Assembly (NCBI RefSeq): GCF_000283655.1
Contig: NC_016624.1
Location: 372,001 to 436,000, forward strand
Length of the DNA: 64,000 bases
Reading direction: 5' to 3'
From: Azospirillum lipoferum 4B
Lineage (GTDB): Bacteria; Pseudomonadota; Alphaproteobacteria; Azospirillales; Azospirillaceae
Part shown: piece by piece, positions 1 through 64,000 of the stretch
Layout of the letters: each line of letters begins with the position of its first letter
How positions within the stretch are numbered: the stretch's first letter is position 1
Made by a program: the position numbers and the translations under genes
The notes under the pieces: model-generated
The model's input: only the letters and a program-made list of their open reading frames with translations
Database searches by the model: none
What the model was told of the DNA's origin: nothing

Positions 1-46
1 TGCTGATCATCAGCCCGCCGGGGGACGGAAAGATCCCCTCTCCCGC

Positions 47-1126
47 TCACCCCCTGTAATGCCGGCCGAAGCGGTTGTTCAGAAAGGCGTCCAGCGGCAC
101 CTGTTCCTGCCGGATGAAGCCCGCCTGCGGGATGGAGCCCTCGCGCAGCAGGTCCAGCACGGCGCAGATGCCGGCGGCGGTGGTGACCTGGATGGCGCTC
201 CAGCTGCGGCCGGCGATGGGCTTGCTGTAGATCTTGGTGGCGAAGGTCTCCTGCCGCAATTCGCCCTCCTGCATGCCGGTGGCGGTCGCCAGCACCAGAA
301 CCACGTCCTGCAGGGTCAGCGGCACCGCGGTTTCCAGCACGTCCTTCAGCAGGTGGCGCCGCTCGCCCAGCCGCAGGTCGCGGATCAGCAGGCGGACGAT
401 GTCGCGGTGGCCGGGATAACGCACCGTCTTGTAATCGAGGTTCCGCACCTTGCCGGCCAGCGTCTCGCACAAGGAGCCCAGCCCGCCCGAGGTGTTGAAC
501 GCCTCGTAATCGACGCCGTCCAGCGCAAAGCGCTCGTCGCCCTCCAGCGGCATCACCTCGTGCTGACGGCCGTCGATGATGGCCTCGCACGGGTTGCAGT
601 ACTCGTTGATCAGCCCGTCGGTGCTCCAGGTCAGATTGTATTTCAGGGCGTTGGTCGGGTATTGCGGCAGGGCGCCGACGCGCAGATGCAGGTTGTGCAG
701 CTCGTCGAAGCGGCGGGCGAGGTCATGCCCGACGATGGAGATGAAGCCCGGCGCCAGACCGCATTGCGGGATCAGCGCGGTGTCGGCGGTCTCCGCCAGC
801 AGCTTCACCTTGCGGGTGGCGGCGACATCCTCGGTCAGGTCGAGGTAATGGGCGCCGGCCGCGACGGCGGCAGTGGCGATGGCCGGGGTCAGGGTGAAGG
901 GGCAGGCGCTCAGCACCGCATGCTGGCCGGCCATGGCGGCACGCAGCGAAGACGGATCCTCCACATCGACGCGCGTCACCCGCAGCCCGGCACGCTCGGC
1001 GCGGGACAGCAGCGCCTCGTCCCGGTCGCCGATGGTGACGGCGAAATCTTCGGTCTCGGACAGCAGCGTGCCGATCATCGACCCGATCTTGCCGGCACCC
1101 AGAACCAGAACCTTCATCGTTGCCAT
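47..1126 (-). CDS. Saccharopine dehydrogenase family NAD(P)-binding protein
   Basis: 359 aa. The N-terminus has a Rossmann nucleotide-binding loop (VLVLGAGKIGSMIG) followed by alternating beta/alpha segments typical of the saccharopine dehydrogenase/carboxynorspermidine synthase family; the substrate cannot be read from sequence. The start at 1126 is chosen because GAGGAG lies 8 bases upstream; a second ATG three codons later at 1117 is possible. No signal peptide or membrane segment. It is divergent from the NlpC/P60 gene across 223 bp in which I see no clear regulatory site. Family assignment is firm. Lysine-pathway function is only one option, because family members also act in polyamine and opine-like chemistry. 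Confidence 0.85.
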   Translation of the reverse strand: MATMKVLVLGAGKIGSMIGTLLSETEDFAVTIGDRDEALLSRAERAGLRVTRVDVEDPSSLRAAMAGQHAVLSACPFTLTPAIATAAVAAGAHYLDLTEDVAATRKVKLLAETADTALIPQCGLAPGFISIVGHDLARRFDELHNLHLRVGALPQYPTNALKYNLTWSTDGLINEYCNPCEAIIDGRQHEVMPLEGDERFALDGVDYEAFNTSGGLGSLCETLAGKVRNLDYKTVRYPGHRDIVRLLIRDLRLGERRHLLKDVLETAVPLTLQDVVLVLATATGMQEGELRQETFATKIYSKPIAGRSWSAIQVTTAAGICAVLDLLREGSIPQAGFIRQEQVPLDAFLNNRFGRHYRG

Positions 1127-1349
1127 CTCTCCCGCTCCTCTGTTCAGCCTTGTGTGTTGGCGATTGGCTCGCACACAAAAGGTGTCGGCGGATGCGGCCG
1201 GGCAGAACCGGGCAATGCGCCGGGCGCGGTCGAGATTTCCGGCGGAATCACGGAATGGCCGTTGAAATGACGGATGCGCTTTATCCCTCGCGCCACCTCG
1301 GCAGCGGCGTTAAGGTCGCAGCCGGTTTTCCCATATCCGGCCCGCACCC

Positions 1350-2105
1350 ATGACCATCCGCCAACTGACCGCCCCGCACGCCGTCCTGCTGGAGGAGCCG
1401 CAAAACGGCGTCCCCCAGACCAGCGAGATGATCCGCGGCGAGCGTTTCCGCATTCTGGAGGAGCGGGACGGCTGGCTGCGGGCGGAGAATGCCTTCGACG
1501 GCCATGCCGGCTGGCTGCCGCCGGGCACCCGGCATGCCGAGCCGGTCGCCCCCACCCACCGCGTGCGGGCCTTGCGCGCCGACCTGCACCCCGGACCGAC
1601 GCATAAGGCGCCGCCGGTGGCAACGCTCAGCTTCGGGTCGCTGGTGACGCTGGATGGCCGGGCCGAAAACGGCTGGGTCGGCACCGACGACGGGCTGTGG
1701 CTGTTCGCGGGATGGCTGGAGCCGGCGGACGCCGCCCCGGCGGCCGACCACATCGCCACCGCCCTGCGCTTTCTGGAGACGCCCTATGTCTGGGGCGGGC
1801 GCAGCAGCTTCGGCATCGACTGTTCCGGGCTGGTGCTGACCGCCATGGCGGCGGCCGGGGTGGTCTCCCACCACAGCAGTGGGATGCAGCGCAAGGACGA
1901 CCGGCTGGGGTCGTGGGTGTCCGACGATGGCCGCGATGTGGAGTATCAACGGGGAGATATCGTCTTCTTCCCCGGCCATGTCGGGCTGATGGTGGACGGG
2001 ACGAAGCTGCTGCACGCCACCGTCTTCACCATGTCAGTCGTGATCGAGCCGCTGAGCGAGGTTGCCAAGCGCGCGGAGATCAATGGGGTCCGCCGTCCCG
2101 GCTAG
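1350..2105 (+). CDS. NlpC/P60 (C40) cysteine peptidase with SH3-like N-terminus
   Basis: 251 aa. Residues about 1-125 form two SH3-like repeats (each ending in a GW motif, such as GHAGWLP and LFAGWLE). Residues 130-250 are the NlpC/P60 domain. The catalytic Cys158 sits in the IDCSGLVL motif, His210 in FFPGHVGLM, and His222 is the likely third polar residue. The family cleaves D-gamma-glutamyl-meso-diaminopimelate bonds in cell-wall peptides. No signal peptide is visible, so action on imported muropeptides in the cytoplasm is plausible, as for YkfC-type enzymes. The 3' end overlaps the convergent cobA 3' end by 72 bp. Confidence 0.88.
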   Translation: MTIRQLTAPHAVLLEEPQNGVPQTSEMIRGERFRILEERDGWLRAENAFDGHAGWLPPGTRHAEPVAPTHRVRALRADLHPGPTHKAPPVATLSFGSLVTLDGRAENGWVGTDDGLWLFAGWLEPADAAPAADHIATALRFLETPYVWGGRSSFGIDCSGLVLTAMAAAGVVSHHSSGMQRKDDRLGSWVSDDGRDVEYQRGDIVFFPGHVGLMVDGTKLLHATVFTMSVVIEPLSEVAKRAEINGVRRPG

Positions 2106-2828
2106 GGCGTCCGCCGCCCCAACATGACGCGGACGTAGCGCCTCCCCGACCAGCAGCAGGGTCGGCCCCTTGCCGGCGGCCACTCCCTGCTCCGCCATCT
2201 CGCCGAGCGTCGTCCAATAACGCCGCTCGTCGGGCCGGCAACCATTCTCCACCGCCAGCACCGGCGTGTCGGCCGGCAGCCCGGCCCCGGTCAGCCCTTG
2301 CCCGACCGACCGCGCCTGTTCACGGCCCATATAGATCGCCAGCGTACCCTGCGGATCGGCCAGCCGCGCCCAGTCGGGCTCGAACCGCTCACCGTCGCGG
2401 CCATGGGCGGTGACGAAGGTCACGGCGCGCGACACCCCGCGCCTGGTCAGCGACAGGCCGGTGGAGGCGGCACAGCCAAGCGCCGCGGTGATGCCGGGGA
2501 TGACGCGCACCGGAATGCCGAGGCTGTCGAGATGCTCGATCTCCTCGCCGGCGCGGCCGAACACCATCGGGTCGCCGCCCTTCAGGCGGACGACGCGCTT
2601 GCCACGCCGGGCATGGAAGGCGATCAGCGCATTGATCTCCCCCTGCGGCAGCGAATGCCGGCCGGACCGCTTGCCGACACAGATGCGCTCGGCCCTCGGA
2701 TGGGCGAGATCCAGGATGCCGTCGCCGACGAGCGCGTCATAGAGCACGACCTCGGCGGCGGCGAGCGCCTTGACCGCCGCAACGGTGAGCAGGTCGGGGT
2801 CGCCGGGGCCAGCGCCGACGAGAATCAC
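2034..2828 (-). CDS. cobA: Uroporphyrinogen-III C-methyltransferase (siroheme synthesis)
   Basis: 264 aa. SAM-dependent bis-methylation of uroporphyrinogen III to precorrin-2, the first step to the siroheme needed by NirB. SUMT motifs are present: VGAGPGDPDLLT at the N-terminus, GGDPMVFGRAGEE in the middle, and TAALGCAASTGLSLTRR. It lacks the CysG dehydrogenase/ferrochelatase half, so those steps must come from elsewhere. The start is GTG at 2828, immediately before the conserved ILVGAGPG. The frame stays open upstream, but that part is only translated palindromic repeat and overlaps nasA. It is the last gene of the nirB-nirD-nasA-cobA cluster, separated from nasA by the repeat at 2829-2940. 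Confidence 0.93.
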   Translation of the reverse strand: MILVGAGPGDPDLLTVAAVKALAAAEVVLYDALVGDGILDLAHPRAERICVGKRSGRHSLPQGEINALIAFHARRGKRVVRLKGGDPMVFGRAGEEIEHLDSLGIPVRVIPGITAALGCAASTGLSLTRRGVSRAVTFVTAHGRDGERFEPDWARLADPQGTLAIYMGREQARSVGQGLTGAGLPADTPVLAVENGCRPDERRYWTTLGEMAEQGVAAGKGPTLLLVGEALRPRHVGAADALAGTADPIDLRALGNLAQRLDHD

Positions 2829-2940
2829 TTGCCCCCACCCTGACCCTCCCCCGCTGGGCGGGGGAGGGGATATGCGCTTGAGCGGGAGAGCGGCGGCAGT
2901 CCCTCCCCCGCTCAGCGGGGGAGGATAGGTGGGGGCACCG
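2829..2940. repeat. Dispersed palindromic repeat (REP/BIME-like), copy 1
   Basis: Two GC-rich palindromes (2844-2868 with 11-bp arms CCCTCCCCCGC/GCGGGGGAGGG and a 3-base loop; a second near 2902-2923) flank a spacer containing GGGAGAGCGGCGGCAGTC. The same spacer and both palindromes recur at 30185-30300. It lies between nasA and cobA on the same transcript strand, so the mRNA would carry two strong hairpins. Confidence 0.8.
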
Positions 2941-2994
2941 CCGCCAGCACCCGCGAACCGCGGGACCAAGAGGCGCGCCAACGCCGCGAGACCA

Positions 2995-5688
2995 TCACGC
3001 CACTTCGCGCTGGTGAGCATGACGAAGCACCTCCTTGAGTTCAGGCACGCAGGAACCACAATTCGTGCCGGCCTTCAATGCCGCACCGATCTCCGCGACG
3101 CTGGTCAGCCGCCGGTCGCGGATGGCGCCGACCAGCCGGTTGATGCCGACGCTGAAGCAGGCGCAGACGATCCGCCCTTCATCGGCCTGCGCGCCCGGCG
3201 CCCGCCCGGCAAGCAGCCCGGCCCGCGCGCCGTCGTCCAGCCCATCCGCCTCCAGCAGACCGGCGAGCCAGCCGCGCGGCGGCAAACGCCCGTCGGCGGC
3301 GACGAACAGGCAGGCCTCCAGCCGGTCGCCGTCCATCCAGGCCATGCGCAGGCCGCCGCGCGCCTCGTCGCGGAACTCCACCGCCGCCCCGGCAGGGTCG
3401 AGGCAGGGCAGCCACGCCGTAAGGTCGGGAATCGCCCCCATCCCCGCCATCTCCACCAGATGCCCGCCCAGATTGCCGCTGCCCACCGCGCGCCGCGCCC
3501 AATAGCCGCCATGGGCGGGCTCCACCGGCCGGCGGGCCAGCAGGAAGGCGGTCCAGTCCGGCCGCCATGGTTCGACCGTCGCCGGCATCCGCTTCAGATC
3601 CGGCTGGCCGGAGACCGGGTCCACCGCCTCGTCGTCGATCAGCCGGCCGATGACGCAGGCGCCGGTGAAGCGGTCGGTCCAATGCATCGGCAGGAAGATG
3701 GTGCCTTCGCTCTGGGCATCGGTGACGCGCACCCGCGCCAGCGCCTCCCCCGCCGCCGTGGCGATGCGGGCCAGCCCGCCATCGGTCAGTCCCCGCGCCG
3801 CCGCATCCGCCGGGTTGATGTCCAGCCGAGGTTCCGGCGCATGCGCCGACAGCCGCGCCGACAGACCCGTCCGCGTCATCGTGTGCCACTGGTCGCGCAA
3901 CCGGCCCGAGTTCAGCAGCAAGGCGCCGTCCGGCAGAGCGCGCGGCAGCGGCTTCGCCGTCACCGCCAGCATCCGGGCGCGCCCGTCCGCGGTGAAGAAG
4001 CGGCCATCGCCGAACAGCCGCTTCTGCGGCTCGCCGCCAGCGCGCCAGGGCCAGGGAAAGGGCGCCAGCGCGTCGTAACCGGCATCGTCCAGCCCGCTCA
4101 GCGCCCCGATGTCGAAGGCGCGCGCACCGCCATTCTCGAACGCCGACAGCGCGGCATGCTCGCGGAACACCGCGGCGGCGCTTTCATACGGAAAAGCGTC
4201 GGCGAAGCCCATCCGCCGCGCGACCTGGGTCATGATCCACCAGTCCGCCCGCGCTTCCCCAGCCTCCGCCTTGAAAGCGCGCTGGCGCGAGATGGTGCGG
4301 TCGGAGTTGGTGACGGTGCCGTCCTTCTCGCTCCAGCCCTTGGCCGGCAGGCGGATATGGGCGAAGCGGCCGGTGTCGGTGTCGCGGATGCAGTCGGAGA
4401 CCACCACCGTCTCGCACCGCTCCAGCGCCCTGCGGACCCGGCCGGCATCGGGCATGCTGACGGCGGGGTTGGTCGCCATGATCCACACCGCCTTGACCGT
4501 GCCGGCCTCGATGGCGCGGAACAGGTCCACCGCCTTCAGCCCCGGCTTGTCGGCCATCCGCGGCGCGGTCCAGAAGCGGCCGACGCGGTCCACCTCTTCC
4601 GCCGTGAAGCCCATATGGGCGGCAAGCTGGTTCGCCAGCCCGCCGACCTCGCGGCCGCCCATGGCGTTCGGCTGCCCGGTGACGGAGAAGGGACCGCAGC
4701 CCGGCCGGCCGACGCGCCCGGTCAGGAAATGGACGTTCAGGATGGTGTTGACGGTGTCGCTGCCCTGGGACGACTGGTTGACGCCTTGCGAATAGACCGT
4801 CACCACCCGACCGGTCGCCGCGAATTCGGCATAGAAGGCGGCGATCTCCGCCTCGTCCAGCCCGCAGCGCCGCGCCACCGTCGCCACATCCGGCGCATCG
4901 GCGCGGGCAGCGGCCAGCGCCTCCTCCACCCCCTCGGCATGGGCGGCGGTGAAGCCGGCATCGCGATGGCCCCGGCTGTCCAGCCAAGCCAGCAGCCCGT
5001 TGAACAGCACCACGTCGGTGCCGGCCTTCAGCGCCAGATGGCGGTCGGCGGCATCGACGCAATCGGTCCGCCGCGGATCGACCACGACGATCCGCGTGCC
5101 GCGCTCCGCCCGCGCCGCCAGCAGCCGCTGGTTCAGAACCGGATGGCACCAGGCGAGGTTCGACCCCACCAGCACCACCAGATCGGCGCACTCGAAATCC
5201 TCATAGGTCCCCGGCACCGCGTCGGCGCCCAAGCCCCGCTTGTGCCCGACCACCGACGACGCCATGCAGAGCCGCGAGTTGGTGTCGATGTTCGCCGAGC
5301 CGATGAAGCCCTTCATCAGCTTGTTGGCGACGTAGTAATCCTCGGTCAGCAGCTGGCCGGAGACGTAGAAGGCGACCGAGTCCGGCCCATGCTGGGCGAT
5401 GGTATTCGAAAAGCGGCGGGCCACCTCGTCCAGCGCCTCGTCCCACGACACGCGCCTGTCCCCGATCTCGGGATGCAGGAGCCGCCCGTCCGGCACCAGC
5501 GTGTCGGCCAGCGCCGATCCCTTGGAGCAGAGCCGCCCCCGGTTCGCCGGGTGGTCGGCATCGCCGCGCACGCTGACGGCGCCATTTGCCTTCACCGTCG
5601 CGATCACCCCGCACCCGACCCCGCAATAGGGACAGGTGGTCTTCACCTCCCGTTGTCCGCCGGAGGCAAGCTCCGCTCCGTCAAACAT
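2995..5688 (-). CDS. nasA: Assimilatory nitrate reductase, molybdopterin catalytic subunit
   Basis: 897 aa. Reduces nitrate to nitrite in the cytoplasm. An N-terminal [4Fe-4S] site is formed by C19, C22 and C26 (CPYCGVGC) with C54 (NRGRLCSKG). Bis-MGD oxidoreductase domains follow (for example SRLCMASSVVGHK, VVDPRRTD, GVNQSSQGSDTVN), then a molydopterin dinucleotide-binding domain. The C-terminal about 60 residues are a BFD-like [2Fe-2S] domain (CACFSVGINRL ... TNCGSC), as in Klebsiella-type NasA. The start at 5688 (ATGTTTGA) overlaps the nirD stop by 8 bases, which implies translational coupling; earlier in-frame codons would run inside nirD. No signal peptide, consistent with the assimilatory rather than the periplasmic enzyme. 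Confidence 0.96.
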   Translation of the reverse strand: MFDGAELASGGQREVKTTCPYCGVGCGVIATVKANGAVSVRGDADHPANRGRLCSKGSALADTLVPDGRLLHPEIGDRRVSWDEALDEVARRFSNTIAQHGPDSVAFYVSGQLLTEDYYVANKLMKGFIGSANIDTNSRLCMASSVVGHKRGLGADAVPGTYEDFECADLVVLVGSNLAWCHPVLNQRLLAARAERGTRIVVVDPRRTDCVDAADRHLALKAGTDVVLFNGLLAWLDSRGHRDAGFTAAHAEGVEEALAAARADAPDVATVARRCGLDEAEIAAFYAEFAATGRVVTVYSQGVNQSSQGSDTVNTILNVHFLTGRVGRPGCGPFSVTGQPNAMGGREVGGLANQLAAHMGFTAEEVDRVGRFWTAPRMADKPGLKAVDLFRAIEAGTVKAVWIMATNPAVSMPDAGRVRRALERCETVVVSDCIRDTDTGRFAHIRLPAKGWSEKDGTVTNSDRTISRQRAFKAEAGEARADWWIMTQVARRMGFADAFPYESAAAVFREHAALSAFENGGARAFDIGALSGLDDAGYDALAPFPWPWRAGGEPQKRLFGDGRFFTADGRARMLAVTAKPLPRALPDGALLLNSGRLRDQWHTMTRTGLSARLSAHAPEPRLDINPADAAARGLTDGGLARIATAAGEALARVRVTDAQSEGTIFLPMHWTDRFTGACVIGRLIDDEAVDPVSGQPDLKRMPATVEPWRPDWTAFLLARRPVEPAHGGYWARRAVGSGNLGGHLVEMAGMGAIPDLTAWLPCLDPAGAAVEFRDEARGGLRMAWMDGDRLEACLFVAADGRLPPRGWLAGLLEADGLDDGARAGLLAGRAPGAQADEGRIVCACFSVGINRLVGAIRDRRLTSVAEIGAALKAGTNCGSCVPELKEVLRHAHQREVA

Positions 5689-6058
5689 GGCCGCAGGCCT
5701 TGCGGCAGCCGCCGCGCGACAGCTTGGCCTCGCCGAGCGCGAGGGAGACGCTGCGCCCCTCGACCCGCACCGGAACATGGCCGGTGCGGCCCTCGTCGGG
5801 GGCGACGGCCTCGCCGGTTGCCAGCTCGATCACCCAGTTGTGCAGCGGGCAGGTGACGCGGCGGCCATGGACGATGCCCTGGGACAACGGTCCCTGCTTG
5901 TGCGGGCAGGCATCCTCCAGGGCAAAGACCTCGTCCAACGCCGTGCGGAACAGGGCGATATCGCCATCGGGCGTGCGGACGACGCGCGAGCCCAGCACCG
6001 GGATGTCGTCGATGCTGCCGACCTGGGTCCAGACGGTTTCCATAACGATGCTGTCCAT
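5681..6058 (-). CDS. nirD: Nitrite reductase (NADH) small subunit, Rieske type
   Basis: 125 aa. Small subunit partner of NirB for six-electron reduction of nitrite to ammonium. The Rieske ligands are intact: CPHKQG and CPLHNW give the C-x-H ... C-x2-H pattern, which is lost in Escherichia coli NirD, so this copy probably carries a [2Fe-2S] cluster. Start at 6058 is 6 bases after the nirB stop; a second ATG at 6043 (METVW) is an alternative. The stop overlaps the nasA start. The C-terminus is extended by a Cys-containing tail (RGGCRKACGHV). Confidence 0.94.
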   Translation of the reverse strand: MDSIVMETVWTQVGSIDDIPVLGSRVVRTPDGDIALFRTALDEVFALEDACPHKQGPLSQGIVHGRRVTCPLHNWVIELATGEAVAPDEGRTGHVPVRVEGRSVSLALGEAKLSRGGCRKACGHV

Positions 6059-6064
6059 GATCGG

Positions 6065-8593
6065 TTACCCCACTTCGGCGAGCAGATTGAATTCGTGACG
6101 GTCGACGCCCTTGGCGGCACGCTCCGCCCACGGGTCGTCCTGCGAGAAGGTCTGCGAGAACAGGAAGCGCGCGTTCAACGCCCGGCGCCGCTCCGGATCA
6201 TCGACCAGCGCCGCCTTGATGTGGTCGAGGCCGACCCGCTCCACCCAGGGCGCGGTGCGCTCCAGATAGCGGGCCTCCTCGCGGTAGAGCTGCATGAAGG
6301 CGCCGGTGTATTCCAGCACCTCCTCCTCCGTCGCGACGCGGACCAGCAGGTCGCAGGCCCGGACATGCAGGCCGCCGTTGCCGCCGACATGCAGCTCATA
6401 GCCGCTGTCGATGCACACCACGCCCAGATCCTTGATGGTGGCCTCGGCGCAATTGCGCGGGCAGCCGGACACCGCCAGCTTGACCTTGTGCGGGGTCCAG
6501 GTGCCCCAGGTCATCCGCTCCAGCTTCACGCCCAGCCCGGTCGAATCCTGCGTGCCGAAGCGGCACCATTCCGACCCGACGCAGGTCTTCACCGTGCGCA
6601 GCCCCTTGGCATAGGCGTGGCCGGATACCATCCCGGCGGCGTTCAGATCCGCCCAGACCGCCGGCAGATCCTCCTTCTTCACGCCGAACAGGTCGATGCG
6701 CTGGCCGCCGGTGACCTTCACGGTGGGGATGGCGAACTTGTCGACCACATCGGCGATGGCGCGCAGCTCGGCGGCACTGGTCAGGCCGCCCCACATGCGC
6801 GGCACGACCGAATAGGTGCCGTCCTTCTGGATGTTGGCGTGGGCGCGCTCGTTGATGTAGCGCGACTGATAGTCGTCCCGGTACTCGCCCGGCCACGCAC
6901 ACAGCAGGTAATAGTTCAGCGCCGGCCGGCAGGAGGCGCAGCCGTCGGGCGTCGTCCATTCCATCGCCTGGAACACCTCGGCCATGGTCTTCAGCCCACG
7001 CTCGACGATGGCCGCCCGCACCGCGTCATGGCTGTGGTGGGTGCATTTGCACATCGGCTTGACCTTCGGCGCCGCGGTGAAGCCGTCGCCCAGCGTCACC
7101 GCCAGCAGCCGCTCCACCGTGCCGGCGCAGCCGCCGCAGGAGGCGGACGCCTTGGTGTGCGCCTTCACCTCGTCCAGGCTGGTCAGGCCCTTCTCGGTGA
7201 TCGCCTTGACGATGGTGCCCTTGCAGACGCCGTTGCAGCCGCAGATTTCGGCAGAATCGGGCAATGCCGCGATGGCGGCGTTCGGGTCACCGGCATCGGC
7301 GCTGCCGAACCCCTGCCCGAAGATCATCGTGTCGCGCTCGGCCGAGATGTCGGCGCCATCCTTCAGCAGCGAGAAGTACCAGGCGCCGTCCTTGGTGTCG
7401 CCATACAGCACGGCGCCCAGCAGCTTGCCGTCCTTCAGCACCAGCCGCTTGTAGATGCCGCGGGCGGCATCGCGGAACACGATGTCCTCCGTCCCCTCCC
7501 CTCCCGAGAAATCGCCGGCCGAGAACACATCGACGCCCGTGACCTTCAGCTTGGTCGAGGTGACGGAGCCGGTGTAGGCCGCACCCTCCCCACCCGCGAG
7601 GTCATGGGCCAGCACCTTCGCCATCTCGAACAGCGGGGCGACGAGACCCCAGGTGACGCCGCGATGCTCGACGCATTCGCCGACCGCGTAGATCGACGGA
7701 TCGCTGGTGCGCATCTGGTCGTCCACCCGGATGCCGCGCCCGCAGTCCAGCCCGGCCGCCTTGCCCAGCGCCATGTTGGGGCGGATGCCCACCGCCATGA
7801 CGACGATGTCGGCAGGCAGTTCGCGCCCATCCTTCAGCCGCACCGCGCCGACCCGGTCCTCACCGACGATTTCGGCGGTATCGGCCCCGGTCAGCACCTC
7901 GATGCCCCGGCGCTCCAGCTCGCGCTGCAGCAGCATGCCGGCCGACGGGTCGAGCTGGCGTTCCATCAGCGTCGGCATCAAATGGACGACGGTGACCTCC
8001 ATCCCCTTGACCCGCAGCCCGTTGGCGGCCTCCAGCCCCAGCAGCCCGCCGCCGATCACCACGGCGCGGCCGCCCTTCGCCGCCGCCGCCAGCATGGCGT
8101 CCACGTCCGCCAGATCGCGGAAGCCGATGACGCCCGGCAGGGTCGATCCCGGCACCGGAATGATGAAGGGCATGGAGCCGGTGGCGATCAGCAGCTTGTC
8201 ATAGGGAACGACGCGGCCGGATTGCGAGACGACCGTCTTGCTCGCGCGGTCGATGCCCTCAACCGGCTCGCCGGTCAGCAGGGTGATGCCGTTGGCGTCG
8301 TACCAATCGCGGCTGTTCAGCACGATCTGGTCGAAGGTCTTCTCCCCCGCCAGCACCGGCGACAGCATGATGCGGTTGTAGTTCGGATGCGGCTCGGCCC
8401 CGAAGACGGTGACCTCGTAGCGGCCCGGCGCCTTGGCCAGCAGCTCTTCCACCGTCTTCATGCCGGCCATGCCGTTGCCGACCACCACCAGCCGTTCCCT
8501 GGCCGGACCGGCACTGCGCAGTTCTGCCTCGTTAAGTTCGACGGCATCGGATTCGACGGCGGGCCCGTTGTTCGATGAGAGATGCATGTCCAT
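6065..8593 (-). CDS. nirB: Nitrite reductase (NADH) large subunit
   Basis: 842 aa, the usual family length. Order of domains: FAD/NADH oxidoreductase (VVVGNGMAGMKT; second nucleotide loop VVIGGGLLGLEAA), two BFD-like [2Fe-2S] segments (CGCNGVCKGTI with SCGGCAGT; CKCTHHSHD with GCASCRP), then the ferredoxin-like and siroheme/[4Fe-4S] nitrite/sulfite reductase domains. The cluster ligands are CVGSEWC and SGCPRNC. The start at 8593 follows GAGGC and precedes an alternative ATG at 8587. It is first in the nirB-nirD-nasA-cobA cluster. Control appears to be by a sigma-54 promoter at 8848-8863 and a terminator-like hairpin in the leader at 8649-8728. Nitrite made by NasA would be reduced by this enzyme. 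Confidence 0.97.
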   Translation of the reverse strand: MDMHLSSNNGPAVESDAVELNEAELRSAGPARERLVVVGNGMAGMKTVEELLAKAPGRYEVTVFGAEPHPNYNRIMLSPVLAGEKTFDQIVLNSRDWYDANGITLLTGEPVEGIDRASKTVVSQSGRVVPYDKLLIATGSMPFIIPVPGSTLPGVIGFRDLADVDAMLAAAAKGGRAVVIGGGLLGLEAANGLRVKGMEVTVVHLMPTLMERQLDPSAGMLLQRELERRGIEVLTGADTAEIVGEDRVGAVRLKDGRELPADIVVMAVGIRPNMALGKAAGLDCGRGIRVDDQMRTSDPSIYAVGECVEHRGVTWGLVAPLFEMAKVLAHDLAGGEGAAYTGSVTSTKLKVTGVDVFSAGDFSGGEGTEDIVFRDAARGIYKRLVLKDGKLLGAVLYGDTKDGAWYFSLLKDGADISAERDTMIFGQGFGSADAGDPNAAIAALPDSAEICGCNGVCKGTIVKAITEKGLTSLDEVKAHTKASASCGGCAGTVERLLAVTLGDGFTAAPKVKPMCKCTHHSHDAVRAAIVERGLKTMAEVFQAMEWTTPDGCASCRPALNYYLLCAWPGEYRDDYQSRYINERAHANIQKDGTYSVVPRMWGGLTSAAELRAIADVVDKFAIPTVKVTGGQRIDLFGVKKEDLPAVWADLNAAGMVSGHAYAKGLRTVKTCVGSEWCRFGTQDSTGLGVKLERMTWGTWTPHKVKLAVSGCPRNCAEATIKDLGVVCIDSGYELHVGGNGGLHVRACDLLVRVATEEEVLEYTGAFMQLYREEARYLERTAPWVERVGLDHIKAALVDDPERRRALNARFLFSQTFSQDDPWAERAAKGVDRHEFNLLAEVG

Positions 8594-8648
8594 GGCGCGT
8601 CTGCCTCGTCTATCGTGTCCGGCCTGCTGCAAAGTCAGGCACGGGGCC

Positions 8649-8728
8649 AAAAAGAAAGGCGTCCGAACGGGCAGTGCCCCTGCCCCGCGAGTGGATCGCG
8701 AAGGCGGGCACACACCTGTTCGGACGCC
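8649..8728 (-). terminator. Terminator-like leader hairpin upstream of nirB (attenuator candidate)
   Basis: On the minus strand an 11-bp perfect inverted repeat (GGCGTCCGAAC at 8728-8718, GTTCGGACGCC at 8668-8658) is followed directly by TTTCTTTTT (8657-8649). Inside the loop further pairing is possible (GTGCCC with GGGCAC, CGCGA with TCGCG). It lies about 55 bases before the nirB ATG and downstream of the predicted start site, so it sits in the mRNA leader. A smaller hairpin (GGTTCG/CGAACC, 8740-8755) precedes it. Two hairpins with the second a terminator is the layout of NasT/NasR (ANTAR) antitermination leaders of nitrate operons; that mechanism here is inferred. Confidence 0.75.
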
Positions 8729-8847
8729 GTTGTCCGGGCGGTTCGTCGTCGAACCAGGGCCGAGTCCGCGCGTCGTCGCGTGGGATCGGCCGATGTTGCG
8801 GGCACTGGCGACGTTGCTGGCGCCCGCTGTTGTCTCGCCACTCCCTT

Positions 8848-8863
8848 CGCAATCCGCGTGCCA
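8848..8863 (-). promoter_or_regulatory. Sigma-54 (RpoN) promoter for nirBD-nasA-cobA
   Basis: Minus strand TGGCAC-GCGGA-TTGCG matches the -24/-12 consensus (TGGCAC-N5-TTGCW) at all but the last base, with correct GG-N10-GC spacing. Predicted start near 8837 gives a leader of about 245 bases to nirB that contains the hairpin at 8649-8728. Sigma-54 dependence implies NtrC-type activation under nitrogen limitation. I did not find a convincing NtrC site; GCACC-N9-GGTGC at 8928-8946 has the wrong spacing. Confidence 0.75.
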
Positions 8864-8957
8864 ATCCCTTCGCAAGCGGACGGTATCGGGAAAAACCCAG
8901 CGATTCCGCGGCTTCCCGCGCCATTCCGCACCCGATACCTAGGTGCCTGTTTTTGGA

Positions 8958-8985
8958 TCATCCTTAGGTCTTGCACAAAGGATGA
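8958..8985. promoter_or_regulatory. Inverted repeat in the nirB/nrtA divergent control region
   Basis: TCATCCTT (8958-8965) and AAGGATGA (8978-8985) form a perfect 8-bp inverted repeat with a 12-base spacer. It lies about midway between the two sigma-54 promoters (about 95 bp from the nir promoter and 130 bp from the nrt promoter), where an enhancer-binding protein could act on both. No regulator can be assigned. Confidence 0.4.
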
Positions 8986-9117
8986 CCAAGCGGGTCTGTG
9001 TGCGCCGCAAAAATCGGCAGACGGTGCGGTCACCCCGCCGGGTGCTTCATACCTTCCGCCGGGTCATAGCCAGATGAATCAACCGCTCCGGCCCATTTTT
9101 CGGCAAAACCCATCCTT

Positions 9118-9133
9118 TGGCATGAGGCTTGCG
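9118..9133 (+). promoter_or_regulatory. Sigma-54 (RpoN) promoter candidate for nrtABC
   Basis: Plus strand TGGCAT-GAGGC-TTGCG keeps the invariant GG-N10-GC and five of six bases of the -24 element. It faces nrtA and would give a leader of about 270 bases. Together with the opposite sigma-54 promoter at 8848-8863 it makes the intergenic region a divergent nitrogen-control region. Confidence 0.6.
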
Positions 9134-9200
9134 AAGAGGGAGGCCAGAGACGCGCCAACGACGGTGCGTGCATCCCAAGCGTCCAATGATGGGCCAGCCC

Positions 9201-9250
9201 CGGCAGTGTTGCCGACCCCGGTATCGACGGGCCTTTCAACAAGGCTTTTC
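9201..9250 (+). other. Leader stem-loops before nrtA, second with U-tract
   Basis: Two small hairpins lie in the predicted nrtA leader: CGGCA-GTGT-TGCCG (9201-9214) and GCCTT-TCAAC-AAGGC (9231-9245), the second followed by TTTT (9246-9249). The arrangement resembles the nirB leader but the stems are short, so this is only a weak candidate for a coordinated attenuator. The rest of 9134-9414 shows nothing clear. Confidence 0.35.
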
Positions 9251-9414
9251 CGGTCGATCCCGCTGGACGCTTTCGATGGCCAAGGTGCTCCACCACCATC
9301 TGCCCGAAAAACAGCCAGTCCGGGATTTGCCCATAAAATCGACACCCAAAATCGTCGATACCGGTGTCGCCCCACCCGACCGCTGGTCCGGATTTCAGAG
9401 ATGGAGCAACCGAC

Positions 9415-10806
9415 GTGGCCCAAACCTCCCACACCCTTAGCCGCCTTCTCGCATCCGCCGCTGCAGTCATCGCCCTGACCGCAGGCGTCTCTGCCATCGC
9501 CGCCCCGCTCGACGTGGAGAAGGACCAGCTGAAGCTCGGCTTCATCAAGCTGACCGACATGGCGCCGCTCGCCATCGCCGCCGAAAAGGGCTTCTTCGAG
9601 GATGAAGGCCTGTCGGTGACGCTGGAGCCGCAGGCGAACTGGAAGGTCCTGCTCGACCGCGTGATCTCCGGCGAGCTGGACGGCGCCCACATGCTGGCCG
9701 GCCAGCCGCTGGGCGCCACCATCGGCTTCGGCACCAAGGCGCACATCGTCACCGCCTTTTCCATGGACCTGAACGGCAACGGCATCACGCTGTCGAACGA
9801 CGTCTGGCAGAAGATGAAGGCCAATGTGCCGAAGGGCGCGGACGGCAAGCCGGTCCACCCGATCAAGGCCGACGCGCTGAAGCCGGTGATCGCCCAGTAC
9901 AAGGCCGAGGGCAAGCCCTTCAACATGGGCATGGTCTTCCCGGTCTCGACCCACAATTACGAGCTGCGTTACTGGCTGGCGTCGGGCGGGATCAACCCCG
10001 GCTTCTACAGCCCGACCGACGTGTCGGGCCAGATCGGCGCCGACGCGCTTCTCTCCGTCACCCCGCCGCCGCAGATGCCGGCGACGCTGGAGGCCGGCAC
10101 CATCTACGGCTACAGCGTGGGCGAGCCGTGGAACCAGCAGGCGGTGATGAAGGGCATCGGCGTCCCCGTCATCACCGACACCGAGATCTGGAAGAACAAT
10201 CCCGAGAAGGTCTTCGGCGTCACCGACGACTGGGCAAAGAAAAACCCCAAGACCCATCTGGCCGTCGTCAAGGCGCTGATCCGCGCCGCCCAGTGGCTGG
10301 ACGAGAACAACAACGCCAACCGCGCCGAAGCGGTGAAGATCCTGGCCAAGCCCGAATATGTCGGCGCCGACGCCAAGGTCATCGCCAATTCGATGACCGG
10401 CACCTTCGAGTATGAAAAGGGCGACAAGCGCGACGTTCCCGACTTCAACGTCTTCTTCCGCTACAACGCCACCTATCCCTTCTATTCCGACGCCGTCTGG
10501 TACCTGACCCAGATGCGCCGCTGGGGCCAGATCGCCGAGGCCAAGCCGGATGCCTGGTACGACGAGACCGCGCGCAAGGTCTACAAGCCCGACGTCTATC
10601 TCCAGGCCGCCAAGCTGCTGGTCGAGGAAGGCAAGTCGAAAGAGGCCGATTTCCCGTGGAAGAGCGACGGCTACAAGCCGGTCGACAACGGCTTCATCGA
10701 CGGCATCCCCTATGACGGCCGCAAGCCGAACGACTACCTCGCCAAGCAGCCCATCGGCCTGAAGGGCGACCAGAAGGTCGAGGGCGGTCAGGTGGTTGGG
10801 GGCTGA
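9415..10806 (+). CDS. nrtA: Nitrate ABC transporter periplasmic binding protein (NrtA/CmpA family)
   Basis: 463 aa. Binds nitrate (possibly nitrite) in the periplasm and delivers it to NrtB. The N-terminus is a Sec signal peptide with a hydrophobic core and a likely cleavage after SAIA. The mature part has the NrtA/CmpA pattern ([21 protein letters not shown], then [15 protein letters not shown] and [19 protein letters not shown]). Start is GTG at 9415 with GGAG 8 bases upstream; no in-frame ATG fits the signal peptide. The related cytosolic sensor NasS is unlikely because of the signal peptide. First gene of nrtA-nrtB-nrtCD; 218 bp with strong hairpins separate it from nrtB. Confidence 0.93.
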
Positions 10807-10811
10807 GCAGC

Positions 10812-11003
10812 ATTGCCCCCACCTGCCCAATCCTCCCTCTCCCCCGCTCACGCGCAAACGAAGTTTGCGCTGACGCGACAGGCGGACCCCTGGTCCGCCG
10901 AAAGCGGGGAGAGGGTCGGGGTGAGGGGGATCCGCTTCGAGGATCTCTTCGGCTGCGCCGAACCCCCTCATCCTAACCTTCTCCCCAGGGGGGAGAAGGG
11001 ACC
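10812..11003. repeat. Dispersed palindromic repeat, long subtype, after nrtA
   Basis: Nested stem-loops follow the nrtA stop: GCGCAAAC-GAA-GTTTGCGC (10852-10870), GGCGGACC-CCT-GGTCCGCC (10881-10899), an outer CCCGCT/AGCGGG pairing, and flanking blocks of the type GGTCGGGGTGAGGGGG and CCCCCTCATCCTAACC that recur around 25711-25834. It would form a multibranched RNA between nrtA and nrtB. Confidence 0.75.
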
Positions 11004-11024
11004 TTGCCGAAGGGACACCCCGCC

Positions 11025-12104
11025 ATGACCAGCCTGACCGACACCTCCGCCGACCTCGCCCGCGCCCAGCGCAAGGCCCGCCGCACCCACACCCTGAACC
11101 GCATCTCCTCCGCCCTGAACACCGTCGGCCTCGGCTGGCTGGCGCCGCTGCTGCGGCTTGCCGCCGGCGAGAATCCGCGCCAGCAGGGCCTTGAGCTGTG
11201 GCGCCAGATGGGCATTCCGCTGACCGCCATCCTGCTGTTCCTCGCCGCCTGGGGCTGGGCCGCCCCGCAGGTGCAGACCAGCCTCGGCGCCATCCCCGGC
11301 CCGGCCCAGGTGTGGGAGCAGGCGACGAACCTCTACGCCGACCACAAGGCCGAACGCGCCAAGGAAGCCGCCTTCTACGACCGGCAGGCCAAGCGCAACG
11401 CCGAGATCCTGGCGAAGGACCCGGCGGCGGAGGTCAAGACCCGCCCCTATGCCGGCAAGCCGACCTACCTCGACCAGATCGTCACCAGCCTGAAGACCGT
11501 CTTCACCGGCTTCCTGCTGGGCGCGCTGGTGGCGGTGCCGCTGGGCGTGGCGAGCGGCCTGTCGCCGACCGTCAACGCCGCGATCAACCCGCTGATCCAG
11601 ATCTTCAAGCCGGTGTCGCCGCTGGCCTGGCTGCCGCTGGTCACCATGGTGGTCAGCGCCACCGTGTCGGGCAACGACCCGCTGTTCGAGAAGTCGTTCC
11701 TGACCTCCGCCATCACCGTCACGCTGTGTTCGCTGTGGCCGACGCTGATCAACACGGCGGTCGGCGTGTCCTCCATCGACCGCGACCTGATGAATGTCGG
11801 CAAGGTGCTGCAGCTGTCCGGCTTCACCATGGTGCGCCGCCTCGTCCTGCCCTCGGCCCTGCCCTACATCTTCACCGGGCTGCGGCTGTCGCTGGGCGTG
11901 GGCTGGATGGTGCTGATCGCCGCGGAGATGCTGGCCCAGAACCCCGGCCTCGGCAAATTCGTCTGGGACGAGTTCCAGAACGGCTCCTCCAACTCGCTCG
12001 CCAAGATCATGGTGGCGGTCTTCACCATCGGCCTGATCGGCTTCCTGCTCGACCGCGTGATGCTGGCGCTGCAATCCGCCGTCAGCCACAGCCCCGCCCG
12101 CTAA
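11025..12104 (+). CDS. nrtB: Nitrate ABC transporter permease
   Basis: 359 aa inner-membrane permease. A first membrane segment lies around residues 65-85, a soluble charged insert at about 100-145, then a BPD_transp_1 core with several transmembrane helices. The EAA-type coupling loop reads [19 protein letters not shown] followed by [18 protein letters not shown], typical of NrtB/SsuC/TauC permeases. Start at ATG 11025 preferred; an upstream TTG at 11004 is possible. Stop is 11 bases before the ATPase start, which has a strong AAGGAG. Confidence 0.93.
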
Positions 12105-12115
12105 GGAGACCAGCC

Positions 12116-13780
12116 ATGGCGATCCTGGACCTGAAGGGTGTGTCGAAGTCCTATGGCGGTACGCAGGTGCTGCGCGACATCGACCTGTCGATCGAAGAGG
12201 GCGAGTTCGTCGCCATCGTCGGCTTCTCCGGCTCCGGCAAGTCGACGCTGATCAACCTGATCGCCGGGCTGGCGATGCCGGACGCCGGCGAGGTGCTCTA
12301 TCGCGGCAAGCCGGTGACCGGCCCCGGCCCGGAGCGCGGTCTGGTCTTCCAGTCCTATTCGCTGATGCCCTGGCTCAGCGTGAAGGAAAACGTCGCGCTG
12401 GCCGTCGACGCCGTCCACAAGGCCAAGCCGTCGGCCGAGCGCGGCGTGCTGACCCGCCGGGCGGTGGAGACGGTCGGCCTCGGCCACGCCACCGACCGCC
12501 GGCCGAAGGAGCTGTCGGGCGGCATGCGCCAGCGCGTCGGCTTCGCCCGCGCGCTGGCCATGAGCCCGGAGATGCTGCTGCTGGACGAGCCGCTCTCCGC
12601 TCTCGACGCGCTGACCCGCGCCAAGCTGCAGGACGAGATCGAGGCGATCTGGCGCAAGGACCGCAAGACCGTCATCCTCATCACCAACGATGTGGACGAG
12701 GCGATCCTGCTGGCCGACCGCATCATCCCGCTGACCCCCGGTCCGAACGCCACGCTCGGCCCCGCCTTCACCGTCGATCTGCCACGCCCGCGCGACCGCA
12801 CCGCCGTCAACCATGACGAGGATTTCAAGCGCCTGCGCGCCGAGATCACCGCGTACCTGATGAAAGTCGGCGTCGCCCGCGGCACCGGCGGCGATGACGG
12901 CCTCACCCTGCCCGACGTGAAGCCGATCACCGCCTCGCCCCCGCCCAAGGCCTATATCGAGGCGATGGGCGGGCGCGGTATGGAGGACCGCTATCTCGAA
13001 TTCACCCGCCTGACCAAGACCTTCGCCACGCCGAAGGGGCCGCTGACCGTGGTGGACGGCTTCGATTTGAAGATGCGCAAGGGGGAGTTCGTCTCGCTGA
13101 TCGGCCATTCCGGCTGCGGCAAGTCCACCGTGCTGTCGATGGTCGCCGGCCTTGCCGACATCACCAGCGGCGGCATCATCCTGGATGGCAAGGAGGTGGA
13201 CGGCGCCGGTCCCGACCGCGCCGTGGTGTTCCAGGCCCCCAGCCTGTTCCCCTGGCTGACCGCCTATGAAAACGTCATGCTCGGCGTCGACCGCGTCTTC
13301 CCCCATGCGAACAAGGGCGAGCGCGCCGACATCGCCCGCTATTACCTCGCCCGCGTCGGACTCGGCGACAGCATGGACAAGAAGGCGGCGGAGCTGTCCA
13401 ACGGCATGAAGCAGCGCGTCGGCATCGCCCGCGCCTTCGCCCTGTCGCCCAAGCTCCTGCTGCTCGACGAGCCCTTCGGTATGCTCGACAGCCTGACCCG
13501 CTGGGAGTTGCAGGAGGTGCTGATGGAGGTGTGGGCGCGCACCAAGGTGACGGCGGTCTGTGTCACCCACGACGTGGACGAGGCGCTGTTGCTGGCCGAC
13601 CGGGTGGTGATGATGACCAACGGCCCCAACGCCAAAATCGGCCATGTCCTGACCGTCGACATCCCCCACCCGCGCACCCGGCAGGCCCTGCTGGAGCACC
13701 CGCGCTATTACGACTACCGCGAGGAGCTGCTGAACTTCCTGGAAGGCGGCCATGCCGGAGTGCCGAAGAAGGCGGCCTGA
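12116..13780 (+). CDS. nrtC: Nitrate ABC transporter ATPase, two nucleotide-binding domains in one chain
   Basis: 554 aa holding two complete ABC ATPase domains (about 1-265 and 295-554) joined by a Pro-rich linker. Domain 1: Walker [10 protein letters not shown], signature LSGGMRQR, Walker B LLLDEP, but ITNDVDE where the switch histidine (THD) is expected. Domain 2: Walker [10 protein letters not shown], signature LSNGMKQR, Walker B LLLDEP, and an intact VTHDVDE. NrtC and NrtD are usually separate proteins, and cyanobacterial NrtC instead carries a binding-protein-like C-terminus. Here both NBDs for the NrtB dimer are fused and functionally asymmetric. Start at 12116 follows AAGGAGAC. Ends with the strong terminator at 13822-13857. 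Confidence 0.92.
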
Positions 13781-13821
13781 GCCGCTTCCATCTTCCGGAA
13801 ATCCCACCGAATAGGCATTGG

Positions 13822-13857
13822 ACAAGCTGGCCCCGCGGGGCCAGCTTGTTGTTTTTC
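13822..13857 (+). terminator. Rho-independent terminator of nrtABC
   Basis: A perfect 14-bp inverted repeat (ACAAGCTGGCCCCG at 13822-13835 and its complement at 13836-13849) is followed by TGTTTTTC. It lies 42 bases after the transporter ATPase stop and just before the aldo/keto reductase gene, so the latter needs its own start or read-through. Confidence 0.88.
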
Positions 13858-13881
13858 GGGATGACGGACGAGGGATCGAAG

Positions 13882-14718
13882 ATGAAGCGCGTGACCCTGC
13901 CGGACGGCTCCGACGTTCCGGCTCTCGGCCAGGGCACCTGGATGATGGCGGAGGGGCGCGGCGACCGTGCCGCGGAGATCGCCGCCATCCGGGCCGGCAT
14001 CGACCACGGCATGACCCTGATCGACACCGCCGAGATGTACGGCGACGGCGCCTCGGAGGAGCTGGTGGGCGAGGCCATCGCCGGCCGGCGCGACGGGCTG
14101 TTCATCGTCACCAAGGTTCTGCCCAGCAATGCCTCGCGCATCGGCACGGTGAAGGCCTGTGAGCGCAGCCTGAAGCGGCTGAAGATCGACCGCATCGACC
14201 TCTACCTGCTGCACTGGCGCGGCGGCGTGCCGCTGGAGGAGACGGTCGAGGCGTTCGAGCTGCTGCGCGAGGCCGGCAAGATCGCCCGCTGGGGCGTGTC
14301 GAACTTCGACGTCGACGACCTGGAGGAGTTGGCGGAGGTCACCGACCTGCACGGTTGCGCCGTCAATCAGGTGCTCTACAACCCCGAACACCGGGGCATC
14401 GAATATGATTTGCTGCCCTTCCAGCACACTGCGCGCATGCCGGTGATGGCCTATTCCCCCATCGGCCAGGGCGGCCGCCTGCTGCGCTCCCCCGCATTGC
14501 TGGCGGTGGCGAAGCGGCACGGCACGACCCCGGCCCAGGTGGCGCTGGCCTGGGCGTTGCGCCAGCAGGGCGTGATCGCCATTCCCAAGGCCGGAACCAC
14601 GGCGCACGTCCTCCAAAACGCTGTAGCCGTCAAGCTGACCCTGACCGGGGAGGACATCGCGGAGATCGACAGGGCCTTCCCGCCGCCGAAGCGCAAGCAG
14701 CCGCTGGCGATGATCTGA
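13882..14718 (+). CDS. yeaE: Aldo/keto reductase, YeaE-like
   Basis: 278 aa NADPH-dependent aldehyde/ketone reductase of the AKR superfamily. The catalytic tetrad is visible: Asp and Tyr in [11 protein letters not shown], Lys in IVTKVLP, His in LYLLHWRGG. The phosphate-binding C-terminal region ([15 protein letters not shown]) and the [10 protein letters not shown] and [11 protein letters not shown] motifs resemble E. coli YeaE, a methylglyoxal reductase. ATG 13882 with GAGGGA six bases upstream is preferred to ATG 13861, which abuts the nrt terminator. Convergent with the SNF2 helicase, 25 bases between stops. Physiological substrate not determinable. Confidence 0.85.
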
Positions 14719-14743
14719 CGGCGGGCATCCTCACCCGCCGTCC

Positions 14744-17700
14744 TCACCCGTCGATCGGCGCCAGCAGGAAATCCAGATCGTCGGCGGTCAGCAGATCCTC
14801 CGCCGTCCGGTCCTGGTCGTAGACCGCTTCGCCCAGCCGGCGCTTGCGCTCCTGAAGCTGGACCATGCGTTCCTCCACCGTGCCGGCGGTGACCAGCTTG
14901 TAGACGAAGACGGGCTTGTCCTGGCCGATGCGGTGGGCGCGGTCGGTCGCCTGGTCCTCCACCGCCGGGTTCCACCACGGGTCGTAATGGATCACCGTGT
15001 CAGCGGCGGTCAGGTTCAGCCCGGTGCCGCCGGCCTTCAGGCTGATGAGGAACAGCGGCACCTCGCCGGCCTGGAAGCGCCTGACCGGCGTCTCGCGGTC
15101 CCTGGTGTCGCCGGTCAGCTCGACGAAGGGGATGGCGAGCCGGTCCAGCTCCGGCCGGATCAGGTCGAACATCGAGGTGAACTGCGAGAACAGCAGGATG
15201 CGCCGACCATCGGCCAGCAGCTCCGGCAGCATCTCCAGAAGCCGGTCCAGCTTGGCCGAGGACGCACCCTTCGCCACGCGCTTGCGGGCACTCTCCAGCT
15301 TCACCAGCCGCGGGTCGCAGCAGACCTGCCGCAGCTTCAGCAGCGCGTCGAGGATGGTGATGTGGCTGCGCGCCAGCCCCTTGCGCGCCACCTCCTCGCG
15401 CACGCGCCTGTCCATGGTCAGGCGGATGGTCTCATAAAGGTCGCGCTGGCTGTCGCCAGGCTCCACCGTCTCGACGATCTCGGTCTTCGGCGGCAGTTCC
15501 GAGGCCACCTGCTCCTTGGTCCGGCGCAGCAGGAAGGGGCGGACCCGGCGGGCCAGCACGCGCTGGCGCTCGGCGTCGCCATGCTTCTCGATGGGGGTGC
15601 GGAAGAGCCGGCGGAAGCCGGTGCGGTCGCCGAACAGCGAGGGCATGCTGACCGCGAACAGCGCCCACAGCTCGTCCAGATTGTTCTCCACCGGGGTGCC
15701 GGTCAGGCACAGGCGCTGGCGCGCCTCCAGGGCCTGCGCCGCCTTGTAGGACTGGCCGGCGGGGTTCTTCAGATACTGCGCCTCGTCGAAGATCGCCATG
15801 TGCCAGGGCTGGGCCGTCAACACCTCGCGGTCGCGCGGCAGCAGCGCATAGGAGGTCACGACCAGATCCTGGTCGGCCAGCGACCCATGGGCCTCCTTGC
15901 GCTGCGGCCCGTGCAGAATCACCGTGCGCAGGGTCGGGGCGAAGCGCTGGACCTCCGCCCGCCAGTTGCCGAGCACGCTGGTCGGCGCGATCAGCAGGCT
16001 CGGCCGGTCGAGCCGACCCGCCTCCTTCTCCGCCATCAGGTGGGCCAGCGCCTGCAGGGTCTTCCCCAGCCCCATGTCGTCGGCCAGGATGCCGCCGAAG
16101 CCATGGGCGCCCAGGAACTGCAGCCAGTCGAGCCCCGCCTGCTGGTATGGGCGAAGGGTGGCGTGCAGCCCCTGCGGCGGCGCCACCGCCGGCACGCCGC
16201 CCGCCTCGCGCAGGGCCCTGGCCATCGCGCGCACGGCGTCGGCGCCCAGCAGCGGAATGCCCGCCGCCGCCGCCGCATCCTCCAGCGCCGACAGGTCGCC
16301 CAGATGGGAGCGGCCGATCCGCAGTTCCCCGCCGCCGGGCTGCAGGCCGAACAGCTCCATCAGCACGCCGATCATCGGCTTCAGCCGCTCCACCTCCAGC
16401 GGGATGTAGCGGCTGTCGTCGATCCGCACGAACATCGTCCCGGACGGAGCCAACTGCTCCAGCACCGCTTCCAGGCCCGGCGTCCCCCCGTCCGCCCCGT
16501 CATTCTCCCGGCCGTCGTCGTCCAGGAATTCCTCACCGATCAGGTACGGATCGATCCGGGCGAGCGCATCGATCACCTCGCGCAGGATCGGCAGCAGGTC
16601 GATCCGCTGCCCGCCGATATCGACACCCAGCGACAGGCTGAACCAGTCGATGCCGGAGCCGTCCCCGACCTCGAACGCCCAATCCTTCGGCGCCTCCAGA
16701 ACCTCGAAGGGAAATTTCGGATCGACGTCGACGGTCCAGCCGGCAGCCTTCAGTTCGGGCAGCACAGAATGGCAGAAGGCCAGCCAGATCGACCGCTCGT
16801 CGAACTCGTCGCCGGGCGCGGCGAACAGCTCATCCCGGACCAGCGGGCCGCCGCCGACGCTGAGCGGCAAAGGCGGCAGGTCGAGGCCGGCGTCCTTCAG
16901 TCGCTTGACCGCCTTCTTCTCCTCCGCCGGACGCCGCTCGGCGGTGACGAGGATGCCGTCCTCCATCCATTGCAGCGGCGGCCCGCCCCGCTTCCAATGC
17001 AGGCGGGTGCCGGCATAGTCGAACTGCAGGTCGGCGACCGCGATTTCCGGAGCTGCCGTGATCCCATAAGGCGAGTAGCCATAGGCCGAAGGATGGAAGC
17101 CATACAGTCCCGCAGGCCGCGCCACCCCCAGCCGAAGCACCGGCCGGGGCAGGACGCGGCGGCGCTCCGCCCGAGCCGGGGGAACCGGCAGCACCGGCAG
17201 GCGGTCGCCGAGCCGCTCCGCTTCGGCCCGGAAGGCGGCGACCTCCCCCGGCGGCAGCGGCGGGGCCGCCAGCAGCGCGGCCGCGACGTGCGGAGACACC
17301 GCCGCCGCCTCGACCGGGCCGCAGGCGGCCTTTGCCGGATCGACATAGAGCAGCGGCACGGTCGGCAGCACGACCGGCGGCGGAGCATCGCCGGACGCCG
17401 GCTCTATCGCGACGGCGAAGCGCTGGTTGCCGGCGCCGTCGGTCTCCCAGCGCGGCGTGCCGGACAAGGCGTCGCCGGGACGCAGCGGCTCGCCGTTGCG
17501 GAAATCCTGCCAATAGAGCCGCCCGGTGCGCAGCATGCGCTCGATCAGCCAGGGAGCGGTGTCGGGCGGCAGCAGAAACCCTTGCGAAACGGTCTGTCCG
17601 TTGCGCGAAACCGCCTTCAGCAGTTCGTGGTCGGCCGGAGTGACGAACTTGGCCGTGGCCAGGGTGTTGAACTGATAGGAATCATACGATTTGTCGTCGT

Positions 17701-18283
17701 TGGAGAACTGGCCGTCCTTGCGCAGGGTGACGGACATGATGCGGAGCAGCAGACCCCGCTCGCCGGGTCGCGGCTCGCCGACATTCAGCACATAGAGCAG
17801 CCGCTTGCGCACCGTGTCGGCATACCGGTCCGCGCCGTCGCGCAAGGCCGCCGCCGTCAGCCGCGACAGCAGGTCCCGCACCGGCGCCGAAAGTCCGGGG
17901 TCCGCCGCAGCCGCCTGTTGCTGAACGGCGGCTGCGGTCCGCACCGGCAGCGGTGCCGGCGCCCGTACCGGCGGGGCGGGCGGCAGCCTGCGGGAACGCT
18001 CGTCCCAGGCCAGCATCGCCGCGACGACATGCTTGCAATTGTAGCCCACCGGACAGTCGCAGTTGCCGTCCAGTGCGCGCAGCACGCCGTGGACGAGTTC
18101 GACGACGATCTCCTGCCGATAAAGCGCACGCCCCGATCCCCGCACCGCCGAGGTCACGGTCCAGTCATCGCCGGCCCCACGTTCCGCCTCGACCTGCTTG
18201 ACGCGGCCGTCGCGCCAATATTGCCGGCCCCGCTCGAAAGCACCGGGCTCGGTCAGGCGGCGAAGGTCGGAAAGGTCGAACAC
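14744..18283 (-). CDS. SWIM zinc-finger SNF2 family helicase
   Basis: 1179 aa. An N-terminal SWIM zinc finger is formed by C75, C77, C83 and H85 (CDCPVGYNCKH). A long central region contains low-complexity Ala/Pro stretches and SNF2-accessory sequence. The C-terminal SF2 motor has motif I DDMGLGKTLQ, motif II DEAQ, GTPVENNLDELWALF, and motif VI RAHRIGQ. Such HepA/RapA-like bacterial SNF2 proteins translocate on DNA; the role is unknown. Start is GTG 18283 with AGGAG 9 bases upstream, directly before FDLSDLRRL; the frame is open further upstream but without family-like sequence. The 351 bp upstream to the tRNA cluster contain only the tRNA terminator. Confidence 0.9.
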   Translation of the reverse strand: MFDLSDLRRLTEPGAFERGRQYWRDGRVKQVEAERGAGDDWTVTSAVRGSGRALYRQEIVVELVHGVLRALDGNCDCPVGYNCKHVVAAMLAWDERSRRLPPAPPVRAPAPLPVRTAAAVQQQAAAADPGLSAPVRDLLSRLTAAALRDGADRYADTVRKRLLYVLNVGEPRPGERGLLLRIMSVTLRKDGQFSNDDKSYDSYQFNTLATAKFVTPADHELLKAVSRNGQTVSQGFLLPPDTAPWLIERMLRTGRLYWQDFRNGEPLRPGDALSGTPRWETDGAGNQRFAVAIEPASGDAPPPVVLPTVPLLYVDPAKAACGPVEAAAVSPHVAAALLAAPPLPPGEVAAFRAEAERLGDRLPVLPVPPARAERRRVLPRPVLRLGVARPAGLYGFHPSAYGYSPYGITAAPEIAVADLQFDYAGTRLHWKRGGPPLQWMEDGILVTAERRPAEEKKAVKRLKDAGLDLPPLPLSVGGGPLVRDELFAAPGDEFDERSIWLAFCHSVLPELKAAGWTVDVDPKFPFEVLEAPKDWAFEVGDGSGIDWFSLSLGVDIGGQRIDLLPILREVIDALARIDPYLIGEEFLDDDGRENDGADGGTPGLEAVLEQLAPSGTMFVRIDDSRYIPLEVERLKPMIGVLMELFGLQPGGGELRIGRSHLGDLSALEDAAAAAGIPLLGADAVRAMARALREAGGVPAVAPPQGLHATLRPYQQAGLDWLQFLGAHGFGGILADDMGLGKTLQALAHLMAEKEAGRLDRPSLLIAPTSVLGNWRAEVQRFAPTLRTVILHGPQRKEAHGSLADQDLVVTSYALLPRDREVLTAQPWHMAIFDEAQYLKNPAGQSYKAAQALEARQRLCLTGTPVENNLDELWALFAVSMPSLFGDRTGFRRLFRTPIEKHGDAERQRVLARRVRPFLLRRTKEQVASELPPKTEIVETVEPGDSQRDLYETIRLTMDRRVREEVARKGLARSHITILDALLKLRQVCCDPRLVKLESARKRVAKGASSAKLDRLLEMLPELLADGRRILLFSQFTSMFDLIRPELDRLAIPFVELTGDTRDRETPVRRFQAGEVPLFLISLKAGGTGLNLTAADTVIHYDPWWNPAVEDQATDRAHRIGQDKPVFVYKLVTAGTVEERMVQLQERKRRLGEAVYDQDRTAEDLLTADDLDFLLAPIDG

Positions 18284-18601
18284 GGGGCACGTCTCCTGTG
18301 GACCGCCGGGAGGTCTCCGGAACGGACGGGCGGCAGCTGGAAGTGGCGCATTATCGGCAGCCGGCCCCCCGGCCGCAAGCCGGGGCACGTCATTGCAAAC
18401 CGCACCAGGTTTCCGGAGGGACACGACCATCGGGAAGTCCTCGGCGATCACCCCGCCGCGGCTCATGCACTGGCCAGCCCCGTGCACCCGACCGCGCTTT
18501 CGCGCACCATGAATACAGGGCCAACGGGCTGGATGGAATGCGGCGGATTGCCGGGCGTCGACCATTCCGCAAGATGGCTCTTGCCAGGGCCCAAAATGGT
18601 C
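18284..18601. other. Intergenic stretch with no gene seen
   Basis: Between the SNF2 helicase start and the tRNA terminator. GC-rich, no convincing ORF with a ribosome binding site, no strong palindrome. The helicase promoter should lie here but no clear -35/-10 pair stands out. Confidence 0.5.
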
Positions 18602-18630
18602 GAGGCCCCAAGGGGTTGCCTTGGAGCCTC
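18594..18630 (-). terminator. Terminator of the tRNA operon
   Basis: Minus strand hairpin GAGGCTCCAAGG (18630-18619) pairing with CCTTGGGGCCTC (18613-18602), one T-G pair, loop CAACC, then GACCATTTTGGG. It starts about 5 bases after the tRNA-Val CCA end. The T-run is short and displaced, so efficiency is uncertain. Confidence 0.55.
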
Positions 18631-18635
18631 GTGAA

Positions 18636-18710
18636 TGGTGGTCCCGACTGGGATTGAACCAGTGACCCCTACGATGTCAACGTAGTGCTCTCCCGCTGAG
18701 CTACGAGACC
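18636..18710 (-). tRNA. tRNA-Val(GAC)
   Basis: 75 nt including an encoded CCA. Acceptor GGTCTCG pairs with CGGGACC (one T-G). Anticodon stem CTACG/CGTAG, loop TTGACAT, anticodon GAC. T-arm contains GGTTCAATCC. Last of five tRNA genes on this strand. Confidence 0.96.
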
Positions 18711-18739
18711 ACGGGAACCTGAAACTGTCGCTCCAGTAA

Positions 18740-18814
18740 TGGAGCGGGCGAAGGGATTCGAACCCTCGACCCCAACCTTGGCAAGGTTGTGCTCTACCCC
18801 TGAGCTACGCCCGC
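18740..18814 (-). tRNA. tRNA-Gly(GCC)
   Basis: 75 nt with encoded CCA. Acceptor GCGGGCG/CGCCCGC. Anticodon stem CAACC/GGTTG, loop TTGCCAA, anticodon GCC. T-arm GGTTCGAATCC. 29 bases before tRNA-Val in transcript order. Confidence 0.96.
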
Positions 18815-18818
18815 AAAG

Positions 18819-18895
<77 letters not shown>

Positions 18896-18968
18896 GCTGA
18901 GGAGCGGCGCCTTTTACAAGACATCACCCCGATAGACAAGACCTAAACTCTACCCAAACCTTCAGAAG

Positions 18969-19044
<76 letters not shown>

Positions 19045-19082
19045 ACTATACTTCTGCTACCCTTCACCAACACTTGGAGTGT

Positions 19083-19169
19083 TGGTGCGCTTGGAGGGAC
19101 TCGAACCCCCACGGCCTTTCAGCCACTAGGACCTGAACCTAGCGCGTCTACCAATTCCGCCACAAGCGC
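19083..19169 (-). tRNA. tRNA-Leu(CAG)
   Basis: 87 nt with a class II long variable arm (TGGCTGAAAGGCCGT) and encoded CCA. Acceptor GCGCTTG/CAAGCGC. Anticodon stem CTAGG/CCTAG, loop TTCAGGT, anticodon CAG. First gene of the cluster. The 74 bp to the phospholipase gene stop must hold the promoter; a weak TTGCGG-N17-TACATA pair (minus strand, near 19204-19232) with a GC-rich discriminator is the best candidate. Confidence 0.95.
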
Positions 19170-19243
19170 TTTCCCCGCACCGCGTTGGGCGCCGCGGGGA
19201 GCGCTTATGTAGCGGGATGGACCGCGCCCCGCAAGCAGAGAAT

Positions 19244-20917
19244 TCACTCTCCGCGCATTTTTTTCCGGCGCCCATTCCGGCGGGCCAGAAGGGCCAGTCC
19301 GACCCCCAGCGCAGCACCCGCGGCGATCCCGGCACCGATCCGCCATGCCGTCCGGTTCACGTCGCCGAACAGCGTCACACCGCGCAGGATGGTCTCCGCC
19401 ATCGGCTCCGGCCGGTCGGGGTCGAGCAGGCGTTCGTCCACCAGAGCCACCTCCGCCTCGCTCAGCGGTTCCGGCTCCAGCGGACAGAGCGAGCGGCCGG
19501 ACGCGCGCATCAGCCGGTCGACGGTGGCGGTCAGCGAGCCGGTGCCCTCCTCCATCCGCTCCACCTCCGCCACCGCCACGCCCAGATGCTCCGCCATCAG
19601 CCGCGTGCGGACGGAACGGATGGCGCGGCAGTTCTCCGACTCCTCCTCGCGCTCGCCGGGCGGACAGTCGATGGCGAGGTCGCATTCGGTGTCCAGCCCC
19701 AGGGAGCGGTTGTTGATGTTGGACGATCCCACCCGCAGGAAGCGGTCATCCACCACCAGAACCTTGGCATGGACATAGATGCCCTGCCCGCCCTCGGTCA
19801 CCGGGGCCAGGATGCGGAAGCGCCCGTGGGGATCGGCCTCGCGCAGGCGCCCGACCAGCAGCGTGCGGGCGCTGCCCATCGCCTCCTCCTCCACCCAGCC
19901 GGGGGCGCGTTCCGGGTTGACGACCACGATCTCCGGCCCGTCCGCCTCCGACAGACGGGCGGCGATGGCGCCGACGATGCGCTGCGAGGCGAAATACTGG
20001 CTTTCCAGATAGATGAACCGCCGGGCCGCGGCGATGGCGGCCAGATAGAGCGCCTCGATCTCGCGCACGCCGCGCTTGCCGGTCTTGTCCCGTCCTTCAT
20101 CATCCGCCATCGGGTCGGTGCGGGCGATGGCGACGGGAATGTCGCGGAAGTCGGGCTCCAGGTCCTCCGGCCAACGGGCCTCGGTCGGCGGCGGCGGGAG
20201 CAGCGCCTCGCCGGTGGCCCGGCGCCAGCGCTCCCGCGCCAGTTCGCCCAGCGCCCGCGCCGCCTCGCCGTCGACGGCGGTGGTCACGTCGTGGAAGGGG
20301 CCATAGGGCTCGCCGCTCGGCCGCATGCGGCGGGGATCGCCGTCGCGGTGGTCGGGGGTGTCCCAGCGGTCGGTGGTCATGTCGATGCCGCCGCAAAAGG
20401 CCAGCGCATCGTCGATGATGGCGATCTTCTGGTGATGGCAGGCGCCGGGCGGATGGGCGGAATCCAGACGGAAGCGCAGGCGCCGGCTGCTCAGCCAGTC
20501 CAGCAGGACCAGCGGCGTCCGGCCGCGGAACGGCATCTTCAGGACCGCCAGATCCCATTTCAGCACATTGATGGTCAGCTCCGGCCGCGTCCGGACGATC
20601 CAGGACAGGAAGTCGCCCAGTTCGTTCGGCACGTCCGGAATCGGGTCCTCCGGTTCCAGCTTGATCCGGGTGTCGAAATCCCAGCCGATCAGCATCACCG
20701 TGTGGCGGGCGCCGAGGATGGCCTCCTTGATCCGGGCGAAATAGGCGGCGGCGTCGATGATGACCGCCATCCGGTCCGCCTTCGCCACGCGCCAGCAGGT
20801 CCGGCCGGGCACCAGGATCGGTCCCGCCGGGATTTGGCCAGTCGGGATTTGGCCAGTCGGGATTTGGCCGGTCGGATAAACGGGGCTTGGGCGGGCGGCG
20901 TCCGGCGTCGCAGCCAT
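19244..20917 (-). CDS. Phospholipase D family protein with C-terminal membrane anchor
   Basis: 557 aa. Two HKD half-sites: HHQKIAIIDD in the first half and VHAKVLVVDDRFLRVGSSN in the second, so the phosphatidyl-transfer site is complete. The order (sugar-free N-terminus, long spacer, GNNRS-like NINNRSLGLDTE) is that of bacterial PLDs acting on phosphatidylcholine or cardiolipin-type lipids. A single hydrophobic segment (GAGIAAGAALGVGLALLA) followed by basic residues ends the protein. No signal peptide. Start at 20917 follows AAGGAAAGG; residues about 15-29 are a threefold PTGQI repeat. Convergent in orientation with no operon partner. Confidence 0.88.
   Translation of the reverse strand: MAATPDAARPSPVYPTGQIPTGQIPTGQIPAGPILVPGRTCWRVAKADRMAVIIDAAAYFARIKEAILGARHTVMLIGWDFDTRIKLEPEDPIPDVPNELGDFLSWIVRTRPELTINVLKWDLAVLKMPFRGRTPLVLLDWLSSRRLRFRLDSAHPPGACHHQKIAIIDDALAFCGGIDMTTDRWDTPDHRDGDPRRMRPSGEPYGPFHDVTTAVDGEAARALGELARERWRRATGEALLPPPPTEARWPEDLEPDFRDIPVAIARTDPMADDEGRDKTGKRGVREIEALYLAAIAAARRFIYLESQYFASQRIVGAIAARLSEADGPEIVVVNPERAPGWVEEEAMGSARTLLVGRLREADPHGRFRILAPVTEGGQGIYVHAKVLVVDDRFLRVGSSNINNRSLGLDTECDLAIDCPPGEREEESENCRAIRSVRTRLMAEHLGVAVAEVERMEEGTGSLTATVDRLMRASGRSLCPLEPEPLSEAEVALVDERLLDPDRPEPMAETILRGVTLFGDVNRTAWRIGAGIAAGAALGVGLALLARRNGRRKKMRGE
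20829..20873. repeat. Three 15-bp tandem repeats inside the phospholipase D gene
   Basis: GGGATTTGGCCAGTC is repeated three times head to tail (third copy with one A-to-G change). On the coding strand it encodes a PTGQI/PTGQI/PAG-type linker near the N-terminus. Being in frame multiples, copy-number change would lengthen or shorten the linker without a frameshift. Confidence 0.95.
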
Positions 20918-21025
20918 GTCGACCTTTCCTTCCGGCATGCATGGGGTTTGGCGATGGCAGCAGCGGAGCCGCTGCCGTGCCTTCGATGAACCCCGCAAAC
21001 CGGTGGACGGTTCCCCGCTTTCCGC

Positions 21026-22072
21026 TCAGCCCGCCCGGAATCGCAGCTGCATGCGGTGCCGGTATGTCTCGCCGGGGTCCAGCCGGGCCGACGGGAAATG
21101 GCCGATGTTGGGGCTGCCGGGAAAACGCTGGCTTTCCAGCGCCAGCCCGGCGAAGCGCCGATAAGGCTGCCCGCCCTTTCCCACCACCTGCTCGCTGAGA
21201 TAGCCGCCGGTATAGACCTGCAGGCCCGGCTGGTCGGTCGCCAGCTCCATCCGCCGGCCGCTGCCCGGATGCTCCAGCACGGCCACCGGGCGCAGTTCCC
21301 CCGCCGGCCCCTCCAGGCACCAGTTGTGGTCGAAACCGAAACCGCCGACCGCGTCCAAAGCCTCGCCCAGCCGCACCCCGCCGCGCCCCACTTCACCGCG
21401 CAGGTCGAAGGGGGTGCCGTCCACCGGCCGCACCTCCCCCGTCGGAATCAGGTCGGCGCCGACCGGCGTGGTGAAACCGCCGCGCACCGTCAGCCGATGG
21501 TCGCGAAGATCGCCCGAGGCATGTCCCCCGAGGTTCCAGTAGCTGTGATGGACAAGGTTGACGATGGTCGGCCGGTCGGTCGTCGCCGTCATGCGGATGT
21601 CGAGCACGCCGTCGTCGGTCAACCGGTAGCGTGTCGTCGCCGTCAGCGTTCCGGGATAGCCCTGGTCACCGTCCGGCGAGACGAGCGTGAAGGTGACGGC
21701 GTTCTCCGCCTCCTCCACCGTCGCATCCCAAATCCGCCGGTCGAAGCCCTCCGGCCCGCCATGCAGCTGGTTCGGCGGCTCGTTGACGGCCAGTTCATGG
21801 CGCACGCCGTCCAGCGTGAAGGCCGCTCCGCCGATGCGGTTGCCATAGCGGCCGCAAGTCGCGCCGAAATAGGCGTCGCTCGCCAGATAGTCGGCCACCC
21901 GGTCGAAGCCCAGCACCACGTCGGCGACGGTCCCGTCCTGGCCGGGCACCGTCATCCGCACCAGCCGGGCGCCATGGGCGATCACCGTCGCCTCCAGCCC
22001 GCCGGCGGAGAGGGTGAAGCCCTCCACCGGACGGCCCTCGACCGTATCGAACAGGAAACTCTCGATGGGCAT
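21026..22072 (-). CDS. galM: Aldose 1-epimerase (mutarotase)
   Basis: 348 aa. Interconverts alpha and beta anomers of galactose, arabinose or glucose. Family motifs: GRYGNRIGGAAFTLDG, NQLHGGPEGFDRRIW, the catalytic His of VNLVHHSYWNLGG, and a Glu in LALESQRFPGSPN. Start ATG 22072 shares its A with the TGA stop of the upstream permease (TGATG), so it is translationally coupled as last gene of the YtfQRT-YjfF-like operon. Supplying the right anomer to the sugar 1-dehydrogenase encoded at 37472 is a reasonable role. Confidence 0.93.
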   Translation of the reverse strand: MPIESFLFDTVEGRPVEGFTLSAGGLEATVIAHGARLVRMTVPGQDGTVADVVLGFDRVADYLASDAYFGATCGRYGNRIGGAAFTLDGVRHELAVNEPPNQLHGGPEGFDRRIWDATVEEAENAVTFTLVSPDGDQGYPGTLTATTRYRLTDDGVLDIRMTATTDRPTIVNLVHHSYWNLGGHASGDLRDHRLTVRGGFTTPVGADLIPTGEVRPVDGTPFDLRGEVGRGGVRLGEALDAVGGFGFDHNWCLEGPAGELRPVAVLEHPGSGRRMELATDQPGLQVYTGGYLSEQVVGKGGQPYRRFAGLALESQRFPGSPNIGHFPSARLDPGETYRHRMQLRFRAG

Positions 22073-23058
22073 CACGCCTCCGCCGGTTCGCCGCCGCGGC
22101 CGGCCCAGACCGTCAGCAGACCCTTCTGCAACAGGATGAAGACGAACAGCAGAACACCGATGGCGATCTTGGTCCACCAGCTGCTCAAGGTGCCGTCGAA
22201 GGTGATGTAGGTCTGGATCAGCCCCTGGATCAGCACGCCGACGAAGGTGCCGACGACATAGCCGTAACCGCCGGTCAGCTGGGTGCCGCCGATCACCACC
22301 GCGGTGATGGTGTCCAGCTCCACCCCCGTCGCCGCCAGCGAATAGCCCGCCCCGGTGTAGAGCGAGAAGACGATCCCCGCCAGCCCGGCCAGCAGACCCG
22401 ACAGCCCATAGACCGCCACCGTCGTCCGCCCCACCGGCACACCCATCAGCTCCGCCGACTGGCGGTTGCCGCCCAGCGCATAGAGGTTGGCGCCGAAGCG
22501 GGTCCAATGCGCCAGCACCACCGCGGCGACCACCACCCCCAGCATCAGCAGGGCCGGCAGGCTCAGCTTCAGCCCGAAATCGAAGCGCAGCGCCATGTCG
22601 TTCAGCTCGCCATAGAGCGGGTGGTTGATCGGCACCGAATCGGTGGTCAGGACGAAGCCCAGGCCGCGGGCGATGAACATGCCGGCCAGCGTGACGATGA
22701 AGGGCGGCATCTGGAAGACATGGATCACCCCGCCCATCGCCGCCCCGAAGCCGCCGGCGGCGATCAGCGCCATGGCGAAGGCAGGGACGGGGTGCCAGCC
22801 GCCATGCTCTATCAGCACGGCCAGCAGCACGGTGGTGAAGCCGATCACCGCGCCGACCGACAGGTCGATCCCGCCCGACAGGATGACGAAGGTCATGCCG
22901 ACCGCGGTGATGCCGAGAAAGGCGTTGTCGGTCAAAAGGTTGCCCACCACCCGCCAGGAGGCGAAGTTGGGGAACTGCGCCGCGCAGATCAGGAATCCCA
23001 CCACCAGCACCGCGGTGGTGACGATCAGCGGAAGGAACCGCTGGAGTGCTCCGGTCAT
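22072..23058 (-). CDS. yjfF: Sugar ABC transporter permease (YjfF-like)
   Basis: 328 aa with about 8-10 hydrophobic helices. BPD_transp_2 (RbsC/AraH) family motifs: GMTFVILSGGIDLSVGAVIGF and [15 protein letters not shown], and YALGGNRQSAELMGVPV as the coupling segment. Start at 23058 after GGAGGGG; ATGA overlap with the preceding permease. Two different permease genes in one operon is the arrangement of E. coli YtfT-YjfF (galactofuranose), in which a heterodimer forms the channel. Confidence 0.9.
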   Translation of the reverse strand: MTGALQRFLPLIVTTAVLVVGFLICAAQFPNFASWRVVGNLLTDNAFLGITAVGMTFVILSGGIDLSVGAVIGFTTVLLAVLIEHGGWHPVPAFAMALIAAGGFGAAMGGVIHVFQMPPFIVTLAGMFIARGLGFVLTTDSVPINHPLYGELNDMALRFDFGLKLSLPALLMLGVVVAAVVLAHWTRFGANLYALGGNRQSAELMGVPVGRTTVAVYGLSGLLAGLAGIVFSLYTGAGYSLAATGVELDTITAVVIGGTQLTGGYGYVVGTFVGVLIQGLIQTYITFDGTLSSWWTKIAIGVLLFVFILLQKGLLTVWAGRGGEPAEA

Positions 23059-24106
23059 GATTTCGCCCCTCCGCTCTTCGGCGCAACCGGCGGCGCAACC
23101 GGCGGCTTGACCGCACCCGTCGGCTGCGCGCCCTTGGGGCGCGGCAGGAACAGGGTCAGCGTCGGCGACTGCAGCAGCAGGACGACCATCAGGACGCCCG
23201 CCTTGACGATCAGGTTGAATTCCGGCTTGAAGCCGCTCAGCAGGATGCCGGTGTTCATCGCCTGGATGATCAGCGCCCCCACCACCGACAGCACCAGCCC
23301 GAAGCGCCCGCCGAGCAGAGAGGTGCCGCCGACCACCACCGCCAGGATGGCGTCCAGCTCCAGCCACAGCCCGGCATTGTTGGCGTCGGCGCCGCGGATG
23401 TCGGCGGTGACAATCAGCCCGGCCACCGCCGCGCACAGCCCGCACCAGACATAGACGGCGACCAGCACCACCGGCGTGTTGACGCCGGCCCCGGCGCTGG
23501 ACAGCCGGTTGACGCCGACCGCCTCGATCATCAGCCCCAGCGCCGTCGCCCGCACCAGCAGCGCCGTCACCGCCAGCACGACGACGGTGAGGACCACCGG
23601 CATCGGCACGGTCAGGAAGGATCCGCTGCCGATGAAGGCCAGCGCCGGGCTGGTGAAGGTGACGATCTGCCCCTCGGTCACCAGCTGGGCGATGCCGCGG
23701 CCGGCGACCATCAGGATCAGGGTGGCGATGATCGGCTGGATGCGCAGAACCGCCACCAGCAGCCCGTTCCACAACCCGCACAGCAGCCCGGCGGCAAGCG
23801 ACGCCGCCAGCACCGCCGGCAGGCTCCAGCCCGCCCCGGTCATGGTGGCGGCGATGGCGCCGGAGATCGCCATGACCGCACCCACCGACAGGTCGACGCC
23901 GCGGGTGGCGATGACCATCGTCATGCCGATGGCGAGCAGCGCCACCGGGGCGCCGCGGTTCAGCACGTCGATCAGGCTGCCGAACAGCCGGCCGTCCTGC
24001 AGGCGGATGGCGAAGAAATCGGGGAACAGCAGCCAGTTGGCCAACAGCACGACGAGCAGCGCGCCATATTGCGGCAGATTGCGCGCCGGACCGGGAGCGG
24101 ACAGCG

Positions 24107-24110
<4 letters not shown>
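23055..24110 (-). CDS. ytfT: Sugar ABC transporter permease (YtfT-like)
   Basis: 351 aa integral membrane protein of the RbsC/AraH class: GMTMVIATRGVDLSVGAVMA, IQPIIATLILMVAGRGIAQL, and GGTSLLGGRFGLVLSVVGALI. The C-terminus carries a Pro/Ala/Lys-rich tail (about 30 residues) not seen in the partner permease. ATG 24110 overlaps the ATPase stop by four bases (ATGA), and its own stop overlaps yjfF in the same way. Confidence 0.9.
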
Positions 24111-25675
<1,565 letters not shown>

Positions 25676-25710
25676 GACGGACCTCGGCGGATGCGCGGAA
25701 GAAACATGTG

Positions 25711-25834
25711 AAGAATCCCCTCTCCCCCCCCGGGGAGAGGGTTAGGGTGAGGGGGATGCGCGGCGAGGATTCTCGGTATTGTCACGCGGTGGGTCCCCCT
25801 CACCCCGACCCTCTCCCCGGTGGGGAGAGGGAGA
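25711..25834. repeat. Dispersed palindromic repeat between ytfQ and ytfR
   Basis: Hairpins CCCTCTCCCC/GGGGAGAGGG occur at 25717-25741 and 25809-25831, and the inner blocks GGGTTAGGGTGAGGGGG and CCCCCTCACCCCGACCC pair over long range. The element is related to the one at 10812-11003. It sits directly after the binding-protein gene on the transcript strand. Confidence 0.8.
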
Positions 25835-25847
25835 TTTCAACCCCCGA

Positions 25848-26816
25848 TCAATAAGCGTCCTTGCGGCGCTCATACTCCGCCTTGGCGGTCTCGGGGGTGA
25901 ACAGGGCCGATTCCGTCTGGATCCACTTCGGCGGCGCCTTGCCGTCCTTCTTGTAGGCGATCAGCGCGTCATAGGCCGGACCCGCCATGTTCGGCGTCAG
26001 CTCCACCGTGGCGTTCGCCTCGCCTTCCGCCATCGCCTTGAAGATGTCGGGCACGCCGTCGATGGACACCACCAGGATGTCCTTGCCCGGCTTCAGCCCG
26101 GCTTCCTTGATCGCCTGAATGGCGCCGACCGCCATGTCGTCGTTGTGGGCATAGACGGCGCAGATGCCCTTGCCGCCATTCTCGGCCTTGATGAAGCTCT
26201 CCATCACCTCCTTGCCCTTGGCGCGGGTGAAGTCGCCGGACTGGGTGCGGACGATCTTCATCCCCGGATTCTTGGCGACGATCTCGTCGAAGCCCTTCTT
26301 GCGGTTGATGGCGGGCGACGAGCCGACCGTGCCCTGCAACTCCACCACCGCGCATTTGCCGCCGGTCTGCTTGGCCAGCCATTCGCCGGCCACCCGGCCC
26401 TCATGCACGGTGTCGGAGGTGACGGCGGTCATGTAGAGGCTGGGGTCCTTGGTCTCGATCTGGCGGTCGAGCAGCACGACCGGGATCTTCGCCTCCTTGG
26501 CTTCCTTCAGCACCGAATCCCAGCCGGTCGCCACGACGGGAGCGATGAAGATCGCATCCACCCCCTGGGCGACGAAGGAGCGCACGGCCTTGATCTGGTT
26601 TTCCTGCTTCTGCTGGGCGTCGGAGATCTTCAGCTCGATGCCGCGCTTCTCGGCTTCCGCCTTGGCGGTCTTGGTCTCCGCCGCGCGCCAGCCCGATTCC
26701 GATCCGATCTGCGAGAAGCCGACCACCAGCTTCTTGTCGGCGGCCTGCACCGCACCGAGCCCGATGAAGAGCGCCGCGGCGGCGGTGGCGGCGGAGATCA
26801 CCCATTTCCTGGACAT
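25848..26816 (-). CDS. ytfQ: Sugar ABC transporter periplasmic binding protein (YtfQ-like)
   Basis: 322 aa. Signal peptide with cleavage after VQA (AVQA-ADKK), then a Peripla_BP_4 fold: VVGFSQIGSESGWRAAETK, FIAPVVATGWDSVLKEAK, PVVLLDRQ, YAHNDDMAVGAIQAIKEAG, VVSIDGVPDI. This is close to E. coli YtfQ (galactofuranose), though in this setting arabinose or galactose is possible. Start at ATG 26816, with AGGGAG eight bases upstream; an in-frame GTG at 26825 is less well placed. The promoter region contains the 19-bp regulon box at 26945-26963. Confidence 0.92.
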   Translation of the reverse strand: MSRKWVISAATAAAALFIGLGAVQAADKKLVVGFSQIGSESGWRAAETKTAKAEAEKRGIELKISDAQQKQENQIKAVRSFVAQGVDAIFIAPVVATGWDSVLKEAKEAKIPVVLLDRQIETKDPSLYMTAVTSDTVHEGRVAGEWLAKQTGGKCAVVELQGTVGSSPAINRKKGFDEIVAKNPGMKIVRTQSGDFTRAKGKEVMESFIKAENGGKGICAVYAHNDDMAVGAIQAIKEAGLKPGKDILVVSIDGVPDIFKAMAEGEANATVELTPNMAGPAYDALIAYKKDGKAPPKWIQTESALFTPETAKAEYERRKDAY

Positions 26817-26944
26817 CTGTTTCACTCCCTGAGGGTTTATTGCCGTGCTTTTCGGATGGGGGCAGGCGGCGGAACGGGGCGCTGAAAGATCGTGATCGCA
26901 GCCCGGTCGAATTTGTTCGCGATGCCTACTTTAAGTACCCAAAA

Positions 26945-26963
26945 CCATAACTGTCCAATACGA
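26945..26963 (-). promoter_or_regulatory. 19-bp sugar-regulon box, copy 1 (ytfQ operon)
   Basis: Minus strand TCGTATTGGACAGTTATGG, 129 bp upstream of ytfQ. Copies with 13 invariant positions occur at 32254-32272 and 33357-33375, each pointing toward its downstream operon. TTGGAC inside the box could double as a -35 element, with CTTAAA 17 bases on. The remainder of 26817-27119 shows no gene or other clear signal. Confidence 0.75.
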
Positions 26964-27119
26964 TTCTCGACCGATGCGATGCTGAAAAGGATATGTCCGG
27001 TCGAAAGAACGGCCGGGCAGCGGAAGGCCGCCCGGCCGCAAGGTGACCCCGGTTCGAGAGAGACCGGGGCCGACGCACCCGAGGGAGAGCGCGCCGGGAC
27101 GCAGCCGCCGCAGTGGGAT

Positions 27120-27142
27120 GGAGAAAAGCACCGCGGCGGTGC
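27120..27142 (-). terminator. Terminator after the porin gene
   Basis: Minus strand GCACC-GCCGC-GGTGC followed by TTTTCTCC, about 55 bases after the porin stop. Short stem, so moderate confidence. Confidence 0.5.
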
Positions 27143-27197
27143 GAAGCCGGGAGAAAGGCCAGGACGTCGGTTGGCCCCCTGTTGGAAAGCCAGGCCT

Positions 27198-28352
27198 TTA
27201 GAAGGCGAGGTTCGTCTGGATCAGGAACATGTCGCCCTTGTCGCTGTTGGCGGCGACGTCGGAGCTGAGCTTGAAGTGGTTGTACTCCGGCCCGACGCTG
27301 AAGCCGGGCGCGACGACATAGCGGGCGCCGACGGTGATCAGCTCGAACTTGCTGCGGCCGCGCACCGTCAGGTCGCCGGCGTCCTTGGCGTTCAGGTAAC
27401 CGACGCCCAGCGTCGTGGGGCCGAAGGTGTATTGCGCGCCGACGGTCCAGACGTCCTGCTTCTCGCGGCTGACGATGCCGGCGGTGCTGGACTTGGCATA
27501 GCCGCTGTCGCCCGACCAGGCATAGCTGCCGCCGACCTTCAGCCCGCCATAGGCCACCGTCAGGCCGGCATGGGTGGACGACAAATCGTCGAAGCGCGCC
27601 GCCGTCGTGCTGGATTCCTTGGCCTTGCCGCCCAGGTAGAACAGGCTGGCATTGACCGCGACGCCGCCGAAGCTGTTGGCATAGGTGCCGCCGACCTCGT
27701 AGACGTCACGGTAGGCGCCGGTGCGGTTGGCCGAGGCGAGCGCCACCTTGGACCGGTTGACGTCGGTGCCGCTGCTGTCCGACGACGGCTGGTAGGAGGC
27801 GCCGAGCTTGAAGCCGGCGATCTCCGGCGTCCAATAGGTGGCGCGGGTGGCGCTGTTGCCGGAGATCAGGGCGCGGATGTTGCCGATGGTGACCGGCGCA
27901 TTGGTCGCGCTGTTGCCGAGCCAGGAGGGGAAGGAGCCGTCGACGCCGCCGGTGCCCCAGTCGGACGGGGCGATGATGCCGCTGTCGTCGGAGGGCCCGT
28001 TCTCCACACCCATGTGGACGGTGCCGAAGCCGCCCTGCACGAACAGGAAGGCGCGGTCATAGCCGGTGCTGCGGGCGTTGCCGGCGCCGTTCTCGGCCAG
28101 CAGGCGCAGGCGGGCGCCGTATTCCAGACCGTTGTCGGCCTTGGCCTTCGGCGTGACCAGCAGGCGCAGGCGGTTGCGGAACTCGGTCGAGCGCAGGCCG
28201 GCGTCGCGGTCCTGGTCGACATAGCCGGCCTCGAAATAGGCATCGCCGCCAAGGACCACGTCGAACTTCGACTGGGCGAAGGCCGGGGTGACCCCCAGGA
28301 CGGAGACGAGCGAAAGGGTGGCTGCGCCAAGCAGCAGTGCGGATCTCACCAT
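27198..28352 (-). CDS. Outer membrane porin
   Basis: 384 aa. Signal peptide (cleavage after TPAFA, mature QSKFDVV), then a beta-barrel-like alternation rich in Gly, Asp and aromatic residues, ending in the outer-membrane signature Phe (IQTNLAF). Gram-negative porin (Porin_4-like) type with the typical GFGTVHMGVENGP loop region. Start at 28352 with GAGGAAA upstream. It lies between the KGSA dehydrogenase gene and the ytfQ unit and probably admits pentose or hexose sugars to the periplasm; specificity is inferred from context only. Confidence 0.88.
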   Translation of the reverse strand: MVRSALLLGAATLSLVSVLGVTPAFAQSKFDVVLGGDAYFEAGYVDQDRDAGLRSTEFRNRLRLLVTPKAKADNGLEYGARLRLLAENGAGNARSTGYDRAFLFVQGGFGTVHMGVENGPSDDSGIIAPSDWGTGGVDGSFPSWLGNSATNAPVTIGNIRALISGNSATRATYWTPEIAGFKLGASYQPSSDSSGTDVNRSKVALASANRTGAYRDVYEVGGTYANSFGGVAVNASLFYLGGKAKESSTTAARFDDLSSTHAGLTVAYGGLKVGGSYAWSGDSGYAKSSTAGIVSREKQDVWTVGAQYTFGPTTLGVGYLNAKDAGDLTVRGRSKFELITVGARYVVAPGFSVGPEYNHFKLSSDVAANSDKGDMFLIQTNLAF

Positions 28353-28482
28353 CAGCGTTTCCTCTTGTTCCGGTTTGTTTTTGCTTCGATAGCCAGTGTC
28401 GGGAGCGGTCTTTCGGCAATGCGCGGGCGCACGCCGTGCCCGACCGTCAGGCCCGGCGCGCGGCCGGACCCGACAGCGTGTC

Positions 28483-28508
28483 CTGCGTCAGCGCTCCCTC
28501 TGACGCAG
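28483..28508. other. Stem-loop between KGSA dehydrogenase and porin genes
   Basis: CTGCGTCA (28483-28490) and TGACGCAG (28501-28508) form an 8-bp stem with a 10-base loop, without a T-run. It may slow exonucleases or partly terminate before the porin gene. The regulon box is not found in this 213-bp gap. Confidence 0.5.
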
Positions 28509-28565
28509 CCGTTGCGGGTTGGTGGTGCCGGTCAGTCCCGACCGGTGGTCAGGCCTGTCCGCAGG

Positions 28566-30146
28566 TCAATTCCGTCCAAGTGTCCCGTCGATGCGCCGCC
28601 ACAGCCCCAGCGGGTTGCCGTCGCGCACCGCCTCCGGCAGCAGCTCGGCGGGAATGTCCTGGTAGCAGACCGGGCGCAGGAAACGGCGAAGCGCCAGCGT
28701 GCCGACCGAGGTGCTGCGGGCGTCGGAGGTCGCCGGGAAGGGGCCGCCATGCACCATCGCGTGGCAGACCTCCACCCCCGTCGGCCAGCCGTTCGCCAGG
28801 ATGCGGCCGGCCTTGCGCTCCAGCGTCGGGATCAGCGCCGCCACCGCCGCCTTGTCCTCCGCGTCCATCTGCACCGTCGCGGTCAGCTGCCCTTCCAGAC
28901 GTTCGGCGACCGCCTTCATCGCCGCGACATCCGGACAGCGGATCAGCAGAGAGGCCGCGCCAAACACCTCCTCCTGCAATTCCGTGTCGGCCAGGAAGGC
29001 GTCCGCCGTCGTAGCGAAGAAGGCCGCCTGCGCCTGGTTCGGCCCGCTGCAGGCCATGCCGCGCGCCAGCGCCGTCACCGCGCCGCTGCCGGCCAGCTTG
29101 GCGACGCCGGCGTCATAGGCGGCGTGGATGCCGGGCGTCAGCATGGTGGACGCCGCACTGCAGCCGATGGCCTCCACCGCCGCCACGACGAAGCGGTCGA
29201 GATCCGGCCCCTCGACGCCCAGCAGGATGCCGGGGTTGGTGCAGAACTGTCCGGCGCCCATGGTCAGCGACGCCACGAACGACTTGCCCAGCGCCTCGGC
29301 CCGCGAGGCCAGCGCCGCCGACATCAGGAAGACCGGGTTGATGCTGCTCATCTCGGCATAGACCGGGATCGGCTCCGGCCGCCTGGACGCCACCTCCATC
29401 AGCGCCAGCCCGCCGCGGCGCGAGCCGGTGAAGCCGACCGCCTTGATGCGCGGATCGGCGACCAGCGCCGTGCCGATCTCGTTTCCGGTGCCGAACAGCA
29501 GGGAGAAGACCCCCTCGGGCAGGCCGCAGGACGCGACCGCCGCCCGGATGGCGCGGCCGACCAGCTCCGACGTGCCGGGATGGGCGCCATGGCCCTTCAC
29601 CACCACCGGACATCCGGCGGCGAAGGCCGAGGCGGTGTCGCCGCCGGCGACCGAGAAGGCGAGCGGGAAGTTCGAGGCGCCGAACACCGCGACCGGCCCC
29701 AGCGGGATATGGCGCTGGCGGATGTCGGGGCGGGGCAGCGGCGTGCGCGCGGGCATGGCCGGGTCGATGCGCGCCTCGATCCAGCTTCCCTCGCGCACGA
29801 CCTGGGCGAACAGGCGCAGCTGCCCGACGGTGCGGCCGCGCTCGCCCTCCAGCCGGGGGCGCGGCAGGCCGCTTTCGGCCATGGCGCGGGCGATCAGCTC
29901 GTCGCCGATGTCGAGGATGTTCTGGGCGACCGTTTCCAGGAAGGTCGCGCGCTGGTCCAGGCCGGTCTCGCGGAAGGCGTCGAATGCGGCCCAGGCCAGG
30001 GCGCAGGCGCGCTCGACCTCCGCCGCGCCGCCGCCGCCGAAGGCGGGCTCCAGAACCTCGCCGCTGGCGGGGTCGACGGCGCGGAACTCGCCCTCGCCGC
30101 CGCGGTGGGCGCTGGCGCCGATCAGCATCTCGCCGGTGATGGTCAT
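28566..30146 (-). CDS. 2,5-dioxovalerate (alpha-ketoglutarate semialdehyde) dehydrogenase
   Basis: 526 aa aldehyde dehydrogenase. NADP-binding part [15 protein letters not shown] ... [14 protein letters not shown], nucleotide loop GFTGSRRGG, general base Glu in [11 protein letters not shown], catalytic Cys in [10 protein letters not shown]. Length and motifs fit the long (type II/III) KGSADH class rather than the roughly 480-aa AraE of A. brasilense. It would oxidise 2-oxoglutarate semialdehyde to 2-oxoglutarate, the last step after the KDA dehydratase encoded next to it. Start 30146 after GGAG. Separated from the dehydratase gene by a palindromic repeat. Confidence 0.92.
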
Positions 30147-30184
30147 GATGGGTCTCCATTGTGGGAGGGGGTAGGCTGGCGATC

Positions 30185-30300
30185 GCCCCCACCCCAACCC
30201 CTCCCCCGCTGGGCGGGGGAGGGGGTAAGTGCTTATTCGGGAGAGCGGCGGCAGTCCCCTCCCCCGTCCAGCGGGGGAGGGTTAGGGAGGGGGCATCCGC
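30185..30300. repeat. Dispersed palindromic repeat (REP/BIME-like), copy 2
   Basis: Same architecture as 2829-2940: two palindromes CCTCCCCCGC/GCGGGGGAGG flank a spacer with GGGAGAGCGGCGGCAGTC. Located between the KDA dehydratase and KGSA dehydrogenase genes, in transcript context. Confidence 0.85.
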
Positions 30301-30309
30301 TGCAAGAAC

Positions 30310-31236
30310 TCAGCGCCCCCAGCGCAGCACCAGCGGATCGACCCGCCGCGCCGCGTCCAGCAGCCCCTCGCGGCTGATCGGGTGCGGGTTGGCCACCGGG
30401 TGGCGCATCGCCTCCGACTTGATGACGCCGCCCTCCTTCATCAGGATCTTCGCAGTGGCGATGCCGCACTGGCGGTTCTCATGGTTGATCAGCGGCAGCC
30501 AGCGCCCATAGGCCGCCACCGCCGCCTCGCGGTCGCCGGCCAGGAACGGGTCGACGATCTGGCGGATGCCGTCGGGATAGCCGCCGCCGGTCATCGCCCC
30601 CGTCGCCCCGGCGTCAAGGTCGGCCAGCAGCGTGATCGCCTCCTCGCCGTCCCACGGGCCCTCGATGGCGTCGCCGCCCAGTTCGATCAGCGTGCGCAGC
30701 TTGGCGGCGGCCTGCGGCACCTCGATCTTGAAATAGGAAACGTTGGCGATCTCCCGCGCCATCCGTGCCAACAGGGCGGCGGAGAGCGGGGTTCCGCTGA
30801 CCGGCGCGTCCTGGATCATGATCGGGATGTCGATGGCGTCCGATACCCGCTGGAAGAACTCGACGATGCCGGCCTCCGGCACGCGGATGGTGGCACCGTG
30901 ATAGGGCGGCATCACCATCACCATTGCGGCCCCCATATCCTGGGCGCGGCGGCTGCGCTCGGCACAGGCGCGGGTGCTGAAATGGGTGGTGGTGACGATC
31001 ACCGGCACCCGGCCGGCGACATGGGCCAGCATCGTCTCCATCAGCACCGCGCGCTCGTCGTCGGTCAGCACGAACTGCTCGGAGAAGTTGGCGAGGATGC
31101 ACAGGCCGGTGGAGCCGGCGTCGATCATGAAATCGACGCAGCGCTTCTGGCCGTCGAGATCCAACTCCCCCGTTTCGGTGAAGATGGTGGGGACGACGGG
31201 GAAGACGCCGCGGTACGGGCGGGCGCTGGACGGCAT
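30310..31236 (-). CDS. araD: 2-keto-3-deoxy-L-arabonate dehydratase (DHDPS/NAL family)
   Basis: 308 aa. A (beta/alpha)8 barrel of the dihydrodipicolinate synthase superfamily; the Schiff-base Lys lies in VSYFKIEVP at about residue 170. The N-terminal GVFPVVPTIFTETGELDLDGQ is characteristic. Length and setting match A. brasilense AraD (not E. coli AraD), which converts 2-keto-3-deoxy-L-arabonate to 2-oxoglutarate semialdehyde. ATG 31236 is preferred (AAGGA upstream) to 31254. Located 35 bases after the lactonase stop, same operon. Confidence 0.88.
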   Translation of the reverse strand: MPSSARPYRGVFPVVPTIFTETGELDLDGQKRCVDFMIDAGSTGLCILANFSEQFVLTDDERAVLMETMLAHVAGRVPVIVTTTHFSTRACAERSRRAQDMGAAMVMVMPPYHGATIRVPEAGIVEFFQRVSDAIDIPIMIQDAPVSGTPLSAALLARMAREIANVSYFKIEVPQAAAKLRTLIELGGDAIEGPWDGEEAITLLADLDAGATGAMTGGGYPDGIRQIVDPFLAGDREAAVAAYGRWLPLINHENRQCGIATAKILMKEGGVIKSEAMRHPVANPHPISREGLLDAARRVDPLVLRWGR

Positions 31237-31271
31237 GGCGGTGGAATCCTTCATCGAAATCGGATCGGCAT

Positions 31272-32153
31272 TCAGCGCGACGGGGAACCGAACCGCCCGG
31301 GCGGTAGGCCGCGGACGCCGGGGTCGCACTCGAACAGCGCCCCGGCCAGCGGCTCCTCGGACCGGCCGTGCGCCGCGGTGGTGACGAACAGCCGGTCGAG
31401 GTCCGGACCGGCGAAGACGCAGGAGGTGACGCGGGAGACCGGCAGGGCGATGGCGCGGTCCAGACTGCCGTCCGGGCGGAAGCGGCTGACGCGCGCGCCA
31501 TCCCAATGGGCGACCCACAGGCACCCCTCGGCATCGCAGGTCATGCCGTCGGGGTAGCCGTCGGCCTCGCCGAAGCGGATGTGGACGCGCTTGCCCGACA
31601 GGCTGCCGTCGGCGCCGACATCGAAGGCACGGATGGTCCGCGCCGCGCTGTCGGTGTGGTAGATCGTCCGCCCGTCCGGCGACAGCGCCGGCCCGTTGGC
31701 GACGGTGTAGCCCTCGTCCACCCTGGTAACGGCGCCGTCGGGATCGATGCGATAGAAGCTGCCGGCCGGCGCCTCCTCCGCATCGTCCATGCTGCCGACC
31801 CACAGCCGGCCCTGGGCATCGGCCTTGCCGTCGTTCAGCCGGTTGCCCGGCCGGTCCGGCTCGATCCGCGCCAGTTCCTCGGCGATCACCGCCTGCCCCG
31901 GCTCCAGCAGCAGGCGGACCACCCGTCGGGAGCGCAGCCCGGCTATGAGGCCGTTGCCGTCGGCGCTCTCCACCAGCCAGCAGGCGGCGGCGTCAAGCTC
32001 CCACCCCGCCCGCGCCCCGTCGGACAGACCGTGGCGCAGGATGCGGGAGCCGCGGATGTCGACGAAGTAGACGGCATCCTGCCGCGGGGACCAGAGCGGA
32101 CCCTCCCCCAGCAGGGCCCGGGCCTGCCAGACGCAACGCGCTTCCTGCGCCAT
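31272..32153 (-). CDS. araB: SMP-30/gluconolactonase family L-arabinolactonase
   Basis: 293 aa six-bladed beta-propeller lactonase. Likely metal ligands: Glu17 (LLGEGPLW), Asn in NRLNDGKAD, Asn in VANGPALSPDG and Asp in DGYPDGMTCD. The family hydrolyses aldonolactones. Next to araD and in the same regulon as the sugar 1-dehydrogenase it is the likely L-arabinolactonase (AraB in Azospirillum nomenclature, unrelated to E. coli ribulokinase). Start 32153. First gene of the leftward operon, divergent from the LysR gene. Confidence 0.88.
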   Translation of the reverse strand: MAQEARCVWQARALLGEGPLWSPRQDAVYFVDIRGSRILRHGLSDGARAGWELDAAACWLVESADGNGLIAGLRSRRVVRLLLEPGQAVIAEELARIEPDRPGNRLNDGKADAQGRLWVGSMDDAEEAPAGSFYRIDPDGAVTRVDEGYTVANGPALSPDGRTIYHTDSAARTIRAFDVGADGSLSGKRVHIRFGEADGYPDGMTCDAEGCLWVAHWDGARVSRFRPDGSLDRAIALPVSRVTSCVFAGPDLDRLFVTTAAHGRSEEPLAGALFECDPGVRGLPPGRFGSPSR

Positions 32154-32253
32154 GCCGCTTCACTCCCCCTCGCACCCGGTGGCCGCCCATTTCAGGATTT
32201 GCGCCGGCAGCCATTCCAAAATTTGTTGACGACCCGAACGATAAGAGGCCTTT

Positions 32254-32272
32254 TGATAATCGTCCAATACGA
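32254..32272 (-). promoter_or_regulatory. 19-bp sugar-regulon box, copy 2 (lactonase/LysR intergenic)
   Basis: Minus strand TCGTATTGGACGATTATCA, 101 bp upstream of the lactonase start and 80 bp before the LysR start. TTGGAC followed 18 bases later by TATCGT gives a possible promoter for the leftward operon. A further related half, CAAATATCGTAT, lies at 32291-32302 toward the LysR gene. Confidence 0.75.
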
Positions 32273-32352
32273 AGATGGGCGCTTGCGATAGCAAATATCG
32301 TATCCCGGCATCCCATAACCCGGTGACGGCGCCCGACCGGAGGCAACCACCC

Positions 32353-33366
32353 GTGACCCCGCAACGCTTCCCCCCGAATTGGTTCCAGAAGGCCCGGCTG
32401 AAGCTGCGCCATCTCCAGCTGTTCGCGGCGCTCGACGAACACCGCAACCTGCACCGGGCCGCCGCCAGCCTGAACATGTCGCAGCCGGCGGCCTCCAAGC
32501 TGCTGGGCGACCTTGAGGAGACGCTGGGGATCGAGCTGTTCGACCGCCATGGCCGCGGGATCGAGCCGAACTGGTACGGCAGCCTCATGATACGCCACGC
32601 CCGGATGATCCTCAGCGAGTTGCAGGAAACCGGCGAGGAGTTGAACGCGCTGCTGGCCGGGCACAGCGGCCGGGTGTCGGTCGGCACGGTGATGGCTCCG
32701 GCGGTGGAACTGGTGGTGCCGGTCATCAGCAGCCTGACCCGCGAGCATCCCGGCCTGAAGATCGGCGTGGCGGTGGAGACCAGCGACGTGCTGGCCGAAC
32801 GGGTGCATCAGGGGGTAATGGATTTCGCCATCGGCCGCCTGCCCGGCCATTTCGACCCCACCGCATTCGATTATCAGGAGATCAGCAGCGAGGAGCTGTG
32901 CTTCATCTGCCGCGCCGGCAATCCGCTGCTGCAGCTCGGCCGCCCGTTGGCCGCCGCCGACCTGTCGGACGCCACCTGGATCCTGCAGCCGGTCGGCACG
33001 CTGCTGCGCGACCGGGTGGAGGCGCTGTTCCGCGCCGAGGGCGCCCGGCTGCCGCACAAGGTGATCGAAAGCGCGTCGCCGGTGATCTCGATGGCGATGG
33101 TGGCGGAGACCGAGTCGATCACCGTCTTCGCCCGCGCGCTAGCCCAGGTGTTCACGCCCGGCGGCTGCTACACGATCATGCCCTTCCACAAGCGCTTCAG
33201 CGTGGAGCCCTACGGCATCTTCTGGCTGAAGGACCGGCCGCTGTCGCCGGGGGCCCGCACCGTCCTGTCGGCCGTGCGCGCGGCGTCGGAACGCAAGATG
33301 CGCCAGCTCGCAGGATCGACGGCCGATATAGAAATGCATATCGGTTTGCCGAATAATCATATTTGA
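32353..33366 (+). CDS. gbpR: LysR-type regulator, GbpR-like
   Basis: 337 aa. N-terminal winged HTH (LKLRHLQLFAALDEHRNLHRAA, then MSQPAASKLLGDLEETLGIELFDR), followed by the LysR effector domain starting near residue 95 (GRVSVGTVMAPAVELV). Resembles GbpR, the regulator adjacent to the ChvE/SbpA sugar receptor in Agrobacterium and Azospirillum. Start is GTG 32353 after GGAGG; the frame is open upstream but across the promoter. Sits between the two sugar operons; the 19-bp boxes are candidate binding sites. Box 3 overlaps its own 3' end. Confidence 0.9.
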   Translation: MTPQRFPPNWFQKARLKLRHLQLFAALDEHRNLHRAAASLNMSQPAASKLLGDLEETLGIELFDRHGRGIEPNWYGSLMIRHARMILSELQETGEELNALLAGHSGRVSVGTVMAPAVELVVPVISSLTREHPGLKIGVAVETSDVLAERVHQGVMDFAIGRLPGHFDPTAFDYQEISSEELCFICRAGNPLLQLGRPLAAADLSDATWILQPVGTLLRDRVEALFRAEGARLPHKVIESASPVISMAMVAETESITVFARALAQVFTPGGCYTIMPFHKRFSVEPYGIFWLKDRPLSPGARTVLSAVRAASERKMRQLAGSTADIEMHIGLPNNHI

Positions 33367-33375
33367 CAGTTATGG
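33357..33375 (+). promoter_or_regulatory. 19-bp sugar-regulon box, copy 3 (chvE operon)
   Basis: Plus strand TCATATTTGACAGTTATGG, 110 bp upstream of the chvE-like gene, overlapping the last codons of the LysR gene. TTGACA within it could be a -35 element, though the -10 match (GATTGC) is poor, consistent with an activator-dependent promoter. Confidence 0.75.
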
Positions 33376-33484
33376 GAAAACGGAGGATTGCTAGGGACAC
33401 AAACCATCGCGTCCCACGCCGTCCGCGACACCGAAAGCGGGGGCTGCGAAACGCGTGCCGTAGAAACGGGGAGGATTCCGGTCC

Positions 33485-34588
33485 ATGTCGTCTCGTAAGC
33501 GTTCTTCCTTCGGTTCAAACCTCGCCGGCAAACTTGCCGGCCTCACCGTCGGCCTGCTGATCGCCGCCGGCTCCGCAGCCGCCCCGGCGATGGCCCAGGA
33601 CAAGCCGACCATCGGCATCGCCATGCCGACCAAGTCGTCGGCGCGCTGGATCGACGACGGCAACAACATGGTCAAGTATTTCCAGGAAAAGGGATACAAG
33701 ACCGACCTGCAATATGCCGAGGACGACATCCCCAACCAGCTCGCCCAGATCGAGAACATGGTCACCAAGAACGACAAGGTTCTGGTGATCGCCGCCATCG
33801 ACGGGACGACGCTGACCGACGTGCTGCAGAAGGCGGCGGAGCGCGGCGTGAAGGTCATCGCCTACGACCGGCTGATCCGCGGGTCCGCCAATGTCGATTA
33901 CTACGCCACCTTCGACAACTTCCAGGTCGGCGTGCTCCAGGCCGCCTACATCGAGAAGGCTCTCGGCCTGAAGGAGGGCAAGGGTCCCTTCAACATCGAG
34001 CTGTTCGGCGGCTCGCCCGACGACAACAACGCCTATTTCTTCTACAACGGCGCCATGTCGGTGCTGCAGCCCTACATCGACAGCGGCAAGCTGAAGGTGC
34101 AGAGCGGGCAGGTCGGCATGGACAAGGTGTCCACCCTGCGCTGGGACGGCGCGGTCGCCCAGGCCCGCATGGACAATCTGCTGAGCGCCTATTACAGCGG
34201 CAAGAAGCTGGACGCGGTGCTGTCACCCTATGACGGGCTCAGCATCGGCATCATCTCGTCGCTGAAGGGCGTCGGCTACGGCACTCCGGGGCAGCCGATG
34301 CCGGTGGTGACCGGCCAGGATGCCGAGGTCCAGTCGGTCAAGTCGATCCTGGCGGGCGAGCAGCGCTCCACCGTCTTCAAGGACACCCGCGAACTGGCGA
34401 AGGTCACGGTGGGCATGGTCGACGACCTGCTGGCCGGCCGCACCCCGCAGGTCAACGACACCAAGACCTACGACAACGGCAAGAAGATCGTCCCCTCCTA
34501 TCTGCTGAAGCCGGTCAGCGTCGACTCCACGAACTGGAAACAGGTCCTGGTCGACGGCGGCTACTACAAGGAATCGCAGATCAAGTGA
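33485..34588 (+). CDS. chvE: Multiple sugar-binding periplasmic receptor (ChvE/SbpA-like)
   Basis: 367 aa. Signal peptide cleaved after APAMA near residue 37, then a Peripla_BP_4 fold: [91 protein letters not shown]. Strongly ChvE/XylF-like. ChvE in Agrobacterium (virulence sensing) and SbpA in Azospirillum (chemotaxis) bind galactose, arabinose and related aldoses. RBS GGGGAGG before ATG 33485. First in an operon with gguA, gguB, sugar dehydrogenase and dehydratase. Confidence 0.93.
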
Positions 34589-34595
34589 GTGAGCG

Positions 34596-34634
34596 GCGCT
34601 GGAGCGGATGCCGTCCGGCACTCCGCTCCAGCGC
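34596..34634 (+). other. Intercistronic stem-loop after chvE
   Basis: Perfect 13-bp inverted repeat GCGCTGGAGCGGA (34596-34608) / TCCGCTCCAGCGC (34622-34634) with a 13-base loop and no T-run, eight bases after the chvE stop. Likely protects the upstream binding-protein mRNA from 3' decay or reduces downstream expression. Confidence 0.85.
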
Positions 34635-34672
34635 ACCGCCGGACCATGCAGGCGGGCGATCGGGGGTCATCC

Positions 34673-36243
<1,571 letters not shown>

Positions 36244-36247
<4 letters not shown>

Positions 36248-37443
36248 GCGCCGAATTGAATCTGCCCGCCGCCGCGCCGCGCCAGGCCTCCATGGCCAAG
36301 TTCCTGAAGAGCCACATGCGCGATTACGGCATGCTGATCTCGCTGCTGGCGATCGTGGCCTTCTTCCAATACATGACCAACGGCACGCTGCTGCAGCCGT
36401 TGAACCTGACCAACCTCGTCCTGCAGAACAGCTACATCGTCATCATGGCGCTGGGCATGCTGCTGGTGATCGTCGCCGGGCACATCGATCTGTCGGTGGG
36501 CTCCATCGTCGGCTTCATCGGCGCGCTCGCGGCCATCCTGATGGTGCAGTTCCACCTGCATTTCATCCCGACCGCCATCCTCTGCCTGCTGGCCGGTGCC
36601 GCCATCGGCGCGGCACAGGGGTATTGGGTCGCCTATTTCCGCATCCCGTCCTTCATCGTGACGCTGGCGGGCATGCTGGTCTTCCGCGGCCTCAGCCTCG
36701 CGCTGTTGGCCGGCCAGTCGGTCGGTCCCTTCCCGGTGGAGTTCCAGCGCCTCAGCTCCGGCTTCATCCCGGATGTCTTCGGCACGGCCGGCTTCCACAC
36801 CACCACGTTTCTGCTCTGCCTGGTGACGCCGGCGATCATCATCGGCCTCAGCGTCGCCGCCCGCATCCGCCGCCACCGCTTCGCCATCGAACAGGAGCCG
36901 CTACCGCTGTTCCTGCTGAAGAGCGCCGGGCTGTTCGCGGTGGTCGCCTATATCGGCATGCTGCTGGCCTCCTACAAAGGGCTGCCGAACGTCCTGATCA
37001 TCATGGCGCTGCTGATCGGCATCTATGCCTTCGTCACCCGCGACACCACCATCGGCCGGCGCATCTACGCGCTGGGCGGCAACGAGAAGGCCGCCAAGCT
37101 TTCGGGCATCGACACCCGCCGCCTGTCCTTCTACACCTTCGTCAACATGGGCGTGCTGGCCGCGCTGGCCGGCCTGATCTTCGCCGCCCGGCTCAACACC
37201 GCGACGCCGAAGGCCGGCGTGTCGTTCGAGCTGGACGTGATCGCCGCCTGCTTCATCGGCGGCGCCTCGGCGTCGGGCGGTGTCGGCCGGGTGACCGGTG
37301 CGGTGATCGGTGCCTTCATCATGGGCGTGATGAACAACGGCATGTCGATCCTCGGGATCGGCATCGACTGGCAGCAGGTAATCAAGGGTCTGGTGCTGCT
37401 CGCCGCCGTCTGCTTCGACGTCTACAACAAGGGCAAGGCCTGA
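36244..37443 (+). CDS. gguB: Multiple sugar ABC transporter permease (GguB)
   Basis: 399 aa, about 10 hydrophobic helices. BPD_transp_2 motifs: [56 protein letters not shown] and [21 protein letters not shown]. Length (about 400 rather than 320-350 aa) fits XylH/GguB. Start overlaps the gguA stop (ATGA). Only one permease in this operon, so a homodimer, in contrast to the two-permease operon at 22-24 kb. Confidence 0.93.
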
Positions 37444-37471
37444 GGCCTTCCGCCCCGACCGGACAATCGCC

Positions 37472-38410
37472 ATGACGCTCCCCACCCTCGGCCTCGTCGG
37501 TCTGGGAAAGATCGCCCGCGACCAGCATATCCCGGCCATTGCCGCCACCGGCCTGTTCCAGCTGGCCGCCGTGGTCAGCCCGGACGGCGCCTCAACCGAC
37601 GGCGTGCCGACCTTCCGCTCCCAGGCGGAGATGCTGGCGGCCCTGCCCGGCCTGGATGCCGTGGCGCTCTGCACCCCGCCCGCCGTCCGCCACGGCCTGA
37701 CGGTGGAGGCGCTCCGCGCCGGCAAGCATGTGCTGATCGAGAAGCCGCCCGCCGCCACCCTGTCGGAGCTCCACGATCTGGTGGCGGAGGCGGAGACCGC
37801 CCGCCGCACCCTGTTCACCGCCTGGCATTCGCAGTTCAACCCGGCGGTCGAGGAAACGAAGCGCCGGCTGGCGGAGGCGGATATCCGCAGCGTCGCAATC
37901 ACCTGGAAGGAGGATGTCCGGCGCTGGCATCCGGGCCAGGACTGGATCTTCGCGGCCGGTGGTTTCGGCGTCTTCGATCCCGGCATCAACGCCCTGTCGA
38001 TCCTGACCGACATCCTGCCGGCCCCGGTCTTCGTCCGCGCCGCCGAGCTGCATGCCCCGGCCAACCGCGACACGCCCATCGCCGCGACGCTGGAGATGTC
38101 GGCCGCCCCCGGATCCCGCATCGGCCGCGTCACCGCCGATTTCGACTTCCTCCAGCAGGGCGAGCAGACCTGGTCCATCGTGATCGAGACCGAAGACGGC
38201 CGCCTCGACCTCACCCATGGCGGCACCCGCCTGACGGTGGACGGCGTGCCGGTGCTGGCAGAGCCCGATACCGAGTACCAGCGCATCTATCGCCATTTCC
38301 ACCGGTTGATAGGCGATGGGGCGAGCGACGTCGACGCCCGCCCGCTGTCCCTGGTCGCCGACGCCTGCATGGTCGGGCGCTGGCACCGCACCGACGCCTT
38401 CGACTGGTAA
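37472..38410 (+). CDS. araA: L-arabinose/D-galactose 1-dehydrogenase (Gfo/Idh family)
   Basis: 312 aa. N-terminal Rossmann motif GLVGLGKIARDQHIPAI, the Gfo/Idh/MocA EKP motif as HVLIEKPPAA, and a C-terminal substrate domain with a central WKEDVRRWHPGQDWI. Length and context match A. brasilense L-arabinose 1-dehydrogenase (AraA there; unrelated to E. coli isomerase), which oxidises L-arabinose, and also D-galactose, to the lactone with NAD(P)+. Located 28 bases after gguB, in the transport operon. Confidence 0.9.
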   Translation: MTLPTLGLVGLGKIARDQHIPAIAATGLFQLAAVVSPDGASTDGVPTFRSQAEMLAALPGLDAVALCTPPAVRHGLTVEALRAGKHVLIEKPPAATLSELHDLVAEAETARRTLFTAWHSQFNPAVEETKRRLAEADIRSVAITWKEDVRRWHPGQDWIFAAGGFGVFDPGINALSILTDILPAPVFVRAAELHAPANRDTPIAATLEMSAAPGSRIGRVTADFDFLQQGEQTWSIVIETEDGRLDLTHGGTRLTVDGVPVLAEPDTEYQRIYRHFHRLIGDGASDVDARPLSLVADACMVGRWHRTDAFDW

Positions 38411-38482
38411 CGCCACAGCAACGCACCCCCAACTCCGGCGCCGCCGATCCGGCCCGCGCCCCAACCTGAAACCGGTGCCGAT

Positions 38483-40309
38483 ATGTCCGATACGAAGCCC
38501 CCCTTCCCCCCCAACTCTTCCGATTCAGGGCGTCGGCTGCGGTCGCGCGCGTGGTTCGACAACCCTGCCAACCCCGACATGACGGCGCTCTACCTGGAGC
38601 GCTACCTGAACTTCGGCCTGACGCGGGAGGAGCTGCAGTCCGGCGCGCCCATCATCGGCATCGCCCAGACCGGATCCGACCTCAGCCCCTGCAACCGCCA
38701 CCATCTGGTGCTGGCCGAACGTCTGCGCGAGGGCATCCGCACCGCCGGCGGCATCGCCATCGAGTTTCCCGTCCACCCGATCCAGGAGACCGGCAAGCGC
38801 CCGACCGCCTCCATCGACCGCAACCTGGCATATCTCGGCCTCGTCGAGGTGCTGCACGGCTATCCGCTGGACGGCGTGGTTCTGACCATCGGCTGCGACA
38901 AGACCACCCCGGCCTGCCTGATGGCGGCGGCGACCGTCAACATTCCGGCCATCGCCCTGTCGGTCGGCCCGATGCTGAACGGCTGGTTCCGCGGCGAGCG
39001 CACCGGCTCCGGCACCATCGTGTGGAAGGCCCGCCAGCTGATGGCGGCCGGCGAGATCGACTATCAGGGCTTCATCGAGCTGGTGGCCTCCTCGGCCCCC
39101 TCGACCGGCTACTGCAACACGATGGGCACTGCCTCCACCATGAATTCGCTGGCGGAGGTGCTGGGCATGCAGCTTCCGGGCTCCGCCGCCATCCCGGCCC
39201 CCTACCGCGAGCGCCAGCAGGCGGCCTACGAGACCGGCAAGCGCATCGTCGAGATGGTGCGCCAGGACATCAAGCCGTCGGACATCCTGACCCGCGACGC
39301 CTTCCTCAATGCCATCGTGGTCAACTCCGCCATCGGCGGTTCGACCAACGCGCCCATCCACATCAACGCCATCGCCAAGCACATCGGCGTGCCGCTGACG
39401 GTGGACGACTGGCAGACCCACGGGCTGGGCGTGCCGCTGCTGGTCAACCTGCAGCCGGCCGGCGAGTATCTGGGCGAGGATTTCCACCGCGCCGGCGGCG
39501 TGCCGGCGGTGGTGTCGCAGCTGATGCGCCAGGGCCTGATCCGCGAGGACGCGCCCAACGTCAACGGCCGGACCATCGGCGAGAACTGCCGCGACACCGA
39601 GATCCTCGACACCCGCGTCATCCACCCCATCGACGACCCGCTGAAGATCAACGCCGGCTTCGTCGTGCTGCGCGGCACCCTGTTCAACGCCGCCATCATG
39701 AAGACCAGCGTCATCTCCGACGAGTTCCGCGAACGCTACCTGTCCAACCCCAGCGATCCGGAAGCCTTCGAGGGCAAGGTCGTCGTCTTCGACGGTCCGG
39801 AGGATTACCACCACCGCATCGACGACCCATCGCTGGGCATCGACGCCTACACCATCCTGGTGATCCGCGGCGCCGGCCCCATCGGCTATCCGGGTGCAGC
39901 GGAGGTGGTGAACATGCGGCCCCCCGCCGACCTCATCAAGCAGGGCATCCATTCCCTGCCCTGCATCGGCGACGGGCGGCAGTCAGGCACCTCGGGCTCC
40001 CCGTCCATCCTCAACGCCTCGCCGGAGGCGGCGGCCGGCGGCAACCTCGGCCTTCTGCGCAGCGGCGACCGCGTGCGCATCGACCTGCGCCGCGGCAGCG
40101 CCGACATCCTGCTCTCCGAAGCGGAGCTTGCCGACCGCAAGGCCGCGCTGGAGGCGGCCGGCGGCTACCCCGCCCCGGCGTCGCAGACCCCGTGGCAGGA
40201 GATCCAGCGCGGCATCGTCGACCAGCTGGATGAGGGCATGGTGCTGAAGCCGGCGGTCAAGTACCAGCGCGTCGCCCAGACGATGGGGATCCCGCGCGAC
40301 AATCACTGA
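38483..40309 (+). CDS. araC: L-arabonate dehydratase (IlvD/Edd family)
   Basis: 608 aa. Fe-S dependent aldonate dehydratase. Cluster Cys residues lie in SPCNRHH and [12 protein letters not shown], and the third Cys-containing motif is [14 protein letters not shown]. The C-terminal [20 protein letters not shown] motif is conserved in sugar-acid dehydratases. Would convert L-arabonate to 2-keto-3-deoxy-L-arabonate, the substrate of the dehydratase at 30310 (AraC in Azospirillum nomenclature, not the E. coli regulator). Related xylonate or galactonate dehydratases cannot be excluded. Last gene of the chvE operon. Confidence 0.9.
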
Positions 40310-40333
40310 CGGCTGGGAGCTTTCGGGCGAAGT

Positions 40334-40362
40334 GCCGCCCTCCTGCAACGCGGTAGGGCGGC
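40334..40362 (+). terminator. Stem-loop at the end of the chvE operon
   Basis: GCCGCCCT (40334-40341) and AGGGCGGC (40355-40362), 25 bases after the dehydratase stop, without a T-run. Possibly a factor-dependent end. The DNA becomes AT-richer from about 40380. Confidence 0.4.
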
Positions 40363-40468
40363 GTCCGCCTTCGGCATTGAGGTTGACTGATTCTCTGTGT
40401 GTCTTGGCTCGCGTCATAGGACAATGGTACGAGCCGCAAAGGTACGCAGCACCAGAATGCGTGTTGGT

Positions 40469-41539
40469 TCAGTTTCTTATCTGAGACAGCACTAAATCCA
40501 GTCCATGGAAAGTAAATCGCCCGCGGTTTCCCTCTTCATAAGTCACGATAGCGATATCAAGTTGCTTCAATGCTTTCCCGAAATTTGGGTCTTCGCGCAT
40601 CGCAGGGCACACGAGCACACGCTGAGGAGGTGGCGTCTGGCCGGCACCATAAACCACAAGCTGACCCAAGGCCGTAAACCAGCTTTGGGTGCTTGAAGAT
40701 ACCTTAACCTCGAAAAGTATTTTCATATTTCCTTTTGGGCCAAGGACATAGAGGTCTGGACGCATGTCGAAACACATGCCATTTACTGCTTGATCGCCAA
40801 TCGTCTTTTGCAAGGCGTTAACAACACGCCCATGCTCTCTTCGGATGGTATATGTATCGCTTGGATAACCGCTGCCTGTGCCGTCCTGGTCATTTTCTGG
40901 CGTGAAGCCGCTGTCCGAATTGGCAGCTTTGCCAACAACGTTACTAAGCATTGAGCCGTCCATGGCTCCTTGGGCACGAATCTTGGCGATGGCTCGCAGA
41001 CGCTCGCATTCCTTGATATAAGCGCGCAGTCGTGGCAGGAAGCCGGGCGCATCGAGAGAGCCGATGACAAACACACGTTCTTCGACATTTTCTGAGCGAA
41101 GAATGGGTTCGTTTACGAAGCCGCGGATTCGCTTGGCAAACTCCGCCATGGACATCTGTCCGCCACGCCCGCCACCAAGTCCTCCCTTATGACCGAGGTA
41201 GAAATGTCCCTCGTCATCAACCAGGGTGCGACCGGCTGCCTGACGGTTTTCCGGATCTACAGGCAGGTTGATCTCCAAACTCGGACCGAGGACTTTAGCG
41301 TCATCCGCCGGTTCCAGAGAACTGCCAAACCAGCAAGGCCAGCGGTTATCGTCGAAGAGGTCGTTGGGGAAGTAACCCCACAAGCCAATTTCTGGGCACC
41401 AGAGCAGATCAGCCTTTGCGATGGATCCTCCCGGAGTTGAAAGCTTGCATGCATGCGATCTACACCCCTTTGCAACAAAGCTTGCCAATATCCGATTCCG
41501 GACATCAGTCACCTGATCTGGCGTTACCAAACGCAGCAT
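40469..41539 (-). CDS. Orphan PD-(D/E)XK nuclease-like protein
   Basis: 356 aa, no recognised full-length family. The C-terminal third has RPD (D262) followed by hydrophobic strand FEVK (E277, K279), and QLVVY (Q293, Y297), which together give the PD-(D/E)XK plus QxxxY layout of RecB/Cas4/restriction-type nucleases. The N-terminal 200 residues are uncharacterised, with a Gly-rich stretch (GGLGGGRGGQ) near the middle. Start ATG 41539 after GGGGGG; an upstream GTG-type extension is less likely. Base composition is visibly AT-richer than neighbours and codon use is less GC-biased, so probably acquired. No methylase or helicase partner is adjacent, and a role in restriction or phage defence is only conjecture. 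Confidence 0.6.
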   Translation of the reverse strand: MLRLVTPDQVTDVRNRILASFVAKGCRSHACKLSTPGGSIAKADLLWCPEIGLWGYFPNDLFDDNRWPCWFGSSLEPADDAKVLGPSLEINLPVDPENRQAAGRTLVDDEGHFYLGHKGGLGGGRGGQMSMAEFAKRIRGFVNEPILRSENVEERVFVIGSLDAPGFLPRLRAYIKECERLRAIAKIRAQGAMDGSMLSNVVGKAANSDSGFTPENDQDGTGSGYPSDTYTIRREHGRVVNALQKTIGDQAVNGMCFDMRPDLYVLGPKGNMKILFEVKVSSSTQSWFTALGQLVVYGAGQTPPPQRVLVCPAMREDPNFGKALKQLDIAIVTYEEGNRGRFTFHGLDLVLSQIRN

Positions 41540-42362
41540 AATCCCCCCTTTTTGCCCACAATCGCCGACCATCGCATTTGTATCGCAATGAACGACCGCC
41601 CCTGAGCGCACAATCAAGGAAATGAATATGTTTATATTGATCGCCCTATGATTGCAATAAGGCGTGATATGATCCGGAGGGCAATCGCATTTGAAATCTA
41701 GAGTCCTATGAAGGGACTTCCGTCATCCCCGCGAAGGCGGGGATCCAGAGTTCGCATGGCGAATCTGTTGAAAAAGCCTGGATCCCCGCCTTCGCGGGGA
41801 TGACGGGTTTCCTTGAAAAGGAACATGATCTTCATATGCGATTGCCCTGATATGATCCGTTTCACGCCTTTTTAGCCGCACATACCAGGATGCGGGGAAA
41901 TCATAGATATGTCACTCTGGCATGAGCTGATATCGATAGGATCGATCCGTGGCTCTCACGTACCTCGGTCGAGCCTTTGCTTCAAATAAGCTATATAGCT
42001 GAGCATGGTAGCAAACCGGCCAGAGCGCCGGCAAAGCTGGCCAGGACACGCCAGCAGTCCAAAGCTCCTACAACGACACTTAGCGACATTACCGCCTTGG
42101 CGCAGTTGAAAGCGCCAGTTGCCCCCCCCACGCATCCCAGCAATGCCCCACCATTTCGTGTGACTTTTCACGCGCGCCCTTGACGTGCGTCTCCCTTTGC
42201 CCACATAAGCCCATACCGAACATTCGATCCCAGCCGTCCGACGGCCGCCGTACAGGCGCCTCCGGCAGGGTTTCCCCCCACTCCCGAGATCCGCATCGAC
42301 GAGCGATGCACGCCTGTCCGGCAGCGTCGAATGCCGGCCTAAGTGAGACGTACGACAGAGGC
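41540..42362. other. AT-richer intergenic region, no gene seen outside the MITE
   Basis: 820 bp without a convincing coding sequence. Contains the MITE-like element at 41665-41859. Short frames (for example 41977-42183 plus, 41956-42411 minus) lack a ribosome binding site and recognisable protein sequence. May be the degraded flank of the island carrying the nuclease gene. Confidence 0.5.
41665..41859. mobile_element. MITE-like element with terminal inverted repeats and 12-bp direct repeats
   Basis: TGATATGATCCG occurs at 41665-41676 and 41848-41859. Between them lie 171 bp ending in inverted repeats GGGCAATCGCAT (41679-41690) and ATGCGATTGCCC (41836-41847), the similarity continuing for several more bases (TTGAAATC / ATGAAGATC). 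Inside is a perfect 27-bp inverted repeat at 41722-41748 and 41778-41804, each arm itself carrying CCCCGC-GAAG-GCGGGG. No coding capacity. The structure is that of a non-autonomous transposable element with target duplication. Confidence 0.75.
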
Positions 42363-43883
42363 ATGACGTTTGATTCAAAGCGGCGCCGGATGGCGCCGAA
42401 CAACCGCGCACGCAACCGCAACCCGCGTCCGCGAGATGACTTCGACGGCTCCCGCCCGGCGACCATTCCGGTCCATGGCGGCGGCCCCACCGGCCCGGTT
42501 CCGGGCAAGGACGAGATCCTGTTCCTTCCGCTGGGCGGCTGTTCCCGCATCGGCATGAACATGGCGCTCTACGGCCATGCCGGCAAATGGCTGATCGTGG
42601 ACGCCGGCGTCGCCTTCGTCGGCGACGAGTTGCCCGGCGTCGACAGCCTGATGGCCGATCCGACCTTCATCGAAGAGCGGATGCAGGATGTCGTCGGCCT
42701 GGTGGTGACCCATGCGCACGAGGACCATATCGGCGCGATCCACCATCTGTGGCCGCGGCTGCGCTGCCCGATCTATGCCAGCCCCTTCGCCTCGCACATC
42801 ATCCGCGACCGGCTGAAGGAAAAGGGCGCCCACCGCGCCGCCAAGGTGCAGACCTTCGAGATCGGCGACACGCTGACCATCGGTCCCTTCCGGATCGAGA
42901 CCATCGCCGTCACCCATTCGATCCCCGAACCGATGTCGCTGGCGATCCGCACGGCGGCCGGCACGGTGCTGCACACCGGCGACTGGAAGTTCGATCCCGA
43001 TCCGCTGATCGGCCGGACCACCGATGTCGCCGCGCTGAAGCGCCTGGGCAACGAGGGGCTGCTCGCCATGATGTGCGACAGCACCAATGCCGACGTTCCC
43101 GGCTCCACCGGATCGGAGGCCGACGCCCGCGCCGGCCTGATCGGCGCCTTTGCCAACCGGTCTGGCGCCATCGCGGTGACCGGCTTCGCCTCCAACGTCG
43201 CCCGCATGACCGCGGTGGCGGAAGCGGCGGCGGCGGTCGGGCGCAAGGTGGTCCTGGTCGGCCGCTCCATGCTGCGCATGGAAAAGGCGGCCCAGGCCTG
43301 CGGCTATCTGGATCATGTGCCGGACTTCATGGATGTCCGCGAGGCCTCCTGGACCCCGCGCGAGAATCTGGTGTTCCTGTGCACCGGCAGCCAGGGCGAG
43401 GAACGGGCGGCGCTCAGCCGTCTGGCCCGCAACGAGCACCGCGAGCTGTGGCTGGAAGAGGGCGACACCGTCATCTTCTCCGCCCGCACCATCCCCGGCA
43501 ACGAGGAGGCGCTGGCCGAAATCCACGAGCATCTGCGCGGCATGGGGGTGGAGATCGTCACCCCGGCCGATGCGCCGGTCCACGTCTCCGGCCACCCCAA
43601 GCGCGACGACCTCGCCCGCATGTACGAGCTGGTCCGCCCGCGCTTCGCGGTTCCGGTCCACGGCACCATCGAGCATATGGAAGCCCACGCCCGCCTCGCC
43701 CGCGCCTGCGGCGTCGAGCGTGCCCTGGTGCCGGAGGATGGCGACATCCTGCGCATCGCCAAGGAAGGCACCCGCGTGATCGGCCGTATCGAACCCAGGC
43801 GGCTGGCCAACACCGGCCGGGATCTCATTCCCTGGGTGCCGCCGGTGGCGGTGGACGCCGAGGAAGAACGCGTCGCGGCCTGA
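42363..43883 (+). CDS. RNase J-like metallo-beta-lactamase/beta-CASP protein, short form
   Basis: 506 aa. The metallo-beta-lactamase motif THAHEDHIGA supplies H117, H119, D121 and H122; further ligands lie in LHTGDWKFD and in VHGTIEHMEAH near the end of the catalytic core. A beta-CASP domain is inserted (GFASNVARM, LCTGSQGEERAALSRLA). Residues 1-45 are a basic, Arg/Asn/Pro-rich extension (RARNRNPRPR) that may bind RNA. The chain ends about 60 residues after the VPVHG motif, so the C-terminal RNase J domain is absent or reduced compared with the usual 550 aa. Start 42363 has AGAGG close upstream; 42390 is an alternative. Possibly a paralogue of a chromosomal RNase J. Confidence 0.82.
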   Translation: MTFDSKRRRMAPNNRARNRNPRPRDDFDGSRPATIPVHGGGPTGPVPGKDEILFLPLGGCSRIGMNMALYGHAGKWLIVDAGVAFVGDELPGVDSLMADPTFIEERMQDVVGLVVTHAHEDHIGAIHHLWPRLRCPIYASPFASHIIRDRLKEKGAHRAAKVQTFEIGDTLTIGPFRIETIAVTHSIPEPMSLAIRTAAGTVLHTGDWKFDPDPLIGRTTDVAALKRLGNEGLLAMMCDSTNADVPGSTGSEADARAGLIGAFANRSGAIAVTGFASNVARMTAVAEAAAAVGRKVVLVGRSMLRMEKAAQACGYLDHVPDFMDVREASWTPRENLVFLCTGSQGEERAALSRLARNEHRELWLEEGDTVIFSARTIPGNEEALAEIHEHLRGMGVEIVTPADAPVHVSGHPKRDDLARMYELVRPRFAVPVHGTIEHMEAHARLARACGVERALVPEDGDILRIAKEGTRVIGRIEPRRLANTGRDLIPWVPPVAVDAEEERVAA

Positions 43884-44221
43884 AAACCGGACATGAAAAG
43901 CCGGACATAGGAACGGACGGCAGAGGAGGATGCGGGGCATGATCAGCGTCGTCCTCTGCCATCCTCCCGATCCTGGTCCCGAGGGTTCAGGGGCGGGAAC
44001 GGGTGCGGCGGTCAAAGCGGACGATTGCGGACGGCCCCCCTCCCACAAACGTAGGAACGTAGCGCCGGCCGGCCGACGATGCGGCAACCACCCGATTTTC
44101 GATTCCTGCGCCCGGCGACAACACATTCTTTAGATTTCTCTTTCTACAAATCTGAGTACCGGAGAATGTAGCAGCCGGCGTCAGGGACGACTCCGGCCAC
44201 ACGACAGCGAAAGGGCCTGGG
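43884..44221. promoter_or_regulatory. Gap between RNase J-like gene and diguanylate cyclase
   Basis: No gene. GGCAGAGGA (43919-43927) / TCCTCTGCC (43952-43960) forms a 9-bp stem with a long loop after the RNase J-like gene. An AT-rich dyad AGATTT-N10-AAATCT (44132-44153) lies 70-90 bp before the cyclase gene and may be a regulator site or promoter part; no match to a known operator. Confidence 0.4.
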
Positions 44222-45934
44222 ATGGCGCCACATGGTGATCGCGATTCTCATGGCGAACTGCCCGGCGATCCTGTTCGGCCCATCGCACCGGGCTGGGATG
44301 ACGGCGGCATTCTCGACATGCTGTTCGCGAACAATGCGGCTCCCATCCTGCTGATCGATCCCGGCCGGGACGGGGCCATCGTCGATGCCAATCCCAAGGC
44401 GGCCGCCTTCTACGGCCACAGCCGCGAAAAGCTGCGCAGCCTCCATGTCTGGGACATCAATGCGCTCGGACGGTCGATCCTGCCGGCGATGCGGGAGATC
44501 GCATCGTGGGAGGGCGGCCATTACCCGCAACGCTTCCATCATCGGCTTGCCGACGGGTCGGTGCGCGACGTGCAGGTCTATGCCGGTCCCATCCTGCTGG
44601 CCGGGCGGAAGCTGCTGCTGTGCATCATCCATGACCTGACCGCCGTGATCGAGGCCGAGCAGTTCAACCGCCTGCTGCTGGAAAATGTGCAGGTCGGGGT
44701 CTGCGGCATCGACCGCGCCGGAAACTTCACCTTCGTCAATCCGGTCGCCGTCCGTGCCCTCGGCTTCCGCCATGAAAGCGAGCTGACCCGCGGTCATATC
44801 GGGTGTTTCCTGACCTACAGCAGTCCGGCTCCAACCGACTTGCCCCCGGACAGCCGCACAGCCGGGTCGGAGGGAGGCGCTGCGGCGCTCCACCCCATCT
44901 TCCAGGTGGCCGAAACCGGGCAGACGGCACGGGACATCGACGCCACATTCCTGCGCAGCGACGGCACGCCGTTCCCGGTCCGCCTGACCGCCAGCCCGAT
45001 CCGCAACCACAGCGGAATCGTCGGCGTGGTGGTGAGTTTCTCCGACCTGACGGCGGAACGGGAGCAGGAAGCCCAGGCCAGCGATCTGGCCAACGCCCTG
45101 CCGGGCGCGATCTTCCAGGCAGAGCTTCATCCGGACGGCGCGCTGCGCGCCGGCTATTTCAGTTCCGCCGCCACAGAGCTGTTCGGCTTGACCCCGGAGT
45201 CCGAACTCACCGCCCCAAGCATCCTGATCCCGCTGATGAGCCTGAAGGGCTGGGCCAGGATCCGCCGCAGCCTGCGGCGGGCCGGACGGGATGGCAAGGT
45301 CTGGGAAGGCGAATTGGAGATCGGTCCGGCCGATTCCCGGCGCTGGCTGCTGGGACGCGCCCAGCCGCGACGGCGCGCCGACGGCACCCTGGTCTTCAAC
45401 GGCGTTCTGCTGGACATCACCGAGCGCAAGATCCTGGAGGCCGAACTGCAGCGGGCGGCGATGCACGATCCGCTGACCGGGGCCTGGAACCGCCGCCGCT
45501 TCCAGCAGGCGCTTGCCGAGGCCGAGGCCAGAGCGGAGCGCTACGGCCGGCCCTATGTCCTGGCGCTGATCGACATCGACCACTTCAAGCGCTTCAACGA
45601 CACGCATGGGCATCAGGCGGGCGACGACGCCCTCCGTCTGGTCGCCGGCACGCTCTCCGCCCGGCTGCGCCGCTCCGATGCGCTCGCCCGCTGGGGCGGC
45701 GAGGAATTCGCCCTGCTGCTGCCGGAAACCGAACTGGCGGCTGCCGGGCAGGTGCTCGAAAATCTCCGGCAGGCCGTCGCATCGCAGCAGATGGAGTGCG
45801 GAAGCTCCATCACCGTCAGCATCGGCGCCGGACAGTGCCGGGCCGGCGAGGACACCTACGGCCTGCTCCAGCGCGTCGATGCCGCGCTGTACCGGGCCAA
45901 GGACGCGGGCCGGAACCGCGTCGAGCTGGCCTGA
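44222..45934 (+). CDS. PAS domain-containing diguanylate cyclase
   Basis: 570 aa, cytoplasmic (no signal peptide or membrane helix). Three PAS-like segments: about 30-145 (LFANNAAPILLIDPG), 150-290 (LLENVQVGVCGIDRAGNFTFVN) and 300-410 (NALPGAIFQAEL, ending LLDITERK). The GGDEF domain spans about 415-570 with active-site GGEEF at 492-496 and an inhibitory RxxD site (RRSD) exactly five residues before it. Makes c-di-GMP from two GTP with likely product inhibition. No EAL domain. The signal sensed by the PAS domains is unknown. Shares a bidirectional terminator with the RND operon. Confidence 0.93.
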   Translation: MAPHGDRDSHGELPGDPVRPIAPGWDDGGILDMLFANNAAPILLIDPGRDGAIVDANPKAAAFYGHSREKLRSLHVWDINALGRSILPAMREIASWEGGHYPQRFHHRLADGSVRDVQVYAGPILLAGRKLLLCIIHDLTAVIEAEQFNRLLLENVQVGVCGIDRAGNFTFVNPVAVRALGFRHESELTRGHIGCFLTYSSPAPTDLPPDSRTAGSEGGAAALHPIFQVAETGQTARDIDATFLRSDGTPFPVRLTASPIRNHSGIVGVVVSFSDLTAEREQEAQASDLANALPGAIFQAELHPDGALRAGYFSSAATELFGLTPESELTAPSILIPLMSLKGWARIRRSLRRAGRDGKVWEGELEIGPADSRRWLLGRAQPRRRADGTLVFNGVLLDITERKILEAELQRAAMHDPLTGAWNRRRFQQALAEAEARAERYGRPYVLALIDIDHFKRFNDTHGHQAGDDALRLVAGTLSARLRRSDALARWGGEEFALLLPETELAAAGQVLENLRQAVASQQMECGSSITVSIGAGQCRAGEDTYGLLQRVDAALYRAKDAGRNRVELA

Positions 45935-46105
45935 CCGGCTGACATTCGCCGGTTGGCAAAGCAGCAGCCCCGGTCAGCCCCGACGGCAACGCCCTGCCAC
46001 CCGCAAGCCGACAGGTCAGGTGGTGGGACGTCCCACGTTCGAATGGGGTGGACGGATTGAACGGAAGGGACGGACCTGTTCCATGATGTTCCATCCTGCC
46101 GCGTA

Positions 46106-46144
46106 AGAAAAAGCGCCGGGCCCGCGAGGGACCCGGCGCTTTTC
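46106..46144. terminator. Bidirectional terminator
   Basis: AAGCGCCGGG (46111-46120) and CCCGGCGCTT (46132-46141) form a GC-rich stem with A-run on the left (AGAAAAAGC) and T-run on the right (GCTTTTC). It serves both the cyclase (plus) and the RND pump gene (minus), which converge here. Confidence 0.85.
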
Positions 46145-46173
46145 AGTTCCTGCGGCGGAAGCGTTCCCTCCGC

Positions 46174-49100
46174 TCAGTCTCCTGCCGCCGGCTGCGGTGC
46201 GGCGCCCTGGTCCGGGCGCCGGCGGACGAACAGACGATAGATCGCGACGAAGAAGACCGGCACGAACAGGATCGCCAGCACGGTGGCGGAGATCATGCCA
46301 CCCATCACGCCGACACCGATCGCGTTCTGGCTCTCCGACCCCGCGCCGGTGCTGATCGCCAACGGCAGCACGCCGAGGATGAAGGCCATCGACGTCATGA
46401 TGATCGGCCGCAGGCGCTGGCGGCAGGCCTCCGCCGCCGCTTCCTTCAACTCCATGCCCTGGTCGTAGAGCGACTTGGCGAACTCCACGATCAGGATGGC
46501 GTTCTTCGCCGACAGGCCGATGGTGGTCAGCAGGCCGACCTGGAAATAGACGTCGCTCGGCAGGCTGCGCAGCGTCGCCGCGACGACCGCGCCGATGACG
46601 CCCAGCGGCACCACCAGGATGACCGACACCGGCACCGACCAGCTCTCATAGAGTGCCGCCAGGCAGAGGAAGACGAAGATCATCGACAGGGCATAGAGCG
46701 CCGGGGCCTGCGAGCCGCTGAGTCGCTCCTCGTAGGACAGGCCGGTCCACTCGTAGCCGATGCCCGGAGGCAGCTTCTGCATCATCGCCTCCATCTCGGC
46801 CATCGCCTCGCCCGAGCTGATGCCCGGCGCGGGAGCGCCCTGGATGTTGATCGATGCCGAGCCGTTGTAGCGCTCCAGCTTCGGCGAACCGTAGATCCAC
46901 TGCGCCGTGGTGAAGGCGGAGAAGGGGACCATCTGCCCAGCGGTATTGCGCACATACCAGCGGTCGATGTCGCTCGGCTGCATGCGGTAGGGCGCGTCGG
47001 CCTGCAGATAAACCTTCTTCACCCGGCCCTGGTCGATGAAGTCGTTGACATAGGACGACCCCCAGGCCGCCGACAGCGTCGTGTTGATGTCGCTGAGCGA
47101 CAGGCCGAGCGCGCTCGCCTTCTCGCGGTCGACATCCAGCTTGAACTGCGGGGTGTCCTCCAGGCCGTTGGGGCGGACGCCGACCAGCTTCGGGTTCTGC
47201 GCCGCCATGCCCAGCAGCTGGTTGCGCGCCTGCATCAGCCGGTCATGGCCCAGCCCGCCGCGGTCGACCAGCTGCAGGTCGAAACCGGTGGCGTTGCCCA
47301 GGCCGGGGACCGACGGCGGCAAGAAGGCGAAGACCACCGCATCCTTCAGCCGCGACAGCGCCCCCATCGCCCGGCCGGCGATGGCCTGCGGCTTCTGCGA
47401 CGGCAAGGGACGCTCGCTCCAGTCCTTCAGCCGGACGAAGGCCATGCCGGCATTCTGGCCGCGACCGGAGAAGTTGAAGCCGACGATGGAGAACAGGCCC
47501 TCGACGCTGTCCTTCTCCTGTTCCAGGAGATAGGTGGTGACGGCCTTGGCTGTCTCTGCCGTGCGCTCCGCGCTGGCGTTCGGCGGGGCCGACCACAGCA
47601 CGAACAGCTGGCCGCGGTCCTCCGTCGGCAGGAAGGAGGAGGGCATCTGCAGGAACAGGTAGCCCAGCCCGCCGAGAATCAGCAGATAGGCGACGAAATA
47701 GCGGCCCAGCCGGTTCACCGCACCGCGCACGCCGCGGACATAGACCCGGCTGCTGGCGTCGAAGCCGCGGTTGAACAGGCCGAAGAAGCCCCTCTTGGCA
47801 TGCCCATGGCCGACCGCCACCGGCTTCAGGATGGTGGCGCAGAGCGCGGGCGTCAGGACCAGGGCGACCAGCACCGACAAGGCCATCGCCGATACGATGG
47901 TCAGCGAGAACTGGCGGTAAATGGCGCCGGCCGACCCGCCGAAGAAGGCCATCGGCACGAACACCGCCGACAGCACCAGCGCGATGCCGACGAGCGCGCC
48001 GGTGATCTGGTCCATCGACTTGCGCGTCGCCTCGCGCGGGGGCAGGCCCTCCTCGCCCATCACGCGCTCGACGTTTTCGACGACGACGATGGCGTCGTCG
48101 ACCAGCAGGCCGATGGCCAGCACCATGCCGAACATCGTCAGCACGTTGATCGAGAATCCGAAGAGCGACAGCACCCCGAAAGTACCGAGCAGCACCACCG
48201 GCACGGCGATGGTCGGGATCAGCGTCGCGCGGAAATTCTGCAGGAACAGGTACATCACGACGAAGACGAGGACGATGGCCTCAAACAGCGTCTTGATCAC
48301 CTCTTCGATCGACAGCTGAACGAAGGGGGTCGTGTCGTAGGGATAGATGACCTCGATACCCTCCGGGAAGAAGGGCTGCAGTTCCGCCACCCGCGCCTTG
48401 ACCGCGGCGGCAGTGTCCAGCGCGTTGGCGCCGGTCGCCAGCTTGATGCCGACACCCGCCGCCGGCTTGCCGTTGTAGGCGGCATTGATCTCGTAGGTTT
48501 CGGACCCGATCTCGATCCGCGCCACGTCACGCAGCCGCACCTGGGAACCGTCGGGATTGACGCGCAGCAGGATGGCGCCGAACTGCTCCGGCGTCTGCAG
48601 GCGCGACTGGGCGGTGATGGTGGCATTGATCTGCTGGCCCGGAACCGCCGGCGCACCGCCGAGCTGGCCGGCGGAAACCTGGGCGTTCTGGGTACTGATG
48701 GCGTTGGAAACGTCGGTGGTCGTCAGCGCGAAATTGTTAAGCGCGTCGGGATCGAGCCAGATGCGCATGGCATGCTGCGGACCGAAGACGGTGACGTCGC
48801 CGACGCCCTCCACACGGCTGATGGTGTCCTGCAGGTTGGAGGTGACGTAGTCGGAGATGTCACCCTGGCTGAGGCGCCCGTCGCTCGACACGAAACCGAC
48901 CACCAGCAGGAAGTCGTTGCCGGCCTTCGACACCTGAAGGCCGCGCTGCTGGACCTCCTGCGGCAGCAGGGGGGTCGCCAACTGCAGCTTGTTCTGCACC
49001 TGGACCTGGGCGATGTCGGGATTGGCCTCCGGCTCGAAGGTCAGCGTGATGCTGACATTGCCGGAAGAGTCGCTGGTGGAGGACATGTAGCGGAAGTGGT

Positions 49101-49317
49101 CGAGCCCGGTCATCTTCTGTTCGATGACCTGGGTGACCGTGTCCTCCAGCGTCTTGGCCGAAGCGCCGGGATAGCTGGCGGTGATCGACACCGTCGGCGG
49201 TGCGATCTTCGGATATTGTTCGACGGGCAGTTGCAGGATCGCCAGGGCGCCGGCCATCATGATGACGATGGCGATGACCCAGGCGAAGACCGGCCGGTCG
49301 ATGAAGAATTTTGACAT
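46174..49317 (-). CDS. RND multidrug efflux pump, inner-membrane transporter (HAE1/AcrB family)
   Basis: 1047 aa, the standard AcrB length. Starts [17 protein letters not shown] with first helix, then periplasmic porter domain ([15 protein letters not shown]), second half beginning near residue 540. The proton-relay region [17 protein letters not shown] contains the paired Asp residues of helix 4. Expels amphipathic drugs using the proton gradient, with the membrane fusion protein encoded 30 bases upstream. No outer-membrane factor gene in this operon, so a TolC-type channel must come from elsewhere. Confidence 0.95.
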
Positions 49318-49347
49318 GGGAGCGGTTCCTGCGGACGGTGTCCTGGA

Positions 49348-50550
49348 TCAGCGGGCCGAAGCAGCCTTTTCAGGCAGCGCGGCAAGGGCGTTCTGGGCCG
49401 GCACCGGCTTCACCTCGGCACCCGGCTTGACCTTCTGCAGGCCTTCGACGACCACCCGCTCGCCGGCGGCCAGCCCGTCCGACACCAGCCAGACATTGTC
49501 GACCGCGCGCTCGGTCTTGATCGTACGCTGGGCCACCTTGCTGTCGGCGCCCACCACCCAGACGCGGGCGCTGCCATCCGGTCCACGGCTGACCGCCGCC
49601 TGCGGGACGGTGATGGCGTTCTCGGCGACGCCCTGCTCCACGCGGGCGCGAACGAAAAGCCCGGGCAGCAGGTCCTTGTTGGGGTTGGGGAAGACCGCCC
49701 GCAGCTGGACCGAACTGGTGCCGGCATCCACCGTCACGTCGGAGAACTGCAACTCGCCCTTTACCGGATAGGGGGTGTCGGCGCCGCTGGCGTTGCTGTT
49801 CAGCAGCAACGTCACCGGGATCTTGCCGGGCTCGGCCGGCCGGATGCGGCCGGTCGCCATATCCTCGCGCAGCTTCATCAACTGCGAGGCGGTCTGCGTC
49901 ACGTCGACATAGATCGGGTCGAACTGCTGGATGGTCGCCAACGCCGTCGCCTGACTGGCCGTGACCAGCGCGCCTTCGGTGACCGCCGACTTGCCGATGC
50001 GGCCGGAAATCGGCGCGAACACCTTGGTATAGTTCAGGTTGATGCTGGCAAGGTTGTAGGCTGCCTTGGCAGCGGCCACCTGCGCCTCATTCTGCTTCAT
50101 CGAAGCCAGGACATCGTCGAAGTCCTGCTTGCTGACCACGCTGTTCTTCACCAGGTCGCCGTAACGCGCCGCCTTGTTGCGCGCGGCCTGCAGGTTGGCT
50201 TCCGCCTTCTGCACGTCCGCCAAGGCGCTCGCCAGCGACGCTTCGTAGGTGGCGGGGTCGATCTGGTAGAGCTGGTCGCCGGCCTTGACGTCGCTGCCCT
50301 CGCGGAACAGGCGCTTCAGCACGATGCCGCTGACCTGCGGACGGATTTCCGCCACCCGATAGGCGGCGGTGCGTCCCGGCAGCTCGGTCGTCACGGTCAG
50401 TCGCTGCGGTTCGATGGTGACGACCGAAACTTCCGGCGGACCGCCTGCCTGGGGCTGGCCGGATGCCTGCTTCTGCTGGTTGCAGCCTGCGAGCACCGCG
50501 ATCAGCGCAGCAGCCGCGGCCAGCGTCATGAATGAGTTGGATCTGAACAT
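49348..50550 (-). CDS. RND efflux periplasmic adaptor (membrane fusion protein), lipoprotein
   Basis: 400 aa. Lipoprotein signal with lipobox LAGC, lipid-modified C23. AcrA/MexA architecture: biotinyl-lipoyl-like halves around VSGIVLKRLFREGSDVKAGD and ISGRIGKSAVTEGALV, alpha-hairpin between (EANLQAARNKAARYGDLVKNSVVSKQDFDD broken here for length), then beta-barrel and MP domains. Start ATG 50550 after GAGGAAAG. Divergent from a TetR gene; the palindrome at 50669-50694 between them is the likely operator. Gln/Gly-rich stretch after the Cys is the usual flexible linker. Confidence 0.94.
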   Translation of the reverse strand: MFRSNSFMTLAAAAALIAVLAGCNQQKQASGQPQAGGPPEVSVVTIEPQRLTVTTELPGRTAAYRVAEIRPQVSGIVLKRLFREGSDVKAGDQLYQIDPATYEASLASALADVQKAEANLQAARNKAARYGDLVKNSVVSKQDFDDVLASMKQNEAQVAAAKAAYNLASINLNYTKVFAPISGRIGKSAVTEGALVTASQATALATIQQFDPIYVDVTQTASQLMKLREDMATGRIRPAEPGKIPVTLLLNSNASGADTPYPVKGELQFSDVTVDAGTSSVQLRAVFPNPNKDLLPGLFVRARVEQGVAENAITVPQAAVSRGPDGSARVWVVGADSKVAQRTIKTERAVDNVWLVSDGLAAGERVVVEGLQKVKPGAEVKPVPAQNALAALPEKAASAR

Positions 50551-50664
50551 CTCTTTCCTCGTCTCGGCGCCGCGCGTCTGCGGTCCCGTCTCCCTGCTAC
50601 GGCCGGGCTTTGGGCCGGCCTTCGGTCCGGGCTGCGGATGGACCGGCACATCCCCGTTGCTTAG

Positions 50665-50694
50665 TACTGTCTCATACAGTACACTGTACCAGAC
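50665..50694. promoter_or_regulatory. Palindromic operator in the RND/TetR intergenic region
   Basis: A 26-bp symmetric site: GTCT-N2-TACAGT-AC-ACTGTA-N2-AGAC (50669-50694), with an overlapping second dyad TACTGT-N5-ACAGTA (50665-50681). Located 41 bp before the TetR start and about 120 bp before the adaptor start. Fits a TetR dimer-pair operator controlling both directions. Confidence 0.8.
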
Positions 50695-50734
50695 GATACA
50701 TTCAGAACGCTGCAGCGCGCAAGGGGGTTCCGCA

Positions 50735-51433
50735 ATGCCCGATACGGGGCTCGATGCAAGAGGGGTGGATTACGGCGCCGGAACGGGCACCCGCGGCCAT
50801 GCGCGCTGCCGGGCTCTGCTGGATGCCGCGGCCGCGCTGTTCGTCGAGAAGGGCTATGCCGGCACGTCGCTCAGCGATGTGCTGCGGCTCGCCGGCGGGT
50901 CGCGCACGACGCTCTATGCCCATTTCGGCGACAAGGACGGCCTGTTCCGCGCCATGATGGAGGAACATTGCGCCCGGGTGCTGGACGGCATGGCACCGGA
51001 CGCCCTGGCCCTGGATGCCCCCGCCGGCAGCATTTCCGAGCAGGTTGCCGATCCGGAGGAGCGGCTGGTCCGCATCGCGCTGCATATCATGCATGCGCTG
51101 ACGGAACCGCAGACGACGGCGATCCTGCGCACGCTGATTTCGGAAGGTGCCCGCATTCCCGACCTCGTCGAGACCTTCGTCCGCGTCGGACCGGAGCGCA
51201 CGCGCGAGCGGATGGCCGGCTGCCTGCGCGAATTGGAGGCTCTGGGACGGATCCGCGTCGCCGACCCCGATACGGCGGCCCAGGCCTTCTGCGGCATGGT
51301 GACCGGCAATCTTCTGATGGAGCGGCTGATCCTGCCCGACCGGCCTGTCGACACTCCGGCGGTGGAGGCCTATGTGCGCGCCTGCGTCCGCCTGTTCCTC
51401 CGCGGCGCCGCCCCGCCCCCGTCGGCCTCCTGA
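50735..51433 (+). CDS. TetR family regulator of the adjacent RND pump
   Basis: 232 aa. HTH at about residues 25-70 (RALLDAAAALFVEKGYAGTSLSDVLRLAGGSRTTLYAHFGDK broken by domain), followed by a helical ligand domain with a TetR_C-type ending (AAQAFCGMVTGNLLMERLI). Start ATG 50735, eight bases after AAGGGGG. Divergent from the RND operon, the classic AcrR/TtgR arrangement, so probably its repressor. Shares close sequence with the TetR at 52513. Confidence 0.92.
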   Translation: MPDTGLDARGVDYGAGTGTRGHARCRALLDAAAALFVEKGYAGTSLSDVLRLAGGSRTTLYAHFGDKDGLFRAMMEEHCARVLDGMAPDALALDAPAGSISEQVADPEERLVRIALHIMHALTEPQTTAILRTLISEGARIPDLVETFVRVGPERTRERMAGCLRELEALGRIRVADPDTAAQAFCGMVTGNLLMERLILPDRPVDTPAVEAYVRACVRLFLRGAAPPPSAS

Positions 51434-51493
51434 CGTCATTCCGACTCAATCAATCACGCATCCCAACGGATCGCCAAGCAAGAGGCTCGCACA

Positions 51494-52363
51494 ATGCCCC
51501 CCGGAACGCCCCCCAGAATACCCTCGGGAATGCCGAAGGACATCGTCGTTTTCATCGAGGCGGACGAGGAGCGGGCCGGTCGGCTCGCCTACGCCGCCGC
51601 CCTGGCGCAAAGCTGGCAGGCGCACCTGATCGCCACCTTCGTCGTCAACCGGCTGGAACTGACCCCCGGCAGCGGCTTCGCCCGCGGCGGCGGGCTGGAG
51701 GCCATGCTGCGCCAGCATCGGACCGCCACCCGCAACGCGGCGGCGGAAGCGCGGACGCTGTTCGACCGCATCGTCGCCGACACCTGCATCAGCGGCGAAT
51801 GGCGCCTGTCCGACCATGAGGATGGCGAGGCGCTGATGCTCCATGCCCGCCATGCCAGCCTCGCCATCGTCGGTCCGCCGCTGCGGCCGGCCCAACCGGC
51901 GCGGATGCTCAGCCTGTCGGAGGACGTGATCTTCGCCTCCGGCCGTCCCACTCTGCTTCTGCCGACGGGCTGGCCGTCGCACCGCATCGGCCGGCGCATC
52001 GTCGTCGGCTGGAACGGCAGCCGCGAGGCGGCGACGGCCATCGCGCTCGCCATGCCATTGCTGAGCGCGGCGGACATCGTGCATTTGGTCGTGGTGCCAG
52101 AAGCGCGCCCGAACGGCCTGCTCGGCGGCGATCCGGGGGCCGACATGTCCCGCCATCTGGCGCGCAACGGGGTGGAGGTGGTGCTGGAACAGCGCCCCGG
52201 CACCGATGCCGGCACCGTGCTGCTGGACCATGCGCGCACGGTGGATGCCGACCTGCTGGTGATGGGCGCCTATGGCAGGCCGCGGATCAGCGAGTTCGTC
52301 TTCGGCGGGACGACCCGAACCGTGCTGGCGAAGGCGAACACGCCGATCCTGCTGTCGCGATGA
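51494..52363 (+). CDS. Universal stress protein, tandem UspA domains
   Basis: 289 aa with two UspA-like halves. The second half (from RRIVVGWNGSREAATAIALA) keeps the ATP-binding signature G-x2-G-x9-GGT (GAYGRPRISEFVFGGTT). The first half is degenerate. N-terminal about 14 residues are Pro-rich; start at 51494 or an internal ATG at 51530 (MPKDIVVFIEA). Lies between two paralogous TetR genes on the same strand; a role in stress response of the efflux locus is inferred from position only. Confidence 0.87.
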   Translation: MPPGTPPRIPSGMPKDIVVFIEADEERAGRLAYAAALAQSWQAHLIATFVVNRLELTPGSGFARGGGLEAMLRQHRTATRNAAAEARTLFDRIVADTCISGEWRLSDHEDGEALMLHARHASLAIVGPPLRPAQPARMLSLSEDVIFASGRPTLLLPTGWPSHRIGRRIVVGWNGSREAATAIALAMPLLSAADIVHLVVVPEARPNGLLGGDPGADMSRHLARNGVEVVLEQRPGTDAGTVLLDHARTVDADLLVMGAYGRPRISEFVFGGTTRTVLAKANTPILLSR

Positions 52364-52383
52364 CCTTGCCGGAGGGGCACCCC

Positions 52384-52396
52384 TGCGTCTTTTTTG
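52384..52396 (+). terminator. Possible terminator after the universal stress gene
   Basis: AGGG-GCAC-CCCT (just before 52385) followed by TCTTTTTT (52388-52395). Stem is short; weak. Confidence 0.35.
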
Positions 52397-52512
52397 CCGC
52401 TCGCGCCGGTCCCCCTTCCCGGTGCAGACGTTCTACAGTGGCGCACGCGCATCGGCGTGGAACGGATACTCAGACCGGACGCGGGCGCCGCCGCGCCGGA
52501 GGAAAGCGCATC

Positions 52513-53199
52513 ATGACGAGCAGCAGCCACAAGACCGATTTCGCCGCCGGAGCCACTGCCGGACCCGCTACCTGCGGACCGCGGGGACTGGCGCGCCGGC
52601 AGGCGATCCTGACCGCCGCCCGGCAGCTGTTCATCGAAAAGGGGTTCGAGAAGACCACGCTCAGCGACATCATCGCCGTGGCCGGCGGCTCCCGCGCCAC
52701 GCTGTACGAGCATTTCGGCGACAAGGAAGGCTTGTTCCGCGCGATCATGGAGGAGGACAACGCCATGATCCTCTCCGGCCTCGCCCCGGCCCAGGCCGAT
52801 GAGCGCGTCACGCCGGAAGCCGGGCTGACCGCCTTCGCCCTGCATCTGGTCAAGGCCCTGCTGAACGAGGAGACGACCGGCACGGTCCGCATCCTGATCT
52901 CCGAAGGCGACCGCGTGCCGGATATCGCCGAGGCCTTCTTCCGCATCGGCCCGGAAAACGCCATCCGCCGCCTTGCCGAGTATCTGCAACGCCTGTCGGA
53001 CAGCGGCGCCCTGAAGATCGAGGATCCGGCCGTGGCCGCCCAGGCCTTCCTCGGCATGGTCACCGGCAACCTGCTGATGCGCCGCCTGATCCTGCCGCAG
53101 AGCGCGCCGGCCATCCCCGACCTCGACCGCTATGTCCGGCAGGCGGTGCGGCTGTTCCTGAGCGGCGCCCATGCATCCGGAACCGCCAATCCCGGATGA
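52513..53199 (+). CDS. TetR family regulator, paralogue of the RND-linked TetR
   Basis: 228 aa. HTH region AILTAARQLFIEKGFEKTTL and IIAVAGGSRATLYEHFGDKE, with C-terminal part nearly parallel to that of the TetR at 50735 (AAQAFLGMVTGNLLMRRLILPQSAP against AAQAFCGMVTGNLLMERLILPDRPV, compared piecewise). Start ATG 52513, with GGAGGAAA upstream. Convergent with the MFS gene (13 bases between stops). Target unknown; no palindrome like the RND operator was found upstream of it. Confidence 0.9.
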   Translation: MTSSSHKTDFAAGATAGPATCGPRGLARRQAILTAARQLFIEKGFEKTTLSDIIAVAGGSRATLYEHFGDKEGLFRAIMEEDNAMILSGLAPAQADERVTPEAGLTAFALHLVKALLNEETTGTVRILISEGDRVPDIAEAFFRIGPENAIRRLAEYLQRLSDSGALKIEDPAVAAQAFLGMVTGNLLMRRLILPQSAPAIPDLDRYVRQAVRLFLSGAHASGTANPG

Positions 53200-53212
53200 G
53201 ACGCGGCGGCGG

Positions 53213-54709
53213 TCAGATCGTCTCCGCCGCTTCCTCCCCCGCCCCGCGGTCGCGGTCGGCCTTGGTCAGCGGTTCGGCGATCTCCTCCAGCCCCTTGCCT
53301 TCGGCATCGACGCCGTAGATCAGGGCGACCACGCCGCCGAACATCATCACCACCGACCCCAGCACATAGCCCCAGAACAGCGGCTCGCGCTCCGTCCCCT
53401 CCCCCACCAGCCAGCCGAACAGCAGCGGCCCGGTGGAGCCCACCACCTGGGCGACGGCGAAGAAATAGGAGATGGCCTGCGCCCGGACCTCCAGCGGGAA
53501 GATTTCGCTGACCGTCAGATAGGCCGACGACGCGCCCGCCGAGGCGAAGAAGAAGGACACGCACCAGAACACCGTGTGCGTGTCCGCCGTCAGCACCCCC
53601 TGCCGGAACAGGATGGCCGAGGCCAGCAGCACGGTTCCCGCCAGCAGATAGGTGCCGAAGATCATCCGCCGCCGCCCCACCGTATCGAACAGCGGCCCCA
53701 GCAGCAGCGGCCCGATCAGGTTGCCGGCGGCGAAGGGGAAGAAATAGAGCGCCGTCTGCGATGGATCGAGATGATAGAAATTCTGCAGGACCAGGGCATA
53801 GGTGAAGAAGATCGCGTTATAGAGGAAGGACTGCGTGACCATCATCGTCACGCCCAGGAAGGTGCGTGACGGATACTGCCGGAAGAAGACATCCACCAAC
53901 TGGGCGTAGGACACCGAATCTTCGGGGATGATCGACATGGCCCGCCGCGGATCGACGGGCGGCAACGGCTTACCCTGCTCGCGAACACTGGCCTCGATGC
54001 CGTCGACGATGCGCTCGGCCTCCTCCTCCATTCCGTGGGTGACCATCCAGCGCGGGCTCTCCGGGATGAAGCGGCGCAGATAGATGATGGCCAGCCCCAG
54101 GATCGGGCCGATGAAGAAGGCGATGCGCCAGCCGAGATCCTCCGGGACCAGGGAGTGGTCGAGAAGGAAGACGCTGCCGACGGCGCCGATCATCGCACCG
54201 CCCCAATAGGTGCCGTTGATGGCGATGTCGACACGGCCGCGGTAGCGGGCGGGGATCAGCTCGTCGATGGCCGAATTGATGGCGGCATATTCGCCGCCGA
54301 TCCCCATCCCGGCGACGAAGCGCCAGAGATAGAGGAACCACGGCGTCCAGGCGAATCCGGCGATGCCGGAGGCGATCAGGTAGATCGCCAGCGTGGTGAT
54401 GAACAGCCGCTTGCGCCCCCAGCGGTCGGTCAGCCGCCCGAAGACGAGTGCGCCGACCACCTGCCCCATCAGATAGATGGTGCCGGCCAGCCCGACCTCG
54501 GCGCTCGACATGCCCAGGCTTTCCTTGTAGCCGGAGGCCGAGATCAGCTGGATTTCGATACCGTCCAGGATCCAGCTGACACCCAGCCCGACCACGACCA
54601 TCCAATGGAATCGGGCCCAGGGCAGCCGGTCCATCCGGGCGGGCACGAGGCTGCTCACCGCGGCATTCCGCGGCGCGGAGCCCGGAGCGGCGCTTTGTCT
54701 GGCGGTCAT
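53213..54709 (-). CDS. MFS transporter
   Basis: 498 aa, 12 predicted membrane helices. MFS signature GRLTDRWGRKRLF between helices 2 and 3, PESPRWMVTHG at the end of helix 6 as in sugar/acid porters, and VGRRRMIFG in the second half. Charged cytoplasmic loop after helix 6 and an acidic C-terminal tail. Start ATG 54709 with GAGGAG 12 bases upstream; an in-frame GTG at 54721 has no spaced RBS. Divergent from the ABC/hydroxyacid operon across a LacI-type palindrome, so likely handles the same or a related substrate (aromatic or sugar acid); specificity not known. Confidence 0.88.
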   Translation of the reverse strand: MTARQSAAPGSAPRNAAVSSLVPARMDRLPWARFHWMVVVGLGVSWILDGIEIQLISASGYKESLGMSSAEVGLAGTIYLMGQVVGALVFGRLTDRWGRKRLFITTLAIYLIASGIAGFAWTPWFLYLWRFVAGMGIGGEYAAINSAIDELIPARYRGRVDIAINGTYWGGAMIGAVGSVFLLDHSLVPEDLGWRIAFFIGPILGLAIIYLRRFIPESPRWMVTHGMEEEAERIVDGIEASVREQGKPLPPVDPRRAMSIIPEDSVSYAQLVDVFFRQYPSRTFLGVTMMVTQSFLYNAIFFTYALVLQNFYHLDPSQTALYFFPFAAGNLIGPLLLGPLFDTVGRRRMIFGTYLLAGTVLLASAILFRQGVLTADTHTVFWCVSFFFASAGASSAYLTVSEIFPLEVRAQAISYFFAVAQVVGSTGPLLFGWLVGEGTEREPLFWGYVLGSVVMMFGGVVALIYGVDAEGKGLEEIAEPLTKADRDRGAGEEAAETI

Positions 54710-55068
54710 GGCGGGCGGCACTCCTCATGCTGATGGTCGTGCTGATGGACGGACCGGGTGAGGCGTTCCGGCTGCGGATGAAACGTCCCGTCGCAATGGA
54801 AGGTTTCGCCGGCGCCCCATCCGAGCACCCGCCAAACATCTGGTACACGAATTGTCACGACTCTCCTCATTTTCCGTTGCGTATTTGGATCGATCCAATT
54901 AGCCTGTCCAAAGACTGAGGGGCACCGGGACGGCGACTGCGACGCCGCCACAGCCCAGGCAATGGCTCCCGGGCGATGACCCTGGATGGATGCCCGACGG
55001 ACAAAGGCGATCCCGCGCGACGCCGGCTCTTGGAAATGCCGGTGCGACGCGGGTGCGGAGGAACGCCC
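54710..55068. other. Divergent control region MFS/ABC operon
   Basis: 359 bp without a gene. Holds the palindrome at 54885-54898. No other strong dyad. The promoter of the MFS gene and that of the ABC operon should both lie here, but no clear -35/-10 pairs stand out. Confidence 0.5.
54885..54898. promoter_or_regulatory. LacI-type operator candidate
   Basis: Perfect 14-bp palindrome TTGGATCGATCCAA with a central CG, the usual form of LacI/GalR operators. It is 170 bp from both the ABC permease start and the MFS start. A LacI regulator is encoded in the operon at 59036. Confidence 0.7.
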
Positions 55069-55743
55069 ATGACCTACGACTTTCAATTCGACGCGGTGTT
55101 CGCGTCGTGGGACATGCTGCTGGGCGGGGCCTGGCTGACGATCAAGCTGTCGTTCGGCGCCATGGCCATCGGGCTGGTGGTGGCCATCCTCTGTGCGCTG
55201 GGCAAGACCTCCGGTCCGAAACCGGTGCGCTGGCTGATCAACGCCTATATCGAGGTCATCCGCAACACGCCCTTCCTGGTCCAGATCTTCCTGATCTTCT
55301 TCGGGCTGCCGAGCGTCGGGCTGCGGCTGTCTCCGGATGTGGCGGCGCTGATCGCGATGGTCGTCAATGTCGGCGCCTATGCGACCGAGATCATCCGCGC
55401 CGGCATCGAATCCATCCACAAGGGCCAGATCGAAGCCGGATTGGCGCTGGGGCTGCGCCCGCTGCAGGTCTTCCGCTACATCGTGCTGAAGCCGGCGCTG
55501 CGCACGGTCTATCCGGCGCTGACCAGTCAGTTCATCCTGCTGATGCTGAGCTCCAGCATCGTGTCCGCCATCTCAGCGGACGAGCTGACGTCGGTCGCCA
55601 ACAACATCCAGTCGCAGACCTTCCGCAGCTTCGAGATCTACATCGTCGTGACCGGCATCTATCTGGTGCTGGCGCTGATGTTCTCGGCCCTGTTCGCCGG
55701 CATCTACCGGCTGGCCTTCGCCTATACCGTCGACCGGCGCTGA
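55069..55743 (+). CDS. Amino acid-type ABC transporter permease
   Basis: 224 aa, about five helices of the HisM/GlnP (HEQ) class. Motifs: GAWLTIKLSFGAMAIGLVVA, IEVIRNTPFLVQIFLIFFGLP, GAYATEIIRAGIESIHKGQIE with the EAA loop LGLRPLQVFRYIVLKPALR. Start ATG 55069 after GGAGGAA. First gene of a five-part transport and catabolic operon; permeases precede the binding protein, an uncommon order. Confidence 0.92.
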   Translation: MTYDFQFDAVFASWDMLLGGAWLTIKLSFGAMAIGLVVAILCALGKTSGPKPVRWLINAYIEVIRNTPFLVQIFLIFFGLPSVGLRLSPDVAALIAMVVNVGAYATEIIRAGIESIHKGQIEAGLALGLRPLQVFRYIVLKPALRTVYPALTSQFILLMLSSSIVSAISADELTSVANNIQSQTFRSFEIYIVVTGIYLVLALMFSALFAGIYRLAFAYTVDRR

Positions 55744-55756
55744 AGGAGGCCGCAAG

Positions 55757-56410
55757 ATGATCCGCGCCTTCGGATACAACGAGTTCCTGTTCCTGCTGAG
55801 CGCCGTGCAGTGGACGCTGCTGCTGTCGGCCATCGCCTTCATCGGCGGCAGCATCGTCGGCCTGTTCGTGGCGCTCGGCCGCACGTCGGACGTGAAGCCG
55901 CTGCGCTGGCTGGCCACCGGCTACATCCAGGTCTTCCAGGGCACGCCGCTGCTGATGCAGCTGTTCCTGGTCTTCTTCGGCGCCACCGTGATGGGCATCG
56001 ACATGAGTCCGTGGGTCGCCGCCGCGCTCGGCCTGACGCTGAACACCAGTGCCTTCCTGGGCGAGATCTGGCGCGGCTGCATCCAGTCGGTGCCGCGTGG
56101 GCAATGGGAGGCGGCGTCCGCGCTCGGCCTGCGCTATCCGGGGCTGATGCGCTACGTGATCCTGCCGCAGGCGGTGAAGGTCGCCGTGCCGCCGACCGTC
56201 GGCTATCTGGTCCAGGTCATCAAGGGCACCTCGCTGGCCGCCATCATCGGCTTCGTCGAGCTGACCCGCGCCGGCCAGATCGTCAATAACGCCACCTTCC
56301 AGCCCTTCCTGGTCTTCGGCATCGTCGCCGCGATCTATTTCGCGCTGTGCTGGCCCCTGTCGCTGCTGAGCCAGCGGCTGGAAGCCCGCTACGCCGCCCC
56401 AACGCGCTGA
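55757..56410 (+). CDS. Amino acid-type ABC transporter permease
   Basis: 217 aa, HEQ class. Motifs: QWTLLLSAIAFIGGSIVGL, YIQVFQGTPLLMQLFLVFFG, SAFLGEIWRGCIQSVPRGQWE and LGLRYPGLMRYVILPQAVK. Start ATG 55757 after AAGGAGG. Pairs with the preceding permease (14-base gap) to form a heterodimeric channel. Confidence 0.92.
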   Translation: MIRAFGYNEFLFLLSAVQWTLLLSAIAFIGGSIVGLFVALGRTSDVKPLRWLATGYIQVFQGTPLLMQLFLVFFGATVMGIDMSPWVAAALGLTLNTSAFLGEIWRGCIQSVPRGQWEAASALGLRYPGLMRYVILPQAVKVAVPPTVGYLVQVIKGTSLAAIIGFVELTRAGQIVNNATFQPFLVFGIVAAIYFALCWPLSLLSQRLEARYAAPTR

Positions 56411-56440
56411 AACCTCAAAAAACACTCGGAGGAAACAAAG

Positions 56441-57250
56441 ATGGCCTTCACCGTCACCCGCCGCCTGATCGTCGCCGGCGCCCTGATGACCGCCGCGGTC
56501 GGACTCACCGCCACGGCGAACGCCCAGAGCGTCGAGGACATCAAGGGCAAGGGCAAGCTGAGCGTCGGCATGCTGGTCGACTTCCCGCCCTTCGGCATCA
56601 CCAGCAGCGACGGCAAGCCGGACGGCTATGATGCCGACGTCGCCAAGCTGATGGCCAAGCACATGGGCGTGCCGGTGGACATCGTGCCGGTCACCGGTCC
56701 GAACCGCATCCCCTACCTGCTGACCGGCAAGGTGGACGTGCTGGTCGCCTCGCTCGGCATCACGCCGGAACGGGCCAAGCAGGTCGCCTTCTCCGATCCC
56801 TATGCCGCCATCGAGATCGGGCTGCTCGCCCCGCAGAAATCGCCGATCGCCAAGGCCGGGGATCTGTCGGGCAAGAGCGTCGGCGTCGCCCGCGCCAGCA
56901 CCCAGGACCAGTCGCTGACCGCGGTGGCGCCGAAGGATGCCCGCATCATGCGCTTCGACGACGACGCCAGCGCCGTGCAGGCCCTGCTGTCCGGTCAGGT
57001 CGATGCGCTGGGCGTCAGCAACGTGGTGGCGCAGCAGATCAAGACGATGGCGCCGCAGGCCAATTACGAGATGAAGTTCGTGCTGAAGAGCCAGGTGCAG
57101 GGCGTCGCCATGCGCCAGGGCCAGGACAAGCTGCAGAGCTGGGTCAACGGCTTCCTCGACACGGTGAAGAAGAACGGGGAGCTGAACGCCATCCATCGGA
57201 AGTGGCTGGGCACCGACCTGCCGGCGGCGGTCACGTCCGGCAAGTCCTGA
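56441..57250 (+). CDS. Amino acid-type ABC transporter periplasmic binding protein
   Basis: 269 aa. Signal peptide with cleavage after ATANA (mature QSVEDIK), then SBP_bac_3 fold: LSVGMLVDFPPFGITSSDGKPDGYDADVA (read piecewise), IVPVTGPNRIPYLLTGKVDVLVASLGITPERA, SDPYAAIEIGLLAP. The Arg/Asp pair that holds the alpha-amino and carboxylate of amino acids is in the expected places, so an amino acid or a carboxylate-bearing analogue is the likely ligand. Start 56441 after GGAGGAAA. Confidence 0.92.
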   Translation: MAFTVTRRLIVAGALMTAAVGLTATANAQSVEDIKGKGKLSVGMLVDFPPFGITSSDGKPDGYDADVAKLMAKHMGVPVDIVPVTGPNRIPYLLTGKVDVLVASLGITPERAKQVAFSDPYAAIEIGLLAPQKSPIAKAGDLSGKSVGVARASTQDQSLTAVAPKDARIMRFDDDASAVQALLSGQVDALGVSNVVAQQIKTMAPQANYEMKFVLKSQVQGVAMRQGQDKLQSWVNGFLDTVKKNGELNAIHRKWLGTDLPAAVTSGKS

Positions 57251-57289
57251 GCTTGAAGCAACCGCATTTCCCCGGTGGAGGGTAAGACC

Positions 57290-58054
57290 ATGACAGTGGC
57301 GTCCGGACCGATGAGCGCGGATGTCGTCATCCGCATGGAAGGCGTCCAGAAATGGTACGATCACTTCCAGGTGCTGAAGGACATCGACCTGGAGGTCCAC
57401 CGGGGCGAGCGGATCGTCATCTGCGGCCCATCCGGATCGGGAAAATCCACCCTGATCCGTTGCATCAACCAGCTGGAGCGCCACCAGAAGGGCCGCATCA
57501 CCGTCAACGGCGTCGAGCTCGGCCCCCATCATCGCCAGCTCGACACCGTCCGGCGGGAGGTCGGCATGGTGTTCCAGAGCTTCAACCTGTTCCCGCACCT
57601 GACCGTGCTGGAGAACTGCATGCTGGCGCCGATGAAGGTGCGCGGCACGACCAAGGCCGATGCGAAGGCCACCGCGCTGCGCTATCTGGAGCGGGTGCGC
57701 ATTCCCGAACAGGCCGACAAATATCCCGGCCAGCTATCGGGCGGCCAGCAGCAGCGCGTCGCCATCGCCCGGTCGCTGTGCATGAACCCGAAGGTGATGC
57801 TGTTCGACGAGCCGACCTCCGCGCTCGATCCCGAAATGGTCAAGGAGGTGCTGGACACCATGATCGGATTGGCGGAAGACGGCATGACCATGCTGTGCGT
57901 GACGCACGAGATGGGGTTCGCCAAGTCGGTCGCCCACCGCGTGATCTTCATGGACCGCGGCGAGATCGTCGAGCAGAACACGCCGGAGGCGTTCTTCTCC
58001 GCCCCGAAATCGGAGCGGACGCGGAGCTTCCTCGGCCAGATTCTGGCTCACTAG
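57290..58054 (+). CDS. Amino acid-type ABC transporter ATPase
   Basis: 254 aa. Walker [11 protein letters not shown]-loop [18 protein letters not shown], signature LSGGQQQR, Walker [14 protein letters not shown], switch [25 protein letters not shown]: the GlnQ/HisP pattern. Start ATG 57290, after GGAGGGTAAG; 57311 also possible. Followed closely by a hydroxyacid dehydrogenase gene. Confidence 0.94.
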
Positions 58055-58084
58055 GACCTTTTCGTTCCACCAAGGACAGTCGTG

Positions 58085-59023
58085 ATGAAGCCCGAAATCC
58101 TCCTCGTCGAACCCATGATGCCCGCCATCGAGCAGGCTCTGGACGCGGCCTACACCGTCCACCGGCTGTCGGCGGCGCCCGACCGCGACCGGCTGGTCGC
58201 CGAGTTGGCCGACCGGGCGCGCGCCGTCGTCACCGGCGGCGGGACCGGCGTGAAGAATGCGGTGATCGACGCGCTGCCCAAGCTGGGGATCGTCGCCATA
58301 AACGGCGTCGGCACCGATGCGGTCGACCTGGAGCATTGCCGCGGCCGCGGCGTGCGCGTCACCAACACACCGGACGTGCTGACCGACGACGTGGCGGATC
58401 TCGCCATCGGGCTGCTGATCGCAACGTCGCGCCGCATGGCGGTGGGCGACCGCTTCGTCCGGGCCGGGCAATGGCCGAAGGGCAAGCTGCCGCTCGCCCG
58501 CAAGGTCAGCGGCAAGCGGCTGGGCGTGCTGGGGCTGGGCCGCATCGGCGAGGCCATCGCCAAGCGCGCCGAGGCCTTCGGCATGACCATCGCCTACACC
58601 AACCGCAAGCCGCGCGAGGGCGTGCCGTACCGCTTCGTCGCCTCGCCGGTCGATCTGGCGCGGGAGAGCGACATCCTGGTGGTGGCGGCGTCCGCCGGGC
58701 CGGACGCCCGCAACATGGTGGGCCGCGAGCTGCTGGACGCGCTGGGGCCCGACGGCATCCTGGTCAATGTCGCCCGCGGCAGCGTGGTGGACGAGCCGGA
58801 ACTGTTGGCGGCATTGACCGAAGGCCGACTGGGCGGGGCCGGGCTGGACGTCTTCGCCGACGAGCCGAATGTGCCGGAGGGGTTCTACGGCCTCGACAAC
58901 GTCGTCCTGCAGCCGCATCAGGCCAGCGCCACGGTGGAGACGCGCACGGCGATGGGCCAGCTGGTGCTGGACAACCTGGACGCCTTCTTCGCCGGCCGGC
59001 CCTTGCCGACCGCCGTGGTGTGA
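58085..59023 (+). CDS. D-2-hydroxyacid dehydrogenase family protein
   Basis: 312 aa. NAD(P)-binding motif LGVLGLGRIGEAIAKRAEAFG, catalytic Arg in NVARGSVVDE, Glu in DVFADEPNVP, His in QPHQASATVETR. Belongs to the glyoxylate/hydroxypyruvate reductase branch (GhrB/HprA-like). Start ATG 58085 after AAGGACA; a GTG one codon earlier overlaps. Coupled by position to an ABC uptake system, so it probably interconverts an imported 2-keto and 2-hydroxy acid. Confidence 0.92.
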   Translation: MKPEILLVEPMMPAIEQALDAAYTVHRLSAAPDRDRLVAELADRARAVVTGGGTGVKNAVIDALPKLGIVAINGVGTDAVDLEHCRGRGVRVTNTPDVLTDDVADLAIGLLIATSRRMAVGDRFVRAGQWPKGKLPLARKVSGKRLGVLGLGRIGEAIAKRAEAFGMTIAYTNRKPREGVPYRFVASPVDLARESDILVVAASAGPDARNMVGRELLDALGPDGILVNVARGSVVDEPELLAALTEGRLGGAGLDVFADEPNVPEGFYGLDNVVLQPHQASATVETRTAMGQLVLDNLDAFFAGRPLPTAVV

Positions 59024-59035
59024 GGCCCCGCCAGC

Positions 59036-60100
59036 GTGGCCAAACCGCCGGATAGCAGCAGATCGGGGAACGACCGCATCACCCTGACGGAGGTCGCCGG
59101 CCATGCCGGGGTGTCGCGGTCGACGGTGTCGCTGGTGCTGCGCGGCAGCCCGCTGGTGGCTGCGGAGACGCGGGAGCGGGTCCAGGCCGCCATGGCGGCG
59201 CTGGGCTACATCTACAACCGCGGCGCCGCCACCCTGCGCGCCGCCCGCACCCAGACCGTCGGGCTGCTGGTCTGCGAACTGAACAACCCCTTCTATGCCG
59301 AGCTGACGGCGGGGGTGGACGATGTGCTGGACGCCGAAGGCTTCGTCGCCTTCATCGCCAACACCGCCGAGCAGCCGGAGCGGCAGGAGCGTTTCCTGCA
59401 GCGGATGCGGGAACACAATGTCGACGGGGTGATCCTCTGCCCCGCCACCGGAACGCAAGGTGAGCTGCTGGACCGGCTGGACCGCTGGCGGCTGCCCTGC
59501 GTGCAGGCCCTGCGCCTCGTCTCCGACCGGGGCCGCGACTATGCCGGGGTGGATTACCAGGCGGGTGTGGAGACGGTCATCGACCATCTGGTCTCCCTCG
59601 GGCACAGCCGGATCGCCTTCGTCGGCGGCACGCTGGATCATTCCGCCTATGCGGCGCGCCATGCCGGTTTCACAGCGGCGATGCGGCGGCACGGGCTGGC
59701 GGACGATCTGGTCCTGCGCTGTCCGCTGACCCGACGGTCGGGTGCCGAGGTGGCGAACGATCTGCTCAATCGACCGCAAGCCCCGACGGCGGCCTTGTGC
59801 TACAACGACGTGGTGGCGCTGGGGCTGATGCTGGGGCTGGAGGCGCGCGGCCTCAGGGCCGGGCGCGATCTGGCCGTCACCGGCTTCGACGACGTGCCGG
59901 AAGCGGCGCTCAGCCGCCCGGCGCTCACCACCGTCGCCACCTCCGCAAGGCAGATCGGGCAGGAAGCCGCCCGGCTGCTTCTGCGCCGCATCGCCGACCC
60001 GCAGGGCCCGCCCGAGCGGATCATCCTGCCGAGCCGGCTGGTCGTCCGCGACTCCTGCGGCGCCCCTACCCCTTCCATCCACCACAGAGACTTGTCATGA
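59036..60100 (+). CDS. LacI family transcriptional regulator
   Basis: 354 aa. N-terminal HTH (ITLTEVAGHAGVSRSTVSLVL) and hinge, then Peripla_BP-like sensor domain (GLLVCELNNPFYAELTAGVDDVL, VDGVILCPATG, FDDVPEAALSRPALTTVATS). Start is GTG 59036; GAGG lies about 12 bases upstream. Internal to the operon, 12 bases after the dehydrogenase and overlapping the hydratase gene by four (ATGA), so co-expressed. The palindrome at 54885-54898 is its likely site. Confidence 0.92.
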   Translation: MAKPPDSSRSGNDRITLTEVAGHAGVSRSTVSLVLRGSPLVAAETRERVQAAMAALGYIYNRGAATLRAARTQTVGLLVCELNNPFYAELTAGVDDVLDAEGFVAFIANTAEQPERQERFLQRMREHNVDGVILCPATGTQGELLDRLDRWRLPCVQALRLVSDRGRDYAGVDYQAGVETVIDHLVSLGHSRIAFVGGTLDHSAYAARHAGFTAAMRRHGLADDLVLRCPLTRRSGAEVANDLLNRPQAPTAALCYNDVVALGLMLGLEARGLRAGRDLAVTGFDDVPEAALSRPALTTVATSARQIGQEAARLLLRRIADPQGPPERIILPSRLVVRDSCGAPTPSIHHRDLS

Positions 60101-60834
60101 CCGATACCGTCGAGGCCCTGATCGCGGCACGCGAAACCCGCAAGTGGCTGACCGGGCTGGACAGCCGCCCCGCCGACGAGGCGGAGGCCTATGCGATCCA
60201 GGACGCCGTCGCCCGCCGCCTGGGTCCCGTCACCGCCTGGAAGGTCGGCGCCGCCACGCCCGAGGCCGTGCCCTTCCGCGCGCCGATCAACGCCGCCACC
60301 GTCTTCGAGGGCACGGACCATCTGCCGGCCAACCTGTTCCAGGTCATCGGGGTGGAGGCGGAGATCGCCTACCGCTTCGGCCGCGACCTGCCGGCGCGCG
60401 AGCAGCCCTATACGCGGGACGAGGTTCTGGACGCCGTGGCTTCCGTCCATCCGGCCTGGGAGATCGTCGACACCCGCTTCACCGGCTTCGGTAGCCAGGA
60501 TCGGCTGAGCCATATGGCGGACCAGTTCAACCATGGCGCGCTGATCGTCGGCCCGGCCATCGCCGACTGGCGCGCGCTCGACCCGCTCACGGAGTCGGTG
60601 ACGCTGGAGGTCGACGGCGAGATCAAGGTGGAAACGGTCGGCGGCAACAGCGCCGGCGACCCGGTGCGGCTGCTGGTGTGGATGGCGAATGTCGGCGCCC
60701 GCAGCTTCGGCGGCCTGCATGCCGGCGAGGTGGTCACCACCGGCTCCTGCACCGGCACCGTCTTCGTCCAGCCGGGCAGCCGGTCGGTCGCCCGCTACGG
60801 CACCATGGGCACGCTGACGCTGAAGGTCGATTGA
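60097..60834 (+). CDS. 2-keto-4-pentenoate hydratase / fumarylacetoacetase-fold protein
   Basis: 245 aa of the MhpD/HpaH hydratase group: WKVGAATPEAVPFRAPI, GVEAEIAYRFGRDLP with two metal-binding acidic residues, AVASVHPAWEIVDTRF, and GGLHAGEVVTTGSCTGTVFV. The family hydrates 2-keto-4-pentenoates or decarboxylates/hydrolyses related acids. Overlaps the LacI stop (ATGA). Last gene of the operon. Together with the hydroxyacid dehydrogenase it implies a short catabolic route for a 2-keto acid; not matched to a known pathway. Confidence 0.88.
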   Translation: MTDTVEALIAARETRKWLTGLDSRPADEAEAYAIQDAVARRLGPVTAWKVGAATPEAVPFRAPINAATVFEGTDHLPANLFQVIGVEAEIAYRFGRDLPAREQPYTRDEVLDAVASVHPAWEIVDTRFTGFGSQDRLSHMADQFNHGALIVGPAIADWRALDPLTESVTLEVDGEIKVETVGGNSAGDPVRLLVWMANVGARSFGGLHAGEVVTTGSCTGTVFVQPGSRSVARYGTMGTLTLKVD

Positions 60835-60880
60835 GCGCCTGAGGGGGTGGTGCCGGGCCGCAATCCTCAAGCTGGATCCC

Positions 60881-61336
60881 TCACGCCGGATCCAGCAGGC
60901 GCGGCCCGGCACCGCCATCCCCCAACTCGTCCCACGGGTTGCGCAGCGGGCAGTCGCGGATCGACAGGCAGCCGCAGCCGATGCACCCGTCGAGATTGTC
61001 GCGCAGTCTGGTCAGTTTGGCGATGCGCTCGTCCAGTTCCTGCCGCCAGCGCTCCGACATGCATTGCCAGTCGGCGGTGGTGGGGGTGCGGTCCTCCGGC
61101 AGGGCGTTCAGCGCGTCGGCGATGGAGGCGAGCGAGATGCCCAGCCGCTGCGCCACCTTGATCACGGCCACCCGCCGCAGCACGTCGCGGGAAAAGCGGC
61201 GTTGGTTGCCGGAATTGCGCCAGCTGCGGATCAACCCCTGCGCCTCGTAGAAATGGATGGTCGAGACCGCCACGCCCGACCGTCGCGCGACCTCGCCCAC
61301 CGTCAGGTCCTTGTCGTATTCCTCCGACGACAGCAT
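60881..61336 (-). CDS. soxR: Redox-sensitive MerR-family activator SoxR
   Basis: 151 aa. MerR HTH ([26 protein letters not shown]), dimerisation helix, and a C-terminal [2Fe-2S] site C118-x2-C121-x-C123-x5-C129 ([12 protein letters not shown]) matching SoxR exactly. Oxidised by redox-cycling compounds to activate target promoters. ATG 61336 after GGGAGG. No soxS-like gene next to it; instead the divergent HPP-CBS gene has a SoxR box in its promoter. Confidence 0.95.
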
Positions 61337-61392
61337 CCCGGTCCTCCCCTCTGCCGCAACCCTCCGTCCCGCCAGTGTGAAGCCCTTTCCGC

Positions 61393-61423
61393 TTGACCTC
61401 AAGTTCTGTTGAGGTTTTAGCCT
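61393..61423 (+). promoter_or_regulatory. SoxR-controlled promoter facing the HPP-CBS gene
   Basis: CCTCAAGTTCTGTTGAGG (61397-61414) differs from the E. coli soxS box (CCTCAAGTTAACTTGAGG) at three central positions. It lies between TTGACC (61393-61398) and TAGCCT (61418-61423), a 19-bp spacer, the overlong spacing that MerR-family activators require. Start would be near 61430, 55 bp before the HPP-CBS gene. Confidence 0.82.
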
Positions 61424-61486
61424 GCCCCGACTTTGCCGACCGAACGGGCAATTTGCCGATTGCGTAATCAGGGGGACGGGGACCGA

Positions 61487-62689
61487 ATGACGAGGGGAAA
61501 GTTTGCCGCCCTGCGCGAGCGTCTGGTGGGCTTGGGGGCGGCATGGGGGGAGCTCGTGTTCCGGCCGATCCTGCCGGGCGCCACGCTGCGCGACCGCATG
61601 ATCGCCTGCTGCGGCGCCCTGCTGGGCATCGCCGCGACCGGGCTGCTCTGCCGCAACATGCTGACCTACATGTCCAGTGCGCCGGTGCTGGTTGCGCCGA
61701 TGGGGGCGTCGGCGGTGCTGCTGTTCGCCGTGCCGGCCAGCCCGCTGGCGCAGCCATGGTCTATCGTCGGCGGAAACACGCTGTCGGCGGTCGTCGGGGT
61801 GCTGGTCGCCGCCGTCATCCCGGACCCGATGCTGGCGGGGGCCGCCGCGGTGGCGCTGGCCATCGCCACCATGTCGCTGACCCGCTGCCTCCACCCGCCG
61901 GGCGGGGCCGCCGCCCTGACCGCGGTGCTGGGCGGGCCGGCGGTGACGGAGATGGGGATCAAGTTCGCCGTCTTCCCCGTCGCGGTGAACTCCATCCTGC
62001 TGCTGACCGCCGGGCTGATGTTCCACCGGCTGTCCGGCCACCGCTATCCGCACAAGGCGGTCAACACCCACCGCACCAGCGATCCGCCGCCGCAGCTGCG
62101 CCCCGGCCTGACCCAGGGCGACGTGGACGTCGCGCTGCGCAGGCTGGCCGAGACGCTGGACGTCAGCCGCGAGGATCTCGGCGCCCTGCTGGTCAATGCC
62201 GAGCTGCATGCGCTGGAACGCCTGCATGCCGACATCAGCTGCCGGGACATCATGTCCCGCGATGTCGTTTCGGTCACGCTGGACACCCATCCGCAGGTGG
62301 CCCGCGCCCGCCTGCTGGAACATGGCTTCCGCACCCTGCCGGTGGTGGATGGGCAGAACGCCGTGGTCGGCATCGTCGGGCACGAGCAGTTGTCTCACGG
62401 AGACACCGGCCGCAGCGGCGCCCGCGTCGCCAGCGTCATGGCCCCGGCGACGGTCGAACTGCCGGACACCCCGGTCTTCCGCCTGCTGGGCCGCCTGTCG
62501 GACGGGCGTACCCATGACGTGGTGATCGTCGACCAGAACCGCCGGGTCCTCGGCATGGTCACCCAGACCGACCTGCTGGTGGTGCTTGCCCGCACCGCGC
62601 TTGCCCGTGCGGTGCAGACCGGGGTCGACGGGCTGAACGGAGCGTTGCCGCGCACCCCTCTGCGGGATGTTTCCGGCGGCCGGGCCTAA
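61487..62689 (+). CDS. HPP family membrane protein with CBS pair
   Basis: 400 aa. Residues about 45-195 are the HPP domain, four hydrophobic helices with the name-giving [17 protein letters not shown] motif. Residues about 255-390 are two CBS domains ([35 protein letters not shown] and [13 protein letters not shown]...[20 protein letters not shown], read piecewise) that may bind adenosine nucleotides. Known HPP proteins have been linked to nitrite transport in chloroplasts and cyanobacteria; function here is unproven. Start 61487 after GGGGAC. A SoxR-type promoter precedes it. Confidence 0.88.
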
Positions 62690-62759
62690 CGCTCCGCCCC
62701 CGCGCCGCTTCCCCTTCGCTTCCCCTGGGGCGGAGGGGGAATGGGACATTTGAAACACC

Positions 62760-62787
62760 GTGAAACAGGAATTCGGACCTGTTTCAC
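62760..62787. terminator. Inverted repeat after the HPP-CBS gene
   Basis: GTGAAACAGG (62760-62769) and CCTGTTTCAC (62778-62787), 8-base loop, 70 bases after the HPP-CBS stop; a further direct TGAAACA copy precedes it at 62750-62756. No T-run. Could be a transcript end or a replication/partition site, given repA nearby. Confidence 0.4.
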
Positions 62788-62955
62788 TGTTCAACTTGAG
62801 ACCGGGAGCATCTGGCGGCGACAGGAGCAGCGATGATGGGACCCGGCTGGACACCCGTGTTCTCCCGGATTCTGTGGCAGGTTATTTTTCCTATCACGAA
62901 CCGGGCGACGGGATAAGCGTGGGGTTGAAATCCGCGGATGCTTGACTGTTGGCCT

Positions 62956-63051
62956 CTTGAACTCTGGTGACGGATGTCCGGGAGGCTGAAGCGTCACCAG
63001 AGTTCAAGACCGAAAACACCCACCGTCACCAAAGTTCAGCCCCAAAGTTCA
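62956..63051. repeat. Iteron-like repeats next to repA (replication origin candidate)
   Basis: The unit CGTCACCA[G/A]AGTTCA occurs four times: inverted at 62956-62972, direct at 62992-63008 and 63024-63038, and a shorter copy (CCAAAGTTCA) at 63042-63051. The first two make a perfect 17-bp inverted repeat around 19 bases. The array ends about 10 bases before the repA stop codon. Spacing is irregular (about 30, 32, 15 bases). This looks like RepA binding sites at an origin, on the 3' side of the gene. Confidence 0.7.
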
Positions 63052-63060
63052 GCAGCGTTG

Positions 63061-63990
63061 TCAGGCGATGCGCGCCATCACCCGCTCGTTGATCGGCGGG
63101 CGCGAGGGGTAGAGGATCAGCCCCTCGGCCGCTTCTTCGACGCGGGCGTCGGGATAGGCGGCCATCGCGTATTTCAGATTCGGGATGAACTTGGTCTTGA
63201 ACTGGCGGACCAGGGCGTAACCGGCGCCGAACTGGCCGTGCAGCGCCGCCCAGGTGATTGGGGTCGGCTTTTCCAGCGAATGCAGGCGGTAGGCGAGCCA
63301 GATATAGACGTCGAGAGCCATCGACTTGCCGCTGATCGCCTTCAGCGCCTCTTCCGCCACCGGAACCGGATGTTCGCGCAGGGCCTTGAAGAAGCTGTCG
63401 CTGAGCCGCACCGTCTCGGTGAACAGGGTTCCCTGGCGGTCGTCGGGCCGGCGCAGCTGGATGGCGTCGGCGACGATCGATTCCTTGCTCTGCCGCCGGC
63501 CGCCGTCGGCGTCGGTGAAGAAGGTGAGATGGCAGGCGGAAAGGCGCGCAGCCTGATCCTCCACATCGCGATAGGCCTTGCCGCAGATCGGAATATCCAT
63601 CCGCTTCAGCCAGTCATGCATGGAGCCGCCGAGTTCCACCTCCGGATTGCCGGTCTGGATGGCGCGGGTCTGGAGATAGAGCAGGATCATCCGCGCCCGG
63701 CTGCCATAGGGCACGCCGATTCGGCGGGTGACGCCGTTGCGGTCTTCGATCACGCCGGGCTGGATCACCAACTTGACCTTGTGGCCCGGCCGTTCCCAAT
63801 GCTGGTCGTCGGGAAGCTGGCGGTGGGGCAGCGCCGTCTGGCAGAATCCGGCATAGGTGATGCCGAGCTTGCCGTTCTCCGCGGCCTGGACCGCGGCGGC
63901 GATGTCGATCAGCGGCCGTTCCTCGTCCGAAACGAGGGCCAGTGCGCCGTCGCGCCCATGTGTCTCGATCAAACGATGAATGCTGCCCAT
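63061..63990 (-). CDS. repA: Plasmid-type replication initiator RepA (RPA family)
   Basis: 309 aa. Resembles the plasmid RepA family found on alphaproteobacterial plasmids and chromids: ITYAGFCQTALPHRQLPDD near residue 45, GVPYGSRARMILLYLQTRAI, MALDVYIWLAYRLHSL, and a C-terminal KTKFIPNLKYAMAAYPDA. Start ATG 63990 follows GGAGAG, ten bases from the window end, so upstream control and any parAB genes are outside. Iteron-like repeats lie directly after it. It marks the molecule as a secondary replicon rather than the main chromosome. Confidence 0.9.
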   Translation of the reverse strand: MGSIHRLIETHGRDGALALVSDEERPLIDIAAAVQAAENGKLGITYAGFCQTALPHRQLPDDQHWERPGHKVKLVIQPGVIEDRNGVTRRIGVPYGSRARMILLYLQTRAIQTGNPEVELGGSMHDWLKRMDIPICGKAYRDVEDQAARLSACHLTFFTDADGGRRQSKESIVADAIQLRRPDDRQGTLFTETVRLSDSFFKALREHPVPVAEEALKAISGKSMALDVYIWLAYRLHSLEKPTPITWAALHGQFGAGYALVRQFKTKFIPNLKYAMAAYPDARVEEAAEGLILYPSRPPINERVMARIA

Positions 63991-64000
63991 GCCGCTCTCC

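Follow-up and report, generated by a model that had tools for sequence, protein, structure and literature searches.

A composite operator-like element before three sugar operons of Azospirillum lipoferum 4B, with the adjacent LysR-type regulator as its very probable reader

Three sugar operons in the window (the whole 64-kb stretch of Azospirillum lipoferum 4B DNA analysed here) are preceded by one composite element of about 50 letters, whose downstream half is the 19-bp box noticed in a preliminary description. Computation shows the element with its fixed geometry and its targets, and also its tie to the gene of a LysR-type regulator lying between two of the operons. The explanation that we favour, with considerable confidence, is a LysR-type activator of sugar catabolism together with its operator-promoters, binding and activation being deduced from these patterns. 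Bacteria associated with roots perceive plant sugars through the receptor ChvE/SbpA. According to the available part of PMC4086400, its regulator has been known under the name GbpR since the 1990s. No description of an operator for GbpR was found in the accessible portions of the open literature searched. The element makes this question testable with short DNA probes and predicts a regulon from sequence. It would tie uptake, a chemotaxis receptor and L-arabinose/D-galactose degradation to a single Azospirillum regulator.

Genes, operons and boxes in the window

The presumed reader of the element is a protein of 337 aa (32353..33366, plus strand). It carries the HTH_1 (PF00126, E 1.6e-18) and LysR_substrate (PF03466, E 3.8e-34) domains of the LysR-type family. 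Its likely start is the GTG at 32353, which is preceded by GGAGG and is favoured over the ATG at 32275. Among the 25 of 52 NCBIfam matches listed, no curated equivalog reaches its cut-off, the best of those listed being PcaQ (161.1 bits, cut-off 303.8).

Downstream, the gene of the periplasmic sugar-binding protein ChvE/SbpA (33485..34588, plus strand; NCBIfam ChvE, 565.9 bits, cut-off 460; closest PDB chain ChvE 3urm) heads an operon reaching 40309, which continues with gguA, gguB, an L-arabinose/D-galactose 1-dehydrogenase (PDB matches 6jnj and 4ew6) and an IlvD-family dehydratase. A second operon, on the minus strand, begins with an SMP-30/gluconolactonase-family lactonase (31272..32153; Pfam SGL, 1.1e-77). 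It includes an L-2-keto-3-deoxyarabonate (KDA) dehydratase (30310..31254; PDB 7c0c, E 1.7e-143; Pfam DHDPS) and an aldehyde dehydrogenase (28566..30149), which matches aldehyde-dehydrogenase models, none at its curated cut-off among the 25 listed, and which from its operon position is presumed to be the alpha-ketoglutaric semialdehyde dehydrogenase. The third operon, also on the minus strand, is headed by ytfQ, encoding a galactofuranose-type binding protein (25848..26816; NCBIfam YtfQ, 579.8 bits, cut-off 510; PDB 2vk2 YtfQ). It extends to about 21026 with an ATPase, two permeases and an aldose epimerase.

A pattern scan recovered the three boxes where they had first been placed: box A before ytfQ (26945..26963, minus strand), box B before the lactonase operon (32254..32272, minus strand) and box C before chvE (33357..33375, plus strand). 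As claimed, 13 of their 19 positions are identical, the LysR gene sits between boxes B and C, and the box ends lie 129, 101 and 110 bp from the start codons of ytfQ (ATG 26816), the lactonase (ATG 32153) and chvE (ATG 33485), respectively. Box C overlaps the LysR stop codon (TGA, 33364-33366). The window contains no further box match at up to 3 mismatches. Over 100 dinucleotide shuffles of the window the mean was 0.08 matches and three were reached in one shuffle. Since the three boxes themselves supplied the pattern, this test is circular in part. An RNA element was considered and rejected (0 Rfam matches in 26500-33800).

Structure of the composite element

The composite consists of a dyad, ATA-N10-TATC, followed at a fixed distance by CRTATTKGACRRTTAT, which contains TTKGAC. 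This geometry is fixed in three unrelated promoters and in many species. Classical LysR operators comprise a dyad recognition site near -65 and an activation site over the -35 region, at fixed spacing. The dyad and the fixed spacing are present here. TTKGAC is a plausible -35 and, on that assumption, the dyad centre falls near -65, the layout of classical LysR activators. The likely main recognition dyad occupies the stretch 14 to 32 bp before the box. The earlier idea that the box combines a -35 element and an activator half-site fits this anatomy, but the box makes up just the downstream part of the element.

The dyads of the lactonase element (GATACGATATTTGCTATCG; 32286..32304, minus strand) and of the chvE element (GATATAGAAATGCATATCG; 33325..33343, plus strand) stand at the fixed spacing, each with 6 of 9 complementary pairs. 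A distance of 49 bp separates the former from the likely LysR start at 32353, and the latter falls within the LysR coding sequence, at its 3' end. The dyad of the ytfQ element (CATATCCTTTTCAGCATCG; 26977..26995, minus strand) is weak (2 of 9 complementary pairs in the window) and was aligned at the spacing fixed in the other promoters; across species its mean pairwise identity is 0.74 versus 0.38 in the upstream flank. For the promoter footprints as a whole, identity is 0.92-0.94 in the box, 0.74-0.80 in the dyad and 0.37-0.44 in the upstream flank, the last being a low estimate since the comparison was ungapped.

Box A is likely an activation site combined with a -35 (TTGGAC, 26953-26958); the -35 candidates of boxes B and C are TTGGAC (32262-32267) and TTTGAC (33362-33367). 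A promoter consensus scan gives TGGACA-18-TAAAGT in box A and, at its threshold, no promoter-like pair in boxes B and C. Another pair reported by the scan, at 33329-33357 over the chvE dyad, is regarded as chance or secondary.

Distribution in Azospirillaceae

Genome-wide counts were made in 82 Azospirillaceae genomes, relatives of the source genome, with the pattern read backwards as control. The 19-bp box occurs at up to 2 mismatches in 56 of the 82, against 0 to 2 control matches per genome. The composite, at up to 3 mismatches, gives 112 matches in 39 genomes, a count that includes orthologous promoters, which are non-independent events, and uses a pattern whose named positions also served to select the sites. 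All 112 precede pathway-associated genes, and the control gives none. Assuming independent bases, 0.0015 composites per 7.5 Mb are expected at 3 mismatches. The targets are chvE (38), ytfQ (34), the lactonase (34), the KDA dehydratase (2), IlvD (2) and a TRAP binding protein (2), both of the last adjoining pathway genes. Genomes mostly contain three composites, all at pathway genes. One site in genome G044 is among those with the lactonase as target.

The composite is present in 39 of the 40 genomes with the LysR protein (E<=1e-60) and in none of the 42 without it. G002, with a LysR relative of 45%, shows no composite within 3 mismatches, and at its chvE there is a candidate with 4. Two genomes lacking the LysR gene and possessing both chvE and ytfQ (G019 and G025) have no composite at up to 6 mismatches of the strict pattern in the loci examined. 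In G019 another LysR protein (37%) adjoins chvE, and the relaxed pattern is matched there by a variant with 5 mismatches.

These counts bear on the possibility that the box is nothing more than the -35 region of a strong sigma-70 core promoter common to highly expressed operons, with LysR uninvolved. The resemblance of TTKGAC to the -35 consensus and the pair in box A are in its favour, as is the retention of TTTGAC in most distant chvE promoters while other letters vary. However, a core promoter would occur at many genes and not mostly at three per genome, all of the pathway, nor would it be missing from all 42 LysR-less genomes, including G019 and G025, which keep chvE and ytfQ. We consider this explanation improbable.

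The number of sites tracks the number of operons in most genomes. G012 and G030, where ytfQ is absent, have two sites each. In G001, ytfQ lies 49 bp behind the aldehyde dehydrogenase of the lactonase operon and the genome has two sites, that of ytfQ being absent. In five genomes (G013, G018, G043, G045 and G041) chvE is located 12 to 27 kb from the LysR gene or on another contig and has kept its own site. A distant ytfQ also has its site in G035 (about 600 kb away) and G045 (about 550 kb). For the ytfQ of G041 (82% identical), nothing better than 8 mismatches to the composite occurs in the 2.5 kb examined.

Descent or chance could be invoked for such similarity, since the pattern was derived from three boxes and orthologous promoters have common ancestry. 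The element would then be without regulatory function, either a duplicated piece of promoter DNA or an artefact of how the pattern was chosen. This is the least probable of the alternatives, and we give it very little weight. The absence of backwards-control composites in all 82 genomes, the minute expected number (with independent bases) and the conservation of the element against diverged flanks, even with flank identity a low estimate, all argue against it, as does the loss of the site in G001, where ytfQ abuts the upstream operon.

G001 has two weak box matches at 2 mismatches (C22:557070 and C33:569662), the first of which was discarded, having neither an upstream dyad nor a pathway gene nearby. 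A match without mismatches in G079 was taken as chance because neither a dyad at the spacing nor a pathway gene was found.

The element beyond Azospirillum

The composite is found beside the LysR gene in 20 of 20 Rhizobium/Rhizobiales loci (the chvE neighbour was checked in three), and all 11 Rhizobium genomes have a single site at 0-1 mismatch. All 7 class-sample loci likewise have it between LysR and chvE, four of them matching with 5 or 6 mismatches. In Chthonobacter albigriseus it precedes both chvE and ytfQ. Searched class-wide at 2 mismatches, the bare pattern is not enriched (13 matches outside Azospirillum versus 16 in the backwards control). Three of the 13 adjoin LysR/chvE and, the class-wide frequency not exceeding that of the control, only this position supports the element there.

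The proposal that the three operons form one regulon under the LysR protein is well supported by comparison: the site tracks the LysR gene, accompanies its targets in rearranged genomes and precedes chvE in Rhizobium. Since the same element stands before chvE in Rhizobium and before the sugar genes of Azospirillum, its reader is very probably the neighbouring LysR-type regulator.

The site might instead have some other reader, for example another LysR paralogue or a regulator acting globally on carbon metabolism, with the neighbouring LysR as a bystander. LysR binding is itself a prediction, a first look gives tens of LysR candidates per Azospirillum genome, and G028 has two close paralogues. 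We regard this as unlikely, if slightly less so than a mere core promoter, given the co-occurrence in 39 of 40 genomes against 0 of 42 and the outward orientation that the element has in the LysR gap of distant species. Moreover, one LysR subclade (G019, G340, G380) and its relatives depart from the rest in their box letters, and four of these five boxes read GATTTGACC[CG][GA]CAT (the tree does not include G115 and G243).

With the neighbouring LysR as reader, the following mechanism can be proposed. A LysR tetramer (32353-33366) would occupy two places, the upstream dyad (ATA-N10-TATC, its centre at about -65) and the 19-bp box, which overlaps the -35 hexamer. On binding an L-arabinose or D-galactose signal, the protein would change how it holds the downstream site and would recruit RNA polymerase. 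Of the three operons thus switched on, the first would provide ChvE/SbpA-GguAB uptake along with the IlvD dehydratase and the sugar dehydrogenase, the second the lactonase/KDA-dehydratase/semialdehyde-dehydrogenase enzymes, and the third furanose uptake of the YtfQ type. Because the lactonase and LysR genes diverge from either side of the lactonase site, this site could control the LysR gene too. Here we infer tetramer, ligand, transcription start site and autoregulation alike.

More tentatively, a single ancient operator grammar, made up of a dyad, a fixed gap and a -35 merged with an activation site, may have been retained before chvE across the alphaproteobacteria. Its LysR reader would have split into clades (DNA-binding region about 40% identical), the letters round an invariant TTTGAC changing with the subclade, and the grammar would have spread to more operons in Azospirillum and Chthonobacter. 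If so, this spread built a plant-sugar regulon in which the oxidative arabinose pathway is tied to receptors for chemotaxis and uptake.

Regulator identity and related systems

The label GbpR-like, given at first sight, holds for neighbourhood and target (a gene beside chvE-gguA-gguB, with the element before chvE) and fails in the tree, where the protein falls outside the Rhizobium GbpR clade. Apart from the second-type protein of G019, every Azospirillum row lies outside the 9-row clade that holds Rhizobium GbpR (100/100) and outside the 12-row clade enclosing it (100/98). The Rhizobium GbpR gene also lies beside chvE-gguA-gguB with a composite beside it, which contains TATTTGACAGTTAT like the chvE box of the window. 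However, chvE is divergent from LysR in Rhizobium, whereas in Azospirillum it lies behind LysR and the lactonase and ytfQ operons are added. In 10 of the 11 Rhizobium genomes searched the chvE site is the only one at 2 mismatches; the eleventh has a second match with no pathway gene beside it. The DNA-binding regions of the Azospirillum LysR and Rhizobium GbpR are 37% identical and belong to separate clades.

The oxidative L-arabinose pathway of A. brasilense was reportedly characterised enzymatically by Watanabe in 2006 and has the same L-arabinose 1-dehydrogenase, lactonase, dehydratases and semialdehyde dehydrogenase. Both PMC5507952 and PMC3141670 cite that study. The shared operator is an addition to this enzymology. 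A gbpR-sbpA-gguAB cluster is known in A. brasilense (PMC4042000) and a cluster is also described in Roseobacter litoralis (PMC3141670); neither an operator nor a wider regulon is mentioned in the available parts of these accounts. In A. brasilense the gene located behind the lactonase and ahead of chvE, presumably the published gbpR, is 77-79% identical to the LysR of the window and has the same sites. Two other names were set aside: GguR is described, in the source portion available, as a GntR-family protein in Halomonas, and VtlR is reported not to bind the chvE promoter (PMC7486931, in part).

The LysR protein AraR of Halomonas is predicted, in the part available of PMC5507952, to control the divergent araMFGHCY and araR. 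Two Halomonas genomes gave 0 composite matches at 2 mismatches. In most relatives checked, the LysR gene is divergent from an aldose-epimerase gene. Their DNA-binding region is 81-85% identical to that of the Azospirillum LysR, the sole point favouring a grouping with Halomonas AraR. A ATAACCAAATGGGTAT-type dyad is visible by eye in several Halomonas gaps, where the box differs (TATTAGCGGTTA) and is displaced by about one base.

Putative operator architecture

The 19-bp boxes at 26945-26963 (-), 32254-32272 (-) and 33357-33375 (+) precede ytfQ, the lactonase gene and chvE, respectively, and the 64 kb contain no further match at ≤3 mismatches. Their orientation, the 13 of 19 positions they have in common and their distances to the start codon (129, 101 and 110 bp), all claimed in the preliminary description, were borne out. 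When 30 related loci were aligned, another conserved block became visible 5' of every box, and both were combined into a single pattern, ATA-N10-TATC-N15-CRTATTKGACRRTTAT (the composite), whose upstream part is a dyad. Mismatches to it in the window number 0 (lactonase, chvE) and 1 (ytfQ). Mean pairwise ungapped identity is 0.92-0.94 in the box, 0.74-0.80 in the dyad and 0.37-0.44 in the upstream flank. Dyad symmetry averages 5.1 of 9 pairs versus 2.4 in shuffled sequences, a difference partly built into the pattern; in the window, the dyad before ytfQ reaches no more than 2 of 9 pairs.

The box had been read as possibly combining a -35 element with an activator half-site. This layout fits if TTKGAC is the -35 element, but the box is only the downstream part of the composite. 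With this assignment the dyad would be centered near -65 and the box would extend from about -41 to -23. A dyad near -65 together with a site over the -35 is the textbook arrangement of LysR activators, and this anatomy agrees with the footprints, that is, with the conservation of box and dyad over the upstream flank. An AACAAA/ACAAAC block is also conserved about 23-28 nt 3' of each box, at all three promoters (about 26902-26920, 32222-32232 and 33397-33407) and in many species, near the expected transcript start.

The likely start of the LysR gene (32353..33366, +) is the GTG at 32353, preceded by GGAGG; it replaces the longest-ORF start at 32275, which would place the divergent operator within the gene. 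The chvE operator-promoter (33325-33375) overlaps the 3' end of this gene, whose stop codon lies inside the chvE box. A terminator-like hairpin (27128-27142, -) separates the porin gene from the ytfQ promoter; such hairpins were no commoner in the scan than in shuffles.

Association with the regulator gene

The composite (≤3 mismatches) was found at 112 sites (table count) in 39 of the 82 Azospirillaceae genomes, and the backwards pattern gave 0 matches in all 82; assuming independent bases, 0.0015 matches per 7.5 Mb are expected at 3 mismatches. LysR is present in 40 genomes (E≤1e-60). The composite occurs in 39 of these, the only exception being G002, whose LysR relative is 45% identical, and in none of the 42 genomes lacking LysR at this threshold. 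Two of the latter, G019 and G025, carry chvE and ytfQ with no strict composite at ≤6 mismatches in the fetched loci. A more distant LysR stands next to chvE in G019, where the end-relaxed pattern is matched with 5 mismatches.

Sites are also retained in rearranged genomes. The ytfQ gene lies ~600 kb (G035) or ~550 kb (G045) from LysR with its own site, and chvE keeps its site in G013, G018, G043, G045 and G041, where the gene is separated from LysR by 12 to 27 kb or sits on a different contig. Separate contigs in G022 and G032 were left out of this count, since in these draft genomes they may be true neighbors. The ytfQ gene of G041 (C72:52945-53907, locus L310), which has no recognizable site, is an exception to the rule. 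In G001, ytfQ starts 49 bp behind the aldehyde dehydrogenase gene and lacks a separate site; G012 and G030 have two composite sites and no ytfQ (E≤1e-70).

Probable target genes

At first pass, the 112 sites were placed before chvE (38), ytfQ (34), lactonase (33), L-2-keto-3-deoxyarabonate (KDA) dehydratase (2) and IlvD-family dehydratase (2) genes, with 3 unmatched. On second look, one of these belonged to a lactonase gene and two preceded DctP-type TRAP binding proteins adjoining pathway genes (L130 9418-9465, -; L132 2515-2562, +), in Azospirillum genomes G028 and G041, with a second-type LysR. The TRAP-transporter operons behind these two sites are reminiscent of an arabinonate TRAP system that PMC5507952 predicts for Halomonas. 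Median distances from box start to start codon are 159 (ytfQ), 128 (chvE) and 107.5 bp (lactonase), the window included.

Judged from sequence, the pathway of the target genes is oxidative L-arabinose and D-galactose use. Structure matches were obtained for KDA dehydratase (7c0c), L-arabinose 1-dehydrogenase (6jnj) and D-galactose 1-dehydrogenase (4ew6); the lactonase belongs to the SMP-30 family, and ChvE and YtfQ score over their curated cut-offs. For the IlvD protein, the score exceeds the cut-off of the PRK13017 subfamily but stays below that of the L-arabinonate dehydratase equivalog (501.4 vs 882). The arabinose pathway, the regulation of chvE by GbpR and LysR activators of such layout have all been described before. 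No description of the operator itself or of the three-operon regulon was found in the open literature searched, and both offer good value for testing.

The regulator and its wider relatives

The window protein has the domain content of a LysR protein. A tree of 41 rows places the Azospirillum proteins with Skermanella (88/80), outside the Rhizobium GbpR clade (9 rows, 100/100); Azospirillum/Skermanella may join Halomonas at a fork that the tree leaves open. The earlier designation "GbpR-like" thus probably fits the role of the protein, and not its branch in the tree. The DNA-binding region of the window LysR shares 81-85% identity with those of three proteins from Halomonas, compared with 37% for Rhizobium. 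The spread of a single operator grammar over regulators with such diverged regions would be the more unusual part of these findings.

Of 301 confirmed loci in the wider search, 80 were listed. The relatives named there include Azospirillum species, Skermanella, Halomonas with related bacteria and, among others, Chthonobacter, Acidocella, Luteimonas and Rhizobium. Each of the 20 Rhizobium/Rhizobiales loci among those listed (7 kb per locus) matches the composite best immediately 5' of LysR, with 3 (19 loci) or 4 (one) mismatches to the strict pattern; the divergent neighbor is chvE in the three checked. The end-relaxed pattern matched in 15 of 18 genomes, with no match in Arenibaculum and two Halomonas genomes, and the control in none of the 18. 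Each of 11 Rhizobium genomes has one site with 0 (10 genomes) or 1 mismatch, and one has an additional site at 2. Sites precede chvE and ytfQ in Chthonobacter albigriseus and IlvD in Acidocella.

In 385 genomes sampled across the class, the bare pattern at 2 mismatches shows no excess over its control (13 matches outside Azospirillum vs 16), so that the evidence in the class is positional. LysR relatives occur in 17 genomes (E≤1e-45), 15 of them outside Azospirillum. In 7 of these 15, chvE is divergent from LysR, and in all 7 the intervening gap holds the closest match within the fetched locus (1, 1, 2, 5, 5, 5 and 6 mismatches); among the other 8, one (G068) has a match 5' of LysR (4 mismatches). 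Four loci of a GbpR subclade (L258, L259, L261 and L150) carry a variant box 5' of LysR, GATTTGACC[CG][GA]CAT, in which TTTGAC is constant and the surrounding letters are altered.
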